Shown here: one piece after another, positions 1 to 64,000 of the stretch
Layout of the letters: the number at the start of each line of letters is the position of its first letter
Position numbering within the stretch: the first letter of the stretch is position 1
Origin: Acidobacteriota bacterium
Lineage (GTDB): Bacteria > Acidobacteriota > Thermoanaerobaculia > Multivoradales > JAGPDF01
Direction: 5' to 3'
Assembly (NCBI GenBank): GCA_014584695.1
Contig: JACTMI010000027.1
Span: 1 to 64,000, forward strand
DNA: 64,000 nt
Notes under the pieces: model-generated
Told to the model about the DNA's origin: nothing
What the model saw: only the letters and a program-made list of their open reading frames with translations
Databases searched by the model: none
Position numbers and translations under genes: made by a program

Positions 1-838
1 GCCGCGGCGGGCGGGCCGGTTTCGCTGGCTCCGGCCGGCTCGCGGGCGCGGCGGCGGACCCGCGCCGAGCGGCCGGCGGCGCCTTGCGCGACGGCGCGCC
101 CGACGTGGTCCGGCGCAGCAGGTGGAGCTCGCGCTCGGTCAACTCGCGGAGGGCACCCACCGGCAGCGCGCCGTCCGAGAGCGGACCGATGGCCACGCGG
201 CGCAGCTTCTGGACCGGGTGGCCGACGCGATAGAACATCTCGCGGATCTGGCGCGTCCGCCCTTCGGACAGCTCGACGTGGAACCAGGAGTTGCCCCCTT
301 CTTCACGCCCGCGACCGGTCACCCGCAAGGGTTCGATCCGGCAGGGCGCCGTGCGCACTCCGTCGAGCACGATGCCGCGACGCAGCTTCTCCAGCCGCGA
401 CTCCTCCGGCACGCCCTTGACTTTCACCTCGTAGGTCTTGTGGCAGCCGTAGCGCGGGTGCGAGAGCCGCTGCGCGAAATCGCCGTCGTCGGTCAGGATC
501 AGCAGCCCTTCCGTCTGGTAGTCGAGGCGCCCCACCGGCACCAGCGCCCGCCGCATCTCGGGGGGCACGAGGTCGATCACCGTCGGCCTGCCGTTGGCGT
601 CCGCGACCGCGGTCAGGTAGCCCTTGGGCTTGTTGAGCAGGAGGTAGCGGTGCCCGCGTGGCAGGTGGATGCGCCGATCGTCGACCTTGATGGCGTCGGT
701 CTCCGGATCCGCCTTCGCCCCCAGGGAGACGACCTCACCGTTGACCGTCACCCGCCCGGCGCGAATCAGCTCCTCGGCCTTGCGCCGCGCCGCGACCCCG
801 GCGCGGGCCAGGATCTTCTGCACTCGCTCCGAGCTCAT
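1..838 (-). CDS. rluB: 23S rRNA pseudouridine synthase RluB-like, 3' end cut by window edge
   Basis: Isomerises a uridine of 23S rRNA (position 2605 in E. coli, in the RluB/RsuA family) in the cytoplasm. The N-terminal ~60 residues form an S4 RNA-binding domain (SSERVQKILARAGVAARRKA). The catalytic aspartate lies in GRLDYQTEGLLILTDDG, and a later R-T-R-Q-I-R-E-M motif is typical of the family. The ATG at 838-836 overlaps the scpB stop (ATGA), so translation is coupled to scpB, the usual scpA-scpB-rluB order in many phyla. After about residue 240 the protein becomes a basic Ala/Pro/Arg-rich tail, which runs off the window without a stop. RluB versus the RsuA/RluE/F paralogues is decided mainly by the scpAB context. 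Confidence 0.9.
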   Translation of the reverse strand, partial: MSSERVQKILARAGVAARRKAEELIRAGRVTVNGEVVSLGAKADPETDAIKVDDRRIHLPRGHRYLLLNKPKGYLTAVADANGRPTVIDLVPPEMRRALVPVGRLDYQTEGLLILTDDGDFAQRLSHPRYGCHKTYEVKVKGVPEESRLEKLRRGIVLDGVRTAPCRIEPLRVTGRGREEGGNSWFHVELSEGRTRQIREMFYRVGHPVQKLRRVAIGPLSDGALPVGALRELTERELHLLRRTTSGAPSRKAPPAARRGSAAAPASRPEPAKPARPPR

Positions 839-1563
839 GCCACGACCTCCGGCTCGGTTGGCGCGACATCCTGAGCGGGTTCCGGTTCCGCCGCTTCGCC
901 CGGCCCTGTCCGCAGCGCCTCCGCCTCCTGGTCGCGAGCCGCTTCGGCCTCCGCGCTCCGTTCGCCCTCGCTCGACGGCGGCGCGCCGCCGGTATCCGCC
1001 CCGCGGCGGGTCGCGCCCGTCTCTTCGAAGCCGAAAGTCTCCTCGAACTCTTCGAGCGGCGGCAGGTCGGCCAGCGACCGGAGGCCGAAGTGCATCAGGA
1101 AATCCCGCGTGGTGGCATAGAGGAAAGGCCGGCCGACCACTTCCTTGCGACCCGCGATGCGCACCAGGCGGCGCTCGAGCAGCGTCTTGAGCACGCCGCT
1201 CGAGCTCCGGCCGCGCAGCTCCTGGATTTCCGGGCCGGTGACCGGCTGGCGGTAAGCGATGATCGCCAGCGTCTCGAGCGCGGCCATCGAGAGCTTGCTC
1301 CCCCCCGCGGCATCGAAGAACCGGCGCAGATGAGGGTGCTGTTCGGGAGCGGTGACGATCCGCAGCCCACCGGCGACCTCCTCGATCTGGACCCCCCGAC
1401 CTTCGGCCGGCCGGTAGCGCTCGCGAACGGCCGCCAGCGCCTCCCGCGCCGCCTCCAATCCCTCCTCCTCGAAGACGGCGAGCAGGCGCTGCTCCGAGAC
1501 CGGCTCGGAGGTGACGAAGAGAATCGCCTCGAGGGCGGCCTCGAGATCGGCGCGTGGGCTCAT
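835..1563 (-). CDS. scpB: Segregation and condensation protein ScpB
   Basis: Winged-helix subunit of the SMC-ScpAB condensin, which binds the kleisin ScpA and helps organise newly replicated DNA. The 242-residue product begins MSPRADLEAALEAILF and contains two winged-helix lobes in residues ~1-165, with the family sequence ALETLAIIAYRQPVTGPEI. The last ~70 residues are an acidic Glu/Ala/Pro-rich tail, longer than in most ScpBs. The ATG at 1563 overlaps the scpA stop (ATGA), and its own TGA overlaps the rluB ATG, so the three genes form one translationally coupled unit. The longer upstream extension of this frame lies inside scpA and is not coding. Confidence 0.95.
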   Translation of the reverse strand: MSPRADLEAALEAILFVTSEPVSEQRLLAVFEEEGLEAAREALAAVRERYRPAEGRGVQIEEVAGGLRIVTAPEQHPHLRRFFDAAGGSKLSMAALETLAIIAYRQPVTGPEIQELRGRSSSGVLKTLLERRLVRIAGRKEVVGRPFLYATTRDFLMHFGLRSLADLPPLEEFEETFGFEETGATRRGADTGGAPPSSEGERSAEAEAARDQEAEALRTGPGEAAEPEPAQDVAPTEPEVVA

Positions 1564-2345
1564 CCTTGAATCGCCTCCAGCTCCTCTTCCGCGAGCTCGC
1601 GGGTGGTCCGGTGCAGCAGCAGGTCGCCGGCGGCGGTGACATGGATCCTGACCAGCGCCAACCGCGCGAGCTCGAGCACCGCGAGGAAGGCCGAGATCGC
1701 CTCGGCGCGGCAGGACCGCCTCCGCAAGTCGGCGAGCAGGTCGAAGGGGCGACCGGGCTCGATCGCGGACAGCAGTCGATCGAACTGCGCACGCACCGGG
1801 AAACTCTCCGCCGGCACCAGAACTGGCTCCGGATGCTCCCGGTCGAACCGCTCCAGCACGCCCCTGAAGGCCGTCAACAGGTCGAACAGCGAGATCTCCT
1901 CGAGCTCGAACTGCTCCTCCTCGGGTCGCCACGGCTGGTGGCGCCGGGTCCAGATGCCTTGCCGGAGCCGATCGACCTCGGCCATCGCCTGGGCGGCTTC
2001 CTTGAGCCGCCGGTACTCGAGCAGCCGCTCGACCAGTTCCTGTCGCGGGTCTTCTTGGGCGCCGTCCTCGGAGTGCTCGGGCCGCGGCAGCAGCAGCTTG
2101 GACTTGAGCTGAATCAGGAGCGCCGCTTCGTAGATGTACTCCGCCGCGACGTCGAGATCGAGCTCCTCCATCAGGCCGAGATACTCCTGGAACTGGTCGC
2201 AGATGGTCGCCACCGGGATGTCGGTGATCTCGACTTCATTGATGCGCACCAAGTGCAGCAGGAGGTCCAACGGACCTTCGAAGACCGGCAGCTGGACCCG
2301 CCAGGCCTCCGGCAGCGTGCGAGGTTTCGGCGGCGCCGGGCTCAC
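1560..2345 (-). CDS. scpA: Segregation and condensation protein ScpA (kleisin)
   Basis: Kleisin subunit that bridges SMC heads and ScpB. The N-terminal motif VFEGPLDLLLHLVR is diagnostic. Residues ~75-100 (EYIYEAALLIQLKSKLLLP) and the C-terminal winged helix (residues ~190-261) match the family, and 261 residues is the normal length. No ATG suits the N terminus. The GTG at 2345-2343 overlaps the trpS stop as GTGA and gives VSPAPPKPRTLPEAW, placing the EGPLDLLL motif about 22 residues in. Downstream the stop overlaps scpB in an ATGA. Confidence 0.95.
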   Translation of the reverse strand: MSPAPPKPRTLPEAWRVQLPVFEGPLDLLLHLVRINEVEITDIPVATICDQFQEYLGLMEELDLDVAAEYIYEAALLIQLKSKLLLPRPEHSEDGAQEDPRQELVERLLEYRRLKEAAQAMAEVDRLRQGIWTRRHQPWRPEEEQFELEEISLFDLLTAFRGVLERFDREHPEPVLVPAESFPVRAQFDRLLSAIEPGRPFDLLADLRRRSCRAEAISAFLAVLELARLALVRIHVTAAGDLLLHRTTRELAEEELEAIQG

Positions 2346-3361
2346 GTGGGCTTGGCCGAGAGAAGGCGGTCGTAATCCATGCCGAGCGCGGCACGGACCA
2401 GCTCGAGAGTCTCGCGCGCGCGTTCTCGCGCCTTGCTCGAACCGGCGCGCAGCAAGTCGAGCAGCTCTCCGGGCTCGCGCAGGAGCTCTTCGCGGCGCCG
2501 TCGAACCGGCTCCAGAAAGGCGATCAGCTGCTCGGCCAGCAGGCGTTTGTCGTCGACGCAGCCGATCTCCGCGGCGCGGCACTCGCGTTCGACGCGGTCG
2601 CGCACCTCGGCTGGTGAGACCAGCCGATGGAACTCGAACAGGTTGCAGCTCTCGGGGTGGCCCGGGTCCTTTCTCCGCACCCGCGTCGGATCGGTGAACA
2701 TCTCCATGCACTTGCGGCGGATCTCGTCCGGTCCGTCCGAGAGATGGATCGCGTTGCCGTAAGACTTCGACATCTTGCGGCCGTCGAGCCCCGGCACCCG
2801 TGGCGTCGGAGTGAACAGCGCCTGGGGCTCCGGAAAGACCTCGCCGTAGAGCGAGTTGAACCGGCGGGTGATCTCCCGCGAAAGCTCCAGGTGCGAGGCC
2901 TGGTCCTCCCCCACCGGCACCGCGTTCGCCCGGTAGAGAATGATGTCGGAGGTCTGCAGGACCGGATAGCCGAGGAAGCCGTAGGTGCCCAGGTCCTTGT
3001 TGTCGATCTGGCGGATCTGCTCCTTGTAGGTCGGCACCCGCTCCAGCCAGCCCAGCGGCGTGATCATCGACAGGACGAGGTGGAGCTCGGCGTGCTCCGG
3101 CACCATCGACTGGACGAACACCACGGCCCGCTCCGGATCGATCCCGGAGGCGATCCAGTCGGCGAACGCTTCGACGGTATGGCGGGTGATCTGCGAGGGG
3201 TCGGCGTAATCGCTGGTGAGAGCGTGCCAGTCGGCGGCGAAGTAGTAGCAGCGATGGGTCGCCTGGAGCGCCACCCAGTTGCGCAGCGTGCCGAAGTAGT
3301 GTCCGAGGTGCAGCTTGCCTGTCGAGCGCATCCCCGACAGCACGATCTTCGCGTCCGACAA
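2342..3361 (-). CDS. trpS: Tryptophan--tRNA ligase
   Basis: Class I aminoacyl-tRNA synthetase that charges tRNA-Trp. The HIGH-type signature appears as GKLHLGHYFG near residue 20, and the KMSKS loop as GRKMSKSYGN near residue 195. Length (339 aa) fits bacterial TrpRS. The ATG at 3361 is followed by SDAKIVLSGMRSTGKLH, the expected N terminus. It is first in the transcription direction of the trpS-scpA-scpB-rluB set, and its TGA overlaps the GTG of scpA. The 154 bp upstream hold no gene and I see no convincing promoter there. Confidence 0.96.
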   Translation of the reverse strand: MSDAKIVLSGMRSTGKLHLGHYFGTLRNWVALQATHRCYYFAADWHALTSDYADPSQITRHTVEAFADWIASGIDPERAVVFVQSMVPEHAELHLVLSMITPLGWLERVPTYKEQIRQIDNKDLGTYGFLGYPVLQTSDIILYRANAVPVGEDQASHLELSREITRRFNSLYGEVFPEPQALFTPTPRVPGLDGRKMSKSYGNAIHLSDGPDEIRRKCMEMFTDPTRVRRKDPGHPESCNLFEFHRLVSPAEVRDRVERECRAAEIGCVDDKRLLAEQLIAFLEPVRRRREELLREPGELLDLLRAGSSKARERARETLELVRAALGMDYDRLLSAKPT

Positions 3362-3515
3362 GTGACCATTCCTCCGTCGCCCGGCGCGCCCGCCGCGCCG
3401 TCCGGATCCTCGCCGCAGGATGAGGGGGTGGGCCCCCCCCGCGAACCAGCTGCAGGCAGCTCAGAACGGCGGGGGGCTACGAGCGCGATGAGTGTAGCAC
3501 GGGCTGTCGCACCCG

Positions 3516-3986
3516 TCAGGGCAGACGTTGCTCGATCGCGGCGCCGATTCGCGCGCCGTGCCGCGACAGGTTTCGGGCGGCGAGCAGCCAGGCGACGACC
3601 AGCAATGCCAGCGTGACAGCGGCGCTCGCGCCGTGGAACCACCCCGGGATCCGCATCGCGTAGAGGCTGCCGGCGGCGGCGAAATGGCCGACGAGCACCA
3701 CCTGGCCGGCCACCGTCCAGCCGACCGTGCGCCGGCGCGCGCTCGTCCAGGCGGCTTCGGAGGGGCCCGCGGCGAGCCGCCGCAGCCCGCGCTCACAGGC
3801 GACCAGGAAGATCGCCACCCAGGAGAACGAGAGGACGACCAGCAGCGTCGCCAGCAGCGCGAGTTGGGCGTGCAGGGCCACCATTTCGTCGCTCGCTGGA
3901 GACAGCAGACCGTGCAAGCCGACGGCGGCGAAGGAGCCGATACCCAGCGCTCCGATGCCGAGCTGAATTCTTGCCCACCGGTTCAT
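3516..3986 (-). CDS. Small four-helix membrane protein of unknown function
   Basis: The 156-residue product has four hydrophobic segments, at roughly residues 8-28, 42-65, 90-110 and 120-140. Short basic stretches separate them (CERGLRRLAAG, SARRRTVGW), pointing to an inner-membrane protein. No catalytic motif is visible and I do not recognise the family. The ATG at 3986 overlaps the stop of the upstream glycosyltransferase as ATGA, so the two are translated together, which suggests an envelope or surface-glycan role. That role is inference from position only. Confidence 0.7.
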   Translation of the reverse strand: MNRWARIQLGIGALGIGSFAAVGLHGLLSPASDEMVALHAQLALLATLLVVLSFSWVAIFLVACERGLRRLAAGPSEAAWTSARRRTVGWTVAGQVVLVGHFAAAGSLYAMRIPGWFHGASAAVTLALLVVAWLLAARNLSRHGARIGAAIEQRLP

Positions 3987-5131
3987 GACGAGCGACCCGG
4001 GACGGACTCTATCGCCGCCAGCCAGGTTTCGGCCGCGCCGGCGGGGGTGTAGAGCTCGGCGCAGCGGCGCTGGCCCGCCGCGCCCCGTCGCGCTCGCTCG
4101 GCTGGATCGCCCCAGGCATGGGCGATCGACGAGGCGAGGGCCACCGGGTCCTCCGGCGGCACCAGCCAGCCGGTCTGGCCATCCACCACCACCTCCGGCA
4201 TGCCGCTCACCCGGCTGGTGATCACCGGCACGCCAGCCGCCATCGCCTCCAGGACCACCAGCGGCATCCCTTCGTAGATCGAGGGTACGACCAGGGCGGC
4301 GGCGTGCCCGAGCAGCGCGCGGACCTGTCCCGCCGAGGCTCGGCCCAGGAAGCGCACCTCCCGCTCCAGGCCGAGCGCCACCATGCGCTGCTCCAGGGCC
4401 GACCGATGCTCACCTTCGCCGGCGAGCAGGAGCCGGATCGGCCTGCCTTCGGCGCGCAGGCGGGCGAGCGCCTCGAGCGCCACCTCGACCCCCTTGCGGA
4501 TGCGCAGGCGCCCGACGAAGAGGAGGTAGCCCTCCGCGCCGGCGGCCCCGGGCAGTGCTTCCGGCTGGATCTCCAGGCCGCCGGTGACGTTGGGCAAGAC
4601 CCCGACTCGCCGGACACCGTAGTCCCGGACCAGCTCCCGGGCGGTCGCCTGGCTGGGGGCGAGCACCAGGTCCGCCAGCCGAGCCGACAGCTTGCCCAGC
4701 AGGATCTGCCAGGGCGCCTTGAGCCAACGGAATCTCCGCTCCACCGCGCCCGGCCGGCCGAGGACGCGGCCCGCGAAAGCGAGGGTCCGCACGGCACGGC
4801 GCTCCTCCACGTAGCTGACCTGCTGCAGCGCCACGAGCCGGGGTCGCGCCCGGCGTCCCCGCAGGGCTCGCACCGCGAGCGCGGCGAGCCCGCCGTCGGA
4901 CTCGTGCACCTGCACGACGTCGGGTCGCAGCGACTTCAGTACGCGGCCGAGGGCGGGAACCACGGTCAAGGGAAAGAGCACCTTGGGACCGCGGGCGCCG
5001 CCCGGGCCGCGCCCCAGCAGGTGCACCTCGCAACCCTTCGCCCGCAGCCCGGCGGCGAGCTGCAGCACCTGCTCCCCCACGCCCGACAGGTCGTGCGGCG
5101 GCAGCGTGTTGGCGACGAAGAGGATGCGCAT
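3983..5131 (-). CDS. Glycosyltransferase family 4 (GT-B fold)
   Basis: Transfers a sugar from an activated donor, probably in surface polysaccharide or glycolipid assembly. The 382 residues begin MRILFVANTLPPHDLSGVGE, the usual acceptor-domain start of GT4 enzymes. The donor domain has LLFVGRLRIRKGVEVALEAL (residues ~210-230) and the E-x7-E nucleotide-sugar motif in PSIYEGMPLVVLEAMAAG (~residues 300-320). The start at 5131 was chosen because upstream sequence belongs to recG (5 bp gap). It is coupled downstream to the small membrane protein. The sugar and acceptor cannot be told from sequence. Confidence 0.9.
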   Translation of the reverse strand: MRILFVANTLPPHDLSGVGEQVLQLAAGLRAKGCEVHLLGRGPGGARGPKVLFPLTVVPALGRVLKSLRPDVVQVHESDGGLAALAVRALRGRRARPRLVALQQVSYVEERRAVRTLAFAGRVLGRPGAVERRFRWLKAPWQILLGKLSARLADLVLAPSQATARELVRDYGVRRVGVLPNVTGGLEIQPEALPGAAGAEGYLLFVGRLRIRKGVEVALEALARLRAEGRPIRLLLAGEGEHRSALEQRMVALGLEREVRFLGRASAGQVRALLGHAAALVVPSIYEGMPLVVLEAMAAGVPVITSRVSGMPEVVVDGQTGWLVPPEDPVALASSIAHAWGDPAERARRGAAGQRRCAELYTPAGAAETWLAAIESVPGRSS

Positions 5132-5136
5132 CTCTC

Positions 5137-7236
5137 TCAGCCTCCCGCGAAGGCCTCGTAGCGGGCGCGAGCGCGGTGGCGCGCGCGGGTCAATAGCAGG
5201 GCGGCCTCCGGGCCCGCTGCCGCGGCGACCAGCTCGCGAGCGTCGGCGCGGGCCCGCTCGACCCACTGCCGGTGTTCCACCAGATTGGCGACGCGCAGAG
5301 CCGGCAGACCCGATTGGCGGCGGCCGAGCAGGTCGCCGGGCCCGCGCTGCGCGAGGTCGGCTTCGGCGAGGGCGAAGCCGTCTCCGGCCGTGGCGAAGAT
5401 CTCCAGGCGCCGCGCGGCGGTCTCCGAGAGGCGGCCGTGGATCGCGATGCAACGCGAGCTGAGGGCTCCCCGGCCGATCCGGCCGCGGAGCTGATGGAGC
5501 TGGGCCAAACCGAAGCGCTCGACGCTCTCGATCACCATCCAACTGGCGTTGGGCACGTCGACGCCGACTTCGATCACGGTGGTGGCGATCAACACCCGGA
5601 TCGACCCGGCGGCGAACTCGCGCATGATCCGGTCGCGCTCACCCGCCGGCAGACGGCCGTGCAGCACGGCGCTCGGGGTCTCGGCCAGCGAGTCGCGGAC
5701 TCTCGCTCCCAGCCGCTCGATGGAGGCGGCGTCGATCTCCTCGCTCTCCTCGATCAGCGGCACCACGACGTAGGCCTGCGCGCCCTCGCGCACGGCCGCG
5801 CGCAGACGGGCATAGACCTCGCGGCGCGCCGACGCCCCGACGATCTCGGTGACCACCGGTGTCCTGCCGGGTGGCATCTGGTCGAGGGTCGAGACCTCGA
5901 GGTCGCCGTACAGCGTCAGTGCCAGGGTGCGCGGGATCGGCGTGGCCGTCATCACCAGCACGTCGGGCCGCTCGCCCTTGCCCTGGAGGAGGCGGCGCTG
6001 CTCGACGCCGAAGCGATGCTGCTCGTCGATGACCGCGAGCCCGAGTCGGCGAAACGAGACGCTCCGCTGGATCAGGGCGTGGGTGCCCACCGCGATGTCG
6101 ACTTCGCCGCGTCCGATCGCCGCTCGCGCGCTGGCAGCCCCCTCTGCCGAGCCGGTGAGCAGCGTCAGCCGGCAGCGGTCGCCGAGCAGGCGATCGAGGT
6201 TGCGGAAGTGTTGCTCGGCGAGCAGCTCTGTCGGCGCCATGAAGGCCCCTTGGAGCCCGCTCTCGACGGCGATCAGCAGCGCCAGCGCCGCCACGATCGT
6301 CTTGCCGCTGCCGACGTCACCCTGGAGGAGCCGGAGCATCGGCTCCGGCGCGCGCAAGTCGGACACGATCTCCCGCAGCACCCGTTTCTGGGCCGCGGTC
6401 AGGGCGAACGGCAGGATCTTCCGGGCGGCGTCGCGCACTGCATCGTCGATCCGGTACCGATGGCGCTTGACGACCCGAATCTGCGCCGCTCGCAGCAGCG
6501 CGAGCTCCAGCTGGAGCTCCAGCAGCTCCTGGTAGATCAGGCGCAGGTGAGCGGCGGAGAGCCGGGCTCCGAGCGCCTCGAGATCCGCGTCCGCGCCCGG
6601 CCGGTGCACGGCCGTGAGCGCCGTTGCGATTCCGGGCAACCCGTAGCGGCGCCGCAGGTGTTCCGGCAGCTCCTCGGGCGGTGGATCGCGCTCCAGGGTC
6701 TCGACCGCTTGGGCGACGAGCCGCGCCGTCGCGGCCGGTCCCAACCCCGCGAGGCTCGAGTAGATCGGCACCACGCCGGCGGCCTCCGCGCCGCCGATGT
6801 CGGCGACGCAGGTCGGATTCACGAGCTCGAGGCCGCCGTCGGCCATCGCGCGCACGGAGCCGTGCAACAGGTAGCCCTCGCCATCTCGAAGCCGCTGCAG
6901 CAGGTAGGGCTGGTTGAACCAGACCACCGGCAGCTGGCCCGCGGCGCCGCACACCCGCCCCCGCACGAGCACGAATCCCCGCCGGCGCGTGCGGATCGCC
7001 CTCAGCTCGGAGAGCGTGCCGCGCAGCGTCCAGGTGCCGGGCCCGTCGATCTCCCGCGGGGAGACGATCCGGCGGCGATCCTCGTATCGGGTCGGCAGGT
7101 GGAAGAGCAGATCGCCGGCGCTGGCGAAGCCTTCGTTCGCGAGCCGCTCGGCGCGCTGTGGCCCGACGCCGCGCAGGTAGCGGAGCGGCGTGGCCCGATC
7201 GGGCGCGGCGCTTCCGCTCACCGGCGCCGGATTCAC
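5137..7236 (-). CDS. recG: ATP-dependent DNA helicase RecG
   Basis: Branch-migration helicase that reverses stalled forks and processes Holliday junctions. At 699 residues it has normal RecG length. An N-terminal wedge/OB domain comes first, with a helix-hairpin-helix-like LRYLRGVGPQRAERL near the start. Walker A is LLQGDVGSGKTIVAALALL, the DEAD-type box appears as VIDEQHRFGVEQRRLL, and motif III as MTATPIPRTL. Motif VI and the TRG region (GRGALSSRCI, QRGPGDLLGRRQSG) are present. The GTG at 7236-7234 forms a GTGA overlap with the stop of the cNMP/FHA gene. No later start keeps the full N-terminal domain. Confidence 0.96.
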   Translation of the reverse strand: MNPAPVSGSAAPDRATPLRYLRGVGPQRAERLANEGFASAGDLLFHLPTRYEDRRRIVSPREIDGPGTWTLRGTLSELRAIRTRRRGFVLVRGRVCGAAGQLPVVWFNQPYLLQRLRDGEGYLLHGSVRAMADGGLELVNPTCVADIGGAEAAGVVPIYSSLAGLGPAATARLVAQAVETLERDPPPEELPEHLRRRYGLPGIATALTAVHRPGADADLEALGARLSAAHLRLIYQELLELQLELALLRAAQIRVVKRHRYRIDDAVRDAARKILPFALTAAQKRVLREIVSDLRAPEPMLRLLQGDVGSGKTIVAALALLIAVESGLQGAFMAPTELLAEQHFRNLDRLLGDRCRLTLLTGSAEGAASARAAIGRGEVDIAVGTHALIQRSVSFRRLGLAVIDEQHRFGVEQRRLLQGKGERPDVLVMTATPIPRTLALTLYGDLEVSTLDQMPPGRTPVVTEIVGASARREVYARLRAAVREGAQAYVVVPLIEESEEIDAASIERLGARVRDSLAETPSAVLHGRLPAGERDRIMREFAAGSIRVLIATTVIEVGVDVPNASWMVIESVERFGLAQLHQLRGRIGRGALSSRCIAIHGRLSETAARRLEIFATAGDGFALAEADLAQRGPGDLLGRRQSGLPALRVANLVEHRQWVERARADARELVAAAAGPEAALLLTRARHRARARYEAFAGG

Positions 7237-8012
7237 TCGCAGTGGAGGATGAGCGGTACCAGGCCGCAGCGGACCTCGTCGCCGTTGCGGACCTCCGCCG
7301 GCACGCCGGTCTCGATCCGCACGCCGTTGACGAAGGTGCCGTTCATGGTGCCGATCTCCTCGGCGACGAAGAACTTGTTGGCCCGGCGGTAGATCTTGGC
7401 GTGGCGCCGGCTGATCGAGCGCTGCGTGTCGACCGGGGTCAAGTCGACGTCCGGGTGAATTCCGGTCACCGGATCCCGGCGTCCGATGGTGGTCTCCGCG
7501 CCGCGGGAGAGAAAGAACTCCATGTTCGACTTCTCGTGCACGAGCCGCTGCGGCGCCGCGTCGACCATGGCTTCCTGCGGCGTCGGCATCTCGACCACCG
7601 GACCCGGCGCCGCGCCGATCGCGTCGCGCAGCAGCCGGTCGGTCTCTCGCAGCCGGCGCGACAGCTTGCGCATCATGCGCACCGCGATCTCGGGATTCGA
7701 GCGCAGCATCTGGTCGAACGTCGAGCCGTTGATGTGCAGCACCTTGACCGGCGTCAGGGCGCGCGCCGAAGCGGTGCGAGGAAGGTCTTCGAGGATCGCC
7801 ATCTCGCCGAAGAAGTCGCCCTTCTCGAGCACCGCGAGCTGCTTCTCGTCGCCCTTCATCGCCTTGAGGATCTCGACCCGACCCTCGTGCAGGATGTACA
7901 TCTCCGTGCCGAGGTCGCCCTCGCGGAAGACGTAGTCGCCGGCGGAGAACTCGACCGTGTAGCTCGGCAGCGAGGGCTTCTTGCTGGTCGTCTTGAAGAC
8001 CGGTTTGTTCAT
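7233..8012 (-). CDS. Cyclic-nucleotide-binding domain fused to FHA domain
   Basis: Putative cytoplasmic signalling adaptor of 259 residues. Residues ~15-135 form a cNMP-binding domain (GDYVFREGDLGTEMYILHEG and GDFFGEMAILEDLPRTASA, the phosphate-binding cassette). After a ~30-residue linker, residues ~160-259 form an FHA phosphothreonine-binding domain (TTIGRRDP, SISRRHAKI, GTMNGTFVNG). No DNA-binding or catalytic domain is present, so it should sense a cyclic nucleotide and dock on phosphorylated partners. Kinase and FHA genes elsewhere in the window (57-58.6 kb) show that phosphothreonine signalling exists here. It is coupled to recG by GTGA, 14 bp after the S66 peptidase gene. Confidence 0.88.
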   Translation of the reverse strand: MNKPVFKTTSKKPSLPSYTVEFSAGDYVFREGDLGTEMYILHEGRVEILKAMKGDEKQLAVLEKGDFFGEMAILEDLPRTASARALTPVKVLHINGSTFDQMLRSNPEIAVRMMRKLSRRLRETDRLLRDAIGAAPGPVVEMPTPQEAMVDAAPQRLVHEKSNMEFFLSRGAETTIGRRDPVTGIHPDVDLTPVDTQRSISRRHAKIYRRANKFFVAEEIGTMNGTFVNGVRIETGVPAEVRNGDEVRCGLVPLILHCE

Positions 8013-8026
8013 CGTCCGTCGCGCCT

Positions 8027-8935
8027 CTAGGCGATCTCCACCAGCAGCCGCGCGCTGGCGACTTCGATTCTCGCTCGTCGACCCAAGGGGAGCGTGAGGT
8101 TGGGCCGGGCATGTCCGGCTTCGATCCCCGACAGGATCGGCACCCCGGGCAAGTGCTCGCGCACGCTCTCGAGCGCCGCGCGCGCCAGTTCGGGCTCGTC
8201 CTCGACGCCGCTCACCTGCCCGATCACCACCCCGCGAATGCCCGCCAGACTACCGGACAGCCCGAGGTGGGTCAACATGCGATCCAGCTTGTAGAGCGGC
8301 TCTCCGACGTCCTCCCAGAACCAGATCGAGCCCGACAGGTCGGGTGCCCACGGCGTCCCGAGCGTGGCCACCAGCAGGCTGAGACAGCCGCCGAGCAGCG
8401 GACCCTCGGCGACACCGGCGCCGTCGCCCGCGTCGCCCTCCCCGCCCGCCAGTTCGGCCGGTCCGTCGCCGGCCAGCGCGGCGAGCAGCGACCCCCGTTC
8501 GGCGTCGTCGAGTCCGCGCGCGAAGTCGGCCGCGACCATCGGACCGTGGAATGACGCCAGGCCCAGCCGGCTCACCACCTGCAACAGAAACGGCGTCAGG
8601 TCGGAGTAGCCGACGTAGGCGCGAGGGTGGAGCGCCAGCAGCTCCCAGTCGATCGCCGGCAGGATCCGGAGCAGGCCGTGCCCGCCCCGCGCGAAGAAGA
8701 TGGCTGCGAGCCCGGCGTCGGCGGCGAGCTCGTGGAAGGCCGCGAGGCGCTCGGCGTCGCCGCCGGCGAAGAGGCCCGCTCGCGACGAGAGGTTTCGCGC
8801 GCGCACCGGCTCGAAGCCCAGCGCGCGCAGCTCGTCGAGGCCCTGCTCCAGCCGGGCCGGATCGACCGGACCGGACAGGGCCGCGACGCCGACGCGGTCG
8901 CCCGGACCGACGGGGGGAGGCAGGGAGGTGTGCAC
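8027..8935 (-). CDS. S66 family LD-carboxypeptidase / MccF-like peptidase
   Basis: Serine peptidase of the LdcA/MccF family. LdcA trims the terminal D-Ala from murein tetrapeptides during recycling, while MccF-type members cleave microcin-like conjugates. The nucleophile serine lies in RAYVGYSDLTPFLLQ (~residue 113), after FARGGHGLLRILP. The glutamate and histidine of the triad fit SIWFWEDVGEPLYKLDRML and SGIEAGHARPNLTLPLG. The length of 302 aa is typical. The GTG at 8935 starts only about 7 bp after the RNase P RNA 3' end. LdcA versus MccF cannot be separated here. Confidence 0.87.
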   Translation of the reverse strand: MHTSLPPPVGPGDRVGVAALSGPVDPARLEQGLDELRALGFEPVRARNLSSRAGLFAGGDAERLAAFHELAADAGLAAIFFARGGHGLLRILPAIDWELLALHPRAYVGYSDLTPFLLQVVSRLGLASFHGPMVAADFARGLDDAERGSLLAALAGDGPAELAGGEGDAGDGAGVAEGPLLGGCLSLLVATLGTPWAPDLSGSIWFWEDVGEPLYKLDRMLTHLGLSGSLAGIRGVVIGQVSGVEDEPELARAALESVREHLPGVPILSGIEAGHARPNLTLPLGRRARIEVASARLLVEIA

Positions 8936-8942
8936 GTCAACG

Positions 8943-9340
<398 letters not shown>

Positions 9341-9344
9341 GTGC

Positions 9345-9350
9345 AGAATA
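9345..9350 (-). promoter_or_regulatory. Probable -10 element of rnpB
   Basis: Reading the minus strand, TATTCT lies 5-10 nt before the first base of helix P1, the expected distance for a sigma-70 -10 box driving rnpB. A -35 hexamer at the right spacing is weak (CCGGAC-like) and would lie across the stop codon of the upstream DUF4388 gene. Confidence 0.4.
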
Positions 9351-9363
9351 CCAGAGTCGTCGC

Positions 9364-10863
9364 TCAGGTCCGGCGGAAGATCCGGTCGAACAGCCCGCCG
9401 CCTCCGGGTCCTTTGACCCGCCCCTCCATCAGCCTGCCCAGCCGTTCGGTCGCCTCGCGATGACCGGGGCGGAGACGGACCACCGCCGCGAACTGCACCC
9501 GAGCCCGGTCGAGCTCCTCGAGTTCCTCGTAGAGCCGCCCCAAGGCAAAGCGCACCTCGACGCTGTCGGGGTCGAGCTGGAGGGCGGAGCGATAGGTCTC
9601 GACGGCGCGACGTCTCCAGTTCGGATTGCGCTCCTGCAATCGACCCAGGGCCACCAGGTACTCGGGGCGGGGATCGATTCGCGACGCCTCCTGGAGCAGC
9701 TCGATCGCGAAATGAAACTCGCTCGCCGCCGCCAGTGTGGCCGCCCGCTCGAAGTGCTGGCGCGCCAGCTCCCGCTGCTCCAACTGGCGCTCGGCACCCG
9801 TCCGCTCGGTCGCCGCCAGCTCGATCAGCTGCCGCTGGTTGTAAACCCGCCGCCGCTCGGGATCGGACAGCACGAGGTAGGCTCGCGTCGCCTGCTCGAA
9901 GAGGATGCGGAGCGCCTCTTCCTTGCCTTCGATCTCGAGGCGGCGCGCGTTCGCCGGGTGGACGAGCCGCGCCAGCCGCTCGTAGGCGGCGTGGACCTCT
10001 TCGCCCGGCGCGCTCGGCGGAATCTCGAGCAGCTCGTAGTAGTTCACGCCCCCGACCCGCGCCAGGAGATCGGCCACCATGGCCCGGTGTGTCTCGGGCT
10101 CGAAGCCGACCGGCTCCTCGGCCAGCTCGCGCGCCAAGCGGTCACCCAAGCGACTGATCACCTCGGCGTCGACGTCTCCTTCGGCCGGAGGCTGGGAGGT
10201 CCGCTCCGGCACCGGGGCGACGAGACCGACGGTGCCGAGTTGGGCCAGATGGAGGTGGACCGCCTCCGGCGGCAGAGGCGACTCGCGCAGCAGATCGACG
10301 ACCGTCATCGGCACGTGCAAGCGCTCGAGCAACCAACTCTCCTCGGGCGTCAAACCGAGGAGGTCGTCTCCCTTCTGCGGCTTGCCGACGCTGACCAGAC
10401 GGACGCCCTCGCCTCCGAAGCGACGGGCGAGCTCCGCGTCTTCGACCCCGCGCGTCGACGCGACCATCAGCAGGCGCCGGGTCGGCAGAGGGCCCACCAG
10501 ATCGGCGGGCAGGCCTACGGCGCCGATCTGGAAACGAAAGACCCCATCGCGCCAGTCGAGGATCACACCGGCGATTCGCGATACCAAGTCCAGCAGCCGG
10601 CGTCGCTTGTCCTCTCGCGCGGCGTCCCCCGGGGAGGCCCCGCCACCGTGGCTGCCACGGACCTCCTCCACCTGCTCGGCGAGCAGCCGCGCCAGCGGGT
10701 GATTCCCCGGCAGGAACAGCTCCCCGTCCCGGAAGTGGAGCCGGCGTCGATGGCCCGCGGAGTCGACCTCCAGCACGCCGGTGGCGCCGCCGGAATGCAG
10801 CGCGTGCACGACCTCCAGGATCGGGCGCTCGGCGAGGTTGCCGGAGATCTCGGGGGCGCTCAT
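9364..10863 (-). CDS. DUF4388 (PATAN) - J-domain-like - TPR protein
   Basis: A three-part protein of 499 residues. Residues ~1-110 match DUF4388 (ISGNLAERPILEVVHALHSG, then GTGVLEV-type strands), common in gliding and signalling proteins of deltaproteobacteria and Acidobacteriota. Residues ~285-350 look like a J domain (NYYELLEIPPSAPGEEVHAA, then LVLSDPERRRVYNQ), but the HPD tripeptide that stimulates DnaK reads HPA. Residues ~375-480 form three or four TPR-like repeats (FHFAIELLQEASRIDPRPEY). The missing aspartate argues against a classical co-chaperone, so I read it as a scaffold of unknown partner. ATG at 10863 follows AAGG. Confidence 0.8.
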   Translation of the reverse strand: MSAPEISGNLAERPILEVVHALHSGGATGVLEVDSAGHRRRLHFRDGELFLPGNHPLARLLAEQVEEVRGSHGGGASPGDAAREDKRRRLLDLVSRIAGVILDWRDGVFRFQIGAVGLPADLVGPLPTRRLLMVASTRGVEDAELARRFGGEGVRLVSVGKPQKGDDLLGLTPEESWLLERLHVPMTVVDLLRESPLPPEAVHLHLAQLGTVGLVAPVPERTSQPPAEGDVDAEVISRLGDRLARELAEEPVGFEPETHRAMVADLLARVGGVNYYELLEIPPSAPGEEVHAAYERLARLVHPANARRLEIEGKEEALRILFEQATRAYLVLSDPERRRVYNQRQLIELAATERTGAERQLEQRELARQHFERAATLAAASEFHFAIELLQEASRIDPRPEYLVALGRLQERNPNWRRRAVETYRSALQLDPDSVEVRFALGRLYEELEELDRARVQFAAVVRLRPGHREATERLGRLMEGRVKGPGGGGLFDRIFRRT

Positions 10864-10951
10864 CGTCGGACCTTCTAGCAGTCTAGATCATCTGGCCTCG
10901 GACCGCTGGCGCAGGCGCCAATCGCGCGCCGCCGTCCGTGGCTCCGGGAGG

Positions 10952-12829
10952 TCAACCGTGCTCTCGCTCCGGCGAGGCGTCGACGCCGTCGGCGGCGGCG
11001 AGCTGGGCGCTCAGCCGGGCGGCCAAGGATGGCCCGATCACGGCGGCCAGCTGCTCGGAAGTCGCCGCACGGATCCGATCCAGCGTGCCGAACCGCTCCA
11101 GCAGCAGCCGCCGCCGGCGCGGACCGATGCCGCGAATGCCGTCGAGCGCGCTGCGCAGGCTGCGCGCGCCGCGCCGGCTGCGGTGCCGGCCGAGAGCGAA
11201 GCGATGGGTCTCGTCCCGGATCTGCTGCAAGAGCCGGAGCCCGGCGTCACCCCGCGGCAGGCTCAGCGGCTCGGGCACCCCCGGCAGGTAGAGCTCCTCT
11301 TCGCGCTTGGCCAGCGCCACGACCGCGGTGTCCTCCCGGCCGAGTCGCGCCAACGCGCCGAGGGCGGCGTTGAGCTGACCCCGGCCACCATCGATCAGGA
11401 CCAGGTCCGGGACCATCCCGGTCTCCTCGATCAGCCGGCGATACCGGCGCTCCACCGCCTGATCGATCGCGCGATAGTCGTCGGGGCCTTCGAGGTCACG
11501 CACGTTGAAACTGCGGTATTCCCCCTTGCGCAGCCTGCCCTCGCGCCAGACCACCAGCGACGCGACGCTCTCCACCCCTTGGGTGTGTGAAACGTCGAAG
11601 CCCTCGATCCAGCGCGGAGGCTCCGGCAGGTCGCAGTGCTGCGCCAGCGCGCGGGCGGCCGCGTCCTCCTCGCCCCGCACTCGAAAGCGGCGGCGAAATG
11701 CGAACTCCGCGTCGCGCGCCGCGATCCGGAGCCGCTCGGCCTTGGGTCCCCGGGACGGAAAGCGTAGGTAGACCCGCTCGCCCTTGCGCTCGCCGAGCCA
11801 GGCTTCGAGCGCCTCCGCGCCCTCGATCGCCACGGGCAGGTGGACCTCCTTGGGCAGGAAGCTGGTGCGGTCGTAGATCTGGGGCACCAGCTCGCCGAGC
11901 AGGCCCTCCGGACTCGGCCTGCCGTCGCCCTCCCAGAACAGCTCGCGCCGGTCGAGGACCTGGCCTCCCCGCATGACCAGGATCGACACCGCCGCTCGTC
12001 CACCGTGGATGACCACGCCATAGAGATCGGCGTCCTCGCCCGCGACAGAGGCCAAGCTGGAGCGCTCCCGTTGGCGTTCGACTTCGCGCCAGAGGTCCCG
12101 CGCGCGTGCCGCCCGCTCGAACTCCTGATTCTCGGCCGCCGCCTCCATCTCGGCGCGCAACCGGCGCGCCAGAGTCTCCACCTTCCCGGCAAGGAAGAGG
12201 CGGGCATCCTCGACCGCCCGGGCGTACGCCTCCGGAGTCGTCAAACCGGCGACGCAAGGACCGAGACAGCGCTTCATGTCCCAGTAGAGGCAAGGCCGCG
12301 GCAGGGAGCCGTCGATCTCGAGGTGACAGACGCGCACGCCGAACAGCTTCTGGACCAGTTGCATCGCCCGCCGCGCCAGACCGCCCGGCAGGTAGGGTCC
12401 GAAGTACTCGGCGCCGTCGTTTCGGATCTTGCGCGTGAAACCGAGCCGCGGCCAGGCTTCGCCGGTGAGCTTGACGTAGGGGTAGGTCTTGTCGTCGCGC
12501 AGCAGGACGTTGAAGCGCGGCTTGCGCGCCTTGATGAAGTTGTTCTCGAGCAGCAGCGCCTCCCGCTCGGTCGCCGTGACGACGTAGTCGAGATCGGCCG
12601 CCTCGCTCATCATCGTGGCGAGCCTCGGCTCGAGCTCGCGCTGGAGGTAGCTCGCGGCCCGCTTGCGCAGCGACTTGGCCTTGCCGACATAGAGCGTGGC
12701 GCCGCCGGCGTCCAGGAAGAGGTAGATGCCGGGCAGCTCGGGCAGCCCCGAGACTCGCTGGCGCAGCCGCTCGGCTCCTCCGCCCCCGCTCTCCTCGCCT
12801 GCGGCCATCTCCGGATTCCGCCGGCTCAA
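10952..12829 (-). CDS. uvrC: Excinuclease ABC subunit C
   Basis: Makes the dual incisions of nucleotide-excision repair with UvrB. The GIY-YIG nuclease domain is in residues ~25-110 ([29 protein letters not shown]). The UVR motif contacting UvrB is at ~residue 205 ([15 protein letters not shown]). The RNase H-like 5' nuclease includes [20 protein letters not shown]. Tandem helix-hairpin-helix motifs close the protein ([20 protein letters not shown]). 625 aa is normal. The start is taken as TTG at 12829, overlapping the uvrB stop as TTGA, because the operon uses this arrangement at uvrB too. The ATG at 12808 is the alternative. Confidence 0.94.
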
Positions 12830-14817
12830 CCGGTGTAGACCTGCTGCTCCCGCAGCTCCCGCAGCCGATCCCGCAGCTCGGCCGCCTCCTCGAACTCCAG
12901 CCGCTTGGCCGCCTCGCGCATCGCCTTCTCGAGACGCGCGATCCGCTCGGTGAGCGGCAGCTCCGCCCGTTCCGCGACCTCGAGCCGCTGGGGTCGGATC
13001 TCCTTCGGATAGTCGAGATTCGACAGCGCCACGAGCGGACTGTGGATGTCCTTGAGGATCGATCGCGGCTCGATGCCATGCTCGCGATTGAAGGCCGCTT
13101 GGCGGGAGCGACGGCGCGCCGTCTCCGACAGCATGCGGCGGATCGATTCGGTCTCCTGATCGGCATAGAGCACGACCCGCCCGTTCAGGTTGCGCGCCGC
13201 CCTGCCCGCGGTCTGGATGAGCGACGTCTCGCTACGCAGGAAACCCTCCTTGTCGGCGTCCAGGATCGCCACCAGGGCGACCTCCGGCAGGTCGAGTCCC
13301 TCGCGCAGGAGATTGATTCCCACCAGGACGTCGAACTCGCCGCGCCGCAAAGCGGTGATGATCTCGATGCGCTCGAGCGTCTCGATGTCGCTGTGGAGAT
13401 AGCGCACCCGCACGCCCACTTCGGTGAGGTACTGCGTCAGCTCCTCGGCCATCCGCTTGGTCAGCGTCGTCACCAGGACCCGCTCACCGGCCGCCGTCAC
13501 CCGGCGGATCTCGCCGAGCAGGTCGTCCACCTGGCCGCGAGCCGGTCTCGTCTCGACTTGCGGATCGAGCAACCCGGTGGGCCGGATCAGCTGCTCGGCC
13601 ACCACCCCGCCAGCCCGTTCGAGCTCGAACGGCGCGGGCGTCGCGGAGATGTAGATCCGCTGCCCGACCCGCCGGTCGAACTCCTCGAACGTCAATGGCC
13701 GATTGTCGAGCGCGGACGGCAGGCGGAATCCGAACTCGACCAGCGTCTGCTTGCGCGAGCGGTCGCCGTGGTACATCCCGCGCACCTGGGGGATGGTCTG
13801 GTGGCTCTCGTCCACCAGCAGCAGGAGATCGTCGGGAAAATAGTCGAGCAGGGTCGGCGGCGGCTCGCCGGCCTCGCGGCCGGAGAGGTGGCGCGAATAG
13901 TTCTCGATGCCGTGGCAGTAGCCGAGCTCCTGGAGCATCTCGAGGTCGAAGCGGGTGCGCTGCTCCAGCCGCTGGCGCTCCAGCAGCTTGCCCTCCCGCT
14001 CCAGCACGTCCAGCCGCTCGCCGAGCTCTCGCCGGATGGTCACCAGCGCGCGCTCGAGCCGCTCCTTCGGGGTCACGTAGTGCGTCTTGGGGAACACCGC
14101 CACGCGGTCGACCTCCTCGAGCACGTCGCCGCGCAGCGTGTCGAAGCGGACCACCCGCTCGATCTCGTCACCGAAGTACTCGATCCGCAGGCCGCGATCC
14201 TCGTAAGCCGGCAGAATCTCGAGCACGTCGCCGCGGGCGCGGAAGCTGCCGTGGAACAGGTCGAGCGGCGTGCGCTGGTACTGCATCTCGACCAGGCGCC
14301 GCATGGCCAGATCCATGCCGGAGGCGTCGCCGCGCTCGAACAGCAGCAGCATGCCGAAGAAAGCCTCCGGAGAACCGAGGCCGTAGATGCAGGAGACGGA
14401 GGCGACGATGAGGACGTCCCGGCGCTCGAACAGCGCCTTGGTCGCGCGCAGCCGCAGCCGGTCGATCTCCTCGTTGATGCTGGTCTCCTTCTCGATGTAG
14501 GTGTCGGACTGCGGGACGTAGGCCTCCGGCTGGTAGTAGTCGTAGTAGGAGACGAAATACTCGACCGCGTTGTCGGGGAAGAAGGCCCGGAACTCCTGGT
14601 AGAGCTGAGCCGCCAGGGTCTTGTTGTGCGAGAGCACCAACGTCGGACGGTCGACCGCCTCGACGACCTTGGCGATGGTGAAGGTCTTGCCCGAGCCGGT
14701 GACGCCGAGCAGCACCTGCTCGCGGTCGCCGTTGCGGATCCCCTCGACCAGGAGCCGGATCGCCTCGGGTTGATCGCCCTGTGGCTCGAACGGCGAAACG
14801 ATCCGGAACCGGCTCAA
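12826..14817 (-). CDS. uvrB: Excinuclease ABC subunit B
   Basis: Damage-verification helicase of nucleotide-excision repair. Walker A is [18 protein letters not shown] (~residue 40), the beta-hairpin region is [20 protein letters not shown], and helicase motifs include [19 protein letters not shown] and GRAARN. The C-terminal UVR motif ([16 protein letters not shown]) binds UvrC. 663 residues is normal. The only start giving the family N terminus ([19 protein letters not shown]) is TTG at 14817-14815, which overlaps the stop of the upstream membrane-protein gene as TTGA. The operon is membrane protein-uvrB-uvrC. Confidence 0.96.
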
Positions 14818-15392
14818 GTCGAGCTCGCCCCCTGGGTCGTCGTGCGCGCGCGTGCCACGGTACGGCTCGCCCCCGGCTCCGTGCCGGCGCCGCGGGCGAG
14901 CGGCGGAGAGTCGTCGCCCTTCTCCTCGGGCGACGCCGCCGGCGGTGCCGCAGGCTCGGCGGCCGGTCCCGAGCCAAAACGCTCGAGGGCCTCGGTCAGC
15001 TCGAGCACGTCTTCCCGGCTCACGGCCCGGCGCGGCGCCTTCTCCGCCACCGCCATCAGCTTGCCCTGCAGCGACTGCAGCGCGGCGGGATCGATCTCCC
15101 CGGTGCGGATCCGGGCCGCCGCCGCGGCGAAAGCCGAGTCGAGCCGCGCGCGCTCCGCGTCGGTGACCTCGGCGGGCATGGCCGCCACGACCTGCCCCTT
15201 GAGCTGTTCCATCGTGTAGATCAGCAGGGACTTCGCCTTGAGCACGAAGACGATCGCTCCAATGCCCAGCAGGATCGCCGCCAACCCACAGCCGATCAGC
15301 ACCGGCCTGCCGCAGCCGCCGGGCGTGGCGCGGGGGGCGTCGTCGAACGGACGCGGTGGCACGATCGGAGGGGCTGGACTGGGCTCGTTCAT
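14814..15392 (-). CDS. Single-pass membrane protein of unknown function, first gene of uvrBC operon
   Basis: 192 residues. A Pro-rich cytoplasmic N terminus (~residues 1-30) is followed by one transmembrane helix ([20 protein letters not shown], ~residues 31-52). A soluble helical region with Ala-rich segments runs to ~residue 140, and the C-terminal tail is low-complexity Pro/Glu/Ser/Thr. No known domain is recognised. ATG at 15392 ([15 protein letters not shown]) is preferred over upstream starts, which would run into the divergent PBP1A promoter region. Its TGA overlaps the TTG of uvrB, so it is co-translated with the excinuclease genes; a repair role is not implied by its sequence. Confidence 0.65.
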
Positions 15393-15432
15393 CGTCGGCT
15401 CCCGGCTTCGCCGCGAGCTTATAATCCCGGCC

Positions 15433-17889
15433 GTGCCGTCAGCCTCGGTGCCGCGCTCCGGCCCCCCCAACCCGTCTCGCACCTCGAGACCCACCAGCCG
15501 CTCCGGTCGGGCCAGTGCCTGGCGCCGTTGGCTCGCCCCGCTGCTGGTGGCGGCGGGTCTCGGCTCGGCGCTGGGCATCGGGGTGGCCGCGGCCATTCGC
15601 ATGCCGCGGGTCGAGGCCCTCGCCGACTATCGGCCGCACCTGATCACCCAGATCCTGGACCGTGAGGGCCGTACCTTCGCGAGCTACGCCCGCGAGCGGC
15701 GGGTCCTGCTGCAGGAAGGGGAGTTGCCGTCGCTGCTCCAGAACGCCGTGATCGCGGCCGAAGACGCCGACTTCTTCGCCCACGGTGGCATCGACCTGTT
15801 CGGCATCGCGCGCTCGCTGCTGATCAACTTCCAGCGTGGCCGCCGCTCTCACGGCGCCTCGACGATCACGATGCAGCTGGCGCGGCAGCTCTTCTTGACC
15901 CGCGACAAGACCTGGAAGCGGAAGATCGAAGAGGCCCTGCTGGCGGTCGAGCTCGAGAAGAGCCTGTCGAAACAGCAGATCCTCACGCTCTACTGCAACC
16001 TGATGTTCTTCGGCCACGGCAACTACGGGGTCGAGGCCGCCGCCCGCGACTATTTCGGCAAGGGCGCCCGCGATCTCGACCTGCCGCAGGCCGCAACGCT
16101 CGCCGGAATCCTCCAGCGCCCGAGCGACTACAGCCCGGTCCGCAACCCCAGAGGGGTGCTGGCTCGGCGCGACTACGTGCTGCGCCGCATGCGGGAAGAG
16201 GGCTACATCGACGCGGAGCAGCAGAGCGCGGCGGCCGCGACGCCGCTCGAGCTGGCGCGAACGCCGCCGCAATCGGCGAGCGGGCTCTACTTCGCCGAGG
16301 AGGTCCGGCAGCACCTCGAACGGACGCTGGGCGCCGATCGGCTCTACGAAGAGGGCCTGCAGGTCGACACCACGCTCGACGCCACCATCCAGCGCGGCGC
16401 GGAGGCGGCCCTGCGCGCGGGGCTGCTCCGCCTCGACCAGCGCAAGGGCTGGCGCGGGCCGCTCGCCCGCGGCGCCAGCTTGCGGTCGAGCGCCGCCGAG
16501 ATCGAAGAGCTGGCGGGACGCAACCCGGATCCATCGTCCTGGAAGCCCGGTCTGGTGCTCGAATCGGGCGAGGCCGCGGCGCTCGTCCGCCTGGGCGACG
16601 AGGAGATCCGGATCGGGCGCGAGAACGTCGCCTGGACAGGCCGCGGCGGCCTCGCGGCCGTGCTGCGTCCTGGCGACGTGGCTTGGTTCCGACTGCAGGT
16701 GGACCCGACCGGGCGGCAGCCCCCGGCATGGCTGCTGGCGCAGGAGCCCGTCATGGAGGGCGCGGTGATCGTGCTCGAGTCGGCCTCCGGCGCGGTGCGC
16801 GCCCTGGTCGGCGGCTGGGACTTCAACCGCAACAAGTTCGACCGCGTCACCCAGGCTCGTCGGCAGGTGGGCTCCGCCTTCAAGCCGTTCGTCTACGGCG
16901 CGGCGCTGGAGAGCGGTTTCACCCCGGCTGACACGCTGTTCGACGCCCCCGCGGTCTTTCTCGGAGCCGATGGCCTGCCCAGCTACAGCCCGCGGAACTA
17001 CTACCGGCGCTATGCCGGCATCGTCACGCTGCGGCACGCGCTCGAGCGCTCGATCAATGTCACCGCGGTCAAGCTGCTCGATCTGGTCGGCGTCGGCCGG
17101 GTCGTCGACTTCGCGCAGCGCTGCGGCGTGACCTCCCCCCTGCCGCCCTATCCGAGCCTGGCGCTCGGCTCGGCCGACCTGATTCCGCTCGAGCTCGCGG
17201 CGGCCTACGCCGCCATCGCCAACCAGGGGGTCTGGATCCGCCCCTACCTGATCGAAGAGGTCAGGGCCCGCGGCGGCGCGACGCTGGAGCGCCACCAGCT
17301 CGAAGCCACGAAGGCGATGGAACCCGCGGTCGCCTATGTGCTCACTTCGATGCTCGAGGGGGTCGTCGACCGGGGGACGGGGGCCTCGCTCTCCAACCTG
17401 CCAGTCGCGATCGCCGGCAAGACGGGCACCACCAACGACTACACCGACGCCTGGTTCGTCGGCTTCACCCCCCGCCACACCATCCTCGCCTGGGTCGGCT
17501 ACGACCAGAAGCGCACGCTGGGACGCAAGATGACCGGCGCCGAAGTCGCTCTGCCGATCTGGCGCGCCGTCGCGGAGGCCGGCCTCCGGGACGGCTGGAT
17601 CCGCGAGGGAGAGGAGTTCTCGGTGCCATCCGGGGTGGACATTCGACCGGTCGAGTACTGGACCGGACTCGCCGCCGGGCCCGGCGCCGAGCGCGTGTTG
17701 CGCGAGGCTTTCGTCGCGGGCACCGGGCCGGATCGTGTCTGGGAGGCGCGTTGGGAGCGGATCCGCTCCTTGCCGTGGCCGCAGCAGATCGCCTTCTACC
17801 GCCCCAAGCCCGGCGAGAAGATGCCCGACGAAGCGGCCGCCTGGGCGATGAGCCAGCTCGCCGGCTCCGAAGACGACGCCGGCGACTGA
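15433..17889 (+). CDS. mrcA: Penicillin-binding protein 1A (bifunctional glycosyltransferase/transpeptidase)
   Basis: Polymerises and cross-links murein in the periplasm. A single N-terminal membrane anchor ([18 protein letters not shown], ~residues 37-58) precedes the GT51 domain, with [20 protein letters not shown] (catalytic Glu) and [15 protein letters not shown]. The transpeptidase has [12 protein letters not shown] (SxxK type), the SIN triad in [11 protein letters not shown], and [16 protein letters not shown] (KTG box). 818 residues is a class A length. GTG at 15433 is chosen ([10 protein letters not shown]); GTG at 15448 is equally in frame. It is divergent from the uvrBC operon, 40 bp away, and convergent with the methyltransferase gene. 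Confidence 0.93.
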
Positions 17890-17922
17890 GCGGGCCGCGC
17901 AGCTCCGTGCGCCGCCGGGCAC

Positions 17923-19128
17923 TCAGCGCTGCAGCGGCCGCGTTCCGATCAGCGCGTAGTCCTGCGCCCCGAAGAGCAGATCGTCGAGCCGGTCGCGCAG
18001 GCCGTTGATCTGGTGCGCGAGCTCCCGCTGCTCCGCTGGCAGGCCGGAGAGGTCGAGCTCGGGCAGGCGGTGCTCGGGCGGGAAGGGCCTCAGATCCAGG
18101 CGCTCGACCGGGTCGAAGCCCGCCAGCTCGAAGGAGAGCTGGAGGCTCTGGGGATGGACGGGGCGGCGGTGGGTGGGATCCAGCCAGAAGTTCCGCGCCG
18201 CCACCACCACCGAGAGCGGGTTCGGCGTCTCGAGGACTAGCACACCGCCGGGACGCAGGGCCCGCCAGGCCAGGCGCACGAGCCGGTCCAGGCTCTCGGC
18301 CGGCAGGTGCTCGACGACGTGGAACGACACCACCGCGCCGAGCGACCGCTCCGGTTCCCGCGCCAGCACCGCGAACAGGTCTCCGACTTCGGCCGCCAGG
18401 CCCTTCCTCCGGCACTCGGCGACCATCGCCTCGCTGGCATCGACGCCGCGCCCGGGGATTCCCCGGGCGGCGAGCAACTCGAGCGCCTCGCCGCGCCCGC
18501 AGCCCAAGTCGAGCACTTCGCCGCGACCCTCGAGCAGGGGCAGGTAGTGTGAGATCCGCTCCGCGATCTCCGCCTCGGTACCCCGATAGCGGCGCTCGAG
18601 CTCGAGGTAGACGTGCTCGCGCTGCGCCTGCGCCAGCGCCTCGACGCCGCCGCCCTCGGCCCGGGCGAGCGCGCTCCCCAGACGGCCCCAGATGGTGCGC
18701 GTCTCCCGGCGGAGGTGGTCGAGCTTCTGGTCGACGCGGGTGAAGAGGGCGTCGTTGTGCCCCATGACCTCGGCGAGGCCCTCGCGCCAGACCGCCTCGA
18801 GGTGGTCGAGCCGCCGGCCATGGACTTCGTTGACCAGGCGACCGAGGTCCTCGGCCCGCTGCAGGTGCTCGAGGAGAATCAGGTTGAAGACCCGCTGGCG
18901 TTCCCAGAGGTCGTTCTGCGGCGTCTGCACCAGCGGCCGGAGCAGCCGCTTGGCGAGCACCACCAAGCGCCCCAGAATGCCGCGATGGCTGCGGATCGGG
19001 AACCTCCGGTCCCCGTCCCACAGCCATCGCCAGGACGCCAGATCGCGCGTCGGCTCGCCCAGAAACCGCTCGATGGACGGCGCCTCGGCGCCGAGCGATT
19101 CGGGCGTCTCCGGCTCGCCCGCCCCCAC
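17923..19128 (-). CDS. SAM-dependent methyltransferase with N-terminal coiled coil
   Basis: 401 residues. The first ~200 are helical and charged, with coiled-coil-like stretches (QRVFNLILLEHLQRAEDLGR, AQREHVYLELERRYRGTEAE). A class I methyltransferase fold follows: SAM motif I is VLDLGCGRGEALELLAARG (~residue 212), motif II reads GVDASEAM, and FHVVEHLPAESLDRLVRLA plus GGVLVLETPNP fit motifs III-IV. The layout resembles polysaccharide-capping methyltransferases of the WbdD type, but without the kinase domain. That suggests methylation of a surface glycan, which is inference. It starts 3 bp after the rplI stop. Confidence 0.8.
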   Translation of the reverse strand: MGAGEPETPESLGAEAPSIERFLGEPTRDLASWRWLWDGDRRFPIRSHRGILGRLVVLAKRLLRPLVQTPQNDLWERQRVFNLILLEHLQRAEDLGRLVNEVHGRRLDHLEAVWREGLAEVMGHNDALFTRVDQKLDHLRRETRTIWGRLGSALARAEGGGVEALAQAQREHVYLELERRYRGTEAEIAERISHYLPLLEGRGEVLDLGCGRGEALELLAARGIPGRGVDASEAMVAECRRKGLAAEVGDLFAVLAREPERSLGAVVSFHVVEHLPAESLDRLVRLAWRALRPGGVLVLETPNPLSVVVAARNFWLDPTHRRPVHPQSLQLSFELAGFDPVERLDLRPFPPEHRLPELDLSGLPAEQRELAHQINGLRDRLDDLLFGAQDYALIGTRPLQR

Positions 19129-19131
19129 GGC

Positions 19132-19578
19132 CTACTCTTCGGCCTCGACCGTGACCGCCAGCTCGGCGATGACCTCGGCGTGCAGATCGATTCGCACGAC
19201 GTGGTCGCCGATGGTCTTGATGCCGCCGGCGAGGTCGACCTGCCGGCGATCGATCTCGACCCCCTTGGCCGCCAGCGCCTCGACGACGTCGGTGGCGGTC
19301 ACCGAGCCGTACAACGCGCCGGTCTCCATCGCTCGCTTCGCCAGCTGGAGCCGCAAGCCGGCGATGCGCGCCGCGATCTCGGCCGCGCGCTCGCGCTCGG
19401 CCGCGTGGCGCGCATCCACCTTCTTGCGCTCCTGCTCGAATCGTTTCAGGTTCCCGGGCGTCGCCTCCATCGCGAAGCCCTGGGGAAAGAGGTAGTTGCG
19501 GGCGTAGCCCGACTTGACTTCCACCACCTGGCCCCGACGACCGCGGTGGCGCAGGTCGCTCATCAGAATCACCTTCAT
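19132..19578 (-). CDS. rplI: 50S ribosomal protein bL9
   Basis: Large-subunit protein that binds 23S rRNA near L1. The N-terminal domain has MKVILMSDLRHRGRRGQVVE and GYARNYLFPQGFAMEAT, the family signature, joined by a long central helix to a C-terminal domain (GALYGSVTATDVVEAL). 148 residues is normal. It lies last of rpsF-rpsR-rplI, the conserved bS6-bS18-bL9 order, with no priB or ssb gene inserted. Confidence 0.97.
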   Translation of the reverse strand: MKVILMSDLRHRGRRGQVVEVKSGYARNYLFPQGFAMEATPGNLKRFEQERKKVDARHAAERERAAEIAARIAGLRLQLAKRAMETGALYGSVTATDVVEALAAKGVEIDRRQVDLAGGIKTIGDHVVRIDLHAEVIAELAVTVEAEE

Positions 19579-19591
19579 CGCGCCCTCTCCG

Positions 19592-19879
19592 TCAGTCGGT
19601 GGTGAACGGCAGCAGCGCCAAGTGCCGCGCCCGCTTGATCGCGGCCTGCACCATGCGCTGGTGCCGCGCGCTGTTGCCCGAGATGCGCCGGGGCAGGATC
19701 TTGGCTCGCTCCAGGATGTACTGCTGCAGGAGCTTGACGTCCTTGTAGTCGACGTACTCGATGTGCTCGGCGGTGAAACGGCAGACCTTGCGGCGGCGGA
19801 AGAAGGTCTTCTTCTTGGCGCCGCCCTTCACCGGGCCCTTGCGGCCTCGTCCGGGACCTGACCTGGGTGGGGGGGCCAT
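19592..19879 (-). CDS. rpsR: 30S ribosomal protein bS18
   Basis: Small-subunit protein that dimerises with bS6 on 16S rRNA. The core has [20 protein letters not shown], followed by [20 protein letters not shown], both diagnostic. The N terminus carries a Pro/Gly/Arg/Lys extension of ~22 residues, giving 95 aa versus the usual 75-80. The ATG at 19879 shares its A with the last base of the rpsF TGA (TGATG), so translation of the pair is coupled. Confidence 0.97.
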
Positions 19880-20280
19880 CAGACCGTCTCCTCTTCGACC
19901 GCCTCACGCGGTGCGCTGTCGTCGATCATCGAGAACGTCCGCACCGGCTGGCCCGGCTTGGCGCGGTTGGTCGCGCGCTTCAGATCGAGATCGGTGCGCA
20001 CGGTCAGGAACCGGAGCACCTTGTCGTTCTGCTTGAGCCGCAGCTCGACCTCGGGGAACAGGCCGGCGGACTTCGGCTCCATCTGCAAGTGGAGGAAGAC
20101 GTAGCGCCCTTCGCTCAGCTTGCGGATCGGGTAGGCGAGCTTGCGCTTGCCCCAGCTCTCCTCGCGGACGACTTCGCCGCCGCGCGCCGTGATCAGTTGC
20201 TTGGTTTCGTCGGTGAGAGCGACCATCTCCTCGTCGGAGAGACGAGGATCGGCGACGATCGCCAATTCGTACGTTCGCAT
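19879..20280 (-). CDS. rpsF: 30S ribosomal protein bS6
   Basis: Partner of bS18 in the 30S platform. It begins [19 protein letters not shown] and contains [20 protein letters not shown], the family signature. The C-terminal tail is acidic ([13 protein letters not shown]), as in most bS6 proteins, and 133 residues is normal. ATG at 20280 was chosen over the longer upstream frame because the canonical MRxYE N terminus starts there, behind an AGAGGGAGGC ribosome site. The 113 bp up to pth may hold the ribosomal-protein promoter, but I see no clear hexamers. Confidence 0.97.
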
Positions 20281-20393
20281 TCGGCCTCCCTCTGGCCTGA
20301 ACGGTCCCGCTCCAGCCGGGCGGAACAGAGAGGACATCACGGACCCGGTGCATCCGGACCCGAGCGCCGGCTGGCGCCGGCGAAGCCGGGACT

Positions 20394-20987
20394 CTATCCC
20401 GGAACCTCGTCCGGCCGCAACGGCTCGGCGTTGAAGCGGTTCATCACGGCCGCGATCCCCTCCTGGATCCAGACCGCGACCGCCGTCGCCGCCCGCTCGA
20501 TCAGAGCCTCGACCGTTTCCTGCTCCGCCGGGGCGAAAGGAGAGAGGACGTACTCGGACAGCTCACCGGCCCAGTCGGACGGCGGCGGGCCGATGCCCAT
20601 CCGGATGCGCGGCACCTCGTCGGTCCGCAGGCTCTCGATCACCGATTCCATTCCGCGGTGGCCCGCCGGGCCGCCCCGTCCCCGCGCCCGCAGCCGGCCG
20701 AGCGGCAGCGCGACCTCGTCGTAGAGGACCAGGATCGAGCCGGCCTCGAGGCCGTAGCGCTCCGCCAGGCAGCGCAATGACGAGCCGCTCCGGTTCATGA
20801 AGGTCTGGGGCTGGCAATAGAGGACGCCGTCGGCCTCCCCAAGTCGGGACCGGCACTCCTCGCGCTCGAGCCGCAGGCCGCGGGCGCCGCAAAGGTGGTC
20901 GATCACCCGGAAGCCGAGATTGTGACGTGTCCCGGCGTAGGCCTCGCCCGGATTGCCGAGACCGGCGACCAGCCGAGAGGGGTTCAG
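20394..20987 (-). CDS. pth: Peptidyl-tRNA hydrolase
   Basis: Releases peptidyl-tRNA that drops off ribosomes. Family signatures are VAGLGNPGEAYAGTRHNLGF (catalytic His), QPQTFMNRSG (Asn) and VLYDEVALPLGRLRARG (Asp), then GPAGHRGMESVI. No ATG, GTG or TTG lies in frame near the proper N terminus. The CTG at 20987-20985 gives (M)NPSRLVAGLGNPG, matches the family start, overlaps the rplY stop as CTGA and follows a GAGGAG ribosome site. Length is then 197 aa, against 194 in E. coli. The gene is otherwise intact. Confidence 0.93.
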   Translation of the reverse strand: MNPSRLVAGLGNPGEAYAGTRHNLGFRVIDHLCGARGLRLEREECRSRLGEADGVLYCQPQTFMNRSGSSLRCLAERYGLEAGSILVLYDEVALPLGRLRARGRGGPAGHRGMESVIESLRTDEVPRIRMGIGPPPSDWAGELSEYVLSPFAPAEQETVEALIERAATAVAVWIQEGIAAVMNRFNAEPLRPDEVPG

Positions 20988-21637
20988 GACTCCTCGGGCT
21001 CCTCGCCCTTGCCCTTCTTGATCACTTCGGGCTCCGCGACCGCGGCGGCCGCGGCGACGGTCTCGGCCGCCTCGACCCGGGCGTGCGAGACCGCGGCGAT
21101 GACCAGGTCGTGCGGCCCGACGTAGGTCACCCCCGCCGGCATCTCGAGGTCCTTCGCCTCGAGGTGGTGCCCGACGCGGACGTCGGTGACATCCACCCGG
21201 ATCTCGTGCGGAATCGCGCCCGGCAGGCACTCGATCTCGAGCTCCCGCGCGACGAAATCGAGCATGCCGCCCTCGGTCTTGACGCCGTAGGCCGTCCCTT
21301 CGAGCACCACGTGGACTCTGACGCGCAGCTTCTGGTCCATCATCACGCGCTGGAAGTCGAGGTGGGTGATCTCGTGGGTCGTCGCGTCCATCTGCAGGTC
21401 GCGCACCATGGCGTGGCGGGACTGCGTGGTGCCCGCCATCTTGAGCAGGAAGATCCGGTTCTCGTGCCCGCCCTGCTTGAACAGCGTGAGCAGCGTCTTC
21501 TTCGGAATCTGGATCGCCACCGGCTCCCGGTCGCCGCCGTAGACCACGGCCGGCACCAGGTCCTGGGCGCGCAAGCGGCCCACCGCGCCTTTGCCGAGAG
21601 CCTCGCGTCGCTGCACTTCGATCGTCACTTCTGACAT
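20984..21637 (-). CDS. rplY: 50S ribosomal protein bL25, long CTC form
   Basis: Binds 5S rRNA and belongs to the general-stress CTC form. The N-terminal bL25 domain (residues ~1-92) has ALGKGAVGRLRAQDLVPAVV, then a TL5-type C-terminal beta domain (residues ~95-185: RVHVVLEGTAYGVKTEGGML, VDVTDVRVGHHLEAKDLEMP). An Ala/Glu/Lys tail follows. ATG at 21637. It sits between prs and pth, as is common, and its TGA overlaps the CTG start proposed for pth. Confidence 0.96.
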   Translation of the reverse strand: MSEVTIEVQRREALGKGAVGRLRAQDLVPAVVYGGDREPVAIQIPKKTLLTLFKQGGHENRIFLLKMAGTTQSRHAMVRDLQMDATTHEITHLDFQRVMMDQKLRVRVHVVLEGTAYGVKTEGGMLDFVARELEIECLPGAIPHEIRVDVTDVRVGHHLEAKDLEMPAGVTYVGPHDLVIAAVSHARVEAAETVAAAAAVAEPEVIKKGKGEEPEES

Positions 21638-21654
21638 GGTTCCATCCTTCCGGT

Positions 21655-22602
21655 TCAAACGAACAGCGAGGAGACCGAGCTGTTCTCGTGAATGCGCCGG
21701 ATCGCCTCGCCGAGCAGCGGGGCGACGGAGAGAGCGCGCAGCTTCGAGCTCTTGGCGAGCTTCTCCTCGACCGGCGTGGTGTTGGTGATCAAGACCAGCT
21801 CCAGCGGCGACTGCTCGATCCGCTGCAGGGCCGGTCCGGAGAGGACGCCGTGCACACCCGCCGCGAGAATCCGGCTGGCGCCCTTGGCGCGCAGCGCGTC
21901 GACGGTCTTGGTGAGCGTGCCGGCGGTGTCGACGATGTCGTCCAGGATGAGCACGTTGCGGTCCTCGACGTCGCCGATGATGTGCATGACCTCCGCCACG
22001 TTCGGCGCGGTCCGCCGCTTGTCGACGATCGCCAGTCCGGCCTCGAGCCGCTTGGCGATCGCGCGCGCCCGCTCGACTCCGCCCGCGTCGGGGGCGACGA
22101 TCACCAGCTCCGGGATGCGCAGCTCGCGGATCGCGTTCAGCAGCACCGGCGCGGCGAAGAGGTGGTCGACCGGCACGTCGAAGAACCCCTGGATCTGGGA
22201 AGCGTGGAGGTCCATCGTCAGTACGCGATCGGCGCCGGCGCCGGAAATGAGATCGGCCACCAGCTTGGCGGTGATCGGCACGCGCGGCTGGTCCTTCTTG
22301 TCCTGGCGCGCGTAGCCGTAATACGGCAGCACCGCCGTCACGCGCGAAGCGGAGGAGCGCTTGAAGGCGTCGAGCAGGATCAGCAGCTCCATCAGGTTCT
22401 CGTTGACCGGCCGGCAAGTCGGCTGCACGATGAAGACGTCGGAGCCGCGGACGTTCTCGTCGATCTGGCAGAAGGTCTCGCCGTCCGAGAAGTTGAAGGC
22501 GGTCGAGTTGCCCTGCTGCACCTCGAGGTAGTCGCAGATCTCACGGGTCAGCGACGGGTGCGCGCGCCCGCCGAAGATCTTGATCTCGCCGTACATCACC
22601 AC
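21655..22602 (-). CDS. prs: Ribose-phosphate pyrophosphokinase
   Basis: Makes PRPP from ribose 5-phosphate and ATP for nucleotide, His and Trp synthesis. Motifs: FSDGETFCQIDENVRGSDVF, VLPYYGYARQDKKDQPRVPI, TMDLHASQIQGFFDVPVDHL, and the PRPP-binding loop VLILDDIVDTAGTL. 315 residues is typical. The ATG at 22602 is followed by a second ATG two codons on (MVMYGEIKIF), and either could be used. It lies between the tRNA-Gln gene and rplY. Confidence 0.97.
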   Translation of the reverse strand: MVMYGEIKIFGGRAHPSLTREICDYLEVQQGNSTAFNFSDGETFCQIDENVRGSDVFIVQPTCRPVNENLMELLILLDAFKRSSASRVTAVLPYYGYARQDKKDQPRVPITAKLVADLISGAGADRVLTMDLHASQIQGFFDVPVDHLFAAPVLLNAIRELRIPELVIVAPDAGGVERARAIAKRLEAGLAIVDKRRTAPNVAEVMHIIGDVEDRNVLILDDIVDTAGTLTKTVDALRAKGASRILAAGVHGVLSGPALQRIEQSPLELVLITNTTPVEEKLAKSSKLRALSVAPLLGEAIRRIHENSSVSSLFV

Positions 22603-22653
22603 CGTCTCCCTAGGCCCCGGCGCCCGTCCGCCGCCGGACCGTGCGGCAAATCG

Positions 22654-22728
22654 TGGTTGGGGCGGGAGGATTCGAACCTCCGAATGCGAGATCCAAAGTC
22701 TCGTGCCTTACCACTTGGCGACGCCCCA
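22654..22728 (-). tRNA. tRNA-Gln (anticodon TTG), CCA encoded
   Basis: On the minus strand the acceptor arm TGGGGCG pairs with CGCCCCA, followed by discriminator A and an encoded CCA. The anticodon stem-loop reads CGAGACTTTGGATCTCG, with TTG in the loop, so it decodes CAA and CAG (wobble). The T arm contains GGTTCGAATCC. It sits inside a protein-gene run between spoVG and prs, so it is probably cut out of a longer transcript. Confidence 0.96.
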
Positions 22729-22761
22729 TGGTCAACCTCTCGCGGCCGAAGTCGCGCCCTC

Positions 22762-23136
22762 TCACCCGACCTCCCAGAACGAGTCGTTCAGGTGCCGGCG
22801 CTCGACCTCCTCGAGGCTCGGCTCGGCGCCCGCACGGTCGGAGGCGGCCGGACTGGCAACGCCCGCGGCGACCGCCGGGCCGCCGTCCAGGGCCGCCCGA
22901 TACTCCGACAGCACCCGCTCCTCGACCCATCTCCGGGTCTCGTTGTTCAGCGGATGGGCGACGTCCTTGAAGTCCCCGTTCTTCTTCTTGCGGCTGGGCA
23001 TGCTGATGAACAGACCGTCCTTGCCCTGGATCACCTTGATGTCGTTCACCATGAAACAGGCGTCGAAGACCACCGAAACGAAGGCCTTCAGCTTCTCCTC
23101 GTGCACCGGAAAGACGCGCACCTCGGTGATCTCCAC
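22762..23136 (-). CDS. spoVG: SpoVG family regulator
   Basis: Small nucleic-acid-binding regulator first known from Bacillus and also present in many non-sporulating bacteria. The core reads ITEVRVFPVHEEKLKAFVSV, FDACFMVNDIKVIQGKDGLF and SMPSRKKKNGDFKDVAHPLN, all diagnostic. After ~residue 90 it has a variable Ala/Glu-rich tail, giving 124 aa. The GTG at 23136 is used, preceded by GGAGGAG at good spacing. The alternative upstream reading would overlap ispE extensively. It starts directly after the ispE stop, with one base between. Confidence 0.94.
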   Translation of the reverse strand: MEITEVRVFPVHEEKLKAFVSVVFDACFMVNDIKVIQGKDGLFISMPSRKKKNGDFKDVAHPLNNETRRWVEERVLSEYRAALDGGPAVAAGVASPAASDRAGAEPSLEEVERRHLNDSFWEVG

Positions 23137-23137
23137 G

Positions 23138-24040
23138 TCACTCCTCCCCCTCGATCGGCGCGAAACCGCTCGCTCGACGCCAAGCCGCGCCGCCCAGCGA
23201 GCGCACGCGCAGCCAAGCCGTGCCAGGCGGGAGCAGGGACCCGGCCCTCCGCGCAGTGTCGTCGTCGTCGAAGAGCGCGAAAATCGTCGAGCCGCTGCCG
23301 GACATGCGTACCACGCGCGCTCGAGCTCGAACCAGAGAAGTATATATCCCCTCGAGCTCGGGACGGAGGCGGAAGACCGGCGCCTCCAGGTCGTTGCGCC
23401 CGATCCGTCGCCACGGCACCTCCTCCGGGCCGCGCCGGAGCGCCCGCAGGAAATGCTCGTCCGGGGTGGTCCCGGGGATTCCGCCGAGCGCCGCGAAGGC
23501 GTCCGGAGTCGCCACGCCGAACGACGGGATCGCCAGCCAGGCGGTCCAGTCGGGCTCGGCGTCGGGCAAAGGCACGATCTCGTCGCCGCGGCCGAAGGCC
23601 GCCGCGTAGCCACCGCTCAGGAAGAACGGCACGTCCGCACCCAGGCCGCGCGCCAGCTCCCACAGCTCCCGGTGGGTCGGGCGCACCCCCCAGATCGTCG
23701 CCATCGCCCGCAGCACAGTGGCCGCGTTGGCGCTGCCGCCCCCCAGGCCGCCGCCTGGCGGGATGCGCTTGTGAAGCGCCACACGGACGCCGTCGGTCCG
23801 GCTCCCCCACTGCTCCAGAAAGGCCCGGGCGGCCCGGCGCGCGAGATTGTCGTCGCCCGTCGGGGCCTCGCCTGCGGCGATGGCCAGGTCCACTCCGGGC
23901 CGTCCGGTGCGCTCGATCTCGAGCTGGTCGGCCAGGTCCACGGTCTGGAAGAGCGTTCGCAGTTCGTGATAGCCGTCGGCGCGCCGGCCGACGACCTGCA
24001 GATGGAGGTTCAGCTTGGCGAAACTAGGAAAGGTCGCCAT
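23138..24040 (-). CDS. ispE: 4-diphosphocytidyl-2-C-methyl-D-erythritol kinase
   Basis: GHMP kinase that phosphorylates CDP-ME in the MEP isoprenoid pathway. FAKLNLHLQVVGRRADGYHE opens the protein, KRIPPGGGLGGGSANAATVL is the ATP-binding GHMP signature, and VVRMSGSGSTIFALF is the C-terminal motif. 300 residues is typical. ATG at 24040 overlaps the end of lolB by 17 bp. It sits in the conserved lolB-ispE-(tRNA)-prs-rplY-pth order. Confidence 0.96.
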   Translation of the reverse strand: MATFPSFAKLNLHLQVVGRRADGYHELRTLFQTVDLADQLEIERTGRPGVDLAIAAGEAPTGDDNLARRAARAFLEQWGSRTDGVRVALHKRIPPGGGLGGGSANAATVLRAMATIWGVRPTHRELWELARGLGADVPFFLSGGYAAAFGRGDEIVPLPDAEPDWTAWLAIPSFGVATPDAFAALGGIPGTTPDEHFLRALRRGPEEVPWRRIGRNDLEAPVFRLRPELEGIYTSLVRARARVVRMSGSGSTIFALFDDDDTARRAGSLLPPGTAWLRVRSLGGAAWRRASGFAPIEGEE

Positions 24041-24731
24041 GCTCGCACTCCGGTTCGCCTTCTGGCGCTGGGACCGACCCGGAGCCGCCCGCGGCGATCG
24101 GCTCGCGCGCGCCCTCGCGCCAGCGCACCTGGAGCTGTCCGTCGCGCGAATCCAGGCGGCCGCCGCGGTCGGTGCGCTCCCATCGCACTGCCGGGACGCC
24201 GCCGCGCCAGAGCGTCCAGCGCAGCGGGCCGAGCGCGTCCCGCGACGCCGTCCAACGCCAGCCCCGCTGGTCGCGGAAGTCGACCGCATCGGCGTTGGCT
24301 CCCGACGCGGCGGGAGTCGCGGGGAGGCGGCCGACGAGCACCGCCGGCAGGTCGAGCACCGGCAGCTCCCAGTCGATCCGGGGCAGCCGGAGGCTGGCGC
24401 TCGCGGCCAGCCGGCAGCCCGACCGCGCTCCACCCTCGACGAAACGCGCCCACCCGCCGGCGATCGCGAGACTCCAGAGCGGACGCCCCAACGCATCCGA
24501 CGCGGCGAGCTCGAAGCGATCGGTGTCGACCAGACGCAGCACGAGCCGCACCGTGGTCTCGCGATCCCCTTGCCGGACCTGCGCCCGGTAGAGCCGCTGC
24601 AGGCGCAGGTCGGATTCGGCCAGATTCCAGGCGCCGAGCTCGGTCGACACCGGGGGCGGCGCCGCCGATCGGCAGCCGGAGAGCGCGAGCAGGCCGGCGA
24701 CCGACAGTGCCCCGAGCCCGCCTGGCCTCAG
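24024..24731 (-). CDS. lolB: LolB-like outer-membrane lipoprotein
   Basis: Probably receives lipoproteins from LolA and inserts them into the outer membrane. With CTG at 24731-24729 as start, the N terminus is (M)RPGGLGALSVAGLLALSGC, a textbook lipoprotein signal with a Leu-Ser-Gly-Cys lipobox. No ATG, GTG or TTG is available upstream of the lipobox in this frame. The CTG overlaps the stop of the TPR gene as CTGA and follows GGGAGG at six-base spacing. The mature ~215 residues are beta-rich with alternating Trp/Arg strands, as in LolB, but the match is diffuse. The LolB call rests largely on its place directly before ispE. Confidence 0.72.
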   Translation of the reverse strand: MRPGGLGALSVAGLLALSGCRSAAPPPVSTELGAWNLAESDLRLQRLYRAQVRQGDRETTVRLVLRLVDTDRFELAASDALGRPLWSLAIAGGWARFVEGGARSGCRLAASASLRLPRIDWELPVLDLPAVLVGRLPATPAASGANADAVDFRDQRGWRWTASRDALGPLRWTLWRGGVPAVRWERTDRGGRLDSRDGQLQVRWREGAREPIAAGGSGSVPAPEGEPECEHGDLS

Positions 24732-26614
24732 GAGTTGCCTCCCAGCCGTTCGAGCTTCGCCGCGACGCCTGCGGCCTCGGCGTCGCCGGTCGCCAGCGCC
24801 CGCCGGTAGACCTCGCGCGCCCGCTCGACTTCGCCCGCGGCGACCAGGGCGTCGCCGAGGTGCTCCAGGACCGTGGCGTCCTCGGGTAGGAGGCGCGCGG
24901 CGCGCTCGAGATAGGCGACCGCCTCGGCGGTCCGACCGCTCTTGAAGTAGCCCCAGCCGAGCGAGTCGACGTAGGCGCCGTTGTCGGGATCGATGCGCAC
25001 CGCTTCCCGCACCAGGGCGAGGGCTTCGTCGAGGTTCTCCGAGCGGTCGATCCAGAGATAGCCCAGGTAATTCATCGCCGGCGCGAAGCCGGGCGCGCGC
25101 GCCAGCAGGCTCCGGAACAGCGCCACCGCCTCTTCGATTCGCCCGGTCCGCTCGTAGGCCGAGGCGAGGCGGAAGTGGAGCTCGAGCGACTCGCCGTCGC
25201 GCCGATCGAGACTTTCGAGCAGCGGGATCGAGCGCGCGTAGTCGCCGCGGCGTTGATGCACTTCGGCCACCCGGAGCTCCCCGCCCGGCTGGCCGGCCAG
25301 GTCCGCGAGCTGGGCCTCCGCGTCGGCCTCGCGCCCCTCGGCGAGCAACAGCTCCGCCCGGCGCGCCACCAGCGCCGGGGACGACGAGCCGGCGAGCGCC
25401 TCGATCGCCTCGGCGGCGCGGCCCCGCCCGGCCAGGCTGTCGGCCAGCCACACCGCTCCCTGCTCGCGCAATTCCGCCGCCTCGGCCTGCAGAAGCGCCG
25501 CAGCGACCTCTTCGAGCTCCTCGAACCGCTCGACTCGCAGAAAGAGCCGCCCGCGCTCGAGTCGTGCCCGCGCGGCCTCGTCGGCGCGTCCCGCCGTCTC
25601 GAGCGCAGCGGCGCGGCGCAACAGGACCTCGGCGGCCTCATCCACTCTGCCGAGCCGCTCGAGCGCGCGGGCGTAGAGGTCGCCGATCTGCTCGTTGAGC
25701 GGGGCTTGCCGCGCCAGCGGCTCCAGCCAGCCGCGAGCCGGCTCGAAATTGCCGGCGGCGAGCTCGATCAGCCCGAGCAGCAAGCGTGCCCCGCCGAAGT
25801 CGCGATGCTCCGCGGTGGTGGCCTCGGCGATCCGGCGCGCGGCGTCGAGGTCTCCGGCGAGGTAGAGCGTGTGCGCCAGGCGGCGCCGAACCTCCAGCGA
25901 GCCCGCTTGGTGCTGCGGTGCAGCCGCCAGCAGCGCCGCCGCCTCGGCGTGGCGGCCGAGCTCCGCCAGCAGGTCGGCGAGCTCGAGCCGCCGTCCGAGG
26001 TTCTCCGGCTGCGCGGCGACCAGCTCGCGCTGCAGCTTCTCCGCGTCGGCGTTCCGACCGGTGGCGGCGAGTGCGCGGGCGAGCAGCGTCTCGATCATCG
26101 GCTGGCCGGGCCGCAGCCTGGCCGCCTCGCCGAGCGGACCGACCGCCCGCGCCGACCGCCCGGCCGCCAGGTGGATCTGACCCACCGAGACCAGCGCTTC
26201 GACATCGCCGGGCTCGAGCTCCAGCAGCCGCTCGAAGGCGTCGACCGCCACCTCCGCCGCGCCCGCGACGCGATCGGCCCGGGTCATCTCGATGCGCGCT
26301 TGAACCCGGAGGACGTGCGCCTCCCGCGGCGCCAACCGGTGGGCGGCCGCCGCTTCCTCGGCGGCGCTTTCGAGCCGCCCGGCCCGGAACAGCAGCTCGG
26401 CGAACCCGACGCGAATGAACGGGTCGTCCGGAGCCGCGGCGCGCGCGCGCTGGAACGCCTCGAGCGCGGCGTCGACCTCCCCTTCGGCGGCGAGCAGCTC
26501 CGCCAGGACGAAATCGTAGGCGCCGGAGACGCCGCCCGGCGGCTCCTCCGCGGCCGCTCCGCTCCCCAGGAGCACCGCGAGCACCAGGAGCGGAGCTTGC
26601 CAGCGCTGGCGCAT
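24728..26614 (-). CDS. Secreted or periplasmic TPR protein
   Basis: 628 residues starting MRQRWQAPLLVLAVLLGSGAA, a signal peptide probably cleaved before AEEPPGGV. Nearly all the rest is tandem TPR (about 14 or more units, for example DAALEAFQRARAAAPDDPFI, AVAYLERAARLLPEDATVLE). Some middle units are degenerate and helix-rich. It is likely a periplasmic scaffold, perhaps working with the LolB-like protein it is coupled to; no partner can be named. ATG at 26614 is supported by the divergent gene beginning at 26677. A TATGAT box at 26626-26621 lies so close that the message may be nearly leaderless. Confidence 0.82.
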   Translation of the reverse strand: MRQRWQAPLLVLAVLLGSGAAAEEPPGGVSGAYDFVLAELLAAEGEVDAALEAFQRARAAAPDDPFIRVGFAELLFRAGRLESAAEEAAAAHRLAPREAHVLRVQARIEMTRADRVAGAAEVAVDAFERLLELEPGDVEALVSVGQIHLAAGRSARAVGPLGEAARLRPGQPMIETLLARALAATGRNADAEKLQRELVAAQPENLGRRLELADLLAELGRHAEAAALLAAAPQHQAGSLEVRRRLAHTLYLAGDLDAARRIAEATTAEHRDFGGARLLLGLIELAAGNFEPARGWLEPLARQAPLNEQIGDLYARALERLGRVDEAAEVLLRRAAALETAGRADEAARARLERGRLFLRVERFEELEEVAAALLQAEAAELREQGAVWLADSLAGRGRAAEAIEALAGSSSPALVARRAELLLAEGREADAEAQLADLAGQPGGELRVAEVHQRRGDYARSIPLLESLDRRDGESLELHFRLASAYERTGRIEEAVALFRSLLARAPGFAPAMNYLGYLWIDRSENLDEALALVREAVRIDPDNGAYVDSLGWGYFKSGRTAEAVAYLERAARLLPEDATVLEHLGDALVAAGEVERAREVYRRALATGDAEAAGVAAKLERLGGNS

Positions 26615-26676
26615 GCCGTCATCATAGCGTCGAACCGTCGATCGGCGTTTCGCCGCTGAGGAGCATTCTGGCCGGC

Positions 26677-27972
26677 ATGAGATCGCGCCCTCCACGTCTG
26701 GGCGAGCTGCTGGAAGCGCGGGGCTGGATCACCCGCGAGCAGCTGCTGCGTGCGCTGCGCAACCAGAAGGTGGTTGGCGGCAAGCTCGGGACCTGCCTGC
26801 TCGAGATCGACGCCCTGTCGGAAGACAGCCTGGCGCGGGGGCTGAGCGAGCAGCAGGGAGTACCGCCGGTGACCCCCGAGGATCTGCGCGGCATCCCCGA
26901 GGAGGTGGTTCAACTGCTGCCGGCGAAGGTCGCGCGGCGGCTGATCGCGGTGCCGTTCCGCGGCGGCGGCACGCAGATCCACGTCGCCGTTCTAGACGCG
27001 CGGGACCTGGCGGTCCAGGACGAGCTGGCGTTCGTCTCCGGCCGCCGCGTCCATCTCCATGTCGCTTCCGAAGTCCGCCTGTTCGAGACGCTCGAGAAAC
27101 TCTACGGCGAGGAGTGCCCGCCGCGGCTCGCCAAGCTGCTCGACCGGCTCAACCGCAGCCGGTTCCTGTGGCGGGGCGAGGCTGTGGAATCGCCAGAGGC
27201 GCCACCCTCCGAGGCCCTGCGTTGGGATCCCCGGCTGGGCCGCGCCGGGTCCACCGCCGCGCCGGCGGACCCGGCCTTTCTACCGACCTTCTCCACCGAA
27301 TCGGCCCCGGAGCTCCCGGCCCCGCCGGCGCTCGCTACGGCGCCCCTCGTCGCGGTGGCGGCGGTGCCTGCGCCGAGCCCCCTCGACCAGCCCGCGACCG
27401 CCCCGGCTGTCGCGCAGCCGACCGTGGAACCCGAACCGGCCGAGGACCTCCAGGAGCTCCCGGACACGAGCGTCATCCCGGCGCTGACCTTGGACGAAGC
27501 CGAACGGCGCCTGCTCAGCCCCGAGGACCGCGACTCGGTCGGCCGCGTGCTGCTCGAGTTCGCGGCGCCCCGCGTGCGCCGCGTCCTGCTGTTCAAGGTC
27601 CACAAGGAGGAGGTCGCCGGCTGGATGGCGGGAGGCGAGCCCGTCGACCGCCCGCGCTTCGAGGCGTTCCACGCCCGGCTCGACCTCCCGTCGGTTTTCC
27701 TGACCCTCTCGAGCGGCGCCGCCCTGGCCCGCGGCGTCCTCGCCGACCTGCCGGTTCACGCCGAGCTCGCGGCCGCGCTGCCCGGCCCGCCCGCGGCCGA
27801 CGCGCTGGTGCTGCCGATCCGGGTGCGTGGCCGCCTCGTGGCGGTGCTCTACGCCGAGCCCGCGGCAACGGCGTTCGAGCCCGCGGCGGTGGCGGATCTC
27901 CAACGCCTCTGCTCCAAGGCGGCGATCGCCTTCGAGCTCTTCATCATGCGGGCGAAGCTCCGCCGCGCCTGA
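26677..27972 (+). CDS. MshEN (GspE N-terminal) domain protein with C-terminal GAF-like region
   Basis: 431 residues. Residues ~6-145 form an MshEN/T2SSE_N domain (RLGELLEARGWITREQLLRA, GTCLLEIDALSEDSLARGLS), a fold that in some type II/IV pilus ATPases binds c-di-GMP. The pilus ATPase domain itself is absent. A Pro/Ala-rich linker (~180-265) leads to a C-terminal ~150 residues resembling a GAF or PilZ-adjacent sensory module (SVGRVLLEFAAPRVRRVLLF, LVLPIRVRGRLVAVLYAEP). It may be a c-di-GMP-responsive adaptor; that is inference. Divergent from the TPR gene. Confidence 0.75.
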   Translation: MRSRPPRLGELLEARGWITREQLLRALRNQKVVGGKLGTCLLEIDALSEDSLARGLSEQQGVPPVTPEDLRGIPEEVVQLLPAKVARRLIAVPFRGGGTQIHVAVLDARDLAVQDELAFVSGRRVHLHVASEVRLFETLEKLYGEECPPRLAKLLDRLNRSRFLWRGEAVESPEAPPSEALRWDPRLGRAGSTAAPADPAFLPTFSTESAPELPAPPALATAPLVAVAAVPAPSPLDQPATAPAVAQPTVEPEPAEDLQELPDTSVIPALTLDEAERRLLSPEDRDSVGRVLLEFAAPRVRRVLLFKVHKEEVAGWMAGGEPVDRPRFEAFHARLDLPSVFLTLSSGAALARGVLADLPVHAELAAALPGPPAADALVLPIRVRGRLVAVLYAEPAATAFEPAAVADLQRLCSKAAIAFELFIMRAKLRRA

Positions 27973-27983
27973 CGCCGGTCGCG

Positions 27984-28013
27984 TTGACACCGCAAGCTGG
28001 CGCTGACTATGCT
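27984..28013 (+). promoter_or_regulatory. Sigma-70-type promoter of the HU gene
   Basis: A perfect TTGACA at 27984-27989 and TATGCT at 28008-28013 are separated by 18 bp, in the 62-bp gap before the HU start codon. Transcription would start near 28020, leaving a ~15-nt leader. This is the clearest consensus promoter I see in the window. Confidence 0.75.
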
Positions 28014-28034
28014 CGCGGCGAGGCTCGAACGGTC

Positions 28035-28301
28035 ATGATCAAGGCGGACATCGTCGCACGGGTGGCGGAGCTTTCCAGCGTTCCGCGCATCAAGGCCGTC
28101 CAGGCGGTCGACACCATCATCGACTCGATGAAGGGCGCCCTGTGCGCCGGCAAGCGGATCGAGCTGCGCGGCTTCGGCGTCTTCCAGGTCCGCGACCGCA
28201 AGAAGGGCGTCGGACGCAATCCGAAGACCGGTGTCGAGGTCGCCATCACCCCCGGTCGGACGGTCCGCTTCAAGCCGGGCAAAGAGCTGAAAGACCTCTG
28301 A
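28035..28301 (+). CDS. HU/IHF family DNA-bending protein
   Basis: Nucleoid protein of 88 residues. MIKADIVARVAELSSVPRIK forms the N-terminal helices. The beta-arm signature is IELRGFGVFQVRDRKKGVGR, followed by NPKTGVEVAITPGRTVRFKP, with the proline at the arm tip replaced in a typical way. ATG at 28035 sits behind a strong promoter. HU versus one IHF subunit cannot be settled from one sequence. No second family member lies in this window. Confidence 0.93.
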   Translation: MIKADIVARVAELSSVPRIKAVQAVDTIIDSMKGALCAGKRIELRGFGVFQVRDRKKGVGRNPKTGVEVAITPGRTVRFKPGKELKDL

Positions 28302-28339
28302 CGCCGACGGGCGGCCTCGCCCGGACGGCCACTCATCCG

Positions 28340-29341
28340 TTGTCACCCGATCCCGCCGAGCCACCGAGGGTGGAGCACCTGCCGGCCGAAGCCTGGGTCG
28401 GCCCGCCGGCGCCGCGCCGTACCGGGTCCTGGCCCTTGGCGCTGACGCTGGCGGCGGTCTCGCTCTTCACCACCGTCACGCTGGGCGGCGTCTTCTATCT
28501 CGGCAGCCGCACCGACGTCGTGACCGACCTGCCGCCCCTGCTGCTGCCCGAGACGATTGCCCGCGTGTGGGGCGATCCGGAGCTGCGCGGCTGGGGGCTG
28601 CGCTTCGCGCTGCCGACGCTCTTCATCCTGCTCTGCCACGAGCTCGGGCACTACCTGGTCTGCCGTCGGCGGGGGCTGCCGGCGACCCCGCCCTACTTCG
28701 TGCCGGCGCCGATCGGGCTCGGCACCTTCGGCGCCTTCATCCGCATCCGCGGCGCCATTCGCGACGCCCGCGAGCTGCTCGACGTCGGCGTCTCGGGACC
28801 GATCGCCGGGTTCGCGGCGCTGGTGCCCATTCTGATCTACGGCGTCGCCCACTCGGCCCCCACCCCGCTGGTCTCGCCGATCGCCGGAGAAGACACCGGC
28901 CTCGTCCTCTATCTCCCCGGTGAATCGCTGCTCACTCGGCTCCTGATCCACCTCTTCCACGGCGAGCTGCCGGCCGACGTCATCCTGAACCCGCACCCCT
29001 TCCTGCTCGCGGGCTGGGTCGGCATGTTCGCGACCATGCTGAACCTGCTGCCGCTCGGGCAGCTCGACGGCGGTCACATCCTCTACGCAGCCCTCGGACA
29101 GCGGCAGCGGGCCTGGACCCTGCCGCTCTGGCTGACCCTGGCCGCGGCCGGCTTACTCTGGCCGGGCTGGTGGCTCTGGTGCGTGGTGGTCCTGATCCTC
29201 GGGCTCCGCCACCCGCGCCTGGCGCGCGAGCACGAGACCCTCGATCCTCCGCGACGTCTCCTGGCCTGGGCGGCGCTCGCGCTCTTCGTGCTGACTTTCA
29301 TGCCGGTTCCCATCCGCGAGGTCGCGGTCGGGTTCCCCTGA
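28340..29341 (+). CDS. M50 site-2-protease-like membrane metalloprotease
   Basis: Intramembrane zinc protease family. The zinc motif is LLCHELGHYLVC (HExxH), and the third ligand lies in NLLPLGQLDGGHILYA. About seven hydrophobic segments span the protein, beginning PLALTLAAVSLFTTVTLGGV. No PDZ domain is seen, so it is closer to the compact EGY-like/YydF-adjacent class than to RseP. Start choice is uncertain: TTG at 28340 (SPDPAEPPRVEH follows) or GTG at 28370. It follows the HU gene by 38 bp and is convergent with dtd. Confidence 0.85.
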   Translation: MSPDPAEPPRVEHLPAEAWVGPPAPRRTGSWPLALTLAAVSLFTTVTLGGVFYLGSRTDVVTDLPPLLLPETIARVWGDPELRGWGLRFALPTLFILLCHELGHYLVCRRRGLPATPPYFVPAPIGLGTFGAFIRIRGAIRDARELLDVGVSGPIAGFAALVPILIYGVAHSAPTPLVSPIAGEDTGLVLYLPGESLLTRLLIHLFHGELPADVILNPHPFLLAGWVGMFATMLNLLPLGQLDGGHILYAALGQRQRAWTLPLWLTLAAAGLLWPGWWLWCVVVLILGLRHPRLAREHETLDPPRRLLAWAALALFVLTFMPVPIREVAVGFP

Positions 29342-29350
29342 GGCGGCGGG

Positions 29351-29809
29351 CTAGCGGGCCGAATCGGGTGGAGGGAAGTCCAGCACCAGGGTGACCGGCC
29401 CGTCGTTGACCAGGTCGACCTCCATGTGGGCGCCGAAGCGGCCGGTCGCCACGCTGATTCCTGAGTCCCGCAGCCGCTCGGCCAGCTGCTCGATCAATGG
29501 CGCGGCCGCTTCGGGGCGGGCGGCGGCTTCGAACGATGGCCGGCGGCCACGATCGGTGGCGGCGAGGAGCGTGAATTGGGAGACCAGGAGCAGCTCGCCC
29601 CCCGCTCCAGCCAGGTCCAGGTTCATCTTCCCCGCCGCGTCCTCGAATATCCTCAGGTGGAGCAACTTCTCCGCCGCGGCTTCGACTTCCAGGGGCCCGT
29701 CGCCGCGCCCGACACCCACCAGCACCAGAAGCCCCCGGCCGATGGCGCCGACCGCCTCCTCCCCCACCCGGACTTCGGCGCGCGCGACGCGCTGCAAGAC
29801 GAGGCGCAT
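29351..29809 (-). CDS. dtd: D-aminoacyl-tRNA deacylase
   Basis: Proofreading enzyme that removes D-amino acids (and Gly from tRNA-Ala) from tRNA. Signatures are [19 protein letters not shown] and [20 protein letters not shown], which carries the Gly-cisPro-type rim and catalytic region of the family. 152 residues is slightly longer than the usual 145. ATG at 29809 starts [16 protein letters not shown], the normal N terminus. It is divergent from ssb, 80 bp away. Confidence 0.95.
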
Positions 29810-29826
29810 GAATTCCGTCCCTGCCT

Positions 29827-29856
29827 TTCGAAGGGTTCGAGCGCGGTCGCTATGAT
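29827..29856 (+). promoter_or_regulatory. Possible ssb promoter
   Basis: TTCGAA at 29827-29832 and TATGAT at 29851-29856 with an 18-bp spacer, about 33 bp before the ssb start codon. The -10 is good; the -35 is only a partial match. The -35 side lies just upstream of the divergent dtd start. Confidence 0.45.
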
Positions 29857-29889
29857 AGCTTCCGACGCATCCCAAGGAAGGCGGAGACG

Positions 29890-30321
29890 ATGGTCAACAA
29901 GGCGATTCTGGTGGGCAATCTGGGGCGTGATCCGGAGATCCGGTCGCTGCCGAGCGGTCAGCCGGTGGCGACGTTCTCCCTGGCGACCTCTCGCCGCTAC
30001 CGCGACCGGGACGGCAATCGCAAGGACGAGACGGAGTGGCACAACATCGTCTGCTTCGGCAAGCAGGCGGAGATCGCCGGCCAGTACCTGACCAAGGGCA
30101 AGATGATCTTCGTCGAAGGGCGGATCCAGACCCGCTCCTGGGACGACAAGGAAGGCAAGAAGCAGTACCGCACCGAGATCGTCTGCGACAACTTCCAGAT
30201 GCTGGGCAGCAAGGGCGACGGCGGCGGTCGCGCCGGCGGCGCTACCCCCGCCACCGATCCGGGCTACTCGGGCGGCGAGGGCGCCGGCGACTCGCTCGGC
30301 GACGACGACATCCCGTTCTAG
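29890..30321 (+). CDS. ssb: Single-stranded DNA-binding protein
   Basis: Coats ssDNA in replication and repair. The OB-fold N terminus has [20 protein letters not shown] and [41 protein letters not shown] Gly/Asp-rich linker leads to the C-terminal tip DDDIPF, which docks partner proteins. 143 residues. Ribosome site AAGGAAGGCGGAG. It overlaps the end of the convergent nagZ gene by 4 bp. Confidence 0.97.
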
Positions 30322-31370
30322 GACGCCGGAGCCGCGGCCCGCTCGCGCAGCCGGGCCAAGCCACGCCGGATTTCCGGCAGCGTCGGCGGCGCGGGCGCCG
30401 CGCGACGGAGCGCGTCGAGCCGCCGTCGCAGCCGTCGCAGGCGGGCGTTCGCCGCCGCCAGGCGCTCGCGGAGCCCGGCGCGTGCCAGCCCCTCGGCGAT
30501 GCGCGGCGCCTCCTCCAGCCGGCGGCAGAAGAGCAGCGCGTCGCACCCGGCCGCGAGCGCCGCCGCGCCCCGTTCGGGCAGGTCGCCCCAGGGCCCCAGC
30601 GCGCCCATCTCCAAGTCGTCGGAGAGCACCGCGCCGCGAAAGCCGAGCGCGCGCCGCAGCGGCGGCCCCGCTATCGCCGGGCTCAGCGAGGCGGGGCGCT
30701 CGGTCGGATCGAGCACCGGATAGATGCCGTGGCCCACCAGTACGCACTCGGGTCGCTCCGCCGCCAGCCGCACGAAGGGCAGCAGGTCGCGCGCCAGGCG
30801 CGCGCGCGGCAGAGCGATCCGGGCCGGCGCGAGGTGAGTGTCGGCCGGCGCCGCTCCGAGACCTGGATAGTGCTTCAGGCAGGCGCCGACGCCCGCCTCG
30901 CGGAGGCCGAGCGCGAAGGCGCGCGCGCGCGCCACGACCCGGCGCGGCTCGGCGCCGAAGCTGCGCCGGTCGAGCGCGTTGCCGGCGAGGCCGTGATCGA
31001 GGTCGACGACCGGGGCGAGGTCGAGATCGAAGTCGAACGCGCGCAGCGCGCTGCCCACCCAGTGCCCCGAGCGGCGACTCCAGGCCGGCGGCAGCCGCGC
31101 CAGCTCCGCGGCCGCCGGCGCCGCGCCGACGACTTCGCGCAACCGGTCGACCCGCCCCCCCTCCGAATCCACCGCCAGGATCGCGCCGGGGAGCAGCGCC
31201 CGCAGCTCGGCGATCAGCGCCACGAGCTCCTCCGCCGCGCCGACGTTGCGCTGGAAGAGGACCAGACCCGAGGGCTGGACGCGGCCGAGGAGCCGCCGCT
31301 CTTCGGCCGCCAGGCGCCGCCCCTCGAGCCCGAGCCAGAGCACGCCGCCCCCCAGCAATGGCTCAGCCAC
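30318..31370 (-). CDS. nagZ: Beta-N-acetylhexosaminidase, GH3 (NagZ-like)
   Basis: Cleaves GlcNAc from anhydro-muropeptides in the cytoplasm during murein recycling. Family motifs are AVDSEGGRVDRLREVV, LKHYPGLGAAPADTHL (the catalytic D-x-H loop of NagZ) and VLSDDLEMGAL with the nucleophilic Asp. The usual KHFPGHG reads KHYPGLG, so the first histidine of that loop is Leu. 350 residues is typical. ATG at 31370 lies 8 bp inside the mutS 3' end. Confidence 0.87.
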   Translation of the reverse strand: MAEPLLGGGVLWLGLEGRRLAAEERRLLGRVQPSGLVLFQRNVGAAEELVALIAELRALLPGAILAVDSEGGRVDRLREVVGAAPAAAELARLPPAWSRRSGHWVGSALRAFDFDLDLAPVVDLDHGLAGNALDRRSFGAEPRRVVARARAFALGLREAGVGACLKHYPGLGAAPADTHLAPARIALPRARLARDLLPFVRLAAERPECVLVGHGIYPVLDPTERPASLSPAIAGPPLRRALGFRGAVLSDDLEMGALGPWGDLPERGAAALAAGCDALLFCRRLEEAPRIAEGLARAGLRERLAAANARLRRLRRRLDALRRAAPAPPTLPEIRRGLARLRERAAAPAS

Positions 31371-33972
31371 CGAGCCGGTCGCGCAGTGACGCGACCAGGT
31401 TGAGCGCGGCGAGCGGCGTCAGCCGGTCGACGTCGACCTCGCGCAGCAGCCGGCCGACGATCTCCTCTGCCGGCGTGAACAGCGGCAGCTGAGCGGCCCT
31501 CTCGCGTTCGAAGCGCGCCCCTTCGGCCAGGCGAGGCCGCCCGGTCGGGTCGTACTCCTTGGCCTCGAGGTTGGCCAGCACCGTCTCCGCCCGCGCCACC
31601 ACCTCGGGCGGCAGACCTGCCAGCCGCGCGACGTGCAGGCCGTAGGACTTGTCGGCGCTGCCCGGCACCACGCGGCGCAGGAAGACGATCTTCTCCTGCC
31701 ACTCCTTGACCGCCATGGTCCGGTTGACGACGCGCGGCAGCAGCTCGGCGAGCTCGGTCAGCTCGTGGTAGTGGGTGGCGAAGAGGGTCAGCGGCCGCCG
31801 CTCTTCGTGCAGGTGCTCGACGATCGCCCAGGCCAGCGACAGCCCGTCGAAGGTCGCCGTGCCGCGCCCCACCTCGTCCAGGATCACCAGGCTCCGCTCG
31901 GTGGCGAAGCGGAGAATGTTGGCGGTCTCGATCATCTCGACCATGAAGGTCGACTCCCCGCGCGCCAGATCGTCCGACGCGCCGACGCGCGAGAAGATCC
32001 GGTCGACCGCGCCGATCGCGGCCGAGCGGGCCGGCACGTAGCAGCCGGCCTGCGCCATCAGGACGATCAGCGCCACCTGCCGCAGGTAGGTCGACTTGCC
32101 GCCCATGTTGGGACCGGTCAAGACCACGATCTGCTCGCGCTCGGCGTCGAGCTCGCAGTCGTTGGGGACGAAGCCGTCGCCGAGCAGCCGCTCGACCACC
32201 GGATGCCGCCCCTCGACGATCCGGATACCGCTGCCCGCCGGGCCGACCACCGGGCGGCAGTAGCCGGCGTCCGCCGCCAGCTCCGCCCAGCCAGTCAAGA
32301 CGTCGACCGTCGCCAGCGCGCGGGCGAGCTCGGCCAGGCCGCGCGCCGCCGCCGCGACCGCCGCGCGCAGCGCTTCGAAATGCCGCCGCTCGAGCTCGAG
32401 CTGCCGCTCTTCGGCGCTCTGGATCCGCGCCTCGAGGTCTTGCGTTTCCGGCGTCACGTAGCGCTCGGCGTTGACCAGCGTCTGGCGGCGGACGTAGTCC
32501 TCGGGCACCTTGGCGGCGTTCGCTTTGCTGATCTCGATCGAATAGCCGAAGACGCGGTTGTAGCGGATCTTGAGCGAGGCGATGCCGGTGCGCCGCCGCT
32601 CGCGCTCCTCGAGCTCGAGGATGTGACGCTTGCTCTCGTTGGCGAGTGAGCGCGCCTGGTCGAGCTCGGGGTCGACGCCCTCGGCGATCACACCGCCCGC
32701 CTCGAGCGTGGCGGGCGGCGACGGCGCCAGGCGGGTCTCGAGCAGCTCGCCGAGCGCCGCCATGGGATCGACCGCCGCCGCTCCGGCGAGGAGACGTGCG
32801 GCCAGCCCTTCGAGCTCGCGGCGCAGCGGTCCGGCGGCTTCCAGGCCCTCGCGGATCGCCGCCGCCTCGCGCGGCGAGAGGGTTCCGACGACCGCCCGGC
32901 TGGCCAGCCGTTCGAGGTCCGGAACGCGAGCGAGCTCGTGGCCCAGACGTCCTCGCCGCGCCGGCTCCCCGAGCAGCACGGCGATGGCCTCGAGACGGTC
33001 GCCGATCGCCTCGGGCGAGACCAGCGGACGGCGCACCCATTCCCGCACCATCCGGGCACCGGCGGCGGTGACCGTGCGGTCGAGCAGCCGGATCAGCGTG
33101 CCGTCGCGCGCCGCCTCGCGCAGCGGCCGGAAGACCTCGAGGTTGGCGAGCGTGGTGCCGTCGAGCACGAGGTGGTCCGAGGTCAGCCGCAGCTCGATTC
33201 CGCGCACGTGCGCGAGCTCGGCGAGTTGGTTCTCCTCGGCGTAGGCGAGCGCGGCGGCCGCGGCGGCGAGCGCCGGCTCCTCCTCCTCCAGACCGAAGCC
33301 GCGCAAGGTCGAGACGCCGAAGCGGCGGCGCAGCCGCTCCGCCGCGAGCCGCGCCGGCAGCGCGCGCCCCCCCATCGGCGTCCGGCAGGCCACCTCGCGC
33401 TCCAGCCACTCCAGGAGGGCCGGCGGGCAGTCCTCCGGAGTGAGCAGCACCTCGCGCGGCCGCGTCAGCTCGAGCTCGCCGAGCGCCTCGGCGGCGTCCC
33501 GGAACCGGCGGACGAACAGGCGCCCGGTCGAGACCTCGAGGAAAGCGCCGGCGCCGCCCTCACCCTCGAACACCAGTGCGGCCAGGAGGTTTTCCTCGCG
33601 GCCCTCCAGCAGATTGGTCTCCGACAGCGTCCCCGGCGTCAGCACGCGCGTGATCGCGCGGCGAACCAGCCCCTTGGCGGTGGCCGGGTCCTCGACCTGG
33701 TCACAGATCGCGACCTTGAGGCCGCGCCGGAGCAGGCGGGCCACGTAGCCCTCGAGCGCGTGGTGCGGCACGCCGCACATCGGCGCCTCGCTCTCGGTTC
33801 CCTTCTGGCGCGCGGTGAGCGTCAGGTCGAGCAGCGCCGCCGCCGTGCGCGCGTCGTCGAAGAACAGCTCGTAGAAATCCCCCATGCGATAGAACAGCAG
33901 CGCCTCGGGGTGCTGGGCCTTGAGCTCCACGTAGTGGCGGAGCATCGGAGTCAGCTCGGTGACGACGGGCAT
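31363..33972 (-). CDS. mutS: DNA mismatch repair protein MutS
   Basis: Recognises mismatches and signals to MutL. The mismatch-reading Phe-x-Glu is in YRMGDFYELFFDDA (~residue 34). Walker A is VLTGPNMGGKSTYLRQVALI, then SRVGASDDLARGESTFMVEM and the Walker B region SLVILDEVGRGTATFDGLSL. 869 residues is normal for MutS1. ATG at 33972 is 48 bp from the divergent tsaB start. MutL is present at 61.7-63.5 kb, so the pathway is represented. Confidence 0.97.
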   Translation of the reverse strand: MPVVTELTPMLRHYVELKAQHPEALLFYRMGDFYELFFDDARTAAALLDLTLTARQKGTESEAPMCGVPHHALEGYVARLLRRGLKVAICDQVEDPATAKGLVRRAITRVLTPGTLSETNLLEGREENLLAALVFEGEGGAGAFLEVSTGRLFVRRFRDAAEALGELELTRPREVLLTPEDCPPALLEWLEREVACRTPMGGRALPARLAAERLRRRFGVSTLRGFGLEEEEPALAAAAAALAYAEENQLAELAHVRGIELRLTSDHLVLDGTTLANLEVFRPLREAARDGTLIRLLDRTVTAAGARMVREWVRRPLVSPEAIGDRLEAIAVLLGEPARRGRLGHELARVPDLERLASRAVVGTLSPREAAAIREGLEAAGPLRRELEGLAARLLAGAAAVDPMAALGELLETRLAPSPPATLEAGGVIAEGVDPELDQARSLANESKRHILELEERERRRTGIASLKIRYNRVFGYSIEISKANAAKVPEDYVRRQTLVNAERYVTPETQDLEARIQSAEERQLELERRHFEALRAAVAAAARGLAELARALATVDVLTGWAELAADAGYCRPVVGPAGSGIRIVEGRHPVVERLLGDGFVPNDCELDAEREQIVVLTGPNMGGKSTYLRQVALIVLMAQAGCYVPARSAAIGAVDRIFSRVGASDDLARGESTFMVEMIETANILRFATERSLVILDEVGRGTATFDGLSLAWAIVEHLHEERRPLTLFATHYHELTELAELLPRVVNRTMAVKEWQEKIVFLRRVVPGSADKSYGLHVARLAGLPPEVVARAETVLANLEAKEYDPTGRPRLAEGARFERERAAQLPLFTPAEEIVGRLLREVDVDRLTPLAALNLVASLRDRLGG

Positions 33973-34020
33973 GGACGGGCCAGTCTAACGCCCTCGGGCG
34001 CGCGGGTAGACTCCGGGTGC

Positions 34021-34704
34021 GTGAGGGATGCGTCTGCAGCGAGCGATCGGCGGCCGGCCGGGGCGGTGCTCGCCCTCGACGGCTCCTCCCCCATCCCCTC
34101 GGCGGCCGTGGCGGTGGCCGGCCGAGTGATGGCCGAGCGGTCGGCCGGCGGACCGCAGACCTCCTCGCGTCTGCTGTCGCTGCTCGCCGCCGCGCTCGCC
34201 GACGCCGACGTGCCGCGCGAGGCGCTCGCGGGCGTCGTCGCCGTGCGCGGGCCGGGCAGCTTCACCGGCACGCGGGTCGCGCTCGCGACCGCGCTCGGTC
34301 TCCACCTCGGTGGCTCCGGACGGGTCGCGACGCTCACCACGTTCGAGGCGCTGGCGCTCACCGCGCCGGCCGAGTGGGGCCGGTTCGCGGCCGCGGTCGA
34401 CGCGCTGCGCGGGGAGTGGTTCGTCCAGCCCTTCGAGCGGCCACCGAAAGGGCGGCCCCGCGCCGCCGGCGAGCCCCAGCTCCGCGTGGCGACCCAGACC
34501 CCTGCCGCGGTCGAGCGCGTGGTCGGTCACGGCGTGGCGAGCCTGACCGCCTGGCGGGCTGTCGGGGTCACCGGATGCGAGCCGGGTCCGCTCTCCGGCG
34601 CGGTGGCGCTGGCGGCTTCGCTGGGCGAGCTGTCCTGGAGCGCCGAGGGGCTCGAGCGGCCGCTCTATCTGCGGCCCCCCGCGGCCCTCCCGGCAGGGCG
34701 ATGA
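34021..34704 (+). CDS. tsaB: tRNA threonylcarbamoyladenosine biosynthesis protein TsaB
   Basis: Non-catalytic ASKHA partner of TsaD in t6A37 formation. LALDGSSPIPSAAVAV replaces the usual ILAIDTST start, and GVVAVRGPGSFTGTRVALAT is the diagnostic motif. 227 residues with GTG at 34021 (VRDASAASDRRPAGAVLALD). The next gene is rimI, overlapping as ATGA; tsaB-rimI is a frequent pair. TsaD and TsaE are not in the window. Confidence 0.92.
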   Translation: MRDASAASDRRPAGAVLALDGSSPIPSAAVAVAGRVMAERSAGGPQTSSRLLSLLAAALADADVPREALAGVVAVRGPGSFTGTRVALATALGLHLGGSGRVATLTTFEALALTAPAEWGRFAAAVDALRGEWFVQPFERPPKGRPRAAGEPQLRVATQTPAAVERVVGHGVASLTAWRAVGVTGCEPGPLSGAVALAASLGELSWSAEGLERPLYLRPPAALPAGR

Positions 34705-35162
34705 GCGCCGCCGTCTCGATCCGTCCCGCCGTGGCCCGCGACCTGCCGGCCCTGGCAGATCTCGAGCGCGACGGCTTCGCATGCCCCTGGTCCACCGCGG
34801 CGCTCGAGCCCTGCCTCCGCGGCGACGATCACCTGATGCTCGTCGCCGAAACCGCTGGCGAGCTCGGCGGTTTCGTGCTCTTCCTCCGGTTGCCCGAGGA
34901 GGCGGAGCTGCTCCGCATGGCGGTGGCCTCACCGCTGCGGGGCCGCGGCCTCGGCGCGGAGCTCGTCCGCGCCGGGCTCGACCGGCTCGCGGGCGAAGGG
35001 CGGCCGGTCTGCCACCTCGAGGTCCGGGCCTCCAACCGAGCGGCGATCCACCTCTACGAGCGGCTCGGATTCCGACTCGCCGGCGCCCGCCCGGGCTACT
35101 ACGCGGACGGCGAGGAGGCCCGTCTCTACCGCCGGGAGGGCGCCGGCCCGCCGCCGGGTTGA
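34701..35162 (+). CDS. rimI: GNAT acetyltransferase, RimI-like
   Basis: In E. coli RimI acetylates the N terminus of ribosomal protein bS18. The GNAT fold shows SIRPAVARDLPALADLERDG, the acetyl-CoA loop in SPLRGRGLGAELVRAGLDRL, and LEVRASNRAAIHLYERLGFR, which is characteristic of RimI. 153 residues. It is translationally coupled to tsaB, and bS18 itself is encoded at 19.6 kb. Substrate assignment rests on the family and on the tsaB neighbour. Confidence 0.9.
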   Translation: MSAAVSIRPAVARDLPALADLERDGFACPWSTAALEPCLRGDDHLMLVAETAGELGGFVLFLRLPEEAELLRMAVASPLRGRGLGAELVRAGLDRLAGEGRPVCHLEVRASNRAAIHLYERLGFRLAGARPGYYADGEEARLYRREGAGPPPG

Positions 35163-35228
35163 GGGCCTCCGGAGCGGGTGCTATCCTCGATTGCGGGTTC
35201 CTCCCCACACAGAAAGGAGAGCTCGACC

Positions 35229-35468
35229 ATGCCGAATCTCGAGGCCTTGAAACAGGAACTGCTGACGAACGACGAGGCGTTTCGCCAACTCCATCGCGAG
35301 CATCAGGAGTGCGAAGCGCGCCTCGCTCAGCTCGCGCAGCGGTCCCTGCCGTCCCAGGAGGACGAGGCCGAAGAGAAGCGACTCAAGGTCCACAAGCTGG
35401 CTCTCAAGGACCGGATGGAGGCGATCCTGCGCGGTCAACACCGCCGGAGCGGCGCCCCCGCCGCCTGA
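35229..35468 (+). CDS. DUF465 (YdcH-like) small helical protein
   Basis: 79 residues forming two antiparallel amphipathic helices (ALKQELLTNDEAFRQLHREH, EAEEKRLKVHKLALKDRMEA) as in the DUF465 family. Function is unknown. ATG at 35229 follows AAAGGAG at good spacing. A TATCCT box ~45 bp upstream may serve as its -10. It precedes psd by 37 bp. Confidence 0.85.
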   Translation: MPNLEALKQELLTNDEAFRQLHREHQECEARLAQLAQRSLPSQEDEAEEKRLKVHKLALKDRMEAILRGQHRRSGAPAA

Positions 35469-35505
35469 GCTCACCGCGGCCGCGCGCCGCCGAACGAGAC
35501 GATCG

Positions 35506-36204
35506 ATGACCTTCGCCAAGGAGGCTTGGCCCTTCGTGCTGCCGTTCCTGCTCGGAGCGGCCGCCTTGTTCGCCACCCGCCACCCGAAATGGGGCGCGGC
35601 GGCGCTCGTCGTCGGCCTGCTGGTGCTGCTCTTCTTCCGCGACCCGAAGCGCGCCTTCGACGGCCCGGCCACCGTCGTGCTCGCGCCCGCCGACGGCCGA
35701 GTGACCGAGATTCGCGTGGTCGAGGACGCCGATCTCGGCTCCGGCCGCTACCACCGCATCGTGACCTTTCTGTCGGTCTTCGACGTCCACGTCCAGCGCT
35801 GCCCGGTGGCGGGCGAGGTGGTCCGCTCGGAGGCGCGGCGCGGCGCCAAGTTGGCAGCCTTCCGCCCCGACGTGGGCGAGAAGAACGAGGCCTACACCAA
35901 CGTCTTCGCGCTGCCCGGGGGCGAGCGGATCGGCGTCCGGCAGCTCGCCGGCCTGCTCGCCCGGCGGGTGGTCTCCTACCTGCGCGCGGGCGACCGCTGC
36001 GGCCGGGGCGACCGCTTGGGAGTCATCAAGTTCGGCTCGCGGGTCGATCTGTTCGTCCCCGAGAGCTACCGCGTGCTGGTCCGCGTGGGCCAGCGGGTGA
36101 GAAACGGCGAGACCGCCATGGCGGAGCCCGGAATGGCGGAGCCCGGAACGGCGGAGCCGGGAACAGCCGAGCCGGGAACGGCCGGGCCGGGCGGCCCGCC
36201 GTGA
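35506..36204 (+). CDS. psd: Phosphatidylserine decarboxylase proenzyme
   Basis: Converts phosphatidylserine to phosphatidylethanolamine. Two N-terminal hydrophobic segments (residues ~8-45) precede the catalytic part, with LAPADGRVTEIRVVED and FLSVFDVHVQRCPVAGEV (His). Cleavage at Gly-Ser in VIKFGSRVDLFVP generates the pyruvoyl group. The short ~230-residue form matches the archaeal-type family. The C terminus carries an odd AEPG(M/T) pentapeptide repeat. Its TGA overlaps the GTG of pssA. Confidence 0.94.
   Translation: MTFAKEAWPFVLPFLLGAAALFATRHPKWGAAALVVGLLVLLFFRDPKRAFDGPATVVLAPADGRVTEIRVVEDADLGSGRYHRIVTFLSVFDVHVQRCPVAGEVVRSEARRGAKLAAFRPDVGEKNEAYTNVFALPGGERIGVRQLAGLLARRVVSYLRAGDRCGRGDRLGVIKFGSRVDLFVPESYRVLVRVGQRVRNGETAMAEPGMAEPGTAEPGTAEPGTAGPGGPP
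36118..36192 (+). repeat. 15-bp tandem repeat inside psd
   Basis: Five units of ATGGCGGAGCCCGGA and variants in frame, each encoding Ala-Glu-Pro-Gly-Met/Thr (last unit Ala-Gly-Pro-Gly). It forms the C-terminal tail after the conserved fold, so copy number could vary without affecting catalysis. Confidence 0.9.
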
Positions 36205-36956
36205 TCGCCCGCGGCGCCGCCGGCAAGGTGAGGGCCCGCCTGCGGCGCGGCGCCTACCTGCTGCCGAGCGCCTTCACCGTCGGCAACCTCTTCCTCGGCT
36301 TCCTCGCCATCGTCGTCGCGCTCGGCGGCCGTTACAAGGCCGCCGGCGTCTGCATTCTGGTCGCCGCGATCGTCGACAGCCTGGATGGCCGGATCGCGCG
36401 GATGATGGGCACCGAGAGCGACTTCGGTCGCGAGTTCGACTCGCTGGCCGACGTCGTGACCTTCGGCGCCGCCCCGGCCGTGATCGCCTACGTCTGGGGC
36501 CTGCGCGAGCTGCCGCGGATCGGCTGGCTGGTGCCGCTGTTCTTCCTGGTCGCGACCGCGACGCGGCTCGCCCGCTTCAACGTGCAAACCGCCCGGCTCG
36601 ACAGCCGTTGGTTCGCCGGCCTCCCCTGCCCCGCCGCGGCCGCGGTCGTCGCCTCGTTCCTGCTCATCGCGCCGCCCCCCGACTGGCGCCCCTGGTTGAT
36701 TCGCGGCGTCTCCGTGGGGCTGGTCGCGCTGGCGCTGCTGATGGTCTCGACGTTCCGCTACTGGAGCTTCAAGAAGGTCGATCTCGCGACCCGGCGCAGC
36801 TACCGCGTCGCGCTGCCGATCGCCGGGCTGTTCGTCTTCCTGGCGCTCTGGCCCGAAGCCTTCTTGCCCGCGGTCTCGGTGCTCTACGCGCTGTCCGGGC
36901 CGGTCCTCTGGCTAACCGGCCGGCTCGGCGCGCCGGCCGGCGCCACCGACAGCTGA
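36201..36956 (+). CDS. pssA: CDP-diacylglycerol--serine O-phosphatidyltransferase
   Basis: Makes phosphatidylserine, the substrate of the preceding gene. The CDP-alcohol phosphatidyltransferase motif is present as DSLDGRIARMMGTESDFGRE followed by FDSLADVVTFG (D-G-x2-A-R-x8-G-x3-D-x3-D). About seven hydrophobic helices. 251 residues from GTG at 36201, which overlaps the psd stop as GTGA. psd-pssA together give phosphatidylethanolamine as a membrane lipid. Confidence 0.94.
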   Translation: MIARGAAGKVRARLRRGAYLLPSAFTVGNLFLGFLAIVVALGGRYKAAGVCILVAAIVDSLDGRIARMMGTESDFGREFDSLADVVTFGAAPAVIAYVWGLRELPRIGWLVPLFFLVATATRLARFNVQTARLDSRWFAGLPCPAAAAVVASFLLIAPPPDWRPWLIRGVSVGLVALALLMVSTFRYWSFKKVDLATRRSYRVALPIAGLFVFLALWPEAFLPAVSVLYALSGPVLWLTGRLGAPAGATDS

Positions 36957-36973
36957 AACCTGAAGAGGGGCCC

Positions 36974-37936
36974 ATGCACTCGATCGTCATCGTCCACCCC
37001 ACGTCGCTGGTGGGCAAGGAGCTGCGCGAGCGGCTGGAAGCGCGGCCCGACCTCTGTCGGGAGCTGCGGCTGGTCTCGGCCGACGAGGAGGAGGTCGGAA
37101 AGCTGACCGAGAGCGCCGGCGGCGCGGCCTTCGTCGGCCGCCTCGACCTGGACTCTTTCGCCGGCGCCGACCTGGTCTTCTTCTGCGGCGGGATCGAGAG
37201 CGACCGCCAGGCCCTGGCGCTGCTGCCGGAGCGGGTCCCCGCGATCGTCCTGTCGCGCGGCGCCGGCGAGGGCGACGGCGTGGCGGCGGTGGCCGGCGTC
37301 CGCCCCGACGCGATCCTCGGCCTGGACCGGCTGGTCAGCCCCCACCCGGCCGCCGTCGCGCTGGCGCTGCTGCTCGATCCGCTGGCGGGGCTCGATCCCC
37401 GCCGGGCCGAGGCCACGGTACTCGCCTCCGTCTCGACCGCCGAGGACGGCGCGCTCGACGAGCTGTTCGAGCAGACGCGCGGCATCCTGGCCTTCGCGGG
37501 GCACCCGAAGCACCGGATCTTCCCGACCCAGATCGCCTTCAACCTCCTGCCAGCGCCGGACGACCCGGGCGAGGTCGCGAAAGCGGCGCGGCGGATCCTC
37601 GCGGCGGACTACCCGCTGTCGGTCCAGATCGTTCAGGCCGGTGTCTTCCACGGCCTGGCGCTCAGCCTCTACCTGGAGGTCGATCCGAAAGCGACCGTCG
37701 CGGAGGTGCGCCGCCGCCTGGTTCGCTCGCCGGCGGCGAGCTCGTTCCGCGATCCGCGCAAGCTCGGGCCGGTGGCCGCCGCCGGCGAAGAGTCGCTGCT
37801 GATCGGCGACGTCCGCGCCGCCGAGACGCCGGGGGGGTTCTGGATCTGGGCGGTGATGGACAACCTGCTGCGCGGCGGCGCGCTCAACGCGGTCGCCCTG
37901 GCCGAGCGCCTGCTCGCCGCCGGCCCGGCCTCCTGA
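36974..37936 (+). CDS. Aspartate-semialdehyde-dehydrogenase-like protein lacking the catalytic cysteine
   Basis: 320 residues with the Asd layout: HSIVIVHPTSLVGKELRERL (dinucleotide loop region), ESDRQALALLPERVPAIVLS, and a dimerisation domain ending FWIWAVMDNLLRGGALNAVA, which closely resembles Asd. The active-site segment that normally reads PNCST reads SPHPAAVALALLLDPL, so the nucleophilic Cys is absent, and the GHS-type histidine region reads VFHGLALSLYLEV. This parallels the E. coli USG-1 paralogue. It probably is not a functional Asd. ATG at 36974 follows AGAGGGG. Confidence 0.8.
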   Translation: MHSIVIVHPTSLVGKELRERLEARPDLCRELRLVSADEEEVGKLTESAGGAAFVGRLDLDSFAGADLVFFCGGIESDRQALALLPERVPAIVLSRGAGEGDGVAAVAGVRPDAILGLDRLVSPHPAAVALALLLDPLAGLDPRRAEATVLASVSTAEDGALDELFEQTRGILAFAGHPKHRIFPTQIAFNLLPAPDDPGEVAKAARRILAADYPLSVQIVQAGVFHGLALSLYLEVDPKATVAEVRRRLVRSPAASSFRDPRKLGPVAAAGEESLLIGDVRAAETPGGFWIWAVMDNLLRGGALNAVALAERLLAAGPAS

Positions 37937-37963
37937 CCGCCGCTCGACCCGCTGAATCCGGGC

Positions 37964-38542
37964 TCAGGCCCCCTCGGGCTCGCCCTCCGGCGCCTCGCCG
38001 CCGATCTGGTTCTCGCCGATGTAGTCCTCGACCAGTAGCAGATTGTCCTCGCCCGCGCGCTCGACGATCGACAGCAGCGTCTCCATGGTGTTGATCTCTT
38101 CGAGCTGCTCGTTGACGAACCAGTCGAGGAAGCGCTGCGCGATGTAGTTGCCCTCCGCACGCGCGAGGTCGACCAGGGCGTAGATCTGGTCGGTCACCGT
38201 GTGCTCCCACTCGAGCGAGAGGGCGACCGCCTCGGCCGCGGTCGCAAAGTCGGCGCGCGGCGCCGCGATCGCCGGCACCCGCACCCGGCCGCCGACGTCG
38301 ACCACGAAGCGGACGAACTTCATGGCGTGCGTCCGCTCTTCTTCGGCCTGCCGGTAGAAGAACTGCGCCAGCCGCGGCAGGTTCTCGGAATCGAAATGGG
38401 TGGCGATCGAGACGTACTGCATCGAAGCATGCATCTCGCTACCGATCTGCCGATTCAGCGCCCCGATCAACTTCTCGCTGGCGAGACTGCGCCCGCGCGC
38501 CGCGGCAGCGCCAGCTCTCTTGGATCCGATCTTCTTGGCCAT
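37964..38542 (-). CDS. Bacterial non-heme ferritin
   Basis: Iron-storage ferritin of the FtnA type. The ferroxidase ligands fit RQIGSEMHASMQYVSIA, YRQAEEERTHAMKFVRFVV (E-x2-H), SLEWEHTVTDQIYALVDLA and NEQLEEINTMETLLSIVE. An extra ~20-residue Lys/Ala/Arg-rich N terminus (MAKKIGSKRAGAAAARGRS) and an acidic tail give 192 aa. ATG at 38542 with AAGGAG upstream; TAGAAT at 38578-38573 could be its -10. I see no Fur-like inverted repeat. Confidence 0.92.
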   Translation of the reverse strand: MAKKIGSKRAGAAAARGRSLASEKLIGALNRQIGSEMHASMQYVSIATHFDSENLPRLAQFFYRQAEEERTHAMKFVRFVVDVGGRVRVPAIAAPRADFATAAEAVALSLEWEHTVTDQIYALVDLARAEGNYIAQRFLDWFVNEQLEEINTMETLLSIVERAGEDNLLLVEDYIGENQIGGEAPEGEPEGA

Positions 38543-38767
38543 GCTCGTGTCTCCTTGTCTGCTTGGAAAGGCATTCTAGTGCGACCCACGAAGCCGCGCT
38601 GGAATCCCGGCCCGGATCCCGTTGTTATAGTGCTCACCATCCTCGGGCGAGCGGCGAGCGCCGTCCGCGGGAGTCAGCACACCCCAGAGAGGCCGGACAG
38701 CCCTGCCGTCGAACGCGGGCGCCAGCGCCGGTGCCTGGCAAAGCCAGACTGAAGAGTCCAGGCAAAG

Positions 38768-39345
38768 AGAAAAGGACCAAGGACCAGGTAAGAGAAAGAG
38801 ACCAGATAAGAGGAAAAGACCAGATAGGAAGAGAGGACCAGATAAGGGAGAACATCAGCCGAGTAGGCCTCAGGAACCGGCAGCGGCGATCAGACCAGCG
38901 GGCGGTCCACACTCCCTGCCCGAGCCCTTCTAGGGTCTTTTCCTTCTCCGCCGATTCCACCCCCGGGCCGGGTAGCACCGCTGGGGCCTCGAAGCGAGAA
39001 GAGAAGAGACCTGATAGGAAGAAAGGACCAGATAAGGAAGCACACCAGCCGAGCAGGGTCCAGGAACCGACAGCGGCGATCGGACCAGCGCGCGGCCCGC
39101 AGTCTCCACCCGATCCCTTCTATGGTCTTTCCCTTCTCCGCCGATCCCACCATCGGACCGGGCAGCAACCTGGGGATTTCGGATCCGAGAGAGAAGCACC
39201 TGAGAAGAAGAACAGACCAGATAAGGAAAGACAGCACCAGCCGAGCAGGGTCCAGGAACCGACAGCGGCGATCGGACCAGCGCGCGGGCCCGCAGTCTCC
39301 ACCCTATCCCTTCTATGGTCTTTTCCTTCTATGGGCTTCTTCTTC
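38768..39345. repeat. Tandem ~190-bp units with purine/pyrimidine arms (repeat family B, locus 1)
   Basis: This fills most of the 930-bp gap between ferritin and trxB and I see no gene in it. First come four short purine-rich repeats with core GACCAGATAAG (38768-38850). Then follow about 2.8 imperfect copies of a ~190-bp unit: the segment AGCCGAGCAGGGTCCAGGAA and its variants begin near 38856, 39046 and 39239. Each unit has a purine arm (GAAGAAAGGACCAGATAAGG) and, ~75 nt on, a pyrimidine arm (CCCTTCTATGGTCTTTCCC) able to pair with it, so each could form an imperfect ~20-bp stem. Confidence 0.85.
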
Positions 39346-39472
39346 TTTGAGCTTCTTCTATGAGTGTTGTTTGTCTTCCACGAATGGTGTTCTTCTTCTC
39401 TGGTCGTTCCTTCGCTGGTGACACACTCGGGCTAGCGAGCACACTGAAGTTGCAACAGGAGACTCTCGAAGC

Positions 39473-40438
39473 ATGACGACCCCGCAGCAGCCCGCCGTCT
39501 CTCACTTTCGCGTCGCCATCCTGGGCTCGGGTCCCGCCGGGCTGACCGCCGCGCTCTATGCCGCGCGCGCCAATCTCGCCCCGGTGGTGTTCGAGGGCAC
39601 CCAGCCGGGAGGCCAGCTGACGATCACGACCGAGGTCGAGAACTACCCCGGCTTCCCCGCCGGGATCCTCGGCCCCGAGCTCATCGAGCAGATGCGCGAG
39701 CAGGTCAAGCGCTTCGGCACCACGGTCAAGTTCGAGACCGTCGAGCGGGTCGAGCTCGACTCCCGGCCCTTCTCGATCGTCACCGACGGCGGCGCCACCT
39801 ACACCGCCGACGCGCTGATCGTCGCCACGGGCGCGCGGGCGAAGCTGCTCGAACTGCCCTCGGAGACCCACCTGATGGGCTACGGCGTCTCCGCCTGCGC
39901 TACCTGCGACGGCTTCTTCTTCAAGGGCAAGGAGGTGGTGGTCGTGGGCGGCGGCGACACCGCGATGGAGGAGGCGAACTACCTCACCCGCTTCTGCTCC
40001 AAGGTCACGGTGGTCCACCGCCGCGCCGAGCTGCGGGCCTCCAAGATCATGCAGGACCGCGCCTTCGCCAATCCGAAGATCGCCTTCGTCTGGAACGCGG
40101 TGGTCGAGGAGGTGGTCGGCACGCGCGAGGGCGGGATCACCGCCGTCCGCCTGCGCGACGTGGCGACTGGCGCGGTCACCGACCATCCGGCCCAGGGTCT
40201 CTTCGTCGCCATCGGCCACGAGCCGAACACGCAGCTCTTCCGCGGCAAGCTGCCGATGAACGAGGTCGGCTACCTCCTGGTCGAAGAGCCCAGCACCCGC
40301 ACCGGCCTGCCGGGCGTGTTCGCCGCCGGCGACGTCGCCGATCCGACCTACCGTCAGGCGGTGACCGCCGCCGGCATGGGCTGCAAGGCGGCGATCGACG
40401 CCGAGCGCTGGCTCGAGGCCGAGGAGCACGGCGCGTGA
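39473..40438 (+). CDS. trxB: Thioredoxin-disulfide reductase
   Basis: NADPH-dependent flavoenzyme that keeps thioredoxin reduced. The FAD site is [19 protein letters not shown], the redox-active CxxC is in [20 protein letters not shown], the NADPH site is [18 protein letters not shown], and the C-terminal FAD motif is [20 protein letters not shown]. 321 residues, normal. ATG at 39473 with CAGGAG 12 bp upstream. The large repeat region precedes it. Its TGA overlaps the GTG of the MoxR-like gene. Confidence 0.96.
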
Positions 40439-41937
40439 GCCGGCGGCCGCGGACCGTCGGCGAGCTGCGGGCCTCCGGCTATCGCCCGCGCACCGTGCGC
40501 GCGGAGGTGCGCGCCAACCTGAAGCGCAAGCTGGCGGCGCGCGAGACGCTGCTGCCCGGCATCGTCGGCTACGACCGCACGGTGCTGCCGGGGGTGGTCA
40601 ACGCCCTGCTCGCCGGCCACGACTTCATCTTGCTCGGCCTGCGCGGCCAGGCCAAGACCAAGATTCTGCGCCAGCTGGTGACGCTGCTCGACGACGAGGT
40701 GCCGGAGCTCGCCGGCAGCGAGATCCACGACGATCCGCTCGCGCCGGTCTCGACCTGGGGCCAGCGCCGACTCGAGGAGGCGGGTGAGGACGCGCCGGTC
40801 GACTGGCTCCCCCGCGAGGCACGCTACAACGAGAAGCTGGCGACGCCGGACGTCTCGATCGCCGACCTCCTGGGCGACATCGATCCGATCAAGGCGGCGA
40901 CGCGGCGGCTGACCTACGCCGACCCGGAGGTGATCCACTTCGGCATCGTGCCGCGCACGAACCGGGGCATCTTCGCGATCAACGAGCTGCCCGATCTCGC
41001 GCCTCGCATCCAGGTCGGCCTGCTGAACCTGCTCGAGGAGCGCGACCTCCAGATCCGCGGCTTCCCGGTCCGCCTGGCGCTCGACGTTCTGTTCGCCTTC
41101 TCCGCCAATCCGGAGGACTACACCAACCGCGGCTCCATCATCACGCCGCTCAAGGACCGCATCGCGTCGCAGATCCTGACCCACTATCCGCCGACGGCGG
41201 AGCTCGCTGCCGAGATCACCGCGCGCGAGGCCTGGACGGAGCGGGATCTGCCGGAGATCCGGATCCCGGAGCCGGTCCGCCTGCTGGTCGAGGGGATCTC
41301 GATCGCCGCGCGCGCGAGCGATCTGGTCGACCAGAGCTCGGGGGTGTCGGCGCGGGTCGCGATCTCGGCGCTCGAGCTGCTGGTCTCGAACCTGGAGCGA
41401 CGCGCGCTACTGACCGGCGACCGCCCGGTGCTGCCGCGGGTCTGCGACCTGCCGCTCCTGGCGCCGGCGATCACCGGCAAGCTCGAGATGGTCTACGAGG
41501 GCGAGCAGCAAGGCGCCGAGGTGGTGGTGCGCAAGCTGACCGGACAAGCCGCCGGCGATCTCTTCCGCCGTCTCTTCCCGGAGCTCGAGCGCGAGGCCGC
41601 GCCCGAGGGCGCGCCGCCGGGCCCCTACGCGCCGATCCTGGCCTGGTTCGCGGCCGGCAACGCGGTGACGCTTTCGGACGACCAGCCGTTCGCCTCCTAT
41701 GAAGCGGAGCTGGCGCGCGTCCCTGGCCTCTTCGATCTGGTGGACCAGAGGGCCGGCGGCGGCGCCGAGGACCGCGAGCTGCGCGCCTTCTGGGCGGAGC
41801 TGGTGCTCGAGGGGCTCCACCAGGCGGTCCAGCTGGCGCGCCACGACCTCGACAGCGCCATCTCCTACAAGGAGCTGCTGAAGTTCCAGTTGCTCAAGCC
41901 GACCCGCCGCGGCCCACGGCGCGGCGACGTCAACTGA
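40435..41937 (+). CDS. MoxR-family AAA+ ATPase
   Basis: 500-residue ATPase of the MoxR/magnesium-chelatase group. Walker A is [16 protein letters not shown] (~residue 66), and the acidic motif region reads [20 protein letters not shown]. Sensor-type [20 protein letters not shown] and [14 protein letters not shown] follow. MoxR ATPases usually remodel metalloproteins together with a VWA-domain partner, and one is encoded at 43.3 kb. GTG at 40435 overlaps the trxB stop (GTGA). The target complex is unknown. Confidence 0.9.
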
Positions 41938-42039
41938 CCGCGGCGCAGCGGTCGGCCGGCCGGTCACGCGCGCCTGGCTCCCCTCCAGCTGGCCCCCATC
42001 GGCGGGAAACGTCGATCTCCCCTCCGAAGGGGGAACTCG

Positions 42040-43260
42040 ATGCACCACCGCGCTCTCCGCTCCACTCTGACGGCCGCCACGCTCGCACTCTGCGGGCTCG
42101 CGCCGACCGCCGCGGACCAGATCGCCCGACTGACCGACATCGGCCCCGGCACGGCCTCCGGCCTCGCGGGACTCGACGCCGCGGTGCTCGACGGGGTCGT
42201 CTACTTCGTCGGCAGGCCGGATTCGGAGGGCAATGCCCTCTACCGCTGGAACGGCGTCGATCCGCCGGAGCTCATCCCCGACAGCCAGGAGAGCAACCCC
42301 GACGAGCTGATCGCCTTCGGCGGCAAGCTCTACTTCCAGGGAGGCCCCTCCGACGACCGCGAGGTCTGGGTCTACGACCCCGACGGGCCGACGGTCGAAG
42401 AGGCGCTCGACGTCCGCATCGGCGGCAGTGGTGTCCCGCAGCGATTCGCGGTCGCCGGCAGCAAGCTCTGTTTCGGGGCCTTTTCCGGCACGCCCGGCTT
42501 CGAGCTCTTCTGCTGGGACGGCGTCTCCACGCCCGATCTCTTCGACCTCGCGCCGGGTGGAGGCAGCTCCTTCCCGCGCGACCTGGTGGCGTGGGGGGAC
42601 CGCCTGGTCTTCACCGCCAAGCCGCAGGACGACGAGCTCGTCTTCGTCTACGACGGTGTCGACACGCCGCAGGCGGTGGCGGCCGCTCCGGGCCAGCCCT
42701 TCGACTACCCCTGCTGCTACTCGGTGGTCGGAGACGACCTCACGTTCCAGGCGGAGGGCGCGGATGAGCAGTTCCAGATCTGGCGCTACGACGGCGTCGC
42801 GCCGCCGGCACCGCTGTCGACCACGCTCGAGCCCTGGGGCTACCAGGGCGCCTTTCGCGGCCGCGTGGTGGTCGATGGCGCGGACCCCGGCGCCGGGGTC
42901 TCGACGCCGGAGCTCTGGCGCGCTACGACGCTCGGCCTCGCCCGGGTCGATCCCGGAGCGGTGGTCGTCGGCGGCGAGGGGCACGTCACCGTCGGCGGCG
43001 CGCTCTACTTCTTCGCCTACCCGACCACGAACAGCAACGACGGGATGCTCTTCAAGTTCTGCGGCGCGGGGCCAGTGGCGCCCGCGCACGCGCTGTTCGC
43101 GAGCCACGAGGTCGAGGTCGAGAGCCCGCGCCCGCTGGCCTTCGACGGCCGCGTCCTGTTCTCCGCCCGCAGCGCCGGCTTCGGCCAGGAGCTCTGGGCG
43201 CTCTCGCCGAGCCATCTCTTCTGCGACGACTTCGAGGCGGGAGACGCTTCGGGCTGGTGA
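42040..43260 (+). CDS. Secreted beta-propeller-like protein with C-terminal D-x-F-E motif
   Basis: 406 residues with a signal peptide (MHHRALRSTLTAATLALCGL, cleavage near APTAAD). The body repeats the pattern YRWNGVDPPELI, VWVYDPDGPTVEEA, FCWDGVSTPDLFDL, VFVYDGVDTPQAVA, IWRYDGVAPPAPLS about every 45-50 residues. These look like blades of a propeller of the ELWxxDGT type. The last residues, LFCDDFEAGDASGW, match a short C-terminal motif also seen in the secreted expansin at 53.2 kb. Function unknown. It interrupts the moxR-VWA pair. Ribosome site GGGGGAA. Confidence 0.75.
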   Translation: MHHRALRSTLTAATLALCGLAPTAADQIARLTDIGPGTASGLAGLDAAVLDGVVYFVGRPDSEGNALYRWNGVDPPELIPDSQESNPDELIAFGGKLYFQGGPSDDREVWVYDPDGPTVEEALDVRIGGSGVPQRFAVAGSKLCFGAFSGTPGFELFCWDGVSTPDLFDLAPGGGSSFPRDLVAWGDRLVFTAKPQDDELVFVYDGVDTPQAVAAAPGQPFDYPCCYSVVGDDLTFQAEGADEQFQIWRYDGVAPPAPLSTTLEPWGYQGAFRGRVVVDGADPGAGVSTPELWRATTLGLARVDPGAVVVGGEGHVTVGGALYFFAYPTTNSNDGMLFKFCGAGPVAPAHALFASHEVEVESPRPLAFDGRVLFSARSAGFGQELWALSPSHLFCDDFEAGDASGW

Positions 43261-43324
43261 CGGAGATCGCTCGGCGCCGAGCCCGGACCGCGCCGCCGCC
43301 GGTTTCGCATAGGCTGGGGCGCGG

Positions 43325-44413
43325 ATGCGCCACCGCTATTTCCACCTCGATCCCGATCTGCTCCGCCAGCTGCTGGCGGAGATGGATCTGACGCGGATCT
43401 GGAATCAGCTCCTGCTCTCTTCGGGCGGCGATCCGGAGCGGGCGATGGAGTGGATGAGGTACCTCCAGGAGCAGGGGTATCTGGACCCGGCGCTCGATCT
43501 CGAGGCGTTCTTCCAGCAGCTCGAGGAGCGACGTTTGCTCGAGCGCGACGAGGAGGGCGGGCTGGTGCTCTCGACATCGGGCGAGCGCCGGATCCGCCGC
43601 AGCGCGTTCGAGGAGATCTTCTCTTCGCTGAAGCAAGGCGGCCCCGGCTATCACCCGGTCCGCGCCGCGGGCGAGGGCTTCGAGCCGCTGCCGGAGACGC
43701 GGCCCTACTCGTTCGGCGACGAGCCGCACCGCATCGACACGGTCCGCTCGCTCCACAACGCGCTCAAGCGCACGCACGGAGAGCTGGCGCTCGCGGAGGA
43801 GGACCTGGAGGTCCAGGAGACGGAGCCGCTGACGAGCTGCGCCACGGTGGTCGCGATCGACGTCAGCCACTCGATGGTCCTCTACGGCGAGGACCGGATC
43901 ACGCCGGCGAAGACGGTGGCGCTGGCGCTGACGGAGCTGATCACCACGAAGTACCCGAAGGACCACCTGGCGGTGATCCTGTTCGGCGACCGGGCGGAGC
44001 GGATCTCGCTGGGCGAGATCCCCTACGTCCAGGCCGGCCCGTACCACACGAACACCCGCGAGGCGCTCCAGCTCTCCCGCCAGATCCTCGCCCGTCAGAA
44101 GCAGCCCAACAAGCAGGTCTTCCTGATCACCGACGGCAAGCCGAGCGCCATCACCGAGGCCGGTCGCGTCTACAAGAACCCGATGGGCCTCGACCTCAAG
44201 ATCGTCAACCGCACCCTCGAGGAAGCCGACCTCTGCCGCCGAGAGCGAGTCGTCATCACCACCTTCATGATCGCCACCGACCCCTGGCTCCAAGACTTCG
44301 TCGAACGCCTGACCAAAGTCAACCGCGGCCGAGCCTACTTCGCCAGCCCCGACCACCTCGGGGAGTTCGTCTTCGCGGACTACATCAGGAATCGGCGGAA
44401 GCGGGTGCGGTAG
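43325..44413 (+). CDS. VWA-domain protein, likely MoxR partner
   Basis: 362 residues. Residues ~1-160 are helical and charged. A von Willebrand A domain follows (~175-350), with the MIDAS motif VVAIDVSHSMVLYGEDR (D-x-S-x-S) and FLITDGKPSAITEAG completing the metal site. It resembles CoxE/ViaA-like partners of MoxR ATPases. The MoxR-like gene lies 1.4 kb upstream on the same strand, separated by a secreted-protein gene. ATG at 43325. Metal-dependent adhesion is expected from the motif; the ligand is unknown. Confidence 0.85.
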   Translation: MRHRYFHLDPDLLRQLLAEMDLTRIWNQLLLSSGGDPERAMEWMRYLQEQGYLDPALDLEAFFQQLEERRLLERDEEGGLVLSTSGERRIRRSAFEEIFSSLKQGGPGYHPVRAAGEGFEPLPETRPYSFGDEPHRIDTVRSLHNALKRTHGELALAEEDLEVQETEPLTSCATVVAIDVSHSMVLYGEDRITPAKTVALALTELITTKYPKDHLAVILFGDRAERISLGEIPYVQAGPYHTNTREALQLSRQILARQKQPNKQVFLITDGKPSAITEAGRVYKNPMGLDLKIVNRTLEEADLCRRERVVITTFMIATDPWLQDFVERLTKVNRGRAYFASPDHLGEFVFADYIRNRRKRVR

Positions 44414-44501
44414 CGCTCCGCTTCGATCTGTCTCGCGAGCATGCACCGTAGCGTTGAGGAGGGCGATCCCGGAATCCGGGGCAGCATCAGGAGGGCACGG
44501 T

Positions 44502-45401
44502 ATGGCGGGCTTGCCGAGCTTGGAGTGGGTGGGTGGGAATGGGGTGGTGCCGGAATGTGAGCTGTGCGCGGCGGGGGGGATCTGGTCGGTTTCGGTTTGG
44601 TTTCCGGGCAAGGGGGAGCTCGATCGGCGGTGTCAGATCGACTATGGGCGGGCCGAGGCGGATTTCGTGGCGGCGCTCGGGGGCGAGATCTCTCGGGAGA
44701 CGAGGAACCAAGGGGAGCTCTGCTGCGTGCGGGATCTCTACCGGGTGCGCTACGAGCCGCGGCGGACCGCGGGGCGGAACGGCGCGGCGATCGCGCGGGC
44801 CATCGATCGGGCGATCGACGAGAAGGTGCGCTCCTCGCCCTGGCTGGCGGCGGTCAAGCTCCACCTCGTCGGCTTCTCGGCCGGCGGCGTCGTCGCGGTG
44901 CACGCGGCGGGGGACCTGCGCTGCCGACCGCGGCGGCGGGAGCAGGGGGACTGGTGCGACCGGCGCCTCGACCCGGTGCCGGTGGCGCTCGACATCGTCA
45001 CCATGGCGGCGCCGTTCAACCTCGGCCACGATTCCGGCCTCGCCGGCGCCTTCCGATTCTTCGCCACCGTCGGTGGCTTCCTGCTGACTTTCCCGCTCTC
45101 CCCCTTCTCCTGGTTCCTCCGCTGCCTCGCCTTCTACAGCACCATCCCCGGTTACTACGGCGGCGCGCGCCCGGCCTGCCTGCGCCAGTTCCAGGCCTTC
45201 GTCTCCTCGCGCGCCCACGGCGACGACTCCGACGGCGCCGACCAGAACCCGCGCGACGACGAACGCCTGCGCGATTGGGTCACCACCGTCACCCGCTTGG
45301 CGCCGGCCTTCGCGCCGGACACCGTGAGCCACGCACAGGTGCCGGCGAAAGTGCTCGAGCGCTTCCCCGAAGTATTCAACCCGGGGTGCCGCCACGTCTG
45401 A
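44502..45401 (+). CDS. Alpha/beta-hydrolase-like protein (lipase-type elbow)
   Basis: 299 residues from ATG at 44502, preceded by GGAGGGC at good spacing. A nucleophile elbow is visible as LHLVGFSAGGVVAVHAAGDL (G-x-S-x-G, ~residue 128). A hydrophobic stretch, FFATVGGFLLTFPLSPFSWF (~190-215), may be a lid or membrane contact. Asp and His candidates lie downstream (DDERLRDWVTTV, DTVSHAQVPAKV). No signal peptide is evident. The substrate is unknown; the lipase/esterase call rests on the elbow and order of elements only. Confidence 0.6.
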   Translation: MAGLPSLEWVGGNGVVPECELCAAGGIWSVSVWFPGKGELDRRCQIDYGRAEADFVAALGGEISRETRNQGELCCVRDLYRVRYEPRRTAGRNGAAIARAIDRAIDEKVRSSPWLAAVKLHLVGFSAGGVVAVHAAGDLRCRPRRREQGDWCDRRLDPVPVALDIVTMAAPFNLGHDSGLAGAFRFFATVGGFLLTFPLSPFSWFLRCLAFYSTIPGYYGGARPACLRQFQAFVSSRAHGDDSDGADQNPRDDERLRDWVTTVTRLAPAFAPDTVSHAQVPAKVLERFPEVFNPGCRHV

Positions 45402-45508
45402 AGCGCGAATCCGCGAAAGCGCGCTCCAGCGGTTCGAGCCGAGGCTCAGGCGCCGGGTCGGTCGAGCCCGAGGGTCGTGGCCGCGGCGGCGACCTCGCGG
45501 AGGATGCG

Positions 45509-45814
45509 TTACGCCGCCGAGCCCTTGCCGAGCGCCCGGTGCAGGTCCCAGTCGGCTTGGAGGTGCATCCAGAGCTGGGGCGTGGTGCCGAAGCGGCGGC
45601 CGAGGCGGAGCGCCGTGTCGGCCGTGATGCCGCGCTTGCCGAGGACGAGCTCGTTCAGGCGGTTGACCGAGATCCCGAGCTCACCGGCGAGCTCGACCTG
45701 GGTCAACCCGAGCGGCTCGAGGAACTCCTCGCGCAGCATCTCTCCGGGGTGGATCGCCGGCCCGAGTAGCGCCGGGTCACGCGTGATAGTCCTCGCAGCA
45801 GACTTCGTAGGCAT
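45509..45814 (-). CDS. higA: HigA-type antitoxin (XRE helix-turn-helix)
   Basis: 101 residues. The HTH reads LGLTQVELAGELGISVNRLN (~residues 38-57), after AIHPGEMLREEFLEPLGL, the standard HigA opening. It should neutralise HigB and repress the operon. ATG at 45814 lies inside the 3' end of higB (38-bp overlap), consistent with a coupled toxin-first higBA operon. No operator palindrome is evident upstream. Confidence 0.92.
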   Translation of the reverse strand: MPTKSAARTITRDPALLGPAIHPGEMLREEFLEPLGLTQVELAGELGISVNRLNELVLGKRGITADTALRLGRRFGTTPQLWMHLQADWDLHRALGKGSAA

Positions 45815-46082
45815 GATTCCCTTCCCACCGGAACGCCACCCGGTACTGGTCGTTGATCCGGTCGTCGATCCCGATGCCGTGCCGCCCCCGGCGGTCGCCC
45901 CGGAGCGGCTCCAGGCGATTGCCGGGCGGGCTCGCGAGGTCCGACAGCCGGTGTGCCACGTCCAGCCACTCGAGTTTGCGCCTCGCCGCCGGCCAGAGCT
46001 CCTTCGGAATGCGCCGGGCGGCGCGGCTATCGCGCTCCGCGAAGAGATCGGCAGTCGTCGCGTCCTCGAACGACTGGAACAC
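45777..46082 (-). CDS. higB: HigB-type toxin (RelE superfamily)
   Basis: 101 residues. The sequence LASPPGNRLEPLRGDRRGRH, then NDQYRVAFRWEGNHAYEVCC and the C-terminal DYH match HigB ribosome-dependent mRNA interferases. GTG at 46082 is assumed; the family usually begins M-I-x-S-F, here VFQSFEDATTADLF. It precedes higA. A copy of the REP-like repeat lies 60 bp upstream. Confidence 0.9.
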   Translation of the reverse strand: MFQSFEDATTADLFAERDSRAARRIPKELWPAARRKLEWLDVAHRLSDLASPPGNRLEPLRGDRRGRHGIGIDDRINDQYRVAFRWEGNHAYEVCCEDYHA

Positions 46083-46141
46083 CTCGATTCCACGCTAGCC
46101 GTGGATCGGTGATTCGTCAACGCCCGCGTCACGAGCGACAA

Positions 46142-46160
46142 GCGCCAGCCGATTCGCGGC
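46142..46160 (+). repeat. REP-like element, forward (CGCCAGCCGATTCGCGGC)
   Basis: Single copy in the gap between higB and the VWA lipoprotein-like gene. GCCG-ATTCG-CGGC can form a short hairpin. Core matches the family GGTGCCAGCCGA with G to C at one position. Confidence 0.75.
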
Positions 46161-46241
46161 AGCAGGGTGAGCCGGCGAAGCTCCGCCACCCCGTGCTCGG
46201 GCTCTGATAGGTTGCCGCCTTCACTACGTGGAGGCGGGAGC

Positions 46242-47663
46242 ATGCACCGCACGACGATCTCGATCGCGCTGGGAGCCCACCTCGTCCTGGCCGCCGCCGG
46301 GCCGGCGCCCGCCGGCCAGGAACCGAAACCGCTCGTGCTGGTCTTCGACGCCTCGGGCTCGATGTGGGGTGACGTCGGCGGCGAGGCGAAGATCGTGGCC
46401 GCGCGGCGCGTGGTCGGCGAGCTCGGCGAACGGCTGGCCGACGGCACGCCGCTCTCGCTCGTCGCCTACGGCCACCGGCGCGACGGGGACTGCGGTGACA
46501 TCGAAACGCTGCTGCCGACCGCACGGCTCGACCGCGCGGCGCTAGGTCGGGCGCTCCAGGCGTTGAGCCCCAAGGGGAAGACGCCGATCACCGCCGCGCT
46601 GACGCAGGCGTTTCGCGAGGCTCCCGCCGGCTCGACCGTGGTCCTGGTCACCGACGGGCTCGAAACCTGCGGCGGCGACCCGTGCGCGGCCGTCCGCGAA
46701 GCGAGAGCGAAGGGCGGCGAGCTGGTCCTGCACGTCGTCGGCTTCGACGTCGCCCTGCAGGACGTCTCCTCGCTCGAGTGCGCGGCGCAGGCCGGAGGCG
46801 GCCTCTACCTGCCCGCGGCCGACGCCGGCGAGCTCGCGGCAGCCCTGGGCGCGGCGGTCGCGCGCCCGGCCGACGCTCTGGCGGGCTCCCTGGTCGTCCG
46901 GGCGACGCGCAACGGCGCCCTGCAGGACATCTCCGTCCGGGTCGAGCCGCTCGCCGACGGCATCGCGGTCGCGGCACGGACCTACGCCAGCGCCGAGACC
47001 AATCCGCGGACGATCCCGCTCGCGGACGGACGCTACCGGCTTCGGGTGCGCGCCGTCGGCATCGACGGCGCCGCCGAGCGCGAGGAAGTGGTCGAAATCG
47101 CGAACGGTGCGCGCGTGGAGCGCGCCTACGACTACTCGACCGGCGCGGTCTCGATCGGCGCCACCCGCAACGGCGCCCTCTCCGACGTCACCTGGCAGCT
47201 GTTCGCCCCGGGCGACCGGAAGCGCGCCGTGGCGACAGGTCGCACATACCGGACGGCGAGCTCGAACCCGGCGCGGGCGACGCTGCCGGCGGGCACCTAC
47301 GATCTCGTGCTCACCGCGCTCGAGATCTCCGGTCGGCCGACCTGGGAGAGCCACGGAATCGAAGTCGAGCCGAACGGCACGGCGCGGGTCGCGCGCGAGT
47401 TCGCCTCGGGCGAGCTCGCCGTCGAGGTCGTGCGCGGCTCGACCCTGGTCGACGCCACGGTCGCCGTCCGCGCCGGCGACAAGGGGATCGACCAAGGGCG
47501 CACCTACAAGGCGGCGAGCTCGAACCCGATCCGCTTCCAGCTCGAGCCGGGCGACTACGAAATCGAGGTCGCCGAGATCCGCGGCGCGAAACGGAAGCTC
47601 AGCGTTTCCGTGGCAGCCGGAGTCGTCGAGAGCCGTCGTGTGGACCTCGACACGACACCCTGA
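46242..47663 (+). CDS. Secreted VWA-domain protein with three Ig-like repeats
   Basis: 473 residues with a signal peptide (MHRTTISIALGAHLVLAAAG, cleavage near APAGQE). The VWA domain (~residues 28-205) has LVFDASGSMWGDVGG (MIDAS), GKTPITAALTQAF and VLVTDGLETCGG. Three ~85-residue beta modules follow, each with a variant of RTY-x-(S/T)ASSNPxR and LPAGTYDL (e.g. ATGRTYRTASSNPARATLPA). It resembles Ca-activated-chloride-channel-like or PEGA-type surface proteins. ATG at 46242 with GAGGCGGGAG upstream. Role unknown; extracellular or periplasmic. Confidence 0.85.
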   Translation: MHRTTISIALGAHLVLAAAGPAPAGQEPKPLVLVFDASGSMWGDVGGEAKIVAARRVVGELGERLADGTPLSLVAYGHRRDGDCGDIETLLPTARLDRAALGRALQALSPKGKTPITAALTQAFREAPAGSTVVLVTDGLETCGGDPCAAVREARAKGGELVLHVVGFDVALQDVSSLECAAQAGGGLYLPAADAGELAAALGAAVARPADALAGSLVVRATRNGALQDISVRVEPLADGIAVAARTYASAETNPRTIPLADGRYRLRVRAVGIDGAAEREEVVEIANGARVERAYDYSTGAVSIGATRNGALSDVTWQLFAPGDRKRAVATGRTYRTASSNPARATLPAGTYDLVLTALEISGRPTWESHGIEVEPNGTARVAREFASGELAVEVVRGSTLVDATVAVRAGDKGIDQGRTYKAASSNPIRFQLEPGDYEIEVAEIRGAKRKLSVSVAAGVVESRRVDLDTTP

Positions 47664-47690
47664 GCGATCGGGCTCGGAACGTGCCGGAGA

Positions 47691-47774
47691 AGTGCCAGCC
47701 GATTCGCGGCAGTAAGGTGGGCTCTCGAGCGATCGCCGGCTGGGGGCACCTGGGCAGCGACTCGGCTGGCACCT
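47691..47774. repeat. Inverted pair of REP-like elements
   Basis: Forward copy AAGTGCCAGCCGATTCGC (47690-47707) and reverse copy GCGACTCGGCTGGCACCT (47757-47774). The arms are complementary at 16 of 18 positions around a ~50-nt loop. It lies between two convergent genes, so it might also act as a terminator-like hairpin. Confidence 0.85.
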
Positions 47775-47817
47775 CCCCCACCTTCCGCACCTGCCCCGGA
47801 ACCGCGCGGGGCCTGAA

Positions 47818-48051
47818 TCAGGGGGGCCCCTGGCCCTCCGCCGGGGGCGTCCGCCTGACATTGGCGTGGTCCATGTCCGAGCGGATCAGCCAGCGGCCAG
47901 TGGCCTCCCGGACCAGGGTCAGGGTGAACTTGCCGTCGTCGGGTGCGCCCGGGGCGCTGGCGCAGCCGGCGAGGATGTAGCCGACGTCGCCGGCGAGGCC
48001 GAGGCAGGCAGCGACGAGCGCGAGCCTGCGACCGAACGCGCGATCCATCAT
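47818..48051 (-). CDS. Short lipoprotein with a DUF4440/SnoaL-like tail, probably truncated
   Basis: 77 residues from ATG at 48051 (a second ATG follows at once), preceded by AAAGGAG. The N terminus is a lipoprotein signal ending in ILAGCASAP. The remainder, DDGKFTLTLVREATGRWLI plus RSDMDHAN, matches only the last strand of DUF4440/SnoaL-like domains. The first three quarters of that fold are missing, so this looks like an internally deleted gene. Whether it is still expressed is unknown. Confidence 0.5.
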   Translation of the reverse strand: MMDRAFGRRLALVAACLGLAGDVGYILAGCASAPGAPDDGKFTLTLVREATGRWLIRSDMDHANVRRTPPAEGQGPP

Positions 48052-48282
48052 GGCGGCTCCTTTCAGGCAACCGGGTCCAGCCGCCGTGGCGAGCGCGGCC
48101 GCGCCGAGGAAAGGCGGGCGGCGCTTGACCCGATTGCGCGTCTCTGGTGGACTACCTGTCGTTAGCTCCGGGGCGCCGCGTTCGCGGCGTTCGCCCGCCG
48201 TCGAGAGGCGCTGCAGCGGATCGACCTCCGTCACGCTCGACGCCGGTTCGGAGAATCAGGGCGCCTTCGAAGAGGTGACCCG

Positions 48283-49014
48283 ATGGTGGATTCTCGGAAC
48301 GGCAGGCAGGTCGGTCGCGTCGTCGGACTCTATCGCTACCCCGTGAAGTCGATGGCGGGCGAGCCGCTGACCGAAGTCGAGGCGTCCTGGCACGGCTTCG
48401 CCGGCGACCGGCGCTGGGCGTTCGTGCGCCCGGACGTGGTCCGGAGCGGATTCCCCTGGCTCACGCTGCGCGAGCGCGGAGCGATGAGCCACTACCGACC
48501 CTCCTTCACCGAGGCCGCGCGGCCCGACACCTCGCCGACCGTCGTCCGGACGCCGTCGGGCGCCCTCCTCGACGTGACCGAGCCGGCGCTCGCCGCGGAG
48601 CTCGGACCCGACGGCACGCAGGTGATCCGGCAGAGCCGCGGGATCTTCGACACCTTCCCCCTGTCGCTCGTCACGACGCAGACGATCCACCGCCTCGGCG
48701 AGCTCGTCGGCCGCCGGCTCGAGGTCCAGCGCTTCCGGCCCAACCTCCTGGTCGAAGCCGCGGCGGAGGAGCCCTTCGCCGAGGATGATTGGATCGGGAG
48801 CGTGCTCCGCGTGGGCGGGCTCCGGCTGCGCGTCGACAAGCGCGACGGCCGGTGCGTCGTGATCACCATCGATCCCGCGTCGACCGAGCGCGACCCTGCG
48901 ATCCTGCGCGCGGTCGCCGAAGTGCGCCAGGGCTGCCTCGGCGTCTACGGCTCGACCGTCGAGCCCGGCCGCGTCGCGCTCGGCGACCCAGTCGTCGTCG
49001 AGGCCGGGCCATGA
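48283..49014 (+). CDS. MOSC-domain protein
   Basis: 243 residues. An N-terminal MOSC beta-barrel (VVGLYRYPVKSMAGEPLTEV, GFAGDRRWAFV) is followed by the MOSC domain (FRPNLLVEA, DGRCVVITIDPAST, QGCLGVYGSTVEPGRVALGD). MOSC proteins bind molybdenum cofactor sulfide and act in sulfur transfer or reduction of N-hydroxylated compounds. The conserved cysteine is present in RCVVIT. ATG at 48283 with AGAGGTGACC upstream. No molybdopterin genes are nearby. Confidence 0.87.
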   Translation: MVDSRNGRQVGRVVGLYRYPVKSMAGEPLTEVEASWHGFAGDRRWAFVRPDVVRSGFPWLTLRERGAMSHYRPSFTEAARPDTSPTVVRTPSGALLDVTEPALAAELGPDGTQVIRQSRGIFDTFPLSLVTTQTIHRLGELVGRRLEVQRFRPNLLVEAAAEEPFAEDDWIGSVLRVGGLRLRVDKRDGRCVVITIDPASTERDPAILRAVAEVRQGCLGVYGSTVEPGRVALGDPVVVEAGP

Positions 49015-49020
49015 GCCGCG

Positions 49021-49037
49021 CAGGTGCCAGCCGATTC
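49021..49037 (+). repeat. REP-like element, forward
   Basis: CAGGTGCCAGCCGATTC begins 6 bp after the MOSC stop codon. It continues TCAGCGGC, so GCCG and CGGC can pair as a small hairpin. Confidence 0.75.
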
Positions 49038-49099
49038 TCAGCGGCTCTGGCGCGGTGCGGGGGGGTGCGCTCCAGGCCCGCCGACGGACTCCGTGCGGG

Positions 49100-49615
49100 T
49101 CACCTGCTCATGCGGGCGCGGCTCTCCCGGGCGAGCCAGGCGACGAAGGCCGCCAGGGGCACGGACCAGCCGTCGGGGGCGCTGAGGTCCGCCTCCCACT
49201 CGCCCTGCGCCTGGGCGTCGAACGGGCGCCCGACGAGCCGCCCGCGCTCCTGGCCCGACTCTTCGAGCCGGAAGCTGCTGCCATGGCGATCCTCTGGAAC
49301 CAGCTTCAGAATCCTGCCCGCGACGTCCAGCTCGAACTCCACCAAGAAGTGCTGATTCAGCGGCTGATCGGCCTCGAAGGCGTGCATCCGACGGTGCCGA
49401 GTCGCGGTCGCCAGCACCTGGTTATCCGCGCAGAGCTGGTAGCGATGGCCGTTCCACGGCGCTGGGAGCTTGAGCTGGTAGTCGAGCCCACCGACTCGTC
49501 CCCGCAGGTTGTAGACGAAGAAGTTGACCTTGCGGAAGACCGCCACCTCCTGACCGCCCTCGCCGACCCGCAACTCTTGGGGGCGTTGCCTCCGGCCGTC
49601 CGTTTGATAGTCCAC
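49100..49615 (-). CDS. Hypothetical protein, 171 aa
   Basis: GTG at 49615 (VDYQTDGRRQRPQEL) has GGGAGG seven bases upstream. The sequence has beta-rich stretches (AVFRKVNFFVYNLRGRVGGL, LDYQLKLPAPWNGHRYQLCA) and an ordered C terminus (PLAAFVAWLARESRARMSR). Coding bias and the strong ribosome site support a real gene. I do not recognise the family. No signal peptide or membrane segment is seen. REP-like elements flank it at 49.02 and 49.76 kb. Confidence 0.6.
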   Translation of the reverse strand: MDYQTDGRRQRPQELRVGEGGQEVAVFRKVNFFVYNLRGRVGGLDYQLKLPAPWNGHRYQLCADNQVLATATRHRRMHAFEADQPLNQHFLVEFELDVAGRILKLVPEDRHGSSFRLEESGQERGRLVGRPFDAQAQGEWEADLSAPDGWSVPLAAFVAWLARESRARMSR

Positions 49616-49760
49616 CTGGCGCCCTCCCTCTCTCGCGCCGGCCTCACCCCGAGTCGCGCGAGTCGATGTTCGAACGACAAGGCCGAGGGTACCAGACCAA
49701 CGGAGGCTCGGAGCTTTCAGAAAGGTACCGGGCCGGACAGGTATCGGACAGCTGCCGGAC

Positions 49761-49946
49761 AGATGCCAGCCGATTCGCGGCCCGCGTCGGACAGCTGCTG
49801 CACAGGTGCGCTGCACAGGTGCCAGCCGATTCGCGGCCCGCGGCGGACAGCTGCTGCACGGGTGCCAGCCGACTTGCTGCGGCGCGCTGGCCGCGCGCCG
49901 GACCCGCTGGCGGGCCGGGACGGCGAGCGCAACTCGGCTGGCACCC
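49761..49946. repeat. Compound cluster of four REP-like elements
   Basis: Forward copies start near 49763, 49818 and 49861, and a reverse copy (CAACTCGGCTGGCACCC) at 49930-49946. The first two sit in a ~55-57-bp tandem unit that also contains GGACAGCTGCTGCAC. The cluster fills most of the 513-bp gap from 49616 to 50128. That gap otherwise shows only a 32-codon reading frame (50014-50112), which I do not count as a gene. Confidence 0.85.
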
Positions 49947-50128
49947 GTCCCGCCGGCCCGGCTGAACCAGGCTGCATCTCCAGCGCAGGCCGTGGGCTAT
50001 CCTCGGCCTCGCGATGGAGGTCCTGCCGGTCCTGCGCGTCCTGACGCTGCGGGCGCGAGCCGACGACTACGAGCGGCTCAGGACCGCGCTCCGTCCGAAC
50101 GGGGGCGGATAGAATTCCCTCGACCACC

Positions 50129-50472
50129 ATGCGCCGCGTGACCGAGAGCGAACCGATCGCCGTCGAGGAGCTGCGCGCGCGCGTAGGCGGTTCGGCGAGA
50201 TGGTCAAGGGTCCGGTCGACCTGCGGCGGGCCATCCTCCTCCTCGATGCCGATCTGCACGCGGACCAGGAGGCGGAGTTGCTCGCCGACGGCTCCCAGCA
50301 GTCGGATCTGTGGGGAATCGACCTCTATCCCGACTTGCCCGGCGACGACTGGCTCGAGTTCGATTCGATGATCAACCTCCGGCCGTCGTTCGGCAACCGC
50401 TCGCGAGGAGTCGATGACCCGGGCACGCGCGAGGCGATCGCCGCGCTGGTCGGTCGTCTGGTGCGGCGATGA
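50129..50472 (+). pseudogene. DUF5674 gene split by a 2-nt frameshift in a (CG)n tract
   Basis: The N-terminal part from ATG 50129 reads MRRVTESEPIAVEELRAR. The rest is in another frame: RFGEMVKGPVDLRRAILLLD, then LWGIDLYPDLPGDDWLEFDS and NLRPSFGNRSRGVDDPGTRE, all characteristic of DUF5674. The switch falls in the alternating GC tract 50173-50183; removing one CG unit restores a continuous, family-like protein. It could be a real lesion, slippage-based variation or an assembly error. A shortened product from ATG 50200 is possible. Confidence 0.7.
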
Positions 50473-50804
50473 GCGCCGGGCATCGCGACCTCGCCGCCGG
50501 CCGCTGGTTCGAACTCTCGCACGTCGAGCAGTTGGGCAATGTCGGCAGCGAGGTCGGCCGCGCGGTGCGGCGGTCCCGCAGCAACCCGGCGCTCTCGGAA
50601 AGAGCCTGTCATCGGGCGCGCGAGCTGCTCGACCTCACCCTCGACGACCCGCGGCACCGCCGTTCGGTCGCCCGCTTGCGGGAGATCGCCAGGGCGCGCG
50701 AGGTCGTGGCGGACTTCCTCGCCGGAGAGAACCGCTATGGGACCACCACCGAGTCCCTGCAGAAGTACTTCGACGCTTTCGCCTTCGCCGCGCGCCGCCG
50801 CTGA
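50469..50804 (+). CDS. Conserved hypothetical protein linked to DUF5674
   Basis: 111 residues, mainly helical (ERACHRARELLDLTLDD, RSVARLREIARAREVVADFL). It begins MSAGHRDLAAGRWFELSHVE and ends with a K-Y-F-D-A-F-A-F-A-A-R motif. As I recall, proteins of this shape occur next to DUF5674 in other genomes. ATG overlaps the DUF5674 stop as ATGA, so the two were translated together. The HEPN-like helical look suggests a toxin-antitoxin or RNA-related pair, but no RxxxxH motif is clear. Confidence 0.65.
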   Translation: MSAGHRDLAAGRWFELSHVEQLGNVGSEVGRAVRRSRSNPALSERACHRARELLDLTLDDPRHRRSVARLREIARAREVVADFLAGENRYGTTTESLQKYFDAFAFAARRR

Positions 50805-50818
50805 CGCCGCTCCCGTTC

Positions 50819-50837
50819 AGGTGCCAGCCGATTCGCG
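50819..50837 (+). repeat. REP-like element, forward
   Basis: AGGTGCCAGCCGATTCGCG, 14 bp after the stop of the hypothetical gene and before the convergent DUF2723 gene. Confidence 0.8.
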
Positions 50838-50920
50838 GGGAGTCGCATCTCGCGCCTCACTCCCCCTCCTCGCCTTGCCGCCACTCCGGTGGGCCCCAGA
50901 ACCACCGCAGTATCTGCAAG

Positions 50921-52837
50921 TCAGGGAACGAGGTAGCCCCACGGGGAGTCGAGCCACCGCCCCCAGCTGAACGGGCGCCGGTCCCGTTCGAGCTCGACGA
51001 CATGACGGCCCGCTTCGAGCTCGACCGCCGGATAGGCGTAGTCGACCTGAAAGCTCGCCGCCTCGACGCCGTCGACCAGGACGATCCAGCGGTCCCGCAG
51101 CGACTCCTGGAGCACCATCCACCCCCCGCCGGGCGCGACACTCACATCGACGAGAAACCGGTCGGGCGCGACCTCGACGCGGTCGACGGTGCCGCCGCCC
51201 CCGCGCCGCTCTCGACCGCCGACGACCAGCGCGGCGCGCAGGGGGTCGAACGCCGGGTCGAGCAGCCGCGCGAGGGCGCGATCGACCGGCCCGGCCGGCT
51301 CGAGTCGCTCGGCGAGGAAAGCCAGCGGCGGCGGAATCGCGCCCGCGATGGCGAGCCGCGGCAGCAGGCTCCCCGGCCGACCCTCGAGGCGAAAGCCGAG
51401 CGCCGACAAGCGCGCCCGCGCCTCCTCGCCCGGGTCAACGAGGAAGAGCGGCGCGCCGGGCGCGAGCGCCCGGTCGTGGGGCGGGAGGCGGAGCGGCGCG
51501 ACCTCCGCCAGGTGGCGCGCCACCGGTCCGAGCAGAAACGGGGCGTCGAGCGCCGCTTCCGGGACGAGGAGCAGGCCGACACCGGGCGCGCCGGGCGGCT
51601 GCGCCCGCAACAGCTCGAAGGTGAGACCCCGCTCGTGTCCGAAGACGACCAGCGCCGAACCGTGCGGCGCTTCAGCGAGAGCCGCAAGGGCGAAGATCTC
51701 CCGCTGGCGTGCCGTCTCAGCGGGCTCGATTGGCGCCGACGCGAGCAGCGGCAGCAACGCCAGGCCGGGCAGGATGAGCGCCGGCATCGCCGCTCCCGTC
51801 CCCCGAGCGATGGCTCCCGCCGCAAGCTCGACGAGCGGCGTCGCGGCGAGCGCGAGGGCCACGAACGGCGCAAGCAAGTAGGCCTCGAAGTCGGTCACGT
51901 CGTAGAGCAGCAGGAAGAGCGCCGAAGCGGCCAGAAAGCCGATGAGAGCTCGGCGCGCCCCGCCGCGCGCGCAGCCGAGCCCCACCAACCCGGCGGGCAG
52001 CAGCCACCATCCTCCCGCGAGGGCTGAGCCCGCGAGCTGCGGGATGCGCTCACGCAGCAGCTCGGCGGGACCGGCGCGGGCCAGGTTCCCTCGGAACGAC
52101 CCGCCAGTCGCCACGTCGGTGAGCTGCGCCACGCTCTGGGCGCGTGCCTCGAGGTAAGCGGCCTCCTCCGTGTAACTCCGTTCGATCAGATAGAGGTAGG
52201 GAACTGTCGCGAGCAGCAGCGCTCCCGCGAGCGTCGCAAGTCTCCCCCAGGTCCGGCCGGGCAGTGGCCGGCCGGCGAGTGCGGCGACGAGAGCCGGCAC
52301 CAGACAAATCGCCGTCGCGTGGTGGGCGAAGGCGGCGCCGGCGCCGAGCGCGGCGACGGCCAGCGGCGCGCTCCGCCCGCTGCGAGCGTACGCGCAGAGC
52401 CCGCCGAGCACGACCGCGACGAAGAGGACGTGCAGTGGATACACCTCGGCGACCGCCGCGGCGCCGCGCACCGCCGGCGCCGTGCCGAAGGCGAGGGCGG
52501 CCGCGAGCGCCACGCTCGGCCGGGCCCCGAGCGCCCGCGCTCCCGCTGCGACGGCTGCCGCCGCGAGCGCCACTAGCACCGCCGAGAGTCGATTGGTCAC
52601 CGCCGGCCAGCTCCAACCTGGCGCCATGCGGGCCGCCGCGTGCGAGATCAGGGTGTACAGCGGGTAGCCCGTCGGGTGCGCGGTGCCGAGAGCCGGCCCG
52701 ACGAGCTGGAACTTCGCCACGTCCCCCTGCCCGGCGTGCGGGCCGGCCGAGGGCAAGTAAGAGACCAGGAAGAGCAACAACGCGACGCCGAGCGGGAGCC
52801 AGCGTGCCGCGCGCCCCGGCATTCGGATCAACGCCAT
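50921..52837 (-). CDS. DUF2723 polytopic membrane protein (protein O-mannosyltransferase-like)
   Basis: 638 residues. The loop after the first membrane helix reads GDVAKFQLVGPALGTAHPTG, with the acidic residue typical of DUF2723 GT-C enzymes, followed by YPLYTLISHAAARMAPGWSW. About ten transmembrane helices fill residues ~10-410. The last ~230 residues are soluble and beta-rich (FLVDVSVAPGGGWMVLQESL, YPAVELEAGRHVVELERDRR). It should use a lipid-linked sugar donor on the periplasmic side. ATG at 52837; a second in-frame ATG lies five codons later. Confidence 0.82.
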   Translation of the reverse strand: MALIRMPGRAARWLPLGVALLLFLVSYLPSAGPHAGQGDVAKFQLVGPALGTAHPTGYPLYTLISHAAARMAPGWSWPAVTNRLSAVLVALAAAAVAAGARALGARPSVALAAALAFGTAPAVRGAAAVAEVYPLHVLFVAVVLGGLCAYARSGRSAPLAVAALGAGAAFAHHATAICLVPALVAALAGRPLPGRTWGRLATLAGALLLATVPYLYLIERSYTEEAAYLEARAQSVAQLTDVATGGSFRGNLARAGPAELLRERIPQLAGSALAGGWWLLPAGLVGLGCARGGARRALIGFLAASALFLLLYDVTDFEAYLLAPFVALALAATPLVELAAGAIARGTGAAMPALILPGLALLPLLASAPIEPAETARQREIFALAALAEAPHGSALVVFGHERGLTFELLRAQPPGAPGVGLLLVPEAALDAPFLLGPVARHLAEVAPLRLPPHDRALAPGAPLFLVDPGEEARARLSALGFRLEGRPGSLLPRLAIAGAIPPPLAFLAERLEPAGPVDRALARLLDPAFDPLRAALVVGGRERRGGGGTVDRVEVAPDRFLVDVSVAPGGGWMVLQESLRDRWIVLVDGVEAASFQVDYAYPAVELEAGRHVVELERDRRPFSWGRWLDSPWGYLVP

Positions 52838-53157
52838 CTGAGGCGTCGCTCGAGGCTGGCGCCGGGCAGGACCGGCAAGAGCGGCCGCCCAAGTGCGGGG
52901 GCGCGGGAAATCGCTCTCCCAGCTTGCTCGGAGGCGAGGGCCGCGGCGGCTTCGGCCCCAGTGGGAATGCAAACCGACCGGATGGCGATGATCTCCTCTC
53001 GGGTTCCTTACAAGTCTATGCTCCCCAGGCGTTTGACCGGCCGCGCGCGCACGGGATTCGGCTGGCACCTTGGCGGGTGACTCGGGTGGCACCTGGTCAT
53101 CAGGCTGGGCCCAGCCGGAGGTCGGCGTAGAATCCCCCACCGATCCGGAGGGCCGGC
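52838..53157. other. Gene-free interval before the expansin gene
   Basis: 320 bp between divergent genes. Apart from two reverse REP-like copies (53053-53094) I see no coding frame with family resemblance and no convincing promoter pair. An AT-richer patch (TTCCTTACAAGTCTATGCT, near 53005-53025) might hold a -10 element. Confidence 0.5.
53053..53094 (-). repeat. Two tandem REP-like elements, reverse
   Basis: GATTCGGCTGGCACCT near 53055-53070 and GACTCGGGTGGCACCT at 53079-53094, same orientation, 24 bp apart, in the gap upstream of the expansin gene. Confidence 0.8.
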
Positions 53158-53937
53158 ATGAGTCCGAGGCACCTCGCGACGCACCTCGTCGTCCTCCCAT
53201 GTCTACTGCCCCTGAACGGCGCGCCGGCCGCTGCCGATGCGGTGCCCGACTGCCCGGCGGTTTTCCAGGAACTGACCGGTGTGGCGACCTATTACGCGGC
53301 CGACGGAACCGGCAACTGCTCCTTCGACGCCGAGCTGACGCCGCTGGTCGCGGCAGTCGCGGCACCCGACTGGAACGGTTCGGCGCAGTGCGGCCGTTGC
53401 CTCAGGGTCTGGGGACCGGACGGCGTCGTCGACGTCCGCGTCGTCGATCAGTGCCCAGAGTGCCCGGCGGGCCATCTCGACCTCTCCGCTGAGGCTTTCG
53501 AAATCATCGCCGACCCGCCAGCCGGAATCGTGCCGGTCGCCTTCCGCTCGATCGAATGCCCCGTTGCCTCCCCGCTCACGGTCCGTCAGAAGGAGGGATC
53601 GAATGTCTGGTGGTTGGCCCTCCAGGTGCGCGACCACCGCTACGCGATCGCTTCAGTCGAGATCCGCCAGGATGGCTTGCCGACTTGGACCACGATGGTG
53701 CGACAGGACTACAACTACTTCTTGGTGACCGCGAGCGGCAGTGGCATCGACTTCCCCGTCGACCTGCGCGTCACCGACATCCACGGTCACGTCGTCCAGA
53801 ACGACGACGTCCTCGGCTTGGTCACGCCGGGGCTCGTCACGCCGCTCGACGCGCAGCTCCCGCGCTGCGCGGGAATCTTTCTCGACGGTTTCGAGACCGG
53901 CACGCTCGCGCCCCATTGGACGCTTACCACACCCTGA
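53158..53937 (+). CDS. Secreted bacterial expansin-like protein
   Basis: 259 residues. Signal peptide LATHLVVLPCLLPLNGAPAA. The Barwin-like double-psi barrel begins GVATYYAADGTGNCSFD and contains VDVRVVDQCPECPAGHLDLS, including the aspartate that matters for wall loosening in EXLX1-type expansins. A CBM63-like beta domain follows (VWWLALQVRDHRYAIASVEI, YNYFLVTASGSGIDFPVDLR). The C-terminal CAGIFLDGFETG...W matches the motif ending the secreted propeller-like protein at 42-43 kb. It probably loosens plant or other cell walls non-hydrolytically. ATG at 53158. Confidence 0.87.
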   Translation: MSPRHLATHLVVLPCLLPLNGAPAAADAVPDCPAVFQELTGVATYYAADGTGNCSFDAELTPLVAAVAAPDWNGSAQCGRCLRVWGPDGVVDVRVVDQCPECPAGHLDLSAEAFEIIADPPAGIVPVAFRSIECPVASPLTVRQKEGSNVWWLALQVRDHRYAIASVEIRQDGLPTWTTMVRQDYNYFLVTASGSGIDFPVDLRVTDIHGHVVQNDDVLGLVTPGLVTPLDAQLPRCAGIFLDGFETGTLAPHWTLTTP

Positions 53938-53989
53938 GCAGTCGCCGACCCGCCAAGGAATCGTCATGCCCCCCGTCTTCCTCGCCTGA

Positions 53990-54180
53990 CGGTTCGCAGG
54001 TCGATTTCTACCTGACCCAGCGCGAGAGCATCGGCGTGATCGGCATCGCGCTTTGTCCGTCCGCGCCGCCGGTCAAGCGACGGCGTCCCGTCTACTGGCT
54101 CGAAGCCACGGCGATTGTCGCCCTCGGTGTCTCCTGGCTCAGCAAGGGGGAAGCGATCCTCGGCGACCAGCGAGGATGCC
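53990..54180 (+). pseudogene. Possible C-terminal remnant of a membrane protein
   Basis: One frame gives FYLTQRESIGVIGIALCPSA and then VYWLEATAIVALGVSWLSKG, a hydrophobic segment ending in S-W-L-x-K-G as found at the C terminus of some polytopic proteins. There is no start codon with a ribosome site and no upstream part. It lies between the expansin and the antisense tonB gene. I treat it as a fragment. Confidence 0.3.
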
Positions 54181-54191
54181 TCGCCGACGGG

Positions 54192-54917
54192 CTAGGACTG
54201 GAGCTCGAAGCGCACCGTGAGGAAGTAGTAGACGATGACCGGGCGGCCGTGGAGTGTCGCTGGCGCGAAGCGCCAGCGGCCTACGGCGTCGAGGGAGGCC
54301 TCGTCGAGGCCGAAGCCGAGGCCCTTCTCGACGCGCGCCTCGGTCACGCGCCCCTCGCGGTCGATGATCGCGCGGACGATGACGATCCCCTGGATGTGGG
54401 CGCGACGGGCGATCTCGGTGTAACCGGGCATCGGCGCCACCAGCCTGCGCGGCGCAACGACCTCGCCGCCGACCGGGATCGGAGCACCGTCGCTCGCCGC
54501 CTGCGGCGGCCCTTCCGGAATCACGATCGCCCCCTCGTCGAAGTCGAAGTCGAGTGGCGGCCGCTCGAGCTGGAGCGCCCGCAGAGGTTCGGGCTCTTCC
54601 GGCGTCGGGTCGGGCACCGGTACGCGCACGCGGCGCGGCTCGCGCACCAGCTCTCGCGGCGGTTGGGGCGGCTCGAAGCGGTAGCGTTGTAAGCGGATCA
54701 CCTCCCGCCTCTCGAGGGGTGGCGGCGCCGCCGCCATCAGCCCTGGCAGACGCGCGAGGAGGATCAGCAGATGAACTACGAGCGCGCCCGCCACCGCCCA
54801 CCGGAGCCGTTCCCGATCCCGCCGCTCCTCGGCGCCGAACAGCTCGGACGAGCTCGTGGCCGCTCTCGCCTCCCTCCCTCTAGGATCGACACTTTGGCTC
54901 ACCGCTGCCTGTCGCAT
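54192..54917 (-). CDS. tonB: TonB-family energy transducer
   Basis: 241 residues. One transmembrane helix (AVAGALVVHLLILLARLPGL, ~40-60) is followed by a Pro/Arg/Glu-rich periplasmic spacer (PPQPPRELVREPRRVRVPVP). The TonB C-terminal domain reads PGYTEIARRAHIQGIVIVRA, then ARVEKGLGFGLDEASLDAVG and WRFAPATLHGRPVIVYYFLT. It couples the proton-motive force to outer-membrane receptors. ExbB/ExbD are not adjacent. ATG at 54917. Confidence 0.92.
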   Translation of the reverse strand: MRQAAVSQSVDPRGREARAATSSSELFGAEERRDRERLRWAVAGALVVHLLILLARLPGLMAAAPPPLERREVIRLQRYRFEPPQPPRELVREPRRVRVPVPDPTPEEPEPLRALQLERPPLDFDFDEGAIVIPEGPPQAASDGAPIPVGGEVVAPRRLVAPMPGYTEIARRAHIQGIVIVRAIIDREGRVTEARVEKGLGFGLDEASLDAVGRWRFAPATLHGRPVIVYYFLTVRFELQS

Positions 54918-55053
54918 CGTGGCACCTCCTCTCCCGAGCGTCGCCGCGCGCCGATTTCCCCGGGCTCGCCATCTTGGACCCTCGAGCCGCCTGGGAGGTT
55001 CCCGGGAGCGATGGCGCCACAGGCCTTACACCACAGAAGGTGCTGCACCAAGA

Positions 55054-55071
55054 AGGTGCCAGCCGAGTTGT
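55054..55071 (+). repeat. REP-like element upstream of the RAYT gene, forward
   Basis: AAGGTGCCAGCCGAGTTG ends 30 bp before the RAYT start codon. A partial copy (AAGGTGCTGCACC) precedes it at 55038-55050. This is the GAGTTG subtype, like the reverse copy that follows the RAYT. Confidence 0.85.
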
Positions 55072-55101
55072 GAGAGTCTGGCGGTGCGAAATCCGTCTCT
55101 G

Positions 55102-56031
55102 ATGGATATGCCGCGTCGCCTGCGCTTCATTCCGCCCGAGTCGCTGGTCGAGGTCACCTGCCGCACCGTGCAGGGGCGGCTCCTATTGCGACCCTCGCCT
55201 GTCCTTCGCGATTTGACGCTCGGCGTCCTCTCTCGAGCAGCCCGGCTCTACCCGGTCGAGCTCCACGCCTTTGCCTTCTTGTCCAACCACTTCCACCTGC
55301 TGGTGACGGTTCCGGACGCCCAACGCCTGGCCCGGTTCATGAACTACTTGAACTCGAACCTCGCTCGCAAGGCGGGCCGACTGACTCGGTGGCGGGAGAA
55401 GTTCTGGGGTCGGAGGTACCAGGCGATTCTCGTCTCGAACGAGGCGGAATCTCAGATCGCCCGCCTCCGCTACATCCTCTCTCACGGCGTCAAAGAGGGG
55501 CTCGTCGCCTCCCCGCTCGACTGGCCCGGCGCCCACTGCGCGCGAGCTCTTCTCACTGGTGAACCACTCGAAGGCCGCTGGGTCGACCACACACTCCGCA
55601 GCGCCGCCCAGCGCAAGCGACTCAAGTCCGATTCAGGTTCCTTCTCCACGGTGGAGACCCTGTGGCTCGCGCCGCTGCCATGCTGGAAGGAACTCGCTGA
55701 GGGCGAGCGGCGCCACCGGCATCGCGAGATCGTCGAGGAGATCGAGCGAGAAGGGCGGTCCCGAGAGCTCAGAACGGGCCGGCCGCCGCTCGGCAGGGAA
55801 GTCCTACTCCGCCAGGACACCAGGCACGAGCCGAACCGGATCGACAAGGGCCCCGCTCCGCTCGCTCACGTCGCTTCGTCCGCCGCCAGGGACGCACTGC
55901 GGGTCGCGTATCGGACCTTCCTCGGCGCCTATCGCCAAGCCGCCGAGCGGTTGCGCTCCGGCGCGCTCGACGTGATCTTCCCCGAGGGTGCCTTTCCGCC
56001 GGCGATGCCCTTCCGGCCAGCTCCTCTTTAG
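55102..56031 (+). CDS. REP-associated tyrosine transposase (RAYT, Y1 HUH family)
   Basis: 309 residues. The TnpA_REP layout is clear: RRLRFIPPESLVEVTCRTVQ, the HUH metal site in AFAFLSNHFHLLVTVPDAQR, and RFMNYLNSNLARKAGRLTRW. That last stretch supplies the catalytic-tyrosine candidate of the Y1 helix and is followed by EKFWGRRYQAILVSNEAESQ. The C-terminal ~140 residues are basic and probably bind the element. Such domesticated single-copy transposases mobilise or maintain REP sequences in their own genome. ATG at 55102 or 55108. It is flanked by a forward repeat (55054) and an inverted one (56254). Confidence 0.88.
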   Translation: MDMPRRLRFIPPESLVEVTCRTVQGRLLLRPSPVLRDLTLGVLSRAARLYPVELHAFAFLSNHFHLLVTVPDAQRLARFMNYLNSNLARKAGRLTRWREKFWGRRYQAILVSNEAESQIARLRYILSHGVKEGLVASPLDWPGAHCARALLTGEPLEGRWVDHTLRSAAQRKRLKSDSGSFSTVETLWLAPLPCWKELAEGERRHRHREIVEEIEREGRSRELRTGRPPLGREVLLRQDTRHEPNRIDKGPAPLAHVASSAARDALRVAYRTFLGAYRQAAERLRSGALDVIFPEGAFPPAMPFRPAPL

Positions 56032-56253
56032 AGTCCGTCGGGTTCTCGGAGCCCATTTCACGGGCGTCTCGCAGAAGCATCCCAGGCGATCGCTCGCTCC
56101 ATCGAAAACCGCGGCGACCCGGCGCCTTGCTGCTCACCAGAAGAGAAACCGCATCGAGCCGGAGGTGCGCTTGACGGCCCCCTCGAGGAGCGACACCGAT
56201 GCCTTTGCCGGGCCCTCGGAGGTGCAGTCACTTCCCCGCAGGCACTGACCCCG

Positions 56254-56270
56254 GCAACTCGGCTGGCACC
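56254..56270 (-). repeat. REP-like element downstream of the RAYT gene, reverse
   Basis: GCAACTCGGCTGGCACC, the inverted partner of the copy at 55054. It abuts the TAG stop (56270-56272) of the FHA gene coming from the other side. Confidence 0.85.
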
Positions 56271-57001
56271 TATCTACCTCTGTGTCGGAAGGCGTCGCCT
56301 TCCGCGCGGAAGACCAGGACGGTGCGGCCGGCGCGCAGTTGGTCGCCGGGGCGTAGCTCCGCGTACCGGACCCTCGCGCCGTTCAGGTAGGTGCCGTTGC
56401 GGCTGTCGAGGTCGCGGAGGAAGAACTCGTCGCCGATCGCCTCGATCTGGCAGTGGCGGGCCGACACCGAACGGTCGCCCAGGTCGATATCTGCTTCCTC
56501 GCGGCCGATCACAACGAGCGCCGAAGGGAGTGCGAGACGCTCTTCGCCGGCCGGCGCGCCCACCCGCAGCAGGTAGCCCGCCCTCACCGGCGGCGGCAAG
56601 CGCGGCGGCTCGTCCGGGCGCGCGAGGGGCTGGGTGCCCGCCGGGCCGCCGGACGCACGCCCTCGAGAGCGTCGTTCCTCCGGCACCTCGAGCAGAGCCC
56701 GCGGCTGAAAAAGGGTGCCGTAGTCGACGGTATCCAAGGGGGCTGTCGAGGTGCCAGCCGAGTCGTCCGAGCTCAAGGTGCCAGCCGAGTTGTTCGACAA
56801 GGTGCTGTTCGACAAGGTGCCAGCCGAGTTGTTCGAGCTACTTGCGGTGCTGGGCGAGCCGGTCGCCGCCCCGAGTGCCGCCTCGCCGGTTCGCACCTGA
56901 ACCGCGAGCCCGCAAGCCGGGCACCTGAGCGCCCGGCCTGCGAGCGCCGCCGGCTCAGCGTCGAGCTCGGCGGCGCAATGAGGGCAGTGGAGCGGTATCA
57001 T
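56270..57001 (-). CDS. Zinc-ribbon and FHA-domain protein with REP-derived linker
   Basis: 243 residues. The N terminus is a zinc ribbon (MIPLHCPHCAAELD, then LRCPACGLAV). Residues ~55-90 are a Ser/Asn/Thr-rich linker (SSNNSAGTLSNSTLSN...) encoded by REP-like repeats. After a Pro-rich stretch, residues ~145-243 form an FHA domain (VVIGREEADIDLGD, VSARHCQIEAIGDEFFLRDL, SRNGTYLNGARV). It likely docks on phosphothreonine produced by the kinase gene that precedes it; the ATG at 57001 overlaps that gene's stop as ATGA. Confidence 0.88.
   Translation of the reverse strand: MIPLHCPHCAAELDAEPAALAGRALRCPACGLAVQVRTGEAALGAATGSPSTASSSNNSAGTLSNSTLSNNSAGTLSSDDSAGTSTAPLDTVDYGTLFQPRALLEVPEERRSRGRASGGPAGTQPLARPDEPPRLPPPVRAGYLLRVGAPAGEERLALPSALVVIGREEADIDLGDRSVSARHCQIEAIGDEFFLRDLDSRNGTYLNGARVRYAELRPGDQLRAGRTVLVFRAEGDAFRHRGR
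56750..56831 (+). repeat. Three REP-like copies inside the FHA coding sequence
   Basis: GGTGCCAGCCGAGT(C/T)G at 56750-56765, 56777-56792 and 56816-56831, plus a partial copy at 56801. Spacings of 27 and 39 bp are multiples of three. Read on the minus strand in the gene's frame, each copy encodes Ser-Ala-Gly-Thr preceded by Asn-Asn or Asp-Asp, so the gene stays open. Confidence 0.9.
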
Positions 57002-58617
57002 TCGGGGACCCACGACAGCTTGACCCGTTCAGAATACGGATTCAAGACGACCCGCAACGTGCGCCGCCCCCCGGCCTCGAACCGCCCGGCGATGGTCGCC
57101 GCGGCGTCGACCGCCATCGATCGCCCAACTACCCGCACCTCGATCTCGCGCAGGCCGGCTGGCACGGCGAACGTCTCGACCACTGGATCGCCGAACGTGC
57201 GGCGGATGGGGTTCCGGCTGGTGCGCAATTCCCGGCTCCAGACCGGCCGGCCGTCGACACGCACCGAGAGCGTCGCCTCGCCGAGCCGATTGCGATAGGC
57301 GAGGTCGAGCTGCGCCGTGCGCTGCGGAGTGGCAGCGGCAACGGAGGGCGCGACCGACTCGATCTCGCGCCCGCGCAGCGGTGGCGGCTCCTCCTCCCGG
57401 ACTTCGATCGACTCCCGCGCGGGCACCACGGTCGCAGTCTCTCCCGCCCCCGCGGTGGGCGCCGCGGCCGCACCTGCCGCGGCTCGCGGCCGCAGTGGCA
57501 CCAGCCCCGACTGTGCCCACCAGGCTCCGAGCGCTCCGGCCGCCACCAGGAACAGGCCGCCGGCGACTCGGCGGAAGAGGCGTCGGCGAGCCAGCGCCCG
57601 CCGCCGCGAGCGGAATCGCGACGCCCCGGCGCCGGTCGCGACCAGGCCCTCCTCCTCGAGCCTGAGAGTCGCCCCATGCGCCAGCGACGGGTCGCTCGGC
57701 GGGAGGACAGCGGCTCCCTCCGGCGAGATCGGCGACGCCGGTCTCTCGATCCCAGCCGACGCGTGCGCCGGACCGGCGAGCGAGTGCGCGACGGCTTCGA
57801 GCGCACCCGCCATCTCCTCGGCCGTGCCGTAGCGTTGCCCGGGGTTCTTGGCCATCGCCCGCGCGAGGACCTCGAGCAGCTCCTGCGGCAGACCGAGCGC
57901 CGTGTCGATCGGGCGGGGATCGACCTCGACCACCTTGAACGCCACCGTCACCAGCCCGTCGCCCGGGAACGGCAGCTCGCCGGTCAGCGCGCGGTAGAGC
58001 ACGCCGCCGAGCGAGAACAGGTCGGACCGGCCGTCGACCGCGAGACCGCGCACCTGCTCCGGGGACATGAAGAACGGGCTGCCGAGGACGCGGCCGGCGC
58101 GCGTCACGCCGAGACCCCCGAGCTTGGCGATGCCGAAATCGGCGATCTTGGCGGCGCCGTCGTCCGCGAGCAGGATGTTGGCCGGCTTGACGTCGCGATG
58201 CACGATGCCGCGCGCGTGGGCGTAGCCCAGCGCGCGCGCCACCCGGGCCGCCAGGTCGACCGCGAGCAGCGCCGGCAGCCGCCCCACTCGCCGCAACATT
58301 CCCTCGAGCGACTCGCCTTCGACCAGCTCCATGGCGAGGTACGGCAGCCCCGTGTCGGGATCCGTGCCGGCGTCGTGGACCGCCACGATGCCGGGATGCG
58401 CCAGCCGCCCCGCCGCGCGGGCTTCGAGCAGGAAACGCTGCCGCAGCTCCTCGGTCTCTTCGGGATCCTCGCCCGTGCCGGGCCACATCACCTTGAGGGC
58501 GACACGCCGCTCGAGGTTCGGATCGAGCGCGAGATACACCCGGCCCATCGCGCCGCGGCCGATCTCACCGACGACCCGGTAGCGGCCGATCCGTTCGGGC
58601 AGCGCCTCGGCCTTCAT
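56998..58617 (-). CDS. Transmembrane Ser/Thr protein kinase (PknB-like)
   Basis: 539 residues. Kinase domain ~11-280: GEIGRGAMGRVYLALDP (P-loop), ALKVMW (Lys), IVHRDVKPANILL (catalytic loop), KIADFGIAKL (DFG) and SPFFMSPEQVRGLAVDGRSD. A transmembrane helix (RVAGGLFLVAAGALGAWW) near ~350 separates it from a beta-rich outer domain (LDLAYRNRLGEATLSVRVDG, FAVPAGLREIEVRVVGR), perhaps a sensor. ATG at 58617 begins MKAEALPERIGRYRVVGEIG. It is coupled to the FHA gene as a likely writer-reader pair. Confidence 0.92.
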   Translation of the reverse strand: MKAEALPERIGRYRVVGEIGRGAMGRVYLALDPNLERRVALKVMWPGTGEDPEETEELRQRFLLEARAAGRLAHPGIVAVHDAGTDPDTGLPYLAMELVEGESLEGMLRRVGRLPALLAVDLAARVARALGYAHARGIVHRDVKPANILLADDGAAKIADFGIAKLGGLGVTRAGRVLGSPFFMSPEQVRGLAVDGRSDLFSLGGVLYRALTGELPFPGDGLVTVAFKVVEVDPRPIDTALGLPQELLEVLARAMAKNPGQRYGTAEEMAGALEAVAHSLAGPAHASAGIERPASPISPEGAAVLPPSDPSLAHGATLRLEEEGLVATGAGASRFRSRRRALARRRLFRRVAGGLFLVAAGALGAWWAQSGLVPLRPRAAAGAAAAPTAGAGETATVVPARESIEVREEEPPPLRGREIESVAPSVAAATPQRTAQLDLAYRNRLGEATLSVRVDGRPVWSRELRTSRNPIRRTFGDPVVETFAVPAGLREIEVRVVGRSMAVDAAATIAGRFEAGGRRTLRVVLNPYSERVKLSWVPE

Positions 58618-58699
58618 CGCGGCAGATGCTACCCGGATCCGTCGCCGCGCTACCGCCGCTGGTCCGGTCCGCACCGCTCCGGCGGCCGGGCGCTCGAGC

Positions 58700-60229
58700 T
58701 CAGTCGCCGACGCGGGCGCCCTGAACGCGCTTGAGCAGGCTGCCGCGGCCGATCGACGACGCCGGATCGTCGACGCCGTTGAGCAGTGCGACGACGCGCG
58801 GGTCCGCCTCCGACGGGTAGGCGCGAAGGAACTCGTCGAAGCTCATCGCGCGGGGCAACTCGACCAGGGCGATCCGCTGCGGCCGGACGTCCAGGTGGCG
58901 CCGGTCGGTCAATGGGGCGAAGCCGTCGAGGAAGGCCACCAGCTCGCGCCGTACGCTCGCCGCCCGGTCGGCGGTCGCCACCGCCAGCAGCCGGAAAACG
59001 CGGCCGCCGAGCTCGACGAAGGTCGCCGCGCCGGTGATCGAGCTCCCCTGCTGGCGAGCCACCTCGAACGACGCGGTCTCGGCCGGAAGCCCATTGACTT
59101 GCGTCCGGCGGGGCCGGTCGGCGGTGAGTCCCTCCTGCCGCACGAAGGCCTCCGCGGCCTCGCCGGCGCTCCGCGCGGGCGACAGCGCCAGCTCGACCTG
59201 GGCGATCTGATCCGCGTGCAGCGCCACCACCCGGCTCTTCTCGTTGGCCCGCCGCCAGCCGCGCGGGAACTCGGCACGGAAGGCGAGCTCGGGGTGGTAG
59301 AAGACGCCATCCTGAAAGTAGCCCTCGCGCGGATCGGGGCCGAAGACGAGACCGTCAGTGCGGCGGAGGAAGCGCTCGCCCCCCACTTCACCGGGAGCGT
59401 AGCCGCGCTCGGCGATCAGGCGGCTGGTCCGCTCCCGCCGCTGCGCCGGCTCGGGGTGAGTCGACAGCCAATTCGGCAGCCGACTCGCGCCGGCGATCTC
59501 GCCCACGCCCTCGAGCACGCGGAACATGCTGGCCATTTCGCGCGTCTCGTAGCCGGTCTCGACCAGGTAGCGCAAGCCGAGGTCGTCCGCTTGGCGCTCG
59601 TCGTCGCGGCCGTACTTGAGAAATAGCAGCCCGAGTCCCGCCTGGGCGAGCTGGCCCAGCTGCCCCGCCTCCGGCGCCAGTACCATGCCGACCATCAGCC
59701 CCCCCACGGCCAGCTGCTGCTTCGACATCTGGTTGACGCCGTGCTGGGCCGTGACATGGCCGATCTCGTGCCCGAGCACGGAGGCGAGCTCGGCCTCCGA
59801 GCGCATGTGCGCGAGGATGCCGCGCGTCACGTAGATGAACCCGCCGGGCAGCGCGAAGGCGTTGACCACCGGGTCGTCGACGACGCGGAAGGTCCACGGC
59901 AGGTGCGGCCGCTCGGACTTGGCGGCCAGCCGCTTGCCGAGATCGGCGACGTAGGCCTGGAGCTCCGGATCGTCGACCAGACCGAGCTGTGCGGTGATCT
60001 CCCGGTCGGCCTGACTGCCGAGCTCGATTTCCTGGGCCTCACTGTAGAAGTTGAGCTGCCGCCGCCCCGTCGCCGGGTTGGTCGCGCAGGCGGCCACCAA
60101 CAGCCCGCCAGCCATGGCGCCGGCGACGAGCCGGTGGAATCCAGCTCGTCTTCCGTTCCTGCCTGGCACGCGGCGGCCGCCGCCGAGCCGTGTCATTTCG
60201 CGCACTTCGCTCCTCGTCGTATTCGCCAT
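58700..60229 (-). CDS. M48 family metalloprotease lipoprotein (BepA/YfgC- or LoiP-like)
   Basis: 509 residues. The lipoprotein signal is GAMAGGLLVAACATNPATG, with Cys ~48 (37 if ATG 60196 is used instead of 60229). The M48 zinc site is SVLGHEIGHVTAQHGVNQMS (HExxH), and the third ligand lies in YGRDDERQADDLGLRYLVET. TPR-like sequence is minimal; the C-terminal ~200 residues form a separate domain (AAEAFVRQEGLTADRPRRTQ, FDEFLRAYPSEADPRVVALL). It probably degrades misfolded periplasmic or outer-membrane proteins. Its upstream region is occupied by tandem repeats. Confidence 0.92.
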   Translation of the reverse strand: MANTTRSEVREMTRLGGGRRVPGRNGRRAGFHRLVAGAMAGGLLVAACATNPATGRRQLNFYSEAQEIELGSQADREITAQLGLVDDPELQAYVADLGKRLAAKSERPHLPWTFRVVDDPVVNAFALPGGFIYVTRGILAHMRSEAELASVLGHEIGHVTAQHGVNQMSKQQLAVGGLMVGMVLAPEAGQLGQLAQAGLGLLFLKYGRDDERQADDLGLRYLVETGYETREMASMFRVLEGVGEIAGASRLPNWLSTHPEPAQRRERTSRLIAERGYAPGEVGGERFLRRTDGLVFGPDPREGYFQDGVFYHPELAFRAEFPRGWRRANEKSRVVALHADQIAQVELALSPARSAGEAAEAFVRQEGLTADRPRRTQVNGLPAETASFEVARQQGSSITGAATFVELGGRVFRLLAVATADRAASVRRELVAFLDGFAPLTDRRHLDVRPQRIALVELPRAMSFDEFLRAYPSEADPRVVALLNGVDDPASSIGRGSLLKRVQGARVGD

Positions 60230-60327
60230 GGATTCAGTATAGAGAACCCGGCGCGAATCGCACTGCGCGGGCTCGGAAGTGCGGCGGGAGCAAGGCCGAG
60301 GGGCGAGCGAGAAGCGCAAGGCGAAGG

Positions 60328-60720
60328 GCAAGAGAGCGAGAAGCGAAAAGCCCATAGAAAGGAGGCCGCGGTCGGCGGGGCGCTCGCTGGGCGGCGTGAC
60401 TCAGGCGCGAGCGGAAGCGCGAAAAGCGAACTGCAAAGCGAAAAACCCATTGAAGGGAGTGTGGCGGTGGGCGGGGCGCACGCTGGGCGGCGTAACGGGC
60501 TCGCGGACGGAAGCGCCAATAGCGAGAAGCGAAGAGCGAAAGACGAAAAGCGAAAAGCGAAAAGCGAAAAGCCCATTGAGGGGAGTGTGGGGGCAGGCGG
60601 GGCGCTCGCTGGGCGGCTCGATTGAGTCGCGGGCGGAAGCGCGAAAAGCGAAGAGCCCATTGAAGGGAGTGTGGGGGCGGGCGGAGCGCTCGCTGGGCGG
60701 CGGCACGGGTTCGGCGGGCG
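60328..60720. repeat. Four tandem ~80-125-bp units (repeat family B, locus 2)
   Basis: Each unit has AAGCGAAAAGCCCATTGAAG or a variant (near 60341, 60436, 60562 and 60647), then GGAGTGTGGGGGC and GGCGGGGCGCTCGCTGGGCG. Within the third unit CGAAAAG repeats several times. It lies in the 690-bp gap between rnc and the M48 gene. Frames that cross it have repeat-driven composition and no family resemblance. Confidence 0.85.
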
Positions 60721-60746
60721 GCGCTGCCCGGCCAGGAGGAGGAGTC

Positions 60747-60856
60747 TCTCTGGTCCTTTCCTTCTCTGGTCCTTTCCTTCTCTGGTCCTTTCCTTCTCTG
60801 GTCCTTTCCTTCTCTGGTCCTTTCCTTCTCTGGTCCTTTCCTTCTTCTGGTCTCAG
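60747..60856. repeat. 16-bp pyrimidine tandem array TCTCTGGTCCTTTCCT
   Basis: Six near-identical 16-bp units plus a degenerate seventh, ending CTTCTTCTGGTCTC. The reverse complement (GGACCAGAGAAGGAAA) closely matches the purine arm of the repeat at 38.8-39.3 kb (GGACCAGATAAGG), linking the two loci in opposite orientation. Confidence 0.9.
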
Positions 60857-60919
60857 GCCGGGTCGTTGGCGGTGCTGGCGCCGGGGCCGAAACGTGAAGG
60901 CTGGAGCGTGGGGACGAAC

Positions 60920-61633
60920 TCAGGGTGGGGCGTCGGTCTGAGGACCGGGGTCGGCGCGGAGGCGTGCGAGGGCGGCGGCGGCGGCTTGCTGTTGTGCCTC
61001 TTTCTTCGTGCGGCCAGCGCCGCGCTCGACGATCTCGCCGCCGACGCGCACCTCGACTTCGAAGCGACGGTCGTGGTCGGGTCCGGTCTCGCCGGTGACC
61101 AGATAGACGGGCAGCTCCCAGCCGCGCCCCTGGGCCAGCTCCTGCAGGGTCGTCTTGGCGTCGAGCGTCGCCCCCGGCTCCGCCGACCAGCCCCGCTCGA
61201 GGTAGTGCTCGATGACCCGGCGAGCGGCGGGCAGACCGCCGTCGAGGTAGAGCGCGCCGAAGACCGCCTCGAGCGAGTCGGCGAGCAGCGAGGCCTTGGT
61301 CCGGCCACCGCTGCGCTCTTCACCGATGCCGAGCCGGAGCCAGGCGCCGAGCCCGAGGCGCTCCGCCTCGCGCGCGAGCGCCGGCGCCGAGACCGCCGCC
61401 GACTTGAGCCGCGAGAGCTCCCCCTCGGCCTCGTTCGGCTGCCGGCGGAAAAGCCAGTCGGCGGCCACCAGACCGAGCACCGCGTCGCCCAGGAACTCGA
61501 GCCGCTCGTAGTGGACGGTGCCCCCCGTTTCGTTGGCGTGCGAGCGGTGCGTCAGCGCCGCCTCGAGCAGCCCCCGATCGCCGAACTCGTGACCCAGCCG
61601 GGCCTCGATCTCGCTCCACCTGTCGGACACCAT
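60920..61633 (-). CDS. rnc: Ribonuclease III
   Basis: dsRNA endonuclease for rRNA and mRNA processing. The signature HYERLEFLGDAVLGLVAADW (~residues 42-60) and LADSLEAVFGALYLDGG hold the acidic metal ligands. The dsRBD follows (DAKTTLQELAQGRGWELPVY, GRTKKEAQQQAAAAALARLR). 237 residues. ATG at 61633. It lies 39 bp after mutL in the same direction. Confidence 0.96.
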   Translation of the reverse strand: MVSDRWSEIEARLGHEFGDRGLLEAALTHRSHANETGGTVHYERLEFLGDAVLGLVAADWLFRRQPNEAEGELSRLKSAAVSAPALAREAERLGLGAWLRLGIGEERSGGRTKASLLADSLEAVFGALYLDGGLPAARRVIEHYLERGWSAEPGATLDAKTTLQELAQGRGWELPVYLVTGETGPDHDRRFEVEVRVGGEIVERGAGRTKKEAQQQAAAAALARLRADPGPQTDAPP

Positions 61634-61672
61634 CGCGATCCTAGCCGTGTGTCAGCGCCATCGAAATCGATC

Positions 61673-63532
61673 TCATCGCCGGCCGAAACGACGCTCGAGG
61701 TCGGCGTCGGACATCGCCAGCACGACCGGGCGCCCGTGGGGGCAGGCGTAGGGGTTCTCGGCTCGGAAGAGCTCGGAGACCAGCGCTTCGAGCTTCTCCG
61801 CCGACAACGGGTGGTGCATCTTGATCGCCGCCTTGCAGGCCTGGCTCGCCGCCAACGCTTCCAGCAGATGCGTGCCGAGCGTCTCCGGAGTGGCGTCGCG
61901 ATCGGCGGCGAGCGTGACCAGCACTCCGCGGGCCGCCTCCGCGCCGAGCTCCGCCGGCGCCGCCACCAGGGCCAAGGTGGCGCCGGAGAGCTCGGCCAGC
62001 TCGAAGCCCTGCGTCTCGAGCGCCGGCGCCAGCTCGAGCAGGCGGAGCCGCTCGGCCGCCGACAGCTCGAGCAGCAGCGGTGAGACCAGACGCTGGCTCG
62101 CCGGGGCCCGCTGCGCCAGCGACCTCCTCAGGCGCTCGTAGAGGATCCGCTCGTGAGCCACGTGCTGGTCGATCAGGTAGAGGCCGTCGGGCCCTTCGAG
62201 CAGGATCAGGGTGCCCTTGTACTGGCCGAGCAGCCGAAAGGGTCGCGTCTCGCCCGTACGGCCCGAGAGCGGGATCGGGCTCCGGTCGAGCGGCGCCAGC
62301 GCGGGGACCGCGATTCGCCCTGGCTCTCCGGCCGCGGGCGGCACGTCGGCGGAGGCGCGCCAAGGCAGGTCGACCGCCACGAAGCCGCCGGGAGGAGGCT
62401 CGGCGATCTCCCCGCGCTCGCTCGCAGGTCCGCCCCCGTCCCGCCCGCCGAGCCCCCACCAAGCCACCGGCGGCGCGCCCGCGAACGGCTCCGGCGGCCG
62501 CAGGGGTGCCGCCTCCTCGCCGCGGGCGGCGGCCAGAGCGATCCGGAGCAGCGAACCCAGCCGCGCCGCCAGCGCGCCGTCGCGGAAGCGCACCTCCGCC
62601 TTCTGCGGATGGACGTTGACGTCGACCGACTCGGGGGGCAGATCGAGCATCAGGAAGAGGGCGGGAAACTCGTCGCTGCGCCACTCCTCGCGCACCGCGC
62701 GATAGAACGAGGCCAGCACCGCGCGATCGCGAACCAGACGGCGGTTGACGAACAGGAAGCTACGCCGGCCGCGAGCGGTCGCCGGCGAGCCCACGAACCC
62801 CCACGCCCCCGGGACCAAGCCGGCGCCGGCCGCCGCGGGGATCTCCGCGAGCTCGCCGGCGAGGCCGGGGCCGAAAATCTGGGCGATGCGCGCCCGCAGC
62901 GCGGCCGGGTCGGCTCCGGAGCGGGCGCCGGCGGCCGGAGCGTCGACCACCACCCGCCCTTCGTGCCGGCATCGCAGCGTCACCTCGGGCCGCGCCAGGG
63001 CGTAGCCTTCGACCACCTCGAGCGCTCGCCGCAGCTCGGTCTCGCGCGACTTGAGGAACTTGCGCCGGGCCGGGACATTGAAGAAGAGCGACTCGACGTC
63101 GACCGTGGTGCCGCGCGCGCGCGCCGCCGGCTCGGCGACCAGAACGCGCCCCCCTTCGATCCTCACGCGGGTCCCTTCGCCGGCGGCCAGCGCGGTCGTC
63201 AGCTCGACCCGCGCCACCGCCGCGATCGAGGCGAGCGCCTCGCCGCGGAAGCCGAGCGTCGCGACCCGCTCGAGGTCGTCGAAGACGGCGATCTTCGAGG
63301 TCGCGTGGCGGTCGAAGGCGAGCAGCGCGTCGTCGCGATCCATCCCCGCGCCGTCGTCCGCCACCCGCACGCGCTGGCGTCCGCCCCCCTCGAGGTCGAT
63401 CTCGAGGCGCGTCGCGCCGGCGTCGAGCGCGTTCTCGACCAGCTCCTTTACCACCGAGGCTGGCCGCTCCACCACCTCGCCGGCGGCGATCTGGCTGATC
63501 AGCTGGTCCGAGAGGATGCGGATCCGCGCCAT
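61673..63532 (-). CDS. mutL: DNA mismatch repair protein MutL (with endonuclease motifs)
   Basis: Couples MutS recognition to strand removal. GHKL ATPase: ELVENALDAGATRLEIDLEG, DDGAGM, and ATSKI with GFRGEALASIAAVARV. The C-terminal domain has DQHVAHERILYERL, close to the DQHA(x)2E(x)4E endonuclease motif, plus ASQACKAAIK and PYACPHGRPVVL. This MutL therefore probably nicks DNA itself, as in bacteria without MutH. 619 residues. ATG at 63532. Confidence 0.96.
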   Translation of the reverse strand: MARIRILSDQLISQIAAGEVVERPASVVKELVENALDAGATRLEIDLEGGGRQRVRVADDGAGMDRDDALLAFDRHATSKIAVFDDLERVATLGFRGEALASIAAVARVELTTALAAGEGTRVRIEGGRVLVAEPAARARGTTVDVESLFFNVPARRKFLKSRETELRRALEVVEGYALARPEVTLRCRHEGRVVVDAPAAGARSGADPAALRARIAQIFGPGLAGELAEIPAAAGAGLVPGAWGFVGSPATARGRRSFLFVNRRLVRDRAVLASFYRAVREEWRSDEFPALFLMLDLPPESVDVNVHPQKAEVRFRDGALAARLGSLLRIALAAARGEEAAPLRPPEPFAGAPPVAWWGLGGRDGGGPASERGEIAEPPPGGFVAVDLPWRASADVPPAAGEPGRIAVPALAPLDRSPIPLSGRTGETRPFRLLGQYKGTLILLEGPDGLYLIDQHVAHERILYERLRRSLAQRAPASQRLVSPLLLELSAAERLRLLELAPALETQGFELAELSGATLALVAAPAELGAEAARGVLVTLAADRDATPETLGTHLLEALAASQACKAAIKMHHPLSAEKLEALVSELFRAENPYACPHGRPVVLAMSDADLERRFGRR

Positions 63533-63564
63533 GGGCGCCTAGTCTACCGGCGCGGCGGCCGGGC

Positions 63565-63678
63565 TCACCGGCGCAGCCGCGCGGCCGTGGCGGCGCGAGC
63601 CGCGGCGAGATCGGGGCGGCCCTGCCGGCGGGCCACCTCGGCCCAGACGAGCCAGCTGGACTCCAGGAGAATCTGGGC
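63565..63678 (-). pseudogene. C-terminal remnant of a helical (TPR-like) protein
   Basis: One minus-strand frame ends ESSWLVWAEVARRQGRPDLA followed by an Ala/Arg-rich tail and TGA at 63567-63565, 33 bp before mutL. Directly upstream the frame is closed by a TGA at 63681-63679, and the sequence there becomes visibly less GC-rich. The 5' part of the gene appears to have been lost or displaced. Confidence 0.4.
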
Positions 63679-63820
63679 TCAAGAACTGCCGCAACCCAGA
63701 AAGCGTAAGCCTGGAGCCACTTCGCGAGGCTGCGCGCCGCTTGACACGACCCGTTGCCGCTGCCGCCAGGAGGGGCCGGTCGCTCTGGAGGGGATCCAGG
63801 CGCACTCCCGCGGTGCGTGG

Positions 63821-64000
63821 TCAAGAAAGTAGTTGATAGGGAACGAGCTGGATGATCGCAAACTGGTGAGAGCTTCCGGTGCGATGGCGAACCGCGATTC
63901 GGAGGCTCCAGGTTCGGTCCGAGCTGCGCCAATGCACGAAGTACTGGTCCGTCTGGTCCCAAGGCGGCCCGAACGACTCCCAGCGATCCATGCTCCAGGG
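63821..64000 (-). CDS. C-terminal part of an unidentified protein, 5' end beyond window
   Basis: An open minus-strand frame enters from the window end and stops at TGA 63823-63821. It encodes DRWESFGPPWDQTDQYFVHW, then TWSLRIAVRHRTGSSHQFAI and LVPYQLLS. The regular Trp/His/aromatic composition looks like a beta-rich domain and unlike a shadow frame. I do not recognise it. Its codon use is less GC-rich than the neighbours, in line with the remnant next to it. Confidence 0.45.
   Translation of the reverse strand, partial: PWSMDRWESFGPPWDQTDQYFVHWRSSDRTWSLRIAVRHRTGSSHQFAIIQLVPYQLLS

Follow-up and report, generated by a model that had tools for sequence, protein, structure and literature searches.

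Probable initiation of pth at a CTG codon overlapping the rplY stop in a Thermoanaerobaculia genome, and CTG starts at or beside upstream stops in its relatives

The infC gene starts at a non-canonical codon, AUU or AUC, under autocontrol by IF3, which feeds back on its own synthesis. Termination–reinitiation at overlaps of −4 is described in two papers (PMC6728339, PMC10666635). The second gives ATGA or GTGA as the form of the −4 overlap, with neither CTG nor CUG in its main text, and also describes a −8 overlap, ATGNNTGA. Initiation at CUG has been obtained with a mutant initiator tRNA whose anticodon stem was altered (PMC11497404). When RRF is inactivated, 70S ribosomes are reported to stay on the mRNA and to initiate downstream of the stop at non-canonical codons; excess IF3 is reported to lower reinitiation (PMC2268962). 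Whether 30S or 70S ribosomes reinitiate is described as an open question in PMC12548453. A further paper, PMC4648390, deals with a channel expressed in oocytes and was set aside. No report of conserved CTG junctions was recognised among the open-licence papers listed on CTG or CUG starts or on start codons of Thermoanaerobaculia.

The window analysed here, by which we mean the whole stretch of 64,000 nucleotides, contains a junction at which pth and rplY overlap (Table 1); the genome from which it comes is referred to as G000. The upstream gene, rplY, matches TIGR00731 with 151.1 bits against a cut-off of 73.1, has its ATG at MSEVTIEV and ends in EEPEES and the stop. Reading of positions 20980-21004 gave GGC GAG GAG CCC GAG GAG TCC TGA as the minus-strand end of the gene. 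The pth CTG occupies 20987-20985 and the rplY TGA 20986-20984, the start using the last C of TCC, and the CTGA overlap of the original prediction is thereby confirmed on a mapped stop. The Pth frame opens with CTG AAC CCC TCT CGG CTG GTC GCC GGT CTC GGC AAT CCG and matches PF01195 over its full length (positions 1-183 of 183, E 4e-54, 184.3 bits against 27) and TIGR00447 with 162.8 bits (cut-off 100). In G000 the stretch between 45 and 4 codons ahead of the motif GLGNPG of pth contains no in-frame ATG, GTG or TTG, and the CTG at 20987 is, as had been claimed, the only NTG codon yielding a normal Pth N terminus. The GTG at codon 28 is unusable as a start, since it lies past the catalytic Asn and His known from E. 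coli Pth and would remove both; these residues are retained near the N terminus (LVAGLGNPGEAYAGTRHNLG). A further in-frame CTG, 3 codons before the motif, would begin the protein too far in to give a normal N terminus; in G003 and G007 this codon is not CTG.

Table 1. Features of the two CTG junctions in the window (positions are those of the whole stretch)
Feature	Position	Strand	Basis
pth, peptidyl-tRNA hydrolase, 197 aa from the candidate CTG start	20394..20987	minus	PF01195, TIGR00447
CTGA junction, candidate pth start CTG on rplY stop TGA	20984..20987	minus	sequence read, rplY stop mapped
rplY/ctc, 50S ribosomal protein bL25, upstream gene	20984..21637	minus	TIGR00731
GAGGAG, 2 nt before CTG, SD-like, also Glu-Glu codons of bL25	20990..20995	minus	sequence read
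another GAGGAG, 11 nt from the CTG, likewise read as Glu in bL25	20999..21004	minus	sequence read
GTG, codon 28, first in-frame ATG/GTG/TTG after the pth CTG	20904..20906	minus	sequence read
putative lipoprotein, second candidate CTG-start gene of the window	24024..24731	minus	signal peptide LRPGGLGALSVAGLLALSGC
CTGA junction of the lipoprotein gene with the upstream TPR gene	24728..24731	minus	TPR stop mapped in four genus genomes
TPR-repeat protein gene, upstream partner	24728..26626	minus	coding segment coordinates, true start not set

The GAGGAG to which the original prediction pointed is real. It is doubled, however, and neither copy is ideally spaced. Since each of them also spells Glu in bL25, the evidence for a Shine–Dalgarno (SD) sequence at pth is weak. 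CTGA by itself occurs at chance level, with wobble frequencies of 51% for C and 41% for G; what goes beyond chance at pth is the lack of any other start taken together with conservation in relatives. From their translations, the neighbours are presumably a prs-like gene before rplY–pth and rpsF-, rpsR- and rplI-like genes after it. A tRNA-Gln (TTG) lies directly upstream of the prs-like gene (22654-22728, minus). The rpsR-like gene was considered as another CTG-only start and rejected, its junction CTGATG (19882-19879, minus) having a plain ATG one codon after the CTG.

We consider it highly probable that the CTG at 20987 is the real start of pth, reached by termination–reinitiation at a near-cognate codon on the overlapping stop. 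Ribosomes ending bL25 at the TGA would remain on the mRNA, slip one base backwards and begin again at the CTG of this −4 junction, using ordinary fMet-tRNA and coupling translation of pth to that of rplY. Start-codon quality would count less than position because the ribosome is already in place. An ATG or GTG at such junctions may have been lost to CTG, aided by GC pressure on the wobble position of the last upstream codon, and the same loss would have been repeated in Thermoanaerobaculia. Initiation at CTG as such is well supported by the comparison of genomes, which shows where the start lies, that CTG is conserved and that relatives have a canonical start in the corresponding position of two of the genes.

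For pth, 70 of the 71 genomes of the order with a match were read (G030 was left out), and 7 of 36 named loci lacked the anchor (L019, L021, L024, L025, L028, L038, L042). Within the genus of G000, CTG was the only NTG codon 45 to 4 codons before GLGNPG in 4/4 genomes. Three of these (G000, G002, G003) have CTGA; the fourth, G001, has TGA-G-CTG. There pth is read in another frame with respect to rplY, and 14 codons ahead of its CTG the frame is closed by a stop. These two junction geometries within one genus argue against both frameshifting and assembly error at pth. An independent CTGA, with an in-frame stop 2 codons before the CTG, was found in G071, a member of another family. Two further genera of the family of G000 differ: g2 has a TTG a few bases past the rplY stop, and in g3 the junction is without any NTG codon, its overlap reading ATA (ATAA, G006/L007) or GTA (GTAA, G007/L005). 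In the locus L093 (G013), a CTGA lies on the rplY stop, with a GTG 3 codons on.

Across the 70 genomes, an ATG, GTG or TTG was present 4-20 codons before the motif in 50, only at 21-45 codons in 8, and not at all in 12. Five of these twelve (G000-G003, G071) have the junction CTG; the other seven (G006, G007, G020, G021, G048, G050, G062) are without CTG and offer only ACG, ATA or GTA. The ACG cases belong to two genera, g11 (G020-G022; L076, L078, L081) and g23 (G048, G050, G062; L359, L360, L367), in which ACGNNTGA or ACGNNTAG stands at a mapped rplY stop, with ACG replacing the ATG of the −8 overlap and no usable ATG, GTG or TTG; in G022 the sole one is a GTG that lies within rplY, 21 codons ahead of the motif. 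ACG at this position can be taken only as suggestive, because the Asp codons of the bL25 tail easily create it. A broader reading, which we put forward tentatively and hold to be improbable on balance, is that in Thermoanaerobaculia the identity of the start codon hardly matters for reinitiation at stop-coupled junctions, the start being set by where it lies with respect to the upstream stop, and that pth drifted through CTG, TTG, ACG, ATA and GTA while its start was being rewritten by changes in rplY, either synonymous ones or ones of the stop codon.

The other CTG case announced for the window, which we took to be the junction at 24731-24728, held up as well. The gene has no Pfam or NCBIfam match, and its position suggests that it may be LolB-like. 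CTGA coincides with the TPR stop in 4/4 genomes of the genus; in G003 an in-frame TAA lies 9 codons before the CTG, and in G002 a GTG 7 codons downstream is a possible alternative start. In both g3 genomes (G006, G007) the CTG follows the mapped TPR stop, TAG, by one base, and in G006 there is also a TTG further on, inside the hydrophobic part.

The original prediction went on to suggest that the organism uses CTG as a start after a stop. We sampled 1,191,428 bases of G000 in 61 pieces, 27% of the genome, in which a codon-usage finder gave 971 genes and 349 close same-strand pairs. Genes were scored as lacking a canonical start when the frame was unbroken and no ATG, GTG or TTG occurred between 25 codons upstream of the preceding gene's stop and 20 codons downstream of it; close gene pairs were the only ones searched. 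In-frame NTGA pairs numbered 83 with G, 64 with A, 46 with C and 13 with T, and not all 83 GTGA need be true starts. Six genes were CTG-only, every one of them at a CTGA. Two are those of the window; the four new ones are glmM (TIGR01455, over cut-off), an hprK-like gene (weak NCBIfam matches only), a nucleotidyltransferase-like gene (PF14907) and a cytochrome c gene (PF00034). The pair first noticed is therefore not the only instance, nor is it explained by upstream starts, since in-frame stops precede the CTG of pth in G001 and of the lipoprotein gene in G003.

Close pairs of another frame or stop lacked a canonical start in 1/143 cases (L180), so that the contrast with 6/46 in-frame CTGA pairs has a P of 0.0009; in-frame ATGA, GTGA and TTGA pairs were left out of this comparison, a start being present in them by definition. 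Reading of the pairs before the counts led to the removal of L118, L120 and L173, in each of which the junction is followed by an in-frame stop; L180 was kept. Against other-phase CTGA pairs (1/61), Fisher's test gave P 0.04, and a stricter count in G000 gave 4/22 in-frame against 2/27 phase-2 CTGA pairs, P 0.39. If CTG and GTG were equally good starts, wobble frequencies would predict at least as many CTGA as GTGA starts; the 6 CTG-only genes seen against 83 in-frame GTGA pairs suggest that CTG is tolerated yet selected against.

Frequencies were also determined in other genomes. In a 400 kb control, the Methylorubrum extorquens megaplasmid, 1/51 in-frame TGA pairs (a doubtful one) lacked a start, 19 of the 51 being CTGA, and 1/6 and 1/16 pairs did so in the other phases. 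G000 was statistically indistinguishable from this control, both in CTGA pairs (P 0.66) and in in-frame TGA pairs as a whole (P 1.0). In G049, of which 400 kb were sampled, 1/51, 1/9 and 1/17 pairs lacked a start by phase; G014 had 0/14, plus 1 TAA pair. An excess of CTG starts specific to the lineage is unproven, since the one unrelated high-GC control showed no difference in frequency. A search from coding onset for genes without any start returned 64/902 in G000, 25/294 in G049 and 5/161 in G014. On reading, these were mostly signal peptides or onset errors, and the search was kept out of the evidence, but it pointed to rnc in G049.

Among the new genes, orthologues were compared for the hprK-like gene and glmM. 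The hprK-like gene has CTGA in G000, and in G001 and G006 the codon aligned with it stands in a GTGA. For glmM, 33 of the 71 genomes with a match were read and 32 were anchored. CTG occurs in G000 only; the other 31/32 anchored genomes have an ATG, GTG or TTG 4-10 codons before FGTDG, GTG being the start in G002 and ATG in G001. The remaining locus, L236 (glmM of G019), has no anchor and carries an in-frame TAA inside the match, either an error or a broken copy.

Two genes of another family, rnc and mpg, were brought up by the 400 kb sample of G049. In genus g23, rnc (TIGR02191) has a CTGA overlap in 21/21 genomes, with the CTG at −10 or −11 from the motif, and ATG, GTG and TTG are absent over 20 codons in all 21. 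The 18-mer ending in the upstream stop is identical in 21/21, while of the 15 codons that lie 7 to 21 codons ahead of this stop 14 show synonymous variation. We take the upstream gene, from its appearance, to encode asparaginyl-tRNA synthetase. Outside g23, 25 rnc loci were read, of which 23 were anchored (L337 and L339 were not), and 23/23 have an ATG, GTG or TTG within 25 codons. mpg (PF02245) of the same genus has CTGA in 17/20 anchored genomes, all 17 with a like upstream gene tail; of the others, two have GTGA (L292, L301), one is unclear, and L306 lacks the anchor. We dropped the idea that GTGA and CTGA had been exchanged in mpg, as the upstream tail of L292 and L301 differs from that of the 17. 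With support from relatives, CTG starts at or next to an upstream stop thus recur in pth, the lipoprotein gene, the hprK-like gene, glmM, rnc and mpg, and in families f1, f7 and f9.

It is also possible, with a rather low probability, that CTG is used by ordinary de novo initiation and that its overlap with a stop is incidental, no coupling being involved. Consistent with this, the CTG may lie 1 nt past the stop (pth of G001; the lipoprotein gene of G006 and G007), and a GAGGAG or GGAGG is found 6-7 nt before the CTG of glmM and of the cytochrome c gene. On the other side, 6/6 CTG-only starts of the sample, in which close pairs alone were searched, sit on the upstream stop, and at the rnc junction of g23 no clear SD was seen by eye in 21 genomes.

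The initiation machinery was also inspected. The initiator tRNA (L156), one among 42 typed tRNAs, has a CAT anticodon, a GGG/CCC stem with its three G-C pairs intact, and C1-A72. A special CAG initiator tRNA was looked for and rejected: none was present in the 42 typed tRNA hits, the one CAG tRNA being an 87-nt Leu tRNA. The FRP and FRGRE motifs of IF3, whose contact residues are known from E. coli, are kept in G000, G002 and G003 (3/6 infC loci aligned; L260, L261 and L262 left out), and ATC is the apparent start codon of infC in three of the genus genomes (L259, L263, L264). Together, the motifs and the ATC start suggest normal discrimination against poor starts, and the ATC would fit autocontrol by IF3. 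Given an ordinary initiator tRNA and IF3 discrimination that apparently works, position rather than an altered factor is the simplest account of initiation at CTG. Counting against our main reading there are the poor SD spacing at pth and, by eye, the want of a clear SD at rnc, the rarity of CTG-only genes beside GTGA pairs, the like frequency in the control megaplasmid, the P of 0.39 in the stricter count, the alternative GTG of the lipoprotein gene in G002, and the combination of normal-looking IF3 discrimination with the lowering of reinitiation by excess IF3 reported in PMC2268962.

Other accounts of the pth junction fare worse than de novo initiation. A bL25–Pth fusion made by programmed ribosomal frameshifting at the rplY stop, with CTG a mere Leu codon, is unlikely. 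Many genomes do have an open Pth frame upstream, as such a fusion would have it, and the rnc junction of g23, C CCC TGA, could in principle allow a −1 slip of the Pro tRNA. The frame of Pth is, however, −1 in G000, G002, G003, G006, G007 and G071 but +1 in G001 and g11; judged by eye, none of the codons that precede the stop (TCC, CCC, GAC or GCC) allows re-pairing at the pth junctions; and the relatives of the hprK-like gene and glmM start with a plain GTG or ATG at the same place. Less likely still is a start of pth at an in-frame ATG, GTG or TTG inside rplY, giving a longer N terminus. The 278-aa frame running from GTG 21230 through rplY is the sole ORF based on ATG, GTG or TTG that is offered for Pth, and the GTG of G022 would serve in the same way. 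None lies within 45 codons in G000, however, and relatives contradict such a start: in G001, G071, G021, G020 and G050 the frame is interrupted by a stop 10 to 23 codons ahead of the motif, and from that stop up to 4 codons before the motif ATG, GTG and TTG are all absent. An assembly or base-calling error at the start codon is extremely improbable, for although the genomes are largely draft assemblies, the same CTG occurs in separate assemblies of different species (pth 4/4, lipoprotein gene 4/4, rnc 21/21).

Reinitiation at the CTG of pth thus remains the reading that we favour. Core genes that retain CTG across genera, pth and rnc among them, would provide natural material on how strict start-codon choice is in reinitiation as against de novo initiation; here the 30S and 70S models may diverge. 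Gene finders limited to ATG, GTG and TTG misplace or truncate CTG-start genes of this kind.

As with infC, a core gene is kept on a near-cognate codon; the CTG cases differ in comprising various genes with no known feedback. CUG would be paired by fMet-tRNA in the P site here as in the mutant initiator tRNA system of PMC11497404, but here the three G-C pairs are intact. The −8 overlap ATGNNTGA has its counterpart in pth of g11 and of three g23 genomes, where ACGNNTGA or ACGNNTAG changes the ATG to ACG, a candidate start. The closest likeness is to termination–reinitiation at −4 junctions of the ATGA and GTGA type: in both, the start shares bases with the upstream stop and the downstream gene lies in the −1 frame, but here ATG, GTG and TTG are absent and the start would be a CTG conserved within genera.

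Follow-up and report, generated by a model that had tools for sequence, protein, structure and literature searches.

The linker that joins zinc ribbon and FHA domain in a bacterial protein appears to derive from a transposase-end repeat that was inserted between the two domains, multiplied there in frame and has since been tolerated as coding sequence, a reading to which a probability of about 0.86 is assigned. The gene lies in 64,000 nucleotides of an Acidobacteriota contig (the window, meaning here that whole stretch). The host gene, its upstream neighbor and the array within it are the following.

56270 to 57001, minus strand: gene of the zinc-ribbon and FHA-domain protein, 243 aa from its ATG; its interdomain linker is the site of the repeat array
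56998 to 58674, minus strand: Ser/Thr protein kinase gene (Pfam Pkinase, E 5.4e-42), upstream of the FHA gene
About 56749 to 56839: in-frame repeat array, minus-strand product SSNNSAGTLSNSTLSNNSAGTLSSDDSAGTS, without counterpart in the orthologue L035
56800 to 56814, plus strand: truncated repeat copy AGGTGCTGTTCGACA, composed of AGGTGC plus TGTTCGACA, a structure that recurs in the repeat family

The FHA domain is recognized by the Pfam FHA model (E 1.5e-18), and the CxxC...CxxC pattern of the zinc ribbon is invariant across 11 homologues. Translation more likely starts from the ATG at 57001, which overlaps the stop codon of the upstream kinase gene, than from a GTG at 57013. In an AlphaFold2 model made from the 11-homologue alignment, residues 43-132 have pLDDT values mostly below 50 while the FHA domain exceeds 90; the low values are as expected for a flexible linker and are in keeping with the proposal, made in a first-pass annotation of this DNA, that such a linker joins the two domains. 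A model from four sequences (pLDDT 45) was discarded. Relatives of the FHA protein were also sought in viral contigs, and none were found.

The repeat is a 17 bp sequence, AGGTGCCAGCCGAGTTG, of which the FHA gene carries three full copies and one truncated copy. The full copies (AGGTGCCAGCCGAGT(T/C) in plus strand orientation) start at 56749, 56776 and 56815, and the truncated copy at 56800 is the 24-bp full unit less nine nucleotides, so that the array steps of 27, 24 and 15 bp, each a multiple of three, all keep the reading frame. The first-pass annotation had correctly described three copies and a partial one at spacings divisible by three, although the extent that it gave to the array, 56750-56831, is revised to about 56749-56839. 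Read on the minus strand in the frame of the gene, the array gives SSNNSAGTL-SNSTL-SNNSAGTLSSDDSAGTS, or copy by copy SSNNSAGTL, SNSTL, SNNSAGTL and SSDDSAGTS; the full copies encode (N/D)(N/D)SAGT, the peptide originally proposed for them, and the truncated copy SNSTL. The 14-mer core GGTGCCAGCCGAGT is far more abundant than chance allows both in the window (16 occurrences with up to two mismatches vs. 1.24 expected) and in the genome (52 with up to one mismatch vs. 3 for the reversed pattern). Examined locus by locus in the source genome, these 52 near-matches are dispersed and most of their contexts are non-coding.

The source of the repeat is indicated by a transposase unit that adjoins the FHA gene. 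This unit, and two other places in the window where the repeat is found, are listed here.

55054 to 56271: RAYT-like transposase unit with perfect 17-bp inverted repeats as its ends, adjoining the FHA gene
55102 to 56031, plus strand: RAYT-like Y1 (HUH) transposase, 309 aa (Pfam Y1_Tnp, E 4.2e-8)
55054 to 55070, plus strand: left terminal repeat AGGTGCCAGCCGAGTTG, 31 bp upstream of the transposase ATG
56255 to 56271, minus strand: right terminal repeat, a perfect inverted copy of the left
47690 to 47774: head-to-head repeat pair, hairpin-forming and REPIN-like
49761 to 49946: repeat copies in a cluster, some direct and others head-to-head

The best family match of the transposase is NCBIfam REP_Tyr_transpos (NF047646; E 3.1e-14), at 53 bits against a curated cut-off of 80. 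Five of the genome hits are the exact 17-mer: two lie in the FHA linker and three at transposase-unit ends (two in the window unit and one in a second unit on contig C9). Identity between the linker and the left end of the window unit extends to 19 nt. The linker copies therefore agree in sequence with the ends of the unit next door, from which the array is separated by 480 bp; the GATTCGC subtype is the largest group among the other genome copies. Similar transposase genes in the genomes of the family also have such repeats on both sides. At the other end of the host gene, the AG of its TAG stop codon (56272-56270) is formed by the first two bases of the right terminal repeat. The C-terminal sequence RHRGR is unlike that of the orthologue, and insertion of the transposase unit has thus probably altered the end of the protein as well.

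The description of these elements as REP-like stands insofar as they are dispersed and mostly extragenic, but they are not REPs as such. Formation of hairpins by single copies was rejected, since 32 of them folded with their flanks as DNA give a mean folding energy of -5.7, no better than the -6.8 of random genome 40-mers; head-to-head pairs at several genome loci do form long hairpins. The GTAG tetranucleotide tag is absent from the consensus AGGTGCCAGCCGATTCGC / GAGTTG. Given that single copies are non-palindromic, that the linker copies match the transposase ends, and that a Y1 transposase lies between inverted repeats of a dispersed family, the repeat is a TIR-type (TIRtron) repeat of a RAYT-like unit that behaves in REP-like fashion. 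The region 46100-53100 of the window holds a dense repeat cluster of several subtypes, with head-to-head pairs at 47690-47774 and 49860-49946. Three other genomes of the order (G028, G026 and G016) have more than 30 Y1 transposase matches each and few or no copies of the window repeat; their transposases probably go with other repeat subtypes.

Comparison with orthologues shows the FHA gene as it is without the array. The same-genus orthologue L035, from a MAG of Acidobacteria bacterium isolate ACD1 (G003), is 67% identical, retains both domains, and has APAPEPGAPRAGGERAG at the array position, leaving it about 32 residues shorter than the window protein, close to the ~35 that had been predicted for an ortholog free of the element. 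The same kinase gene lies upstream here too (L035 ORF 44-1333), and no transposase unit follows the FHA gene in L035. Of the ten other sequences in the eleven-homologue alignment, seven are without any linker at this position and the remaining three, all of one lineage, have a linker of unrelated sequence; the same linker specified by unrelated DNA, which would have spoken for an origin other than the repeat, is not among them. A close orthologue was also sought in the genomes G001 and G002 without a close match, leaving that of G003 as the only one in the collection. Because orthologous linkers vary freely, some of the length difference could predate the insertion.

The FHA gene is not an isolated case in its order, represented by 72 genomes in the collection, of which 15 (strict pattern) to 21 (looser pattern) have direct arrays of the repeat. 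In-frame intragenic arrays, flanked on either side by homologous protein in a single frame, are found in at least six further genes.

G037: NRPS adenylation domain, three 30-bp units reading GASRFGEGVP
G032: acyl-CoA synthetase, VPAT frame; its orthologue in G019 (L288) is shorter
G015: ABC-2 permease loop, KRLAPGND units of 24 bp
G033: FHA-sigma54 regulator, SAGT directly after its FHA domain
G003: tandem-domain protein, array between the two domain copies, VPADS frame
G045: replication-type protein, VPAAS frame

A clean gapped orthologue is available for three genes: FHA (L035), acyl-CoA synthetase (L288) and NRPS, whose same-genus orthologue (L152 in G045) reads GAKRRRVLGERRLVACVV across a clean 35-residue gap in place of the array. 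The homologues of the genes in G015, G033, G003 and G045 have variable linkers, so that a clean empty site is lacking for these four. The NRPS unit includes the host-gene flank GGGTCC, and amplification in that gene therefore came after insertion. The repeat core is free of stop codons in all six frames, and this, together with steps that are multiples of three, is why the FHA gene stayed open and its copies are predicted to be translated. The seven intragenic arrays use four of the six frames, never those that would bring in Cys (CQP) or Trp-His (GWH). All 13 intragenic spacings are divisible by three, vs. 34 of 94 in other arrays (Fisher p 8e-6), a p-value that is somewhat weakened and serves as a guide because arrays were called coding after their open frames had been seen; outside the window these calls were made on draft genomes, from homology and from codon statistics.

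Other candidates for intragenic copies were set aside. Apparent copies in five genes of the source genome, namely an RlmI-like methyltransferase (L099), a cytochrome-like protein (L101), heme A synthase (L102), a PTS-like protein (L003) and L100, were judged by eye to fit native conserved motifs, and so were most of the lone exact 14-mers found in relatives (FtsH L174, response regulator L212, kinase L207 and others). An array in G007 (L284, NSPGTF...NSAGTF) has weak coding support, apparently lies upstream of an opposite-strand gene, and was not counted. Nor was the linker of L235 (G019:C50), which shares too little with the repeat; its four EAGTF units, exact repeats of 15 bp, follow an AMP-ligase-type domain and resemble a minisatellite. 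The array gene of G045 (L220, minus strand, G045:C261) contains two more tandem-repeat stretches, RQTLVRQTSA... and DSAALDSAALD....

A recurrent feature of the repeat family is a copy broken at a fixed point. The fetched loci contain 192 distinct full cores. A truncated copy lies close upstream of 22 of these with a length of exactly six bases (AGGTGC), and of 11 with a length of seven, vs. rates at random places of about 0.6% and 0.5%, respectively. About one full repeat in six is preceded by such a copy, and the 5' flank has often been duplicated along with it. In the window, AGGTGC-truncated copies lie in the FHA linker (56800-56814) and just upstream of 55054. The pattern could possibly mark a candidate transposase nick after AGGTGC (AGGTGC|CAGCCGAGTTG), or else be a signature of slippage.

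These features can be joined in a simple sequence of events. A single terminal-repeat copy of the local RAYT-like unit would have landed, antisense to the gene, in the interdomain stretch, presumably by action of the transposase now found in the window. The stretch entered would have placed no demand on sequence, and the inserted frame could be read through. Slippage or tandem duplication may then have multiplied the copy in place, including one 15-bp truncated unit, and only steps of three would have survived, the outcome being a longer flexible linker of Ser, Asn, Gly and Thr. A broader form of this proposal, in which the transposase-end repeat is a recurrent source of linkers throughout the order, free of stops in every frame, entering loops and linkers and growing in frame-preserving steps with the AGGTGC break as nick site, is held only tentatively and is on balance doubtful.

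Whether the array owes anything to the transposase repeat at all may be asked, since short tandem repeats are frequent in linkers, as the EAGTF array of 15-bp units in L235 of G019 illustrates, and genes such as that of FtsH contain single 14-mer matches by chance. That the FHA linker is an ordinary in-gene minisatellite whose likeness to the repeat is due to chance or to shared composition is nevertheless highly improbable in the face of an exact match of 17-19 nt to the adjacent transposase ends, the presence of three copies, a family-specific sequence that is missing in the orthologue, and recurrence in six other genes. The array might instead be kept as DNA, as a putative transposase binding site or reservoir of ends for the neighboring unit, with its coding incidental. 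Its position 480 bp from a unit whose exact end sequence it carries, and the truncated AGGTGC copies that recur beside repeats, would suit such a role; that spacing preserves the frame in every intragenic array shows however that coding constraint matters, and makes this an improbable account.

The first-pass annotation had left undecided whether the copies were tolerated or put to use as protein sequence. Tolerance is the simpler reading, and use, in the sense of a linker kept by selection, for example to let the phosphopeptide-binding FHA domain reach further from the zinc ribbon, seems unlikely judged from the sequences. Two of the seven arrays do adjoin FHA domains, both reading SAGT, the peptides are hydrophilic and linker-like, and only four frames are used, with the Cys and Trp-His frames avoided; but purifying selection against bad frames would explain the choice of frame equally well, the close orthologue manages without the array, and the FHA-gene array is seen in one species only. 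An insert tolerated in a flexible loop, and not selected for function, would thus be the best reading of the linker.

On this reading of a tolerated insertion, mobile DNA is caught turning into protein sequence close to the event, in an uncultured lineage whose near relatives are insert-free. Seven arrays in four frames with steps of three together form a modest natural experiment in the kinds of inserted peptide that proteins tolerate, and the recurrent AGGTGC-ending copies offer a testable guess at the cut site of an uncharacterized branch of Y1 transposases. For annotators, such repeats are unreliable as markers of intergenic DNA.

The initial supposition that REPs are usually strictly extragenic is contradicted by Di Nocera et al. 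2013 (PMC3733652), who report many GTAG and CGTC REPs within ORFs, singly or as dimers or clusters, encoding up to 43-82 residues, and GTAG REPs that often provide the TAG stop codon of a neighboring gene. The Acidobacteriota repeat is likewise short, lies within ORFs and supplies part of a stop codon, and some of those REPs are likewise transposase-linked; but those REPs are palindromic, unlike the transposase end described here, which is non-palindromic and forms direct tandem arrays with frame-preserving steps in seven genes. The same paper also describes TIRtrons and TIRYTs, the latter being TIR-associated Y1 transposases of which one group is Acidobacterial. These share with the window unit a RAYT-like gene between terminal inverted repeats that are also dispersed as singles, dimers and clusters, whereas in-frame intragenic arrays are undescribed for them in the sections consulted. 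The GGGGWSAS motif given there for some TIRs is absent from the 17-bp repeat, and as it belongs to some TIRs only it is not required.

At several loci, hairpins arise from head-to-head pairs of the repeat, as in REPINs (Bertels and Rainey 2011, PMC3116915), but the intragenic copies are direct rather than inverted, and a palindromic core is lacking in the single copy. The classic in-frame mobile repeats are the Rickettsia palindromic elements (RPEs; PMC10969869), which also occur in many unrelated genes and add peptide segments to them, and in RPE-like fashion the gene persists, short of the inserted residues, in orthologues without the element (L035, L152, L288); RPEs are however about 150 bp and palindromic, in contrast to 17-33 bp units in tandem. 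Given the RPEs (PMC10969869) and the intragenic REPs of PMC3733652, the phenomenon is of a known kind. What appears to be new, as far as the literature surveyed shows, is the type of repeat, a non-palindromic transposase end in Acidobacteriota, together with frame-preserving direct arrays in seven genes, near relatives free of the insert, and the AGGTGC break signature.
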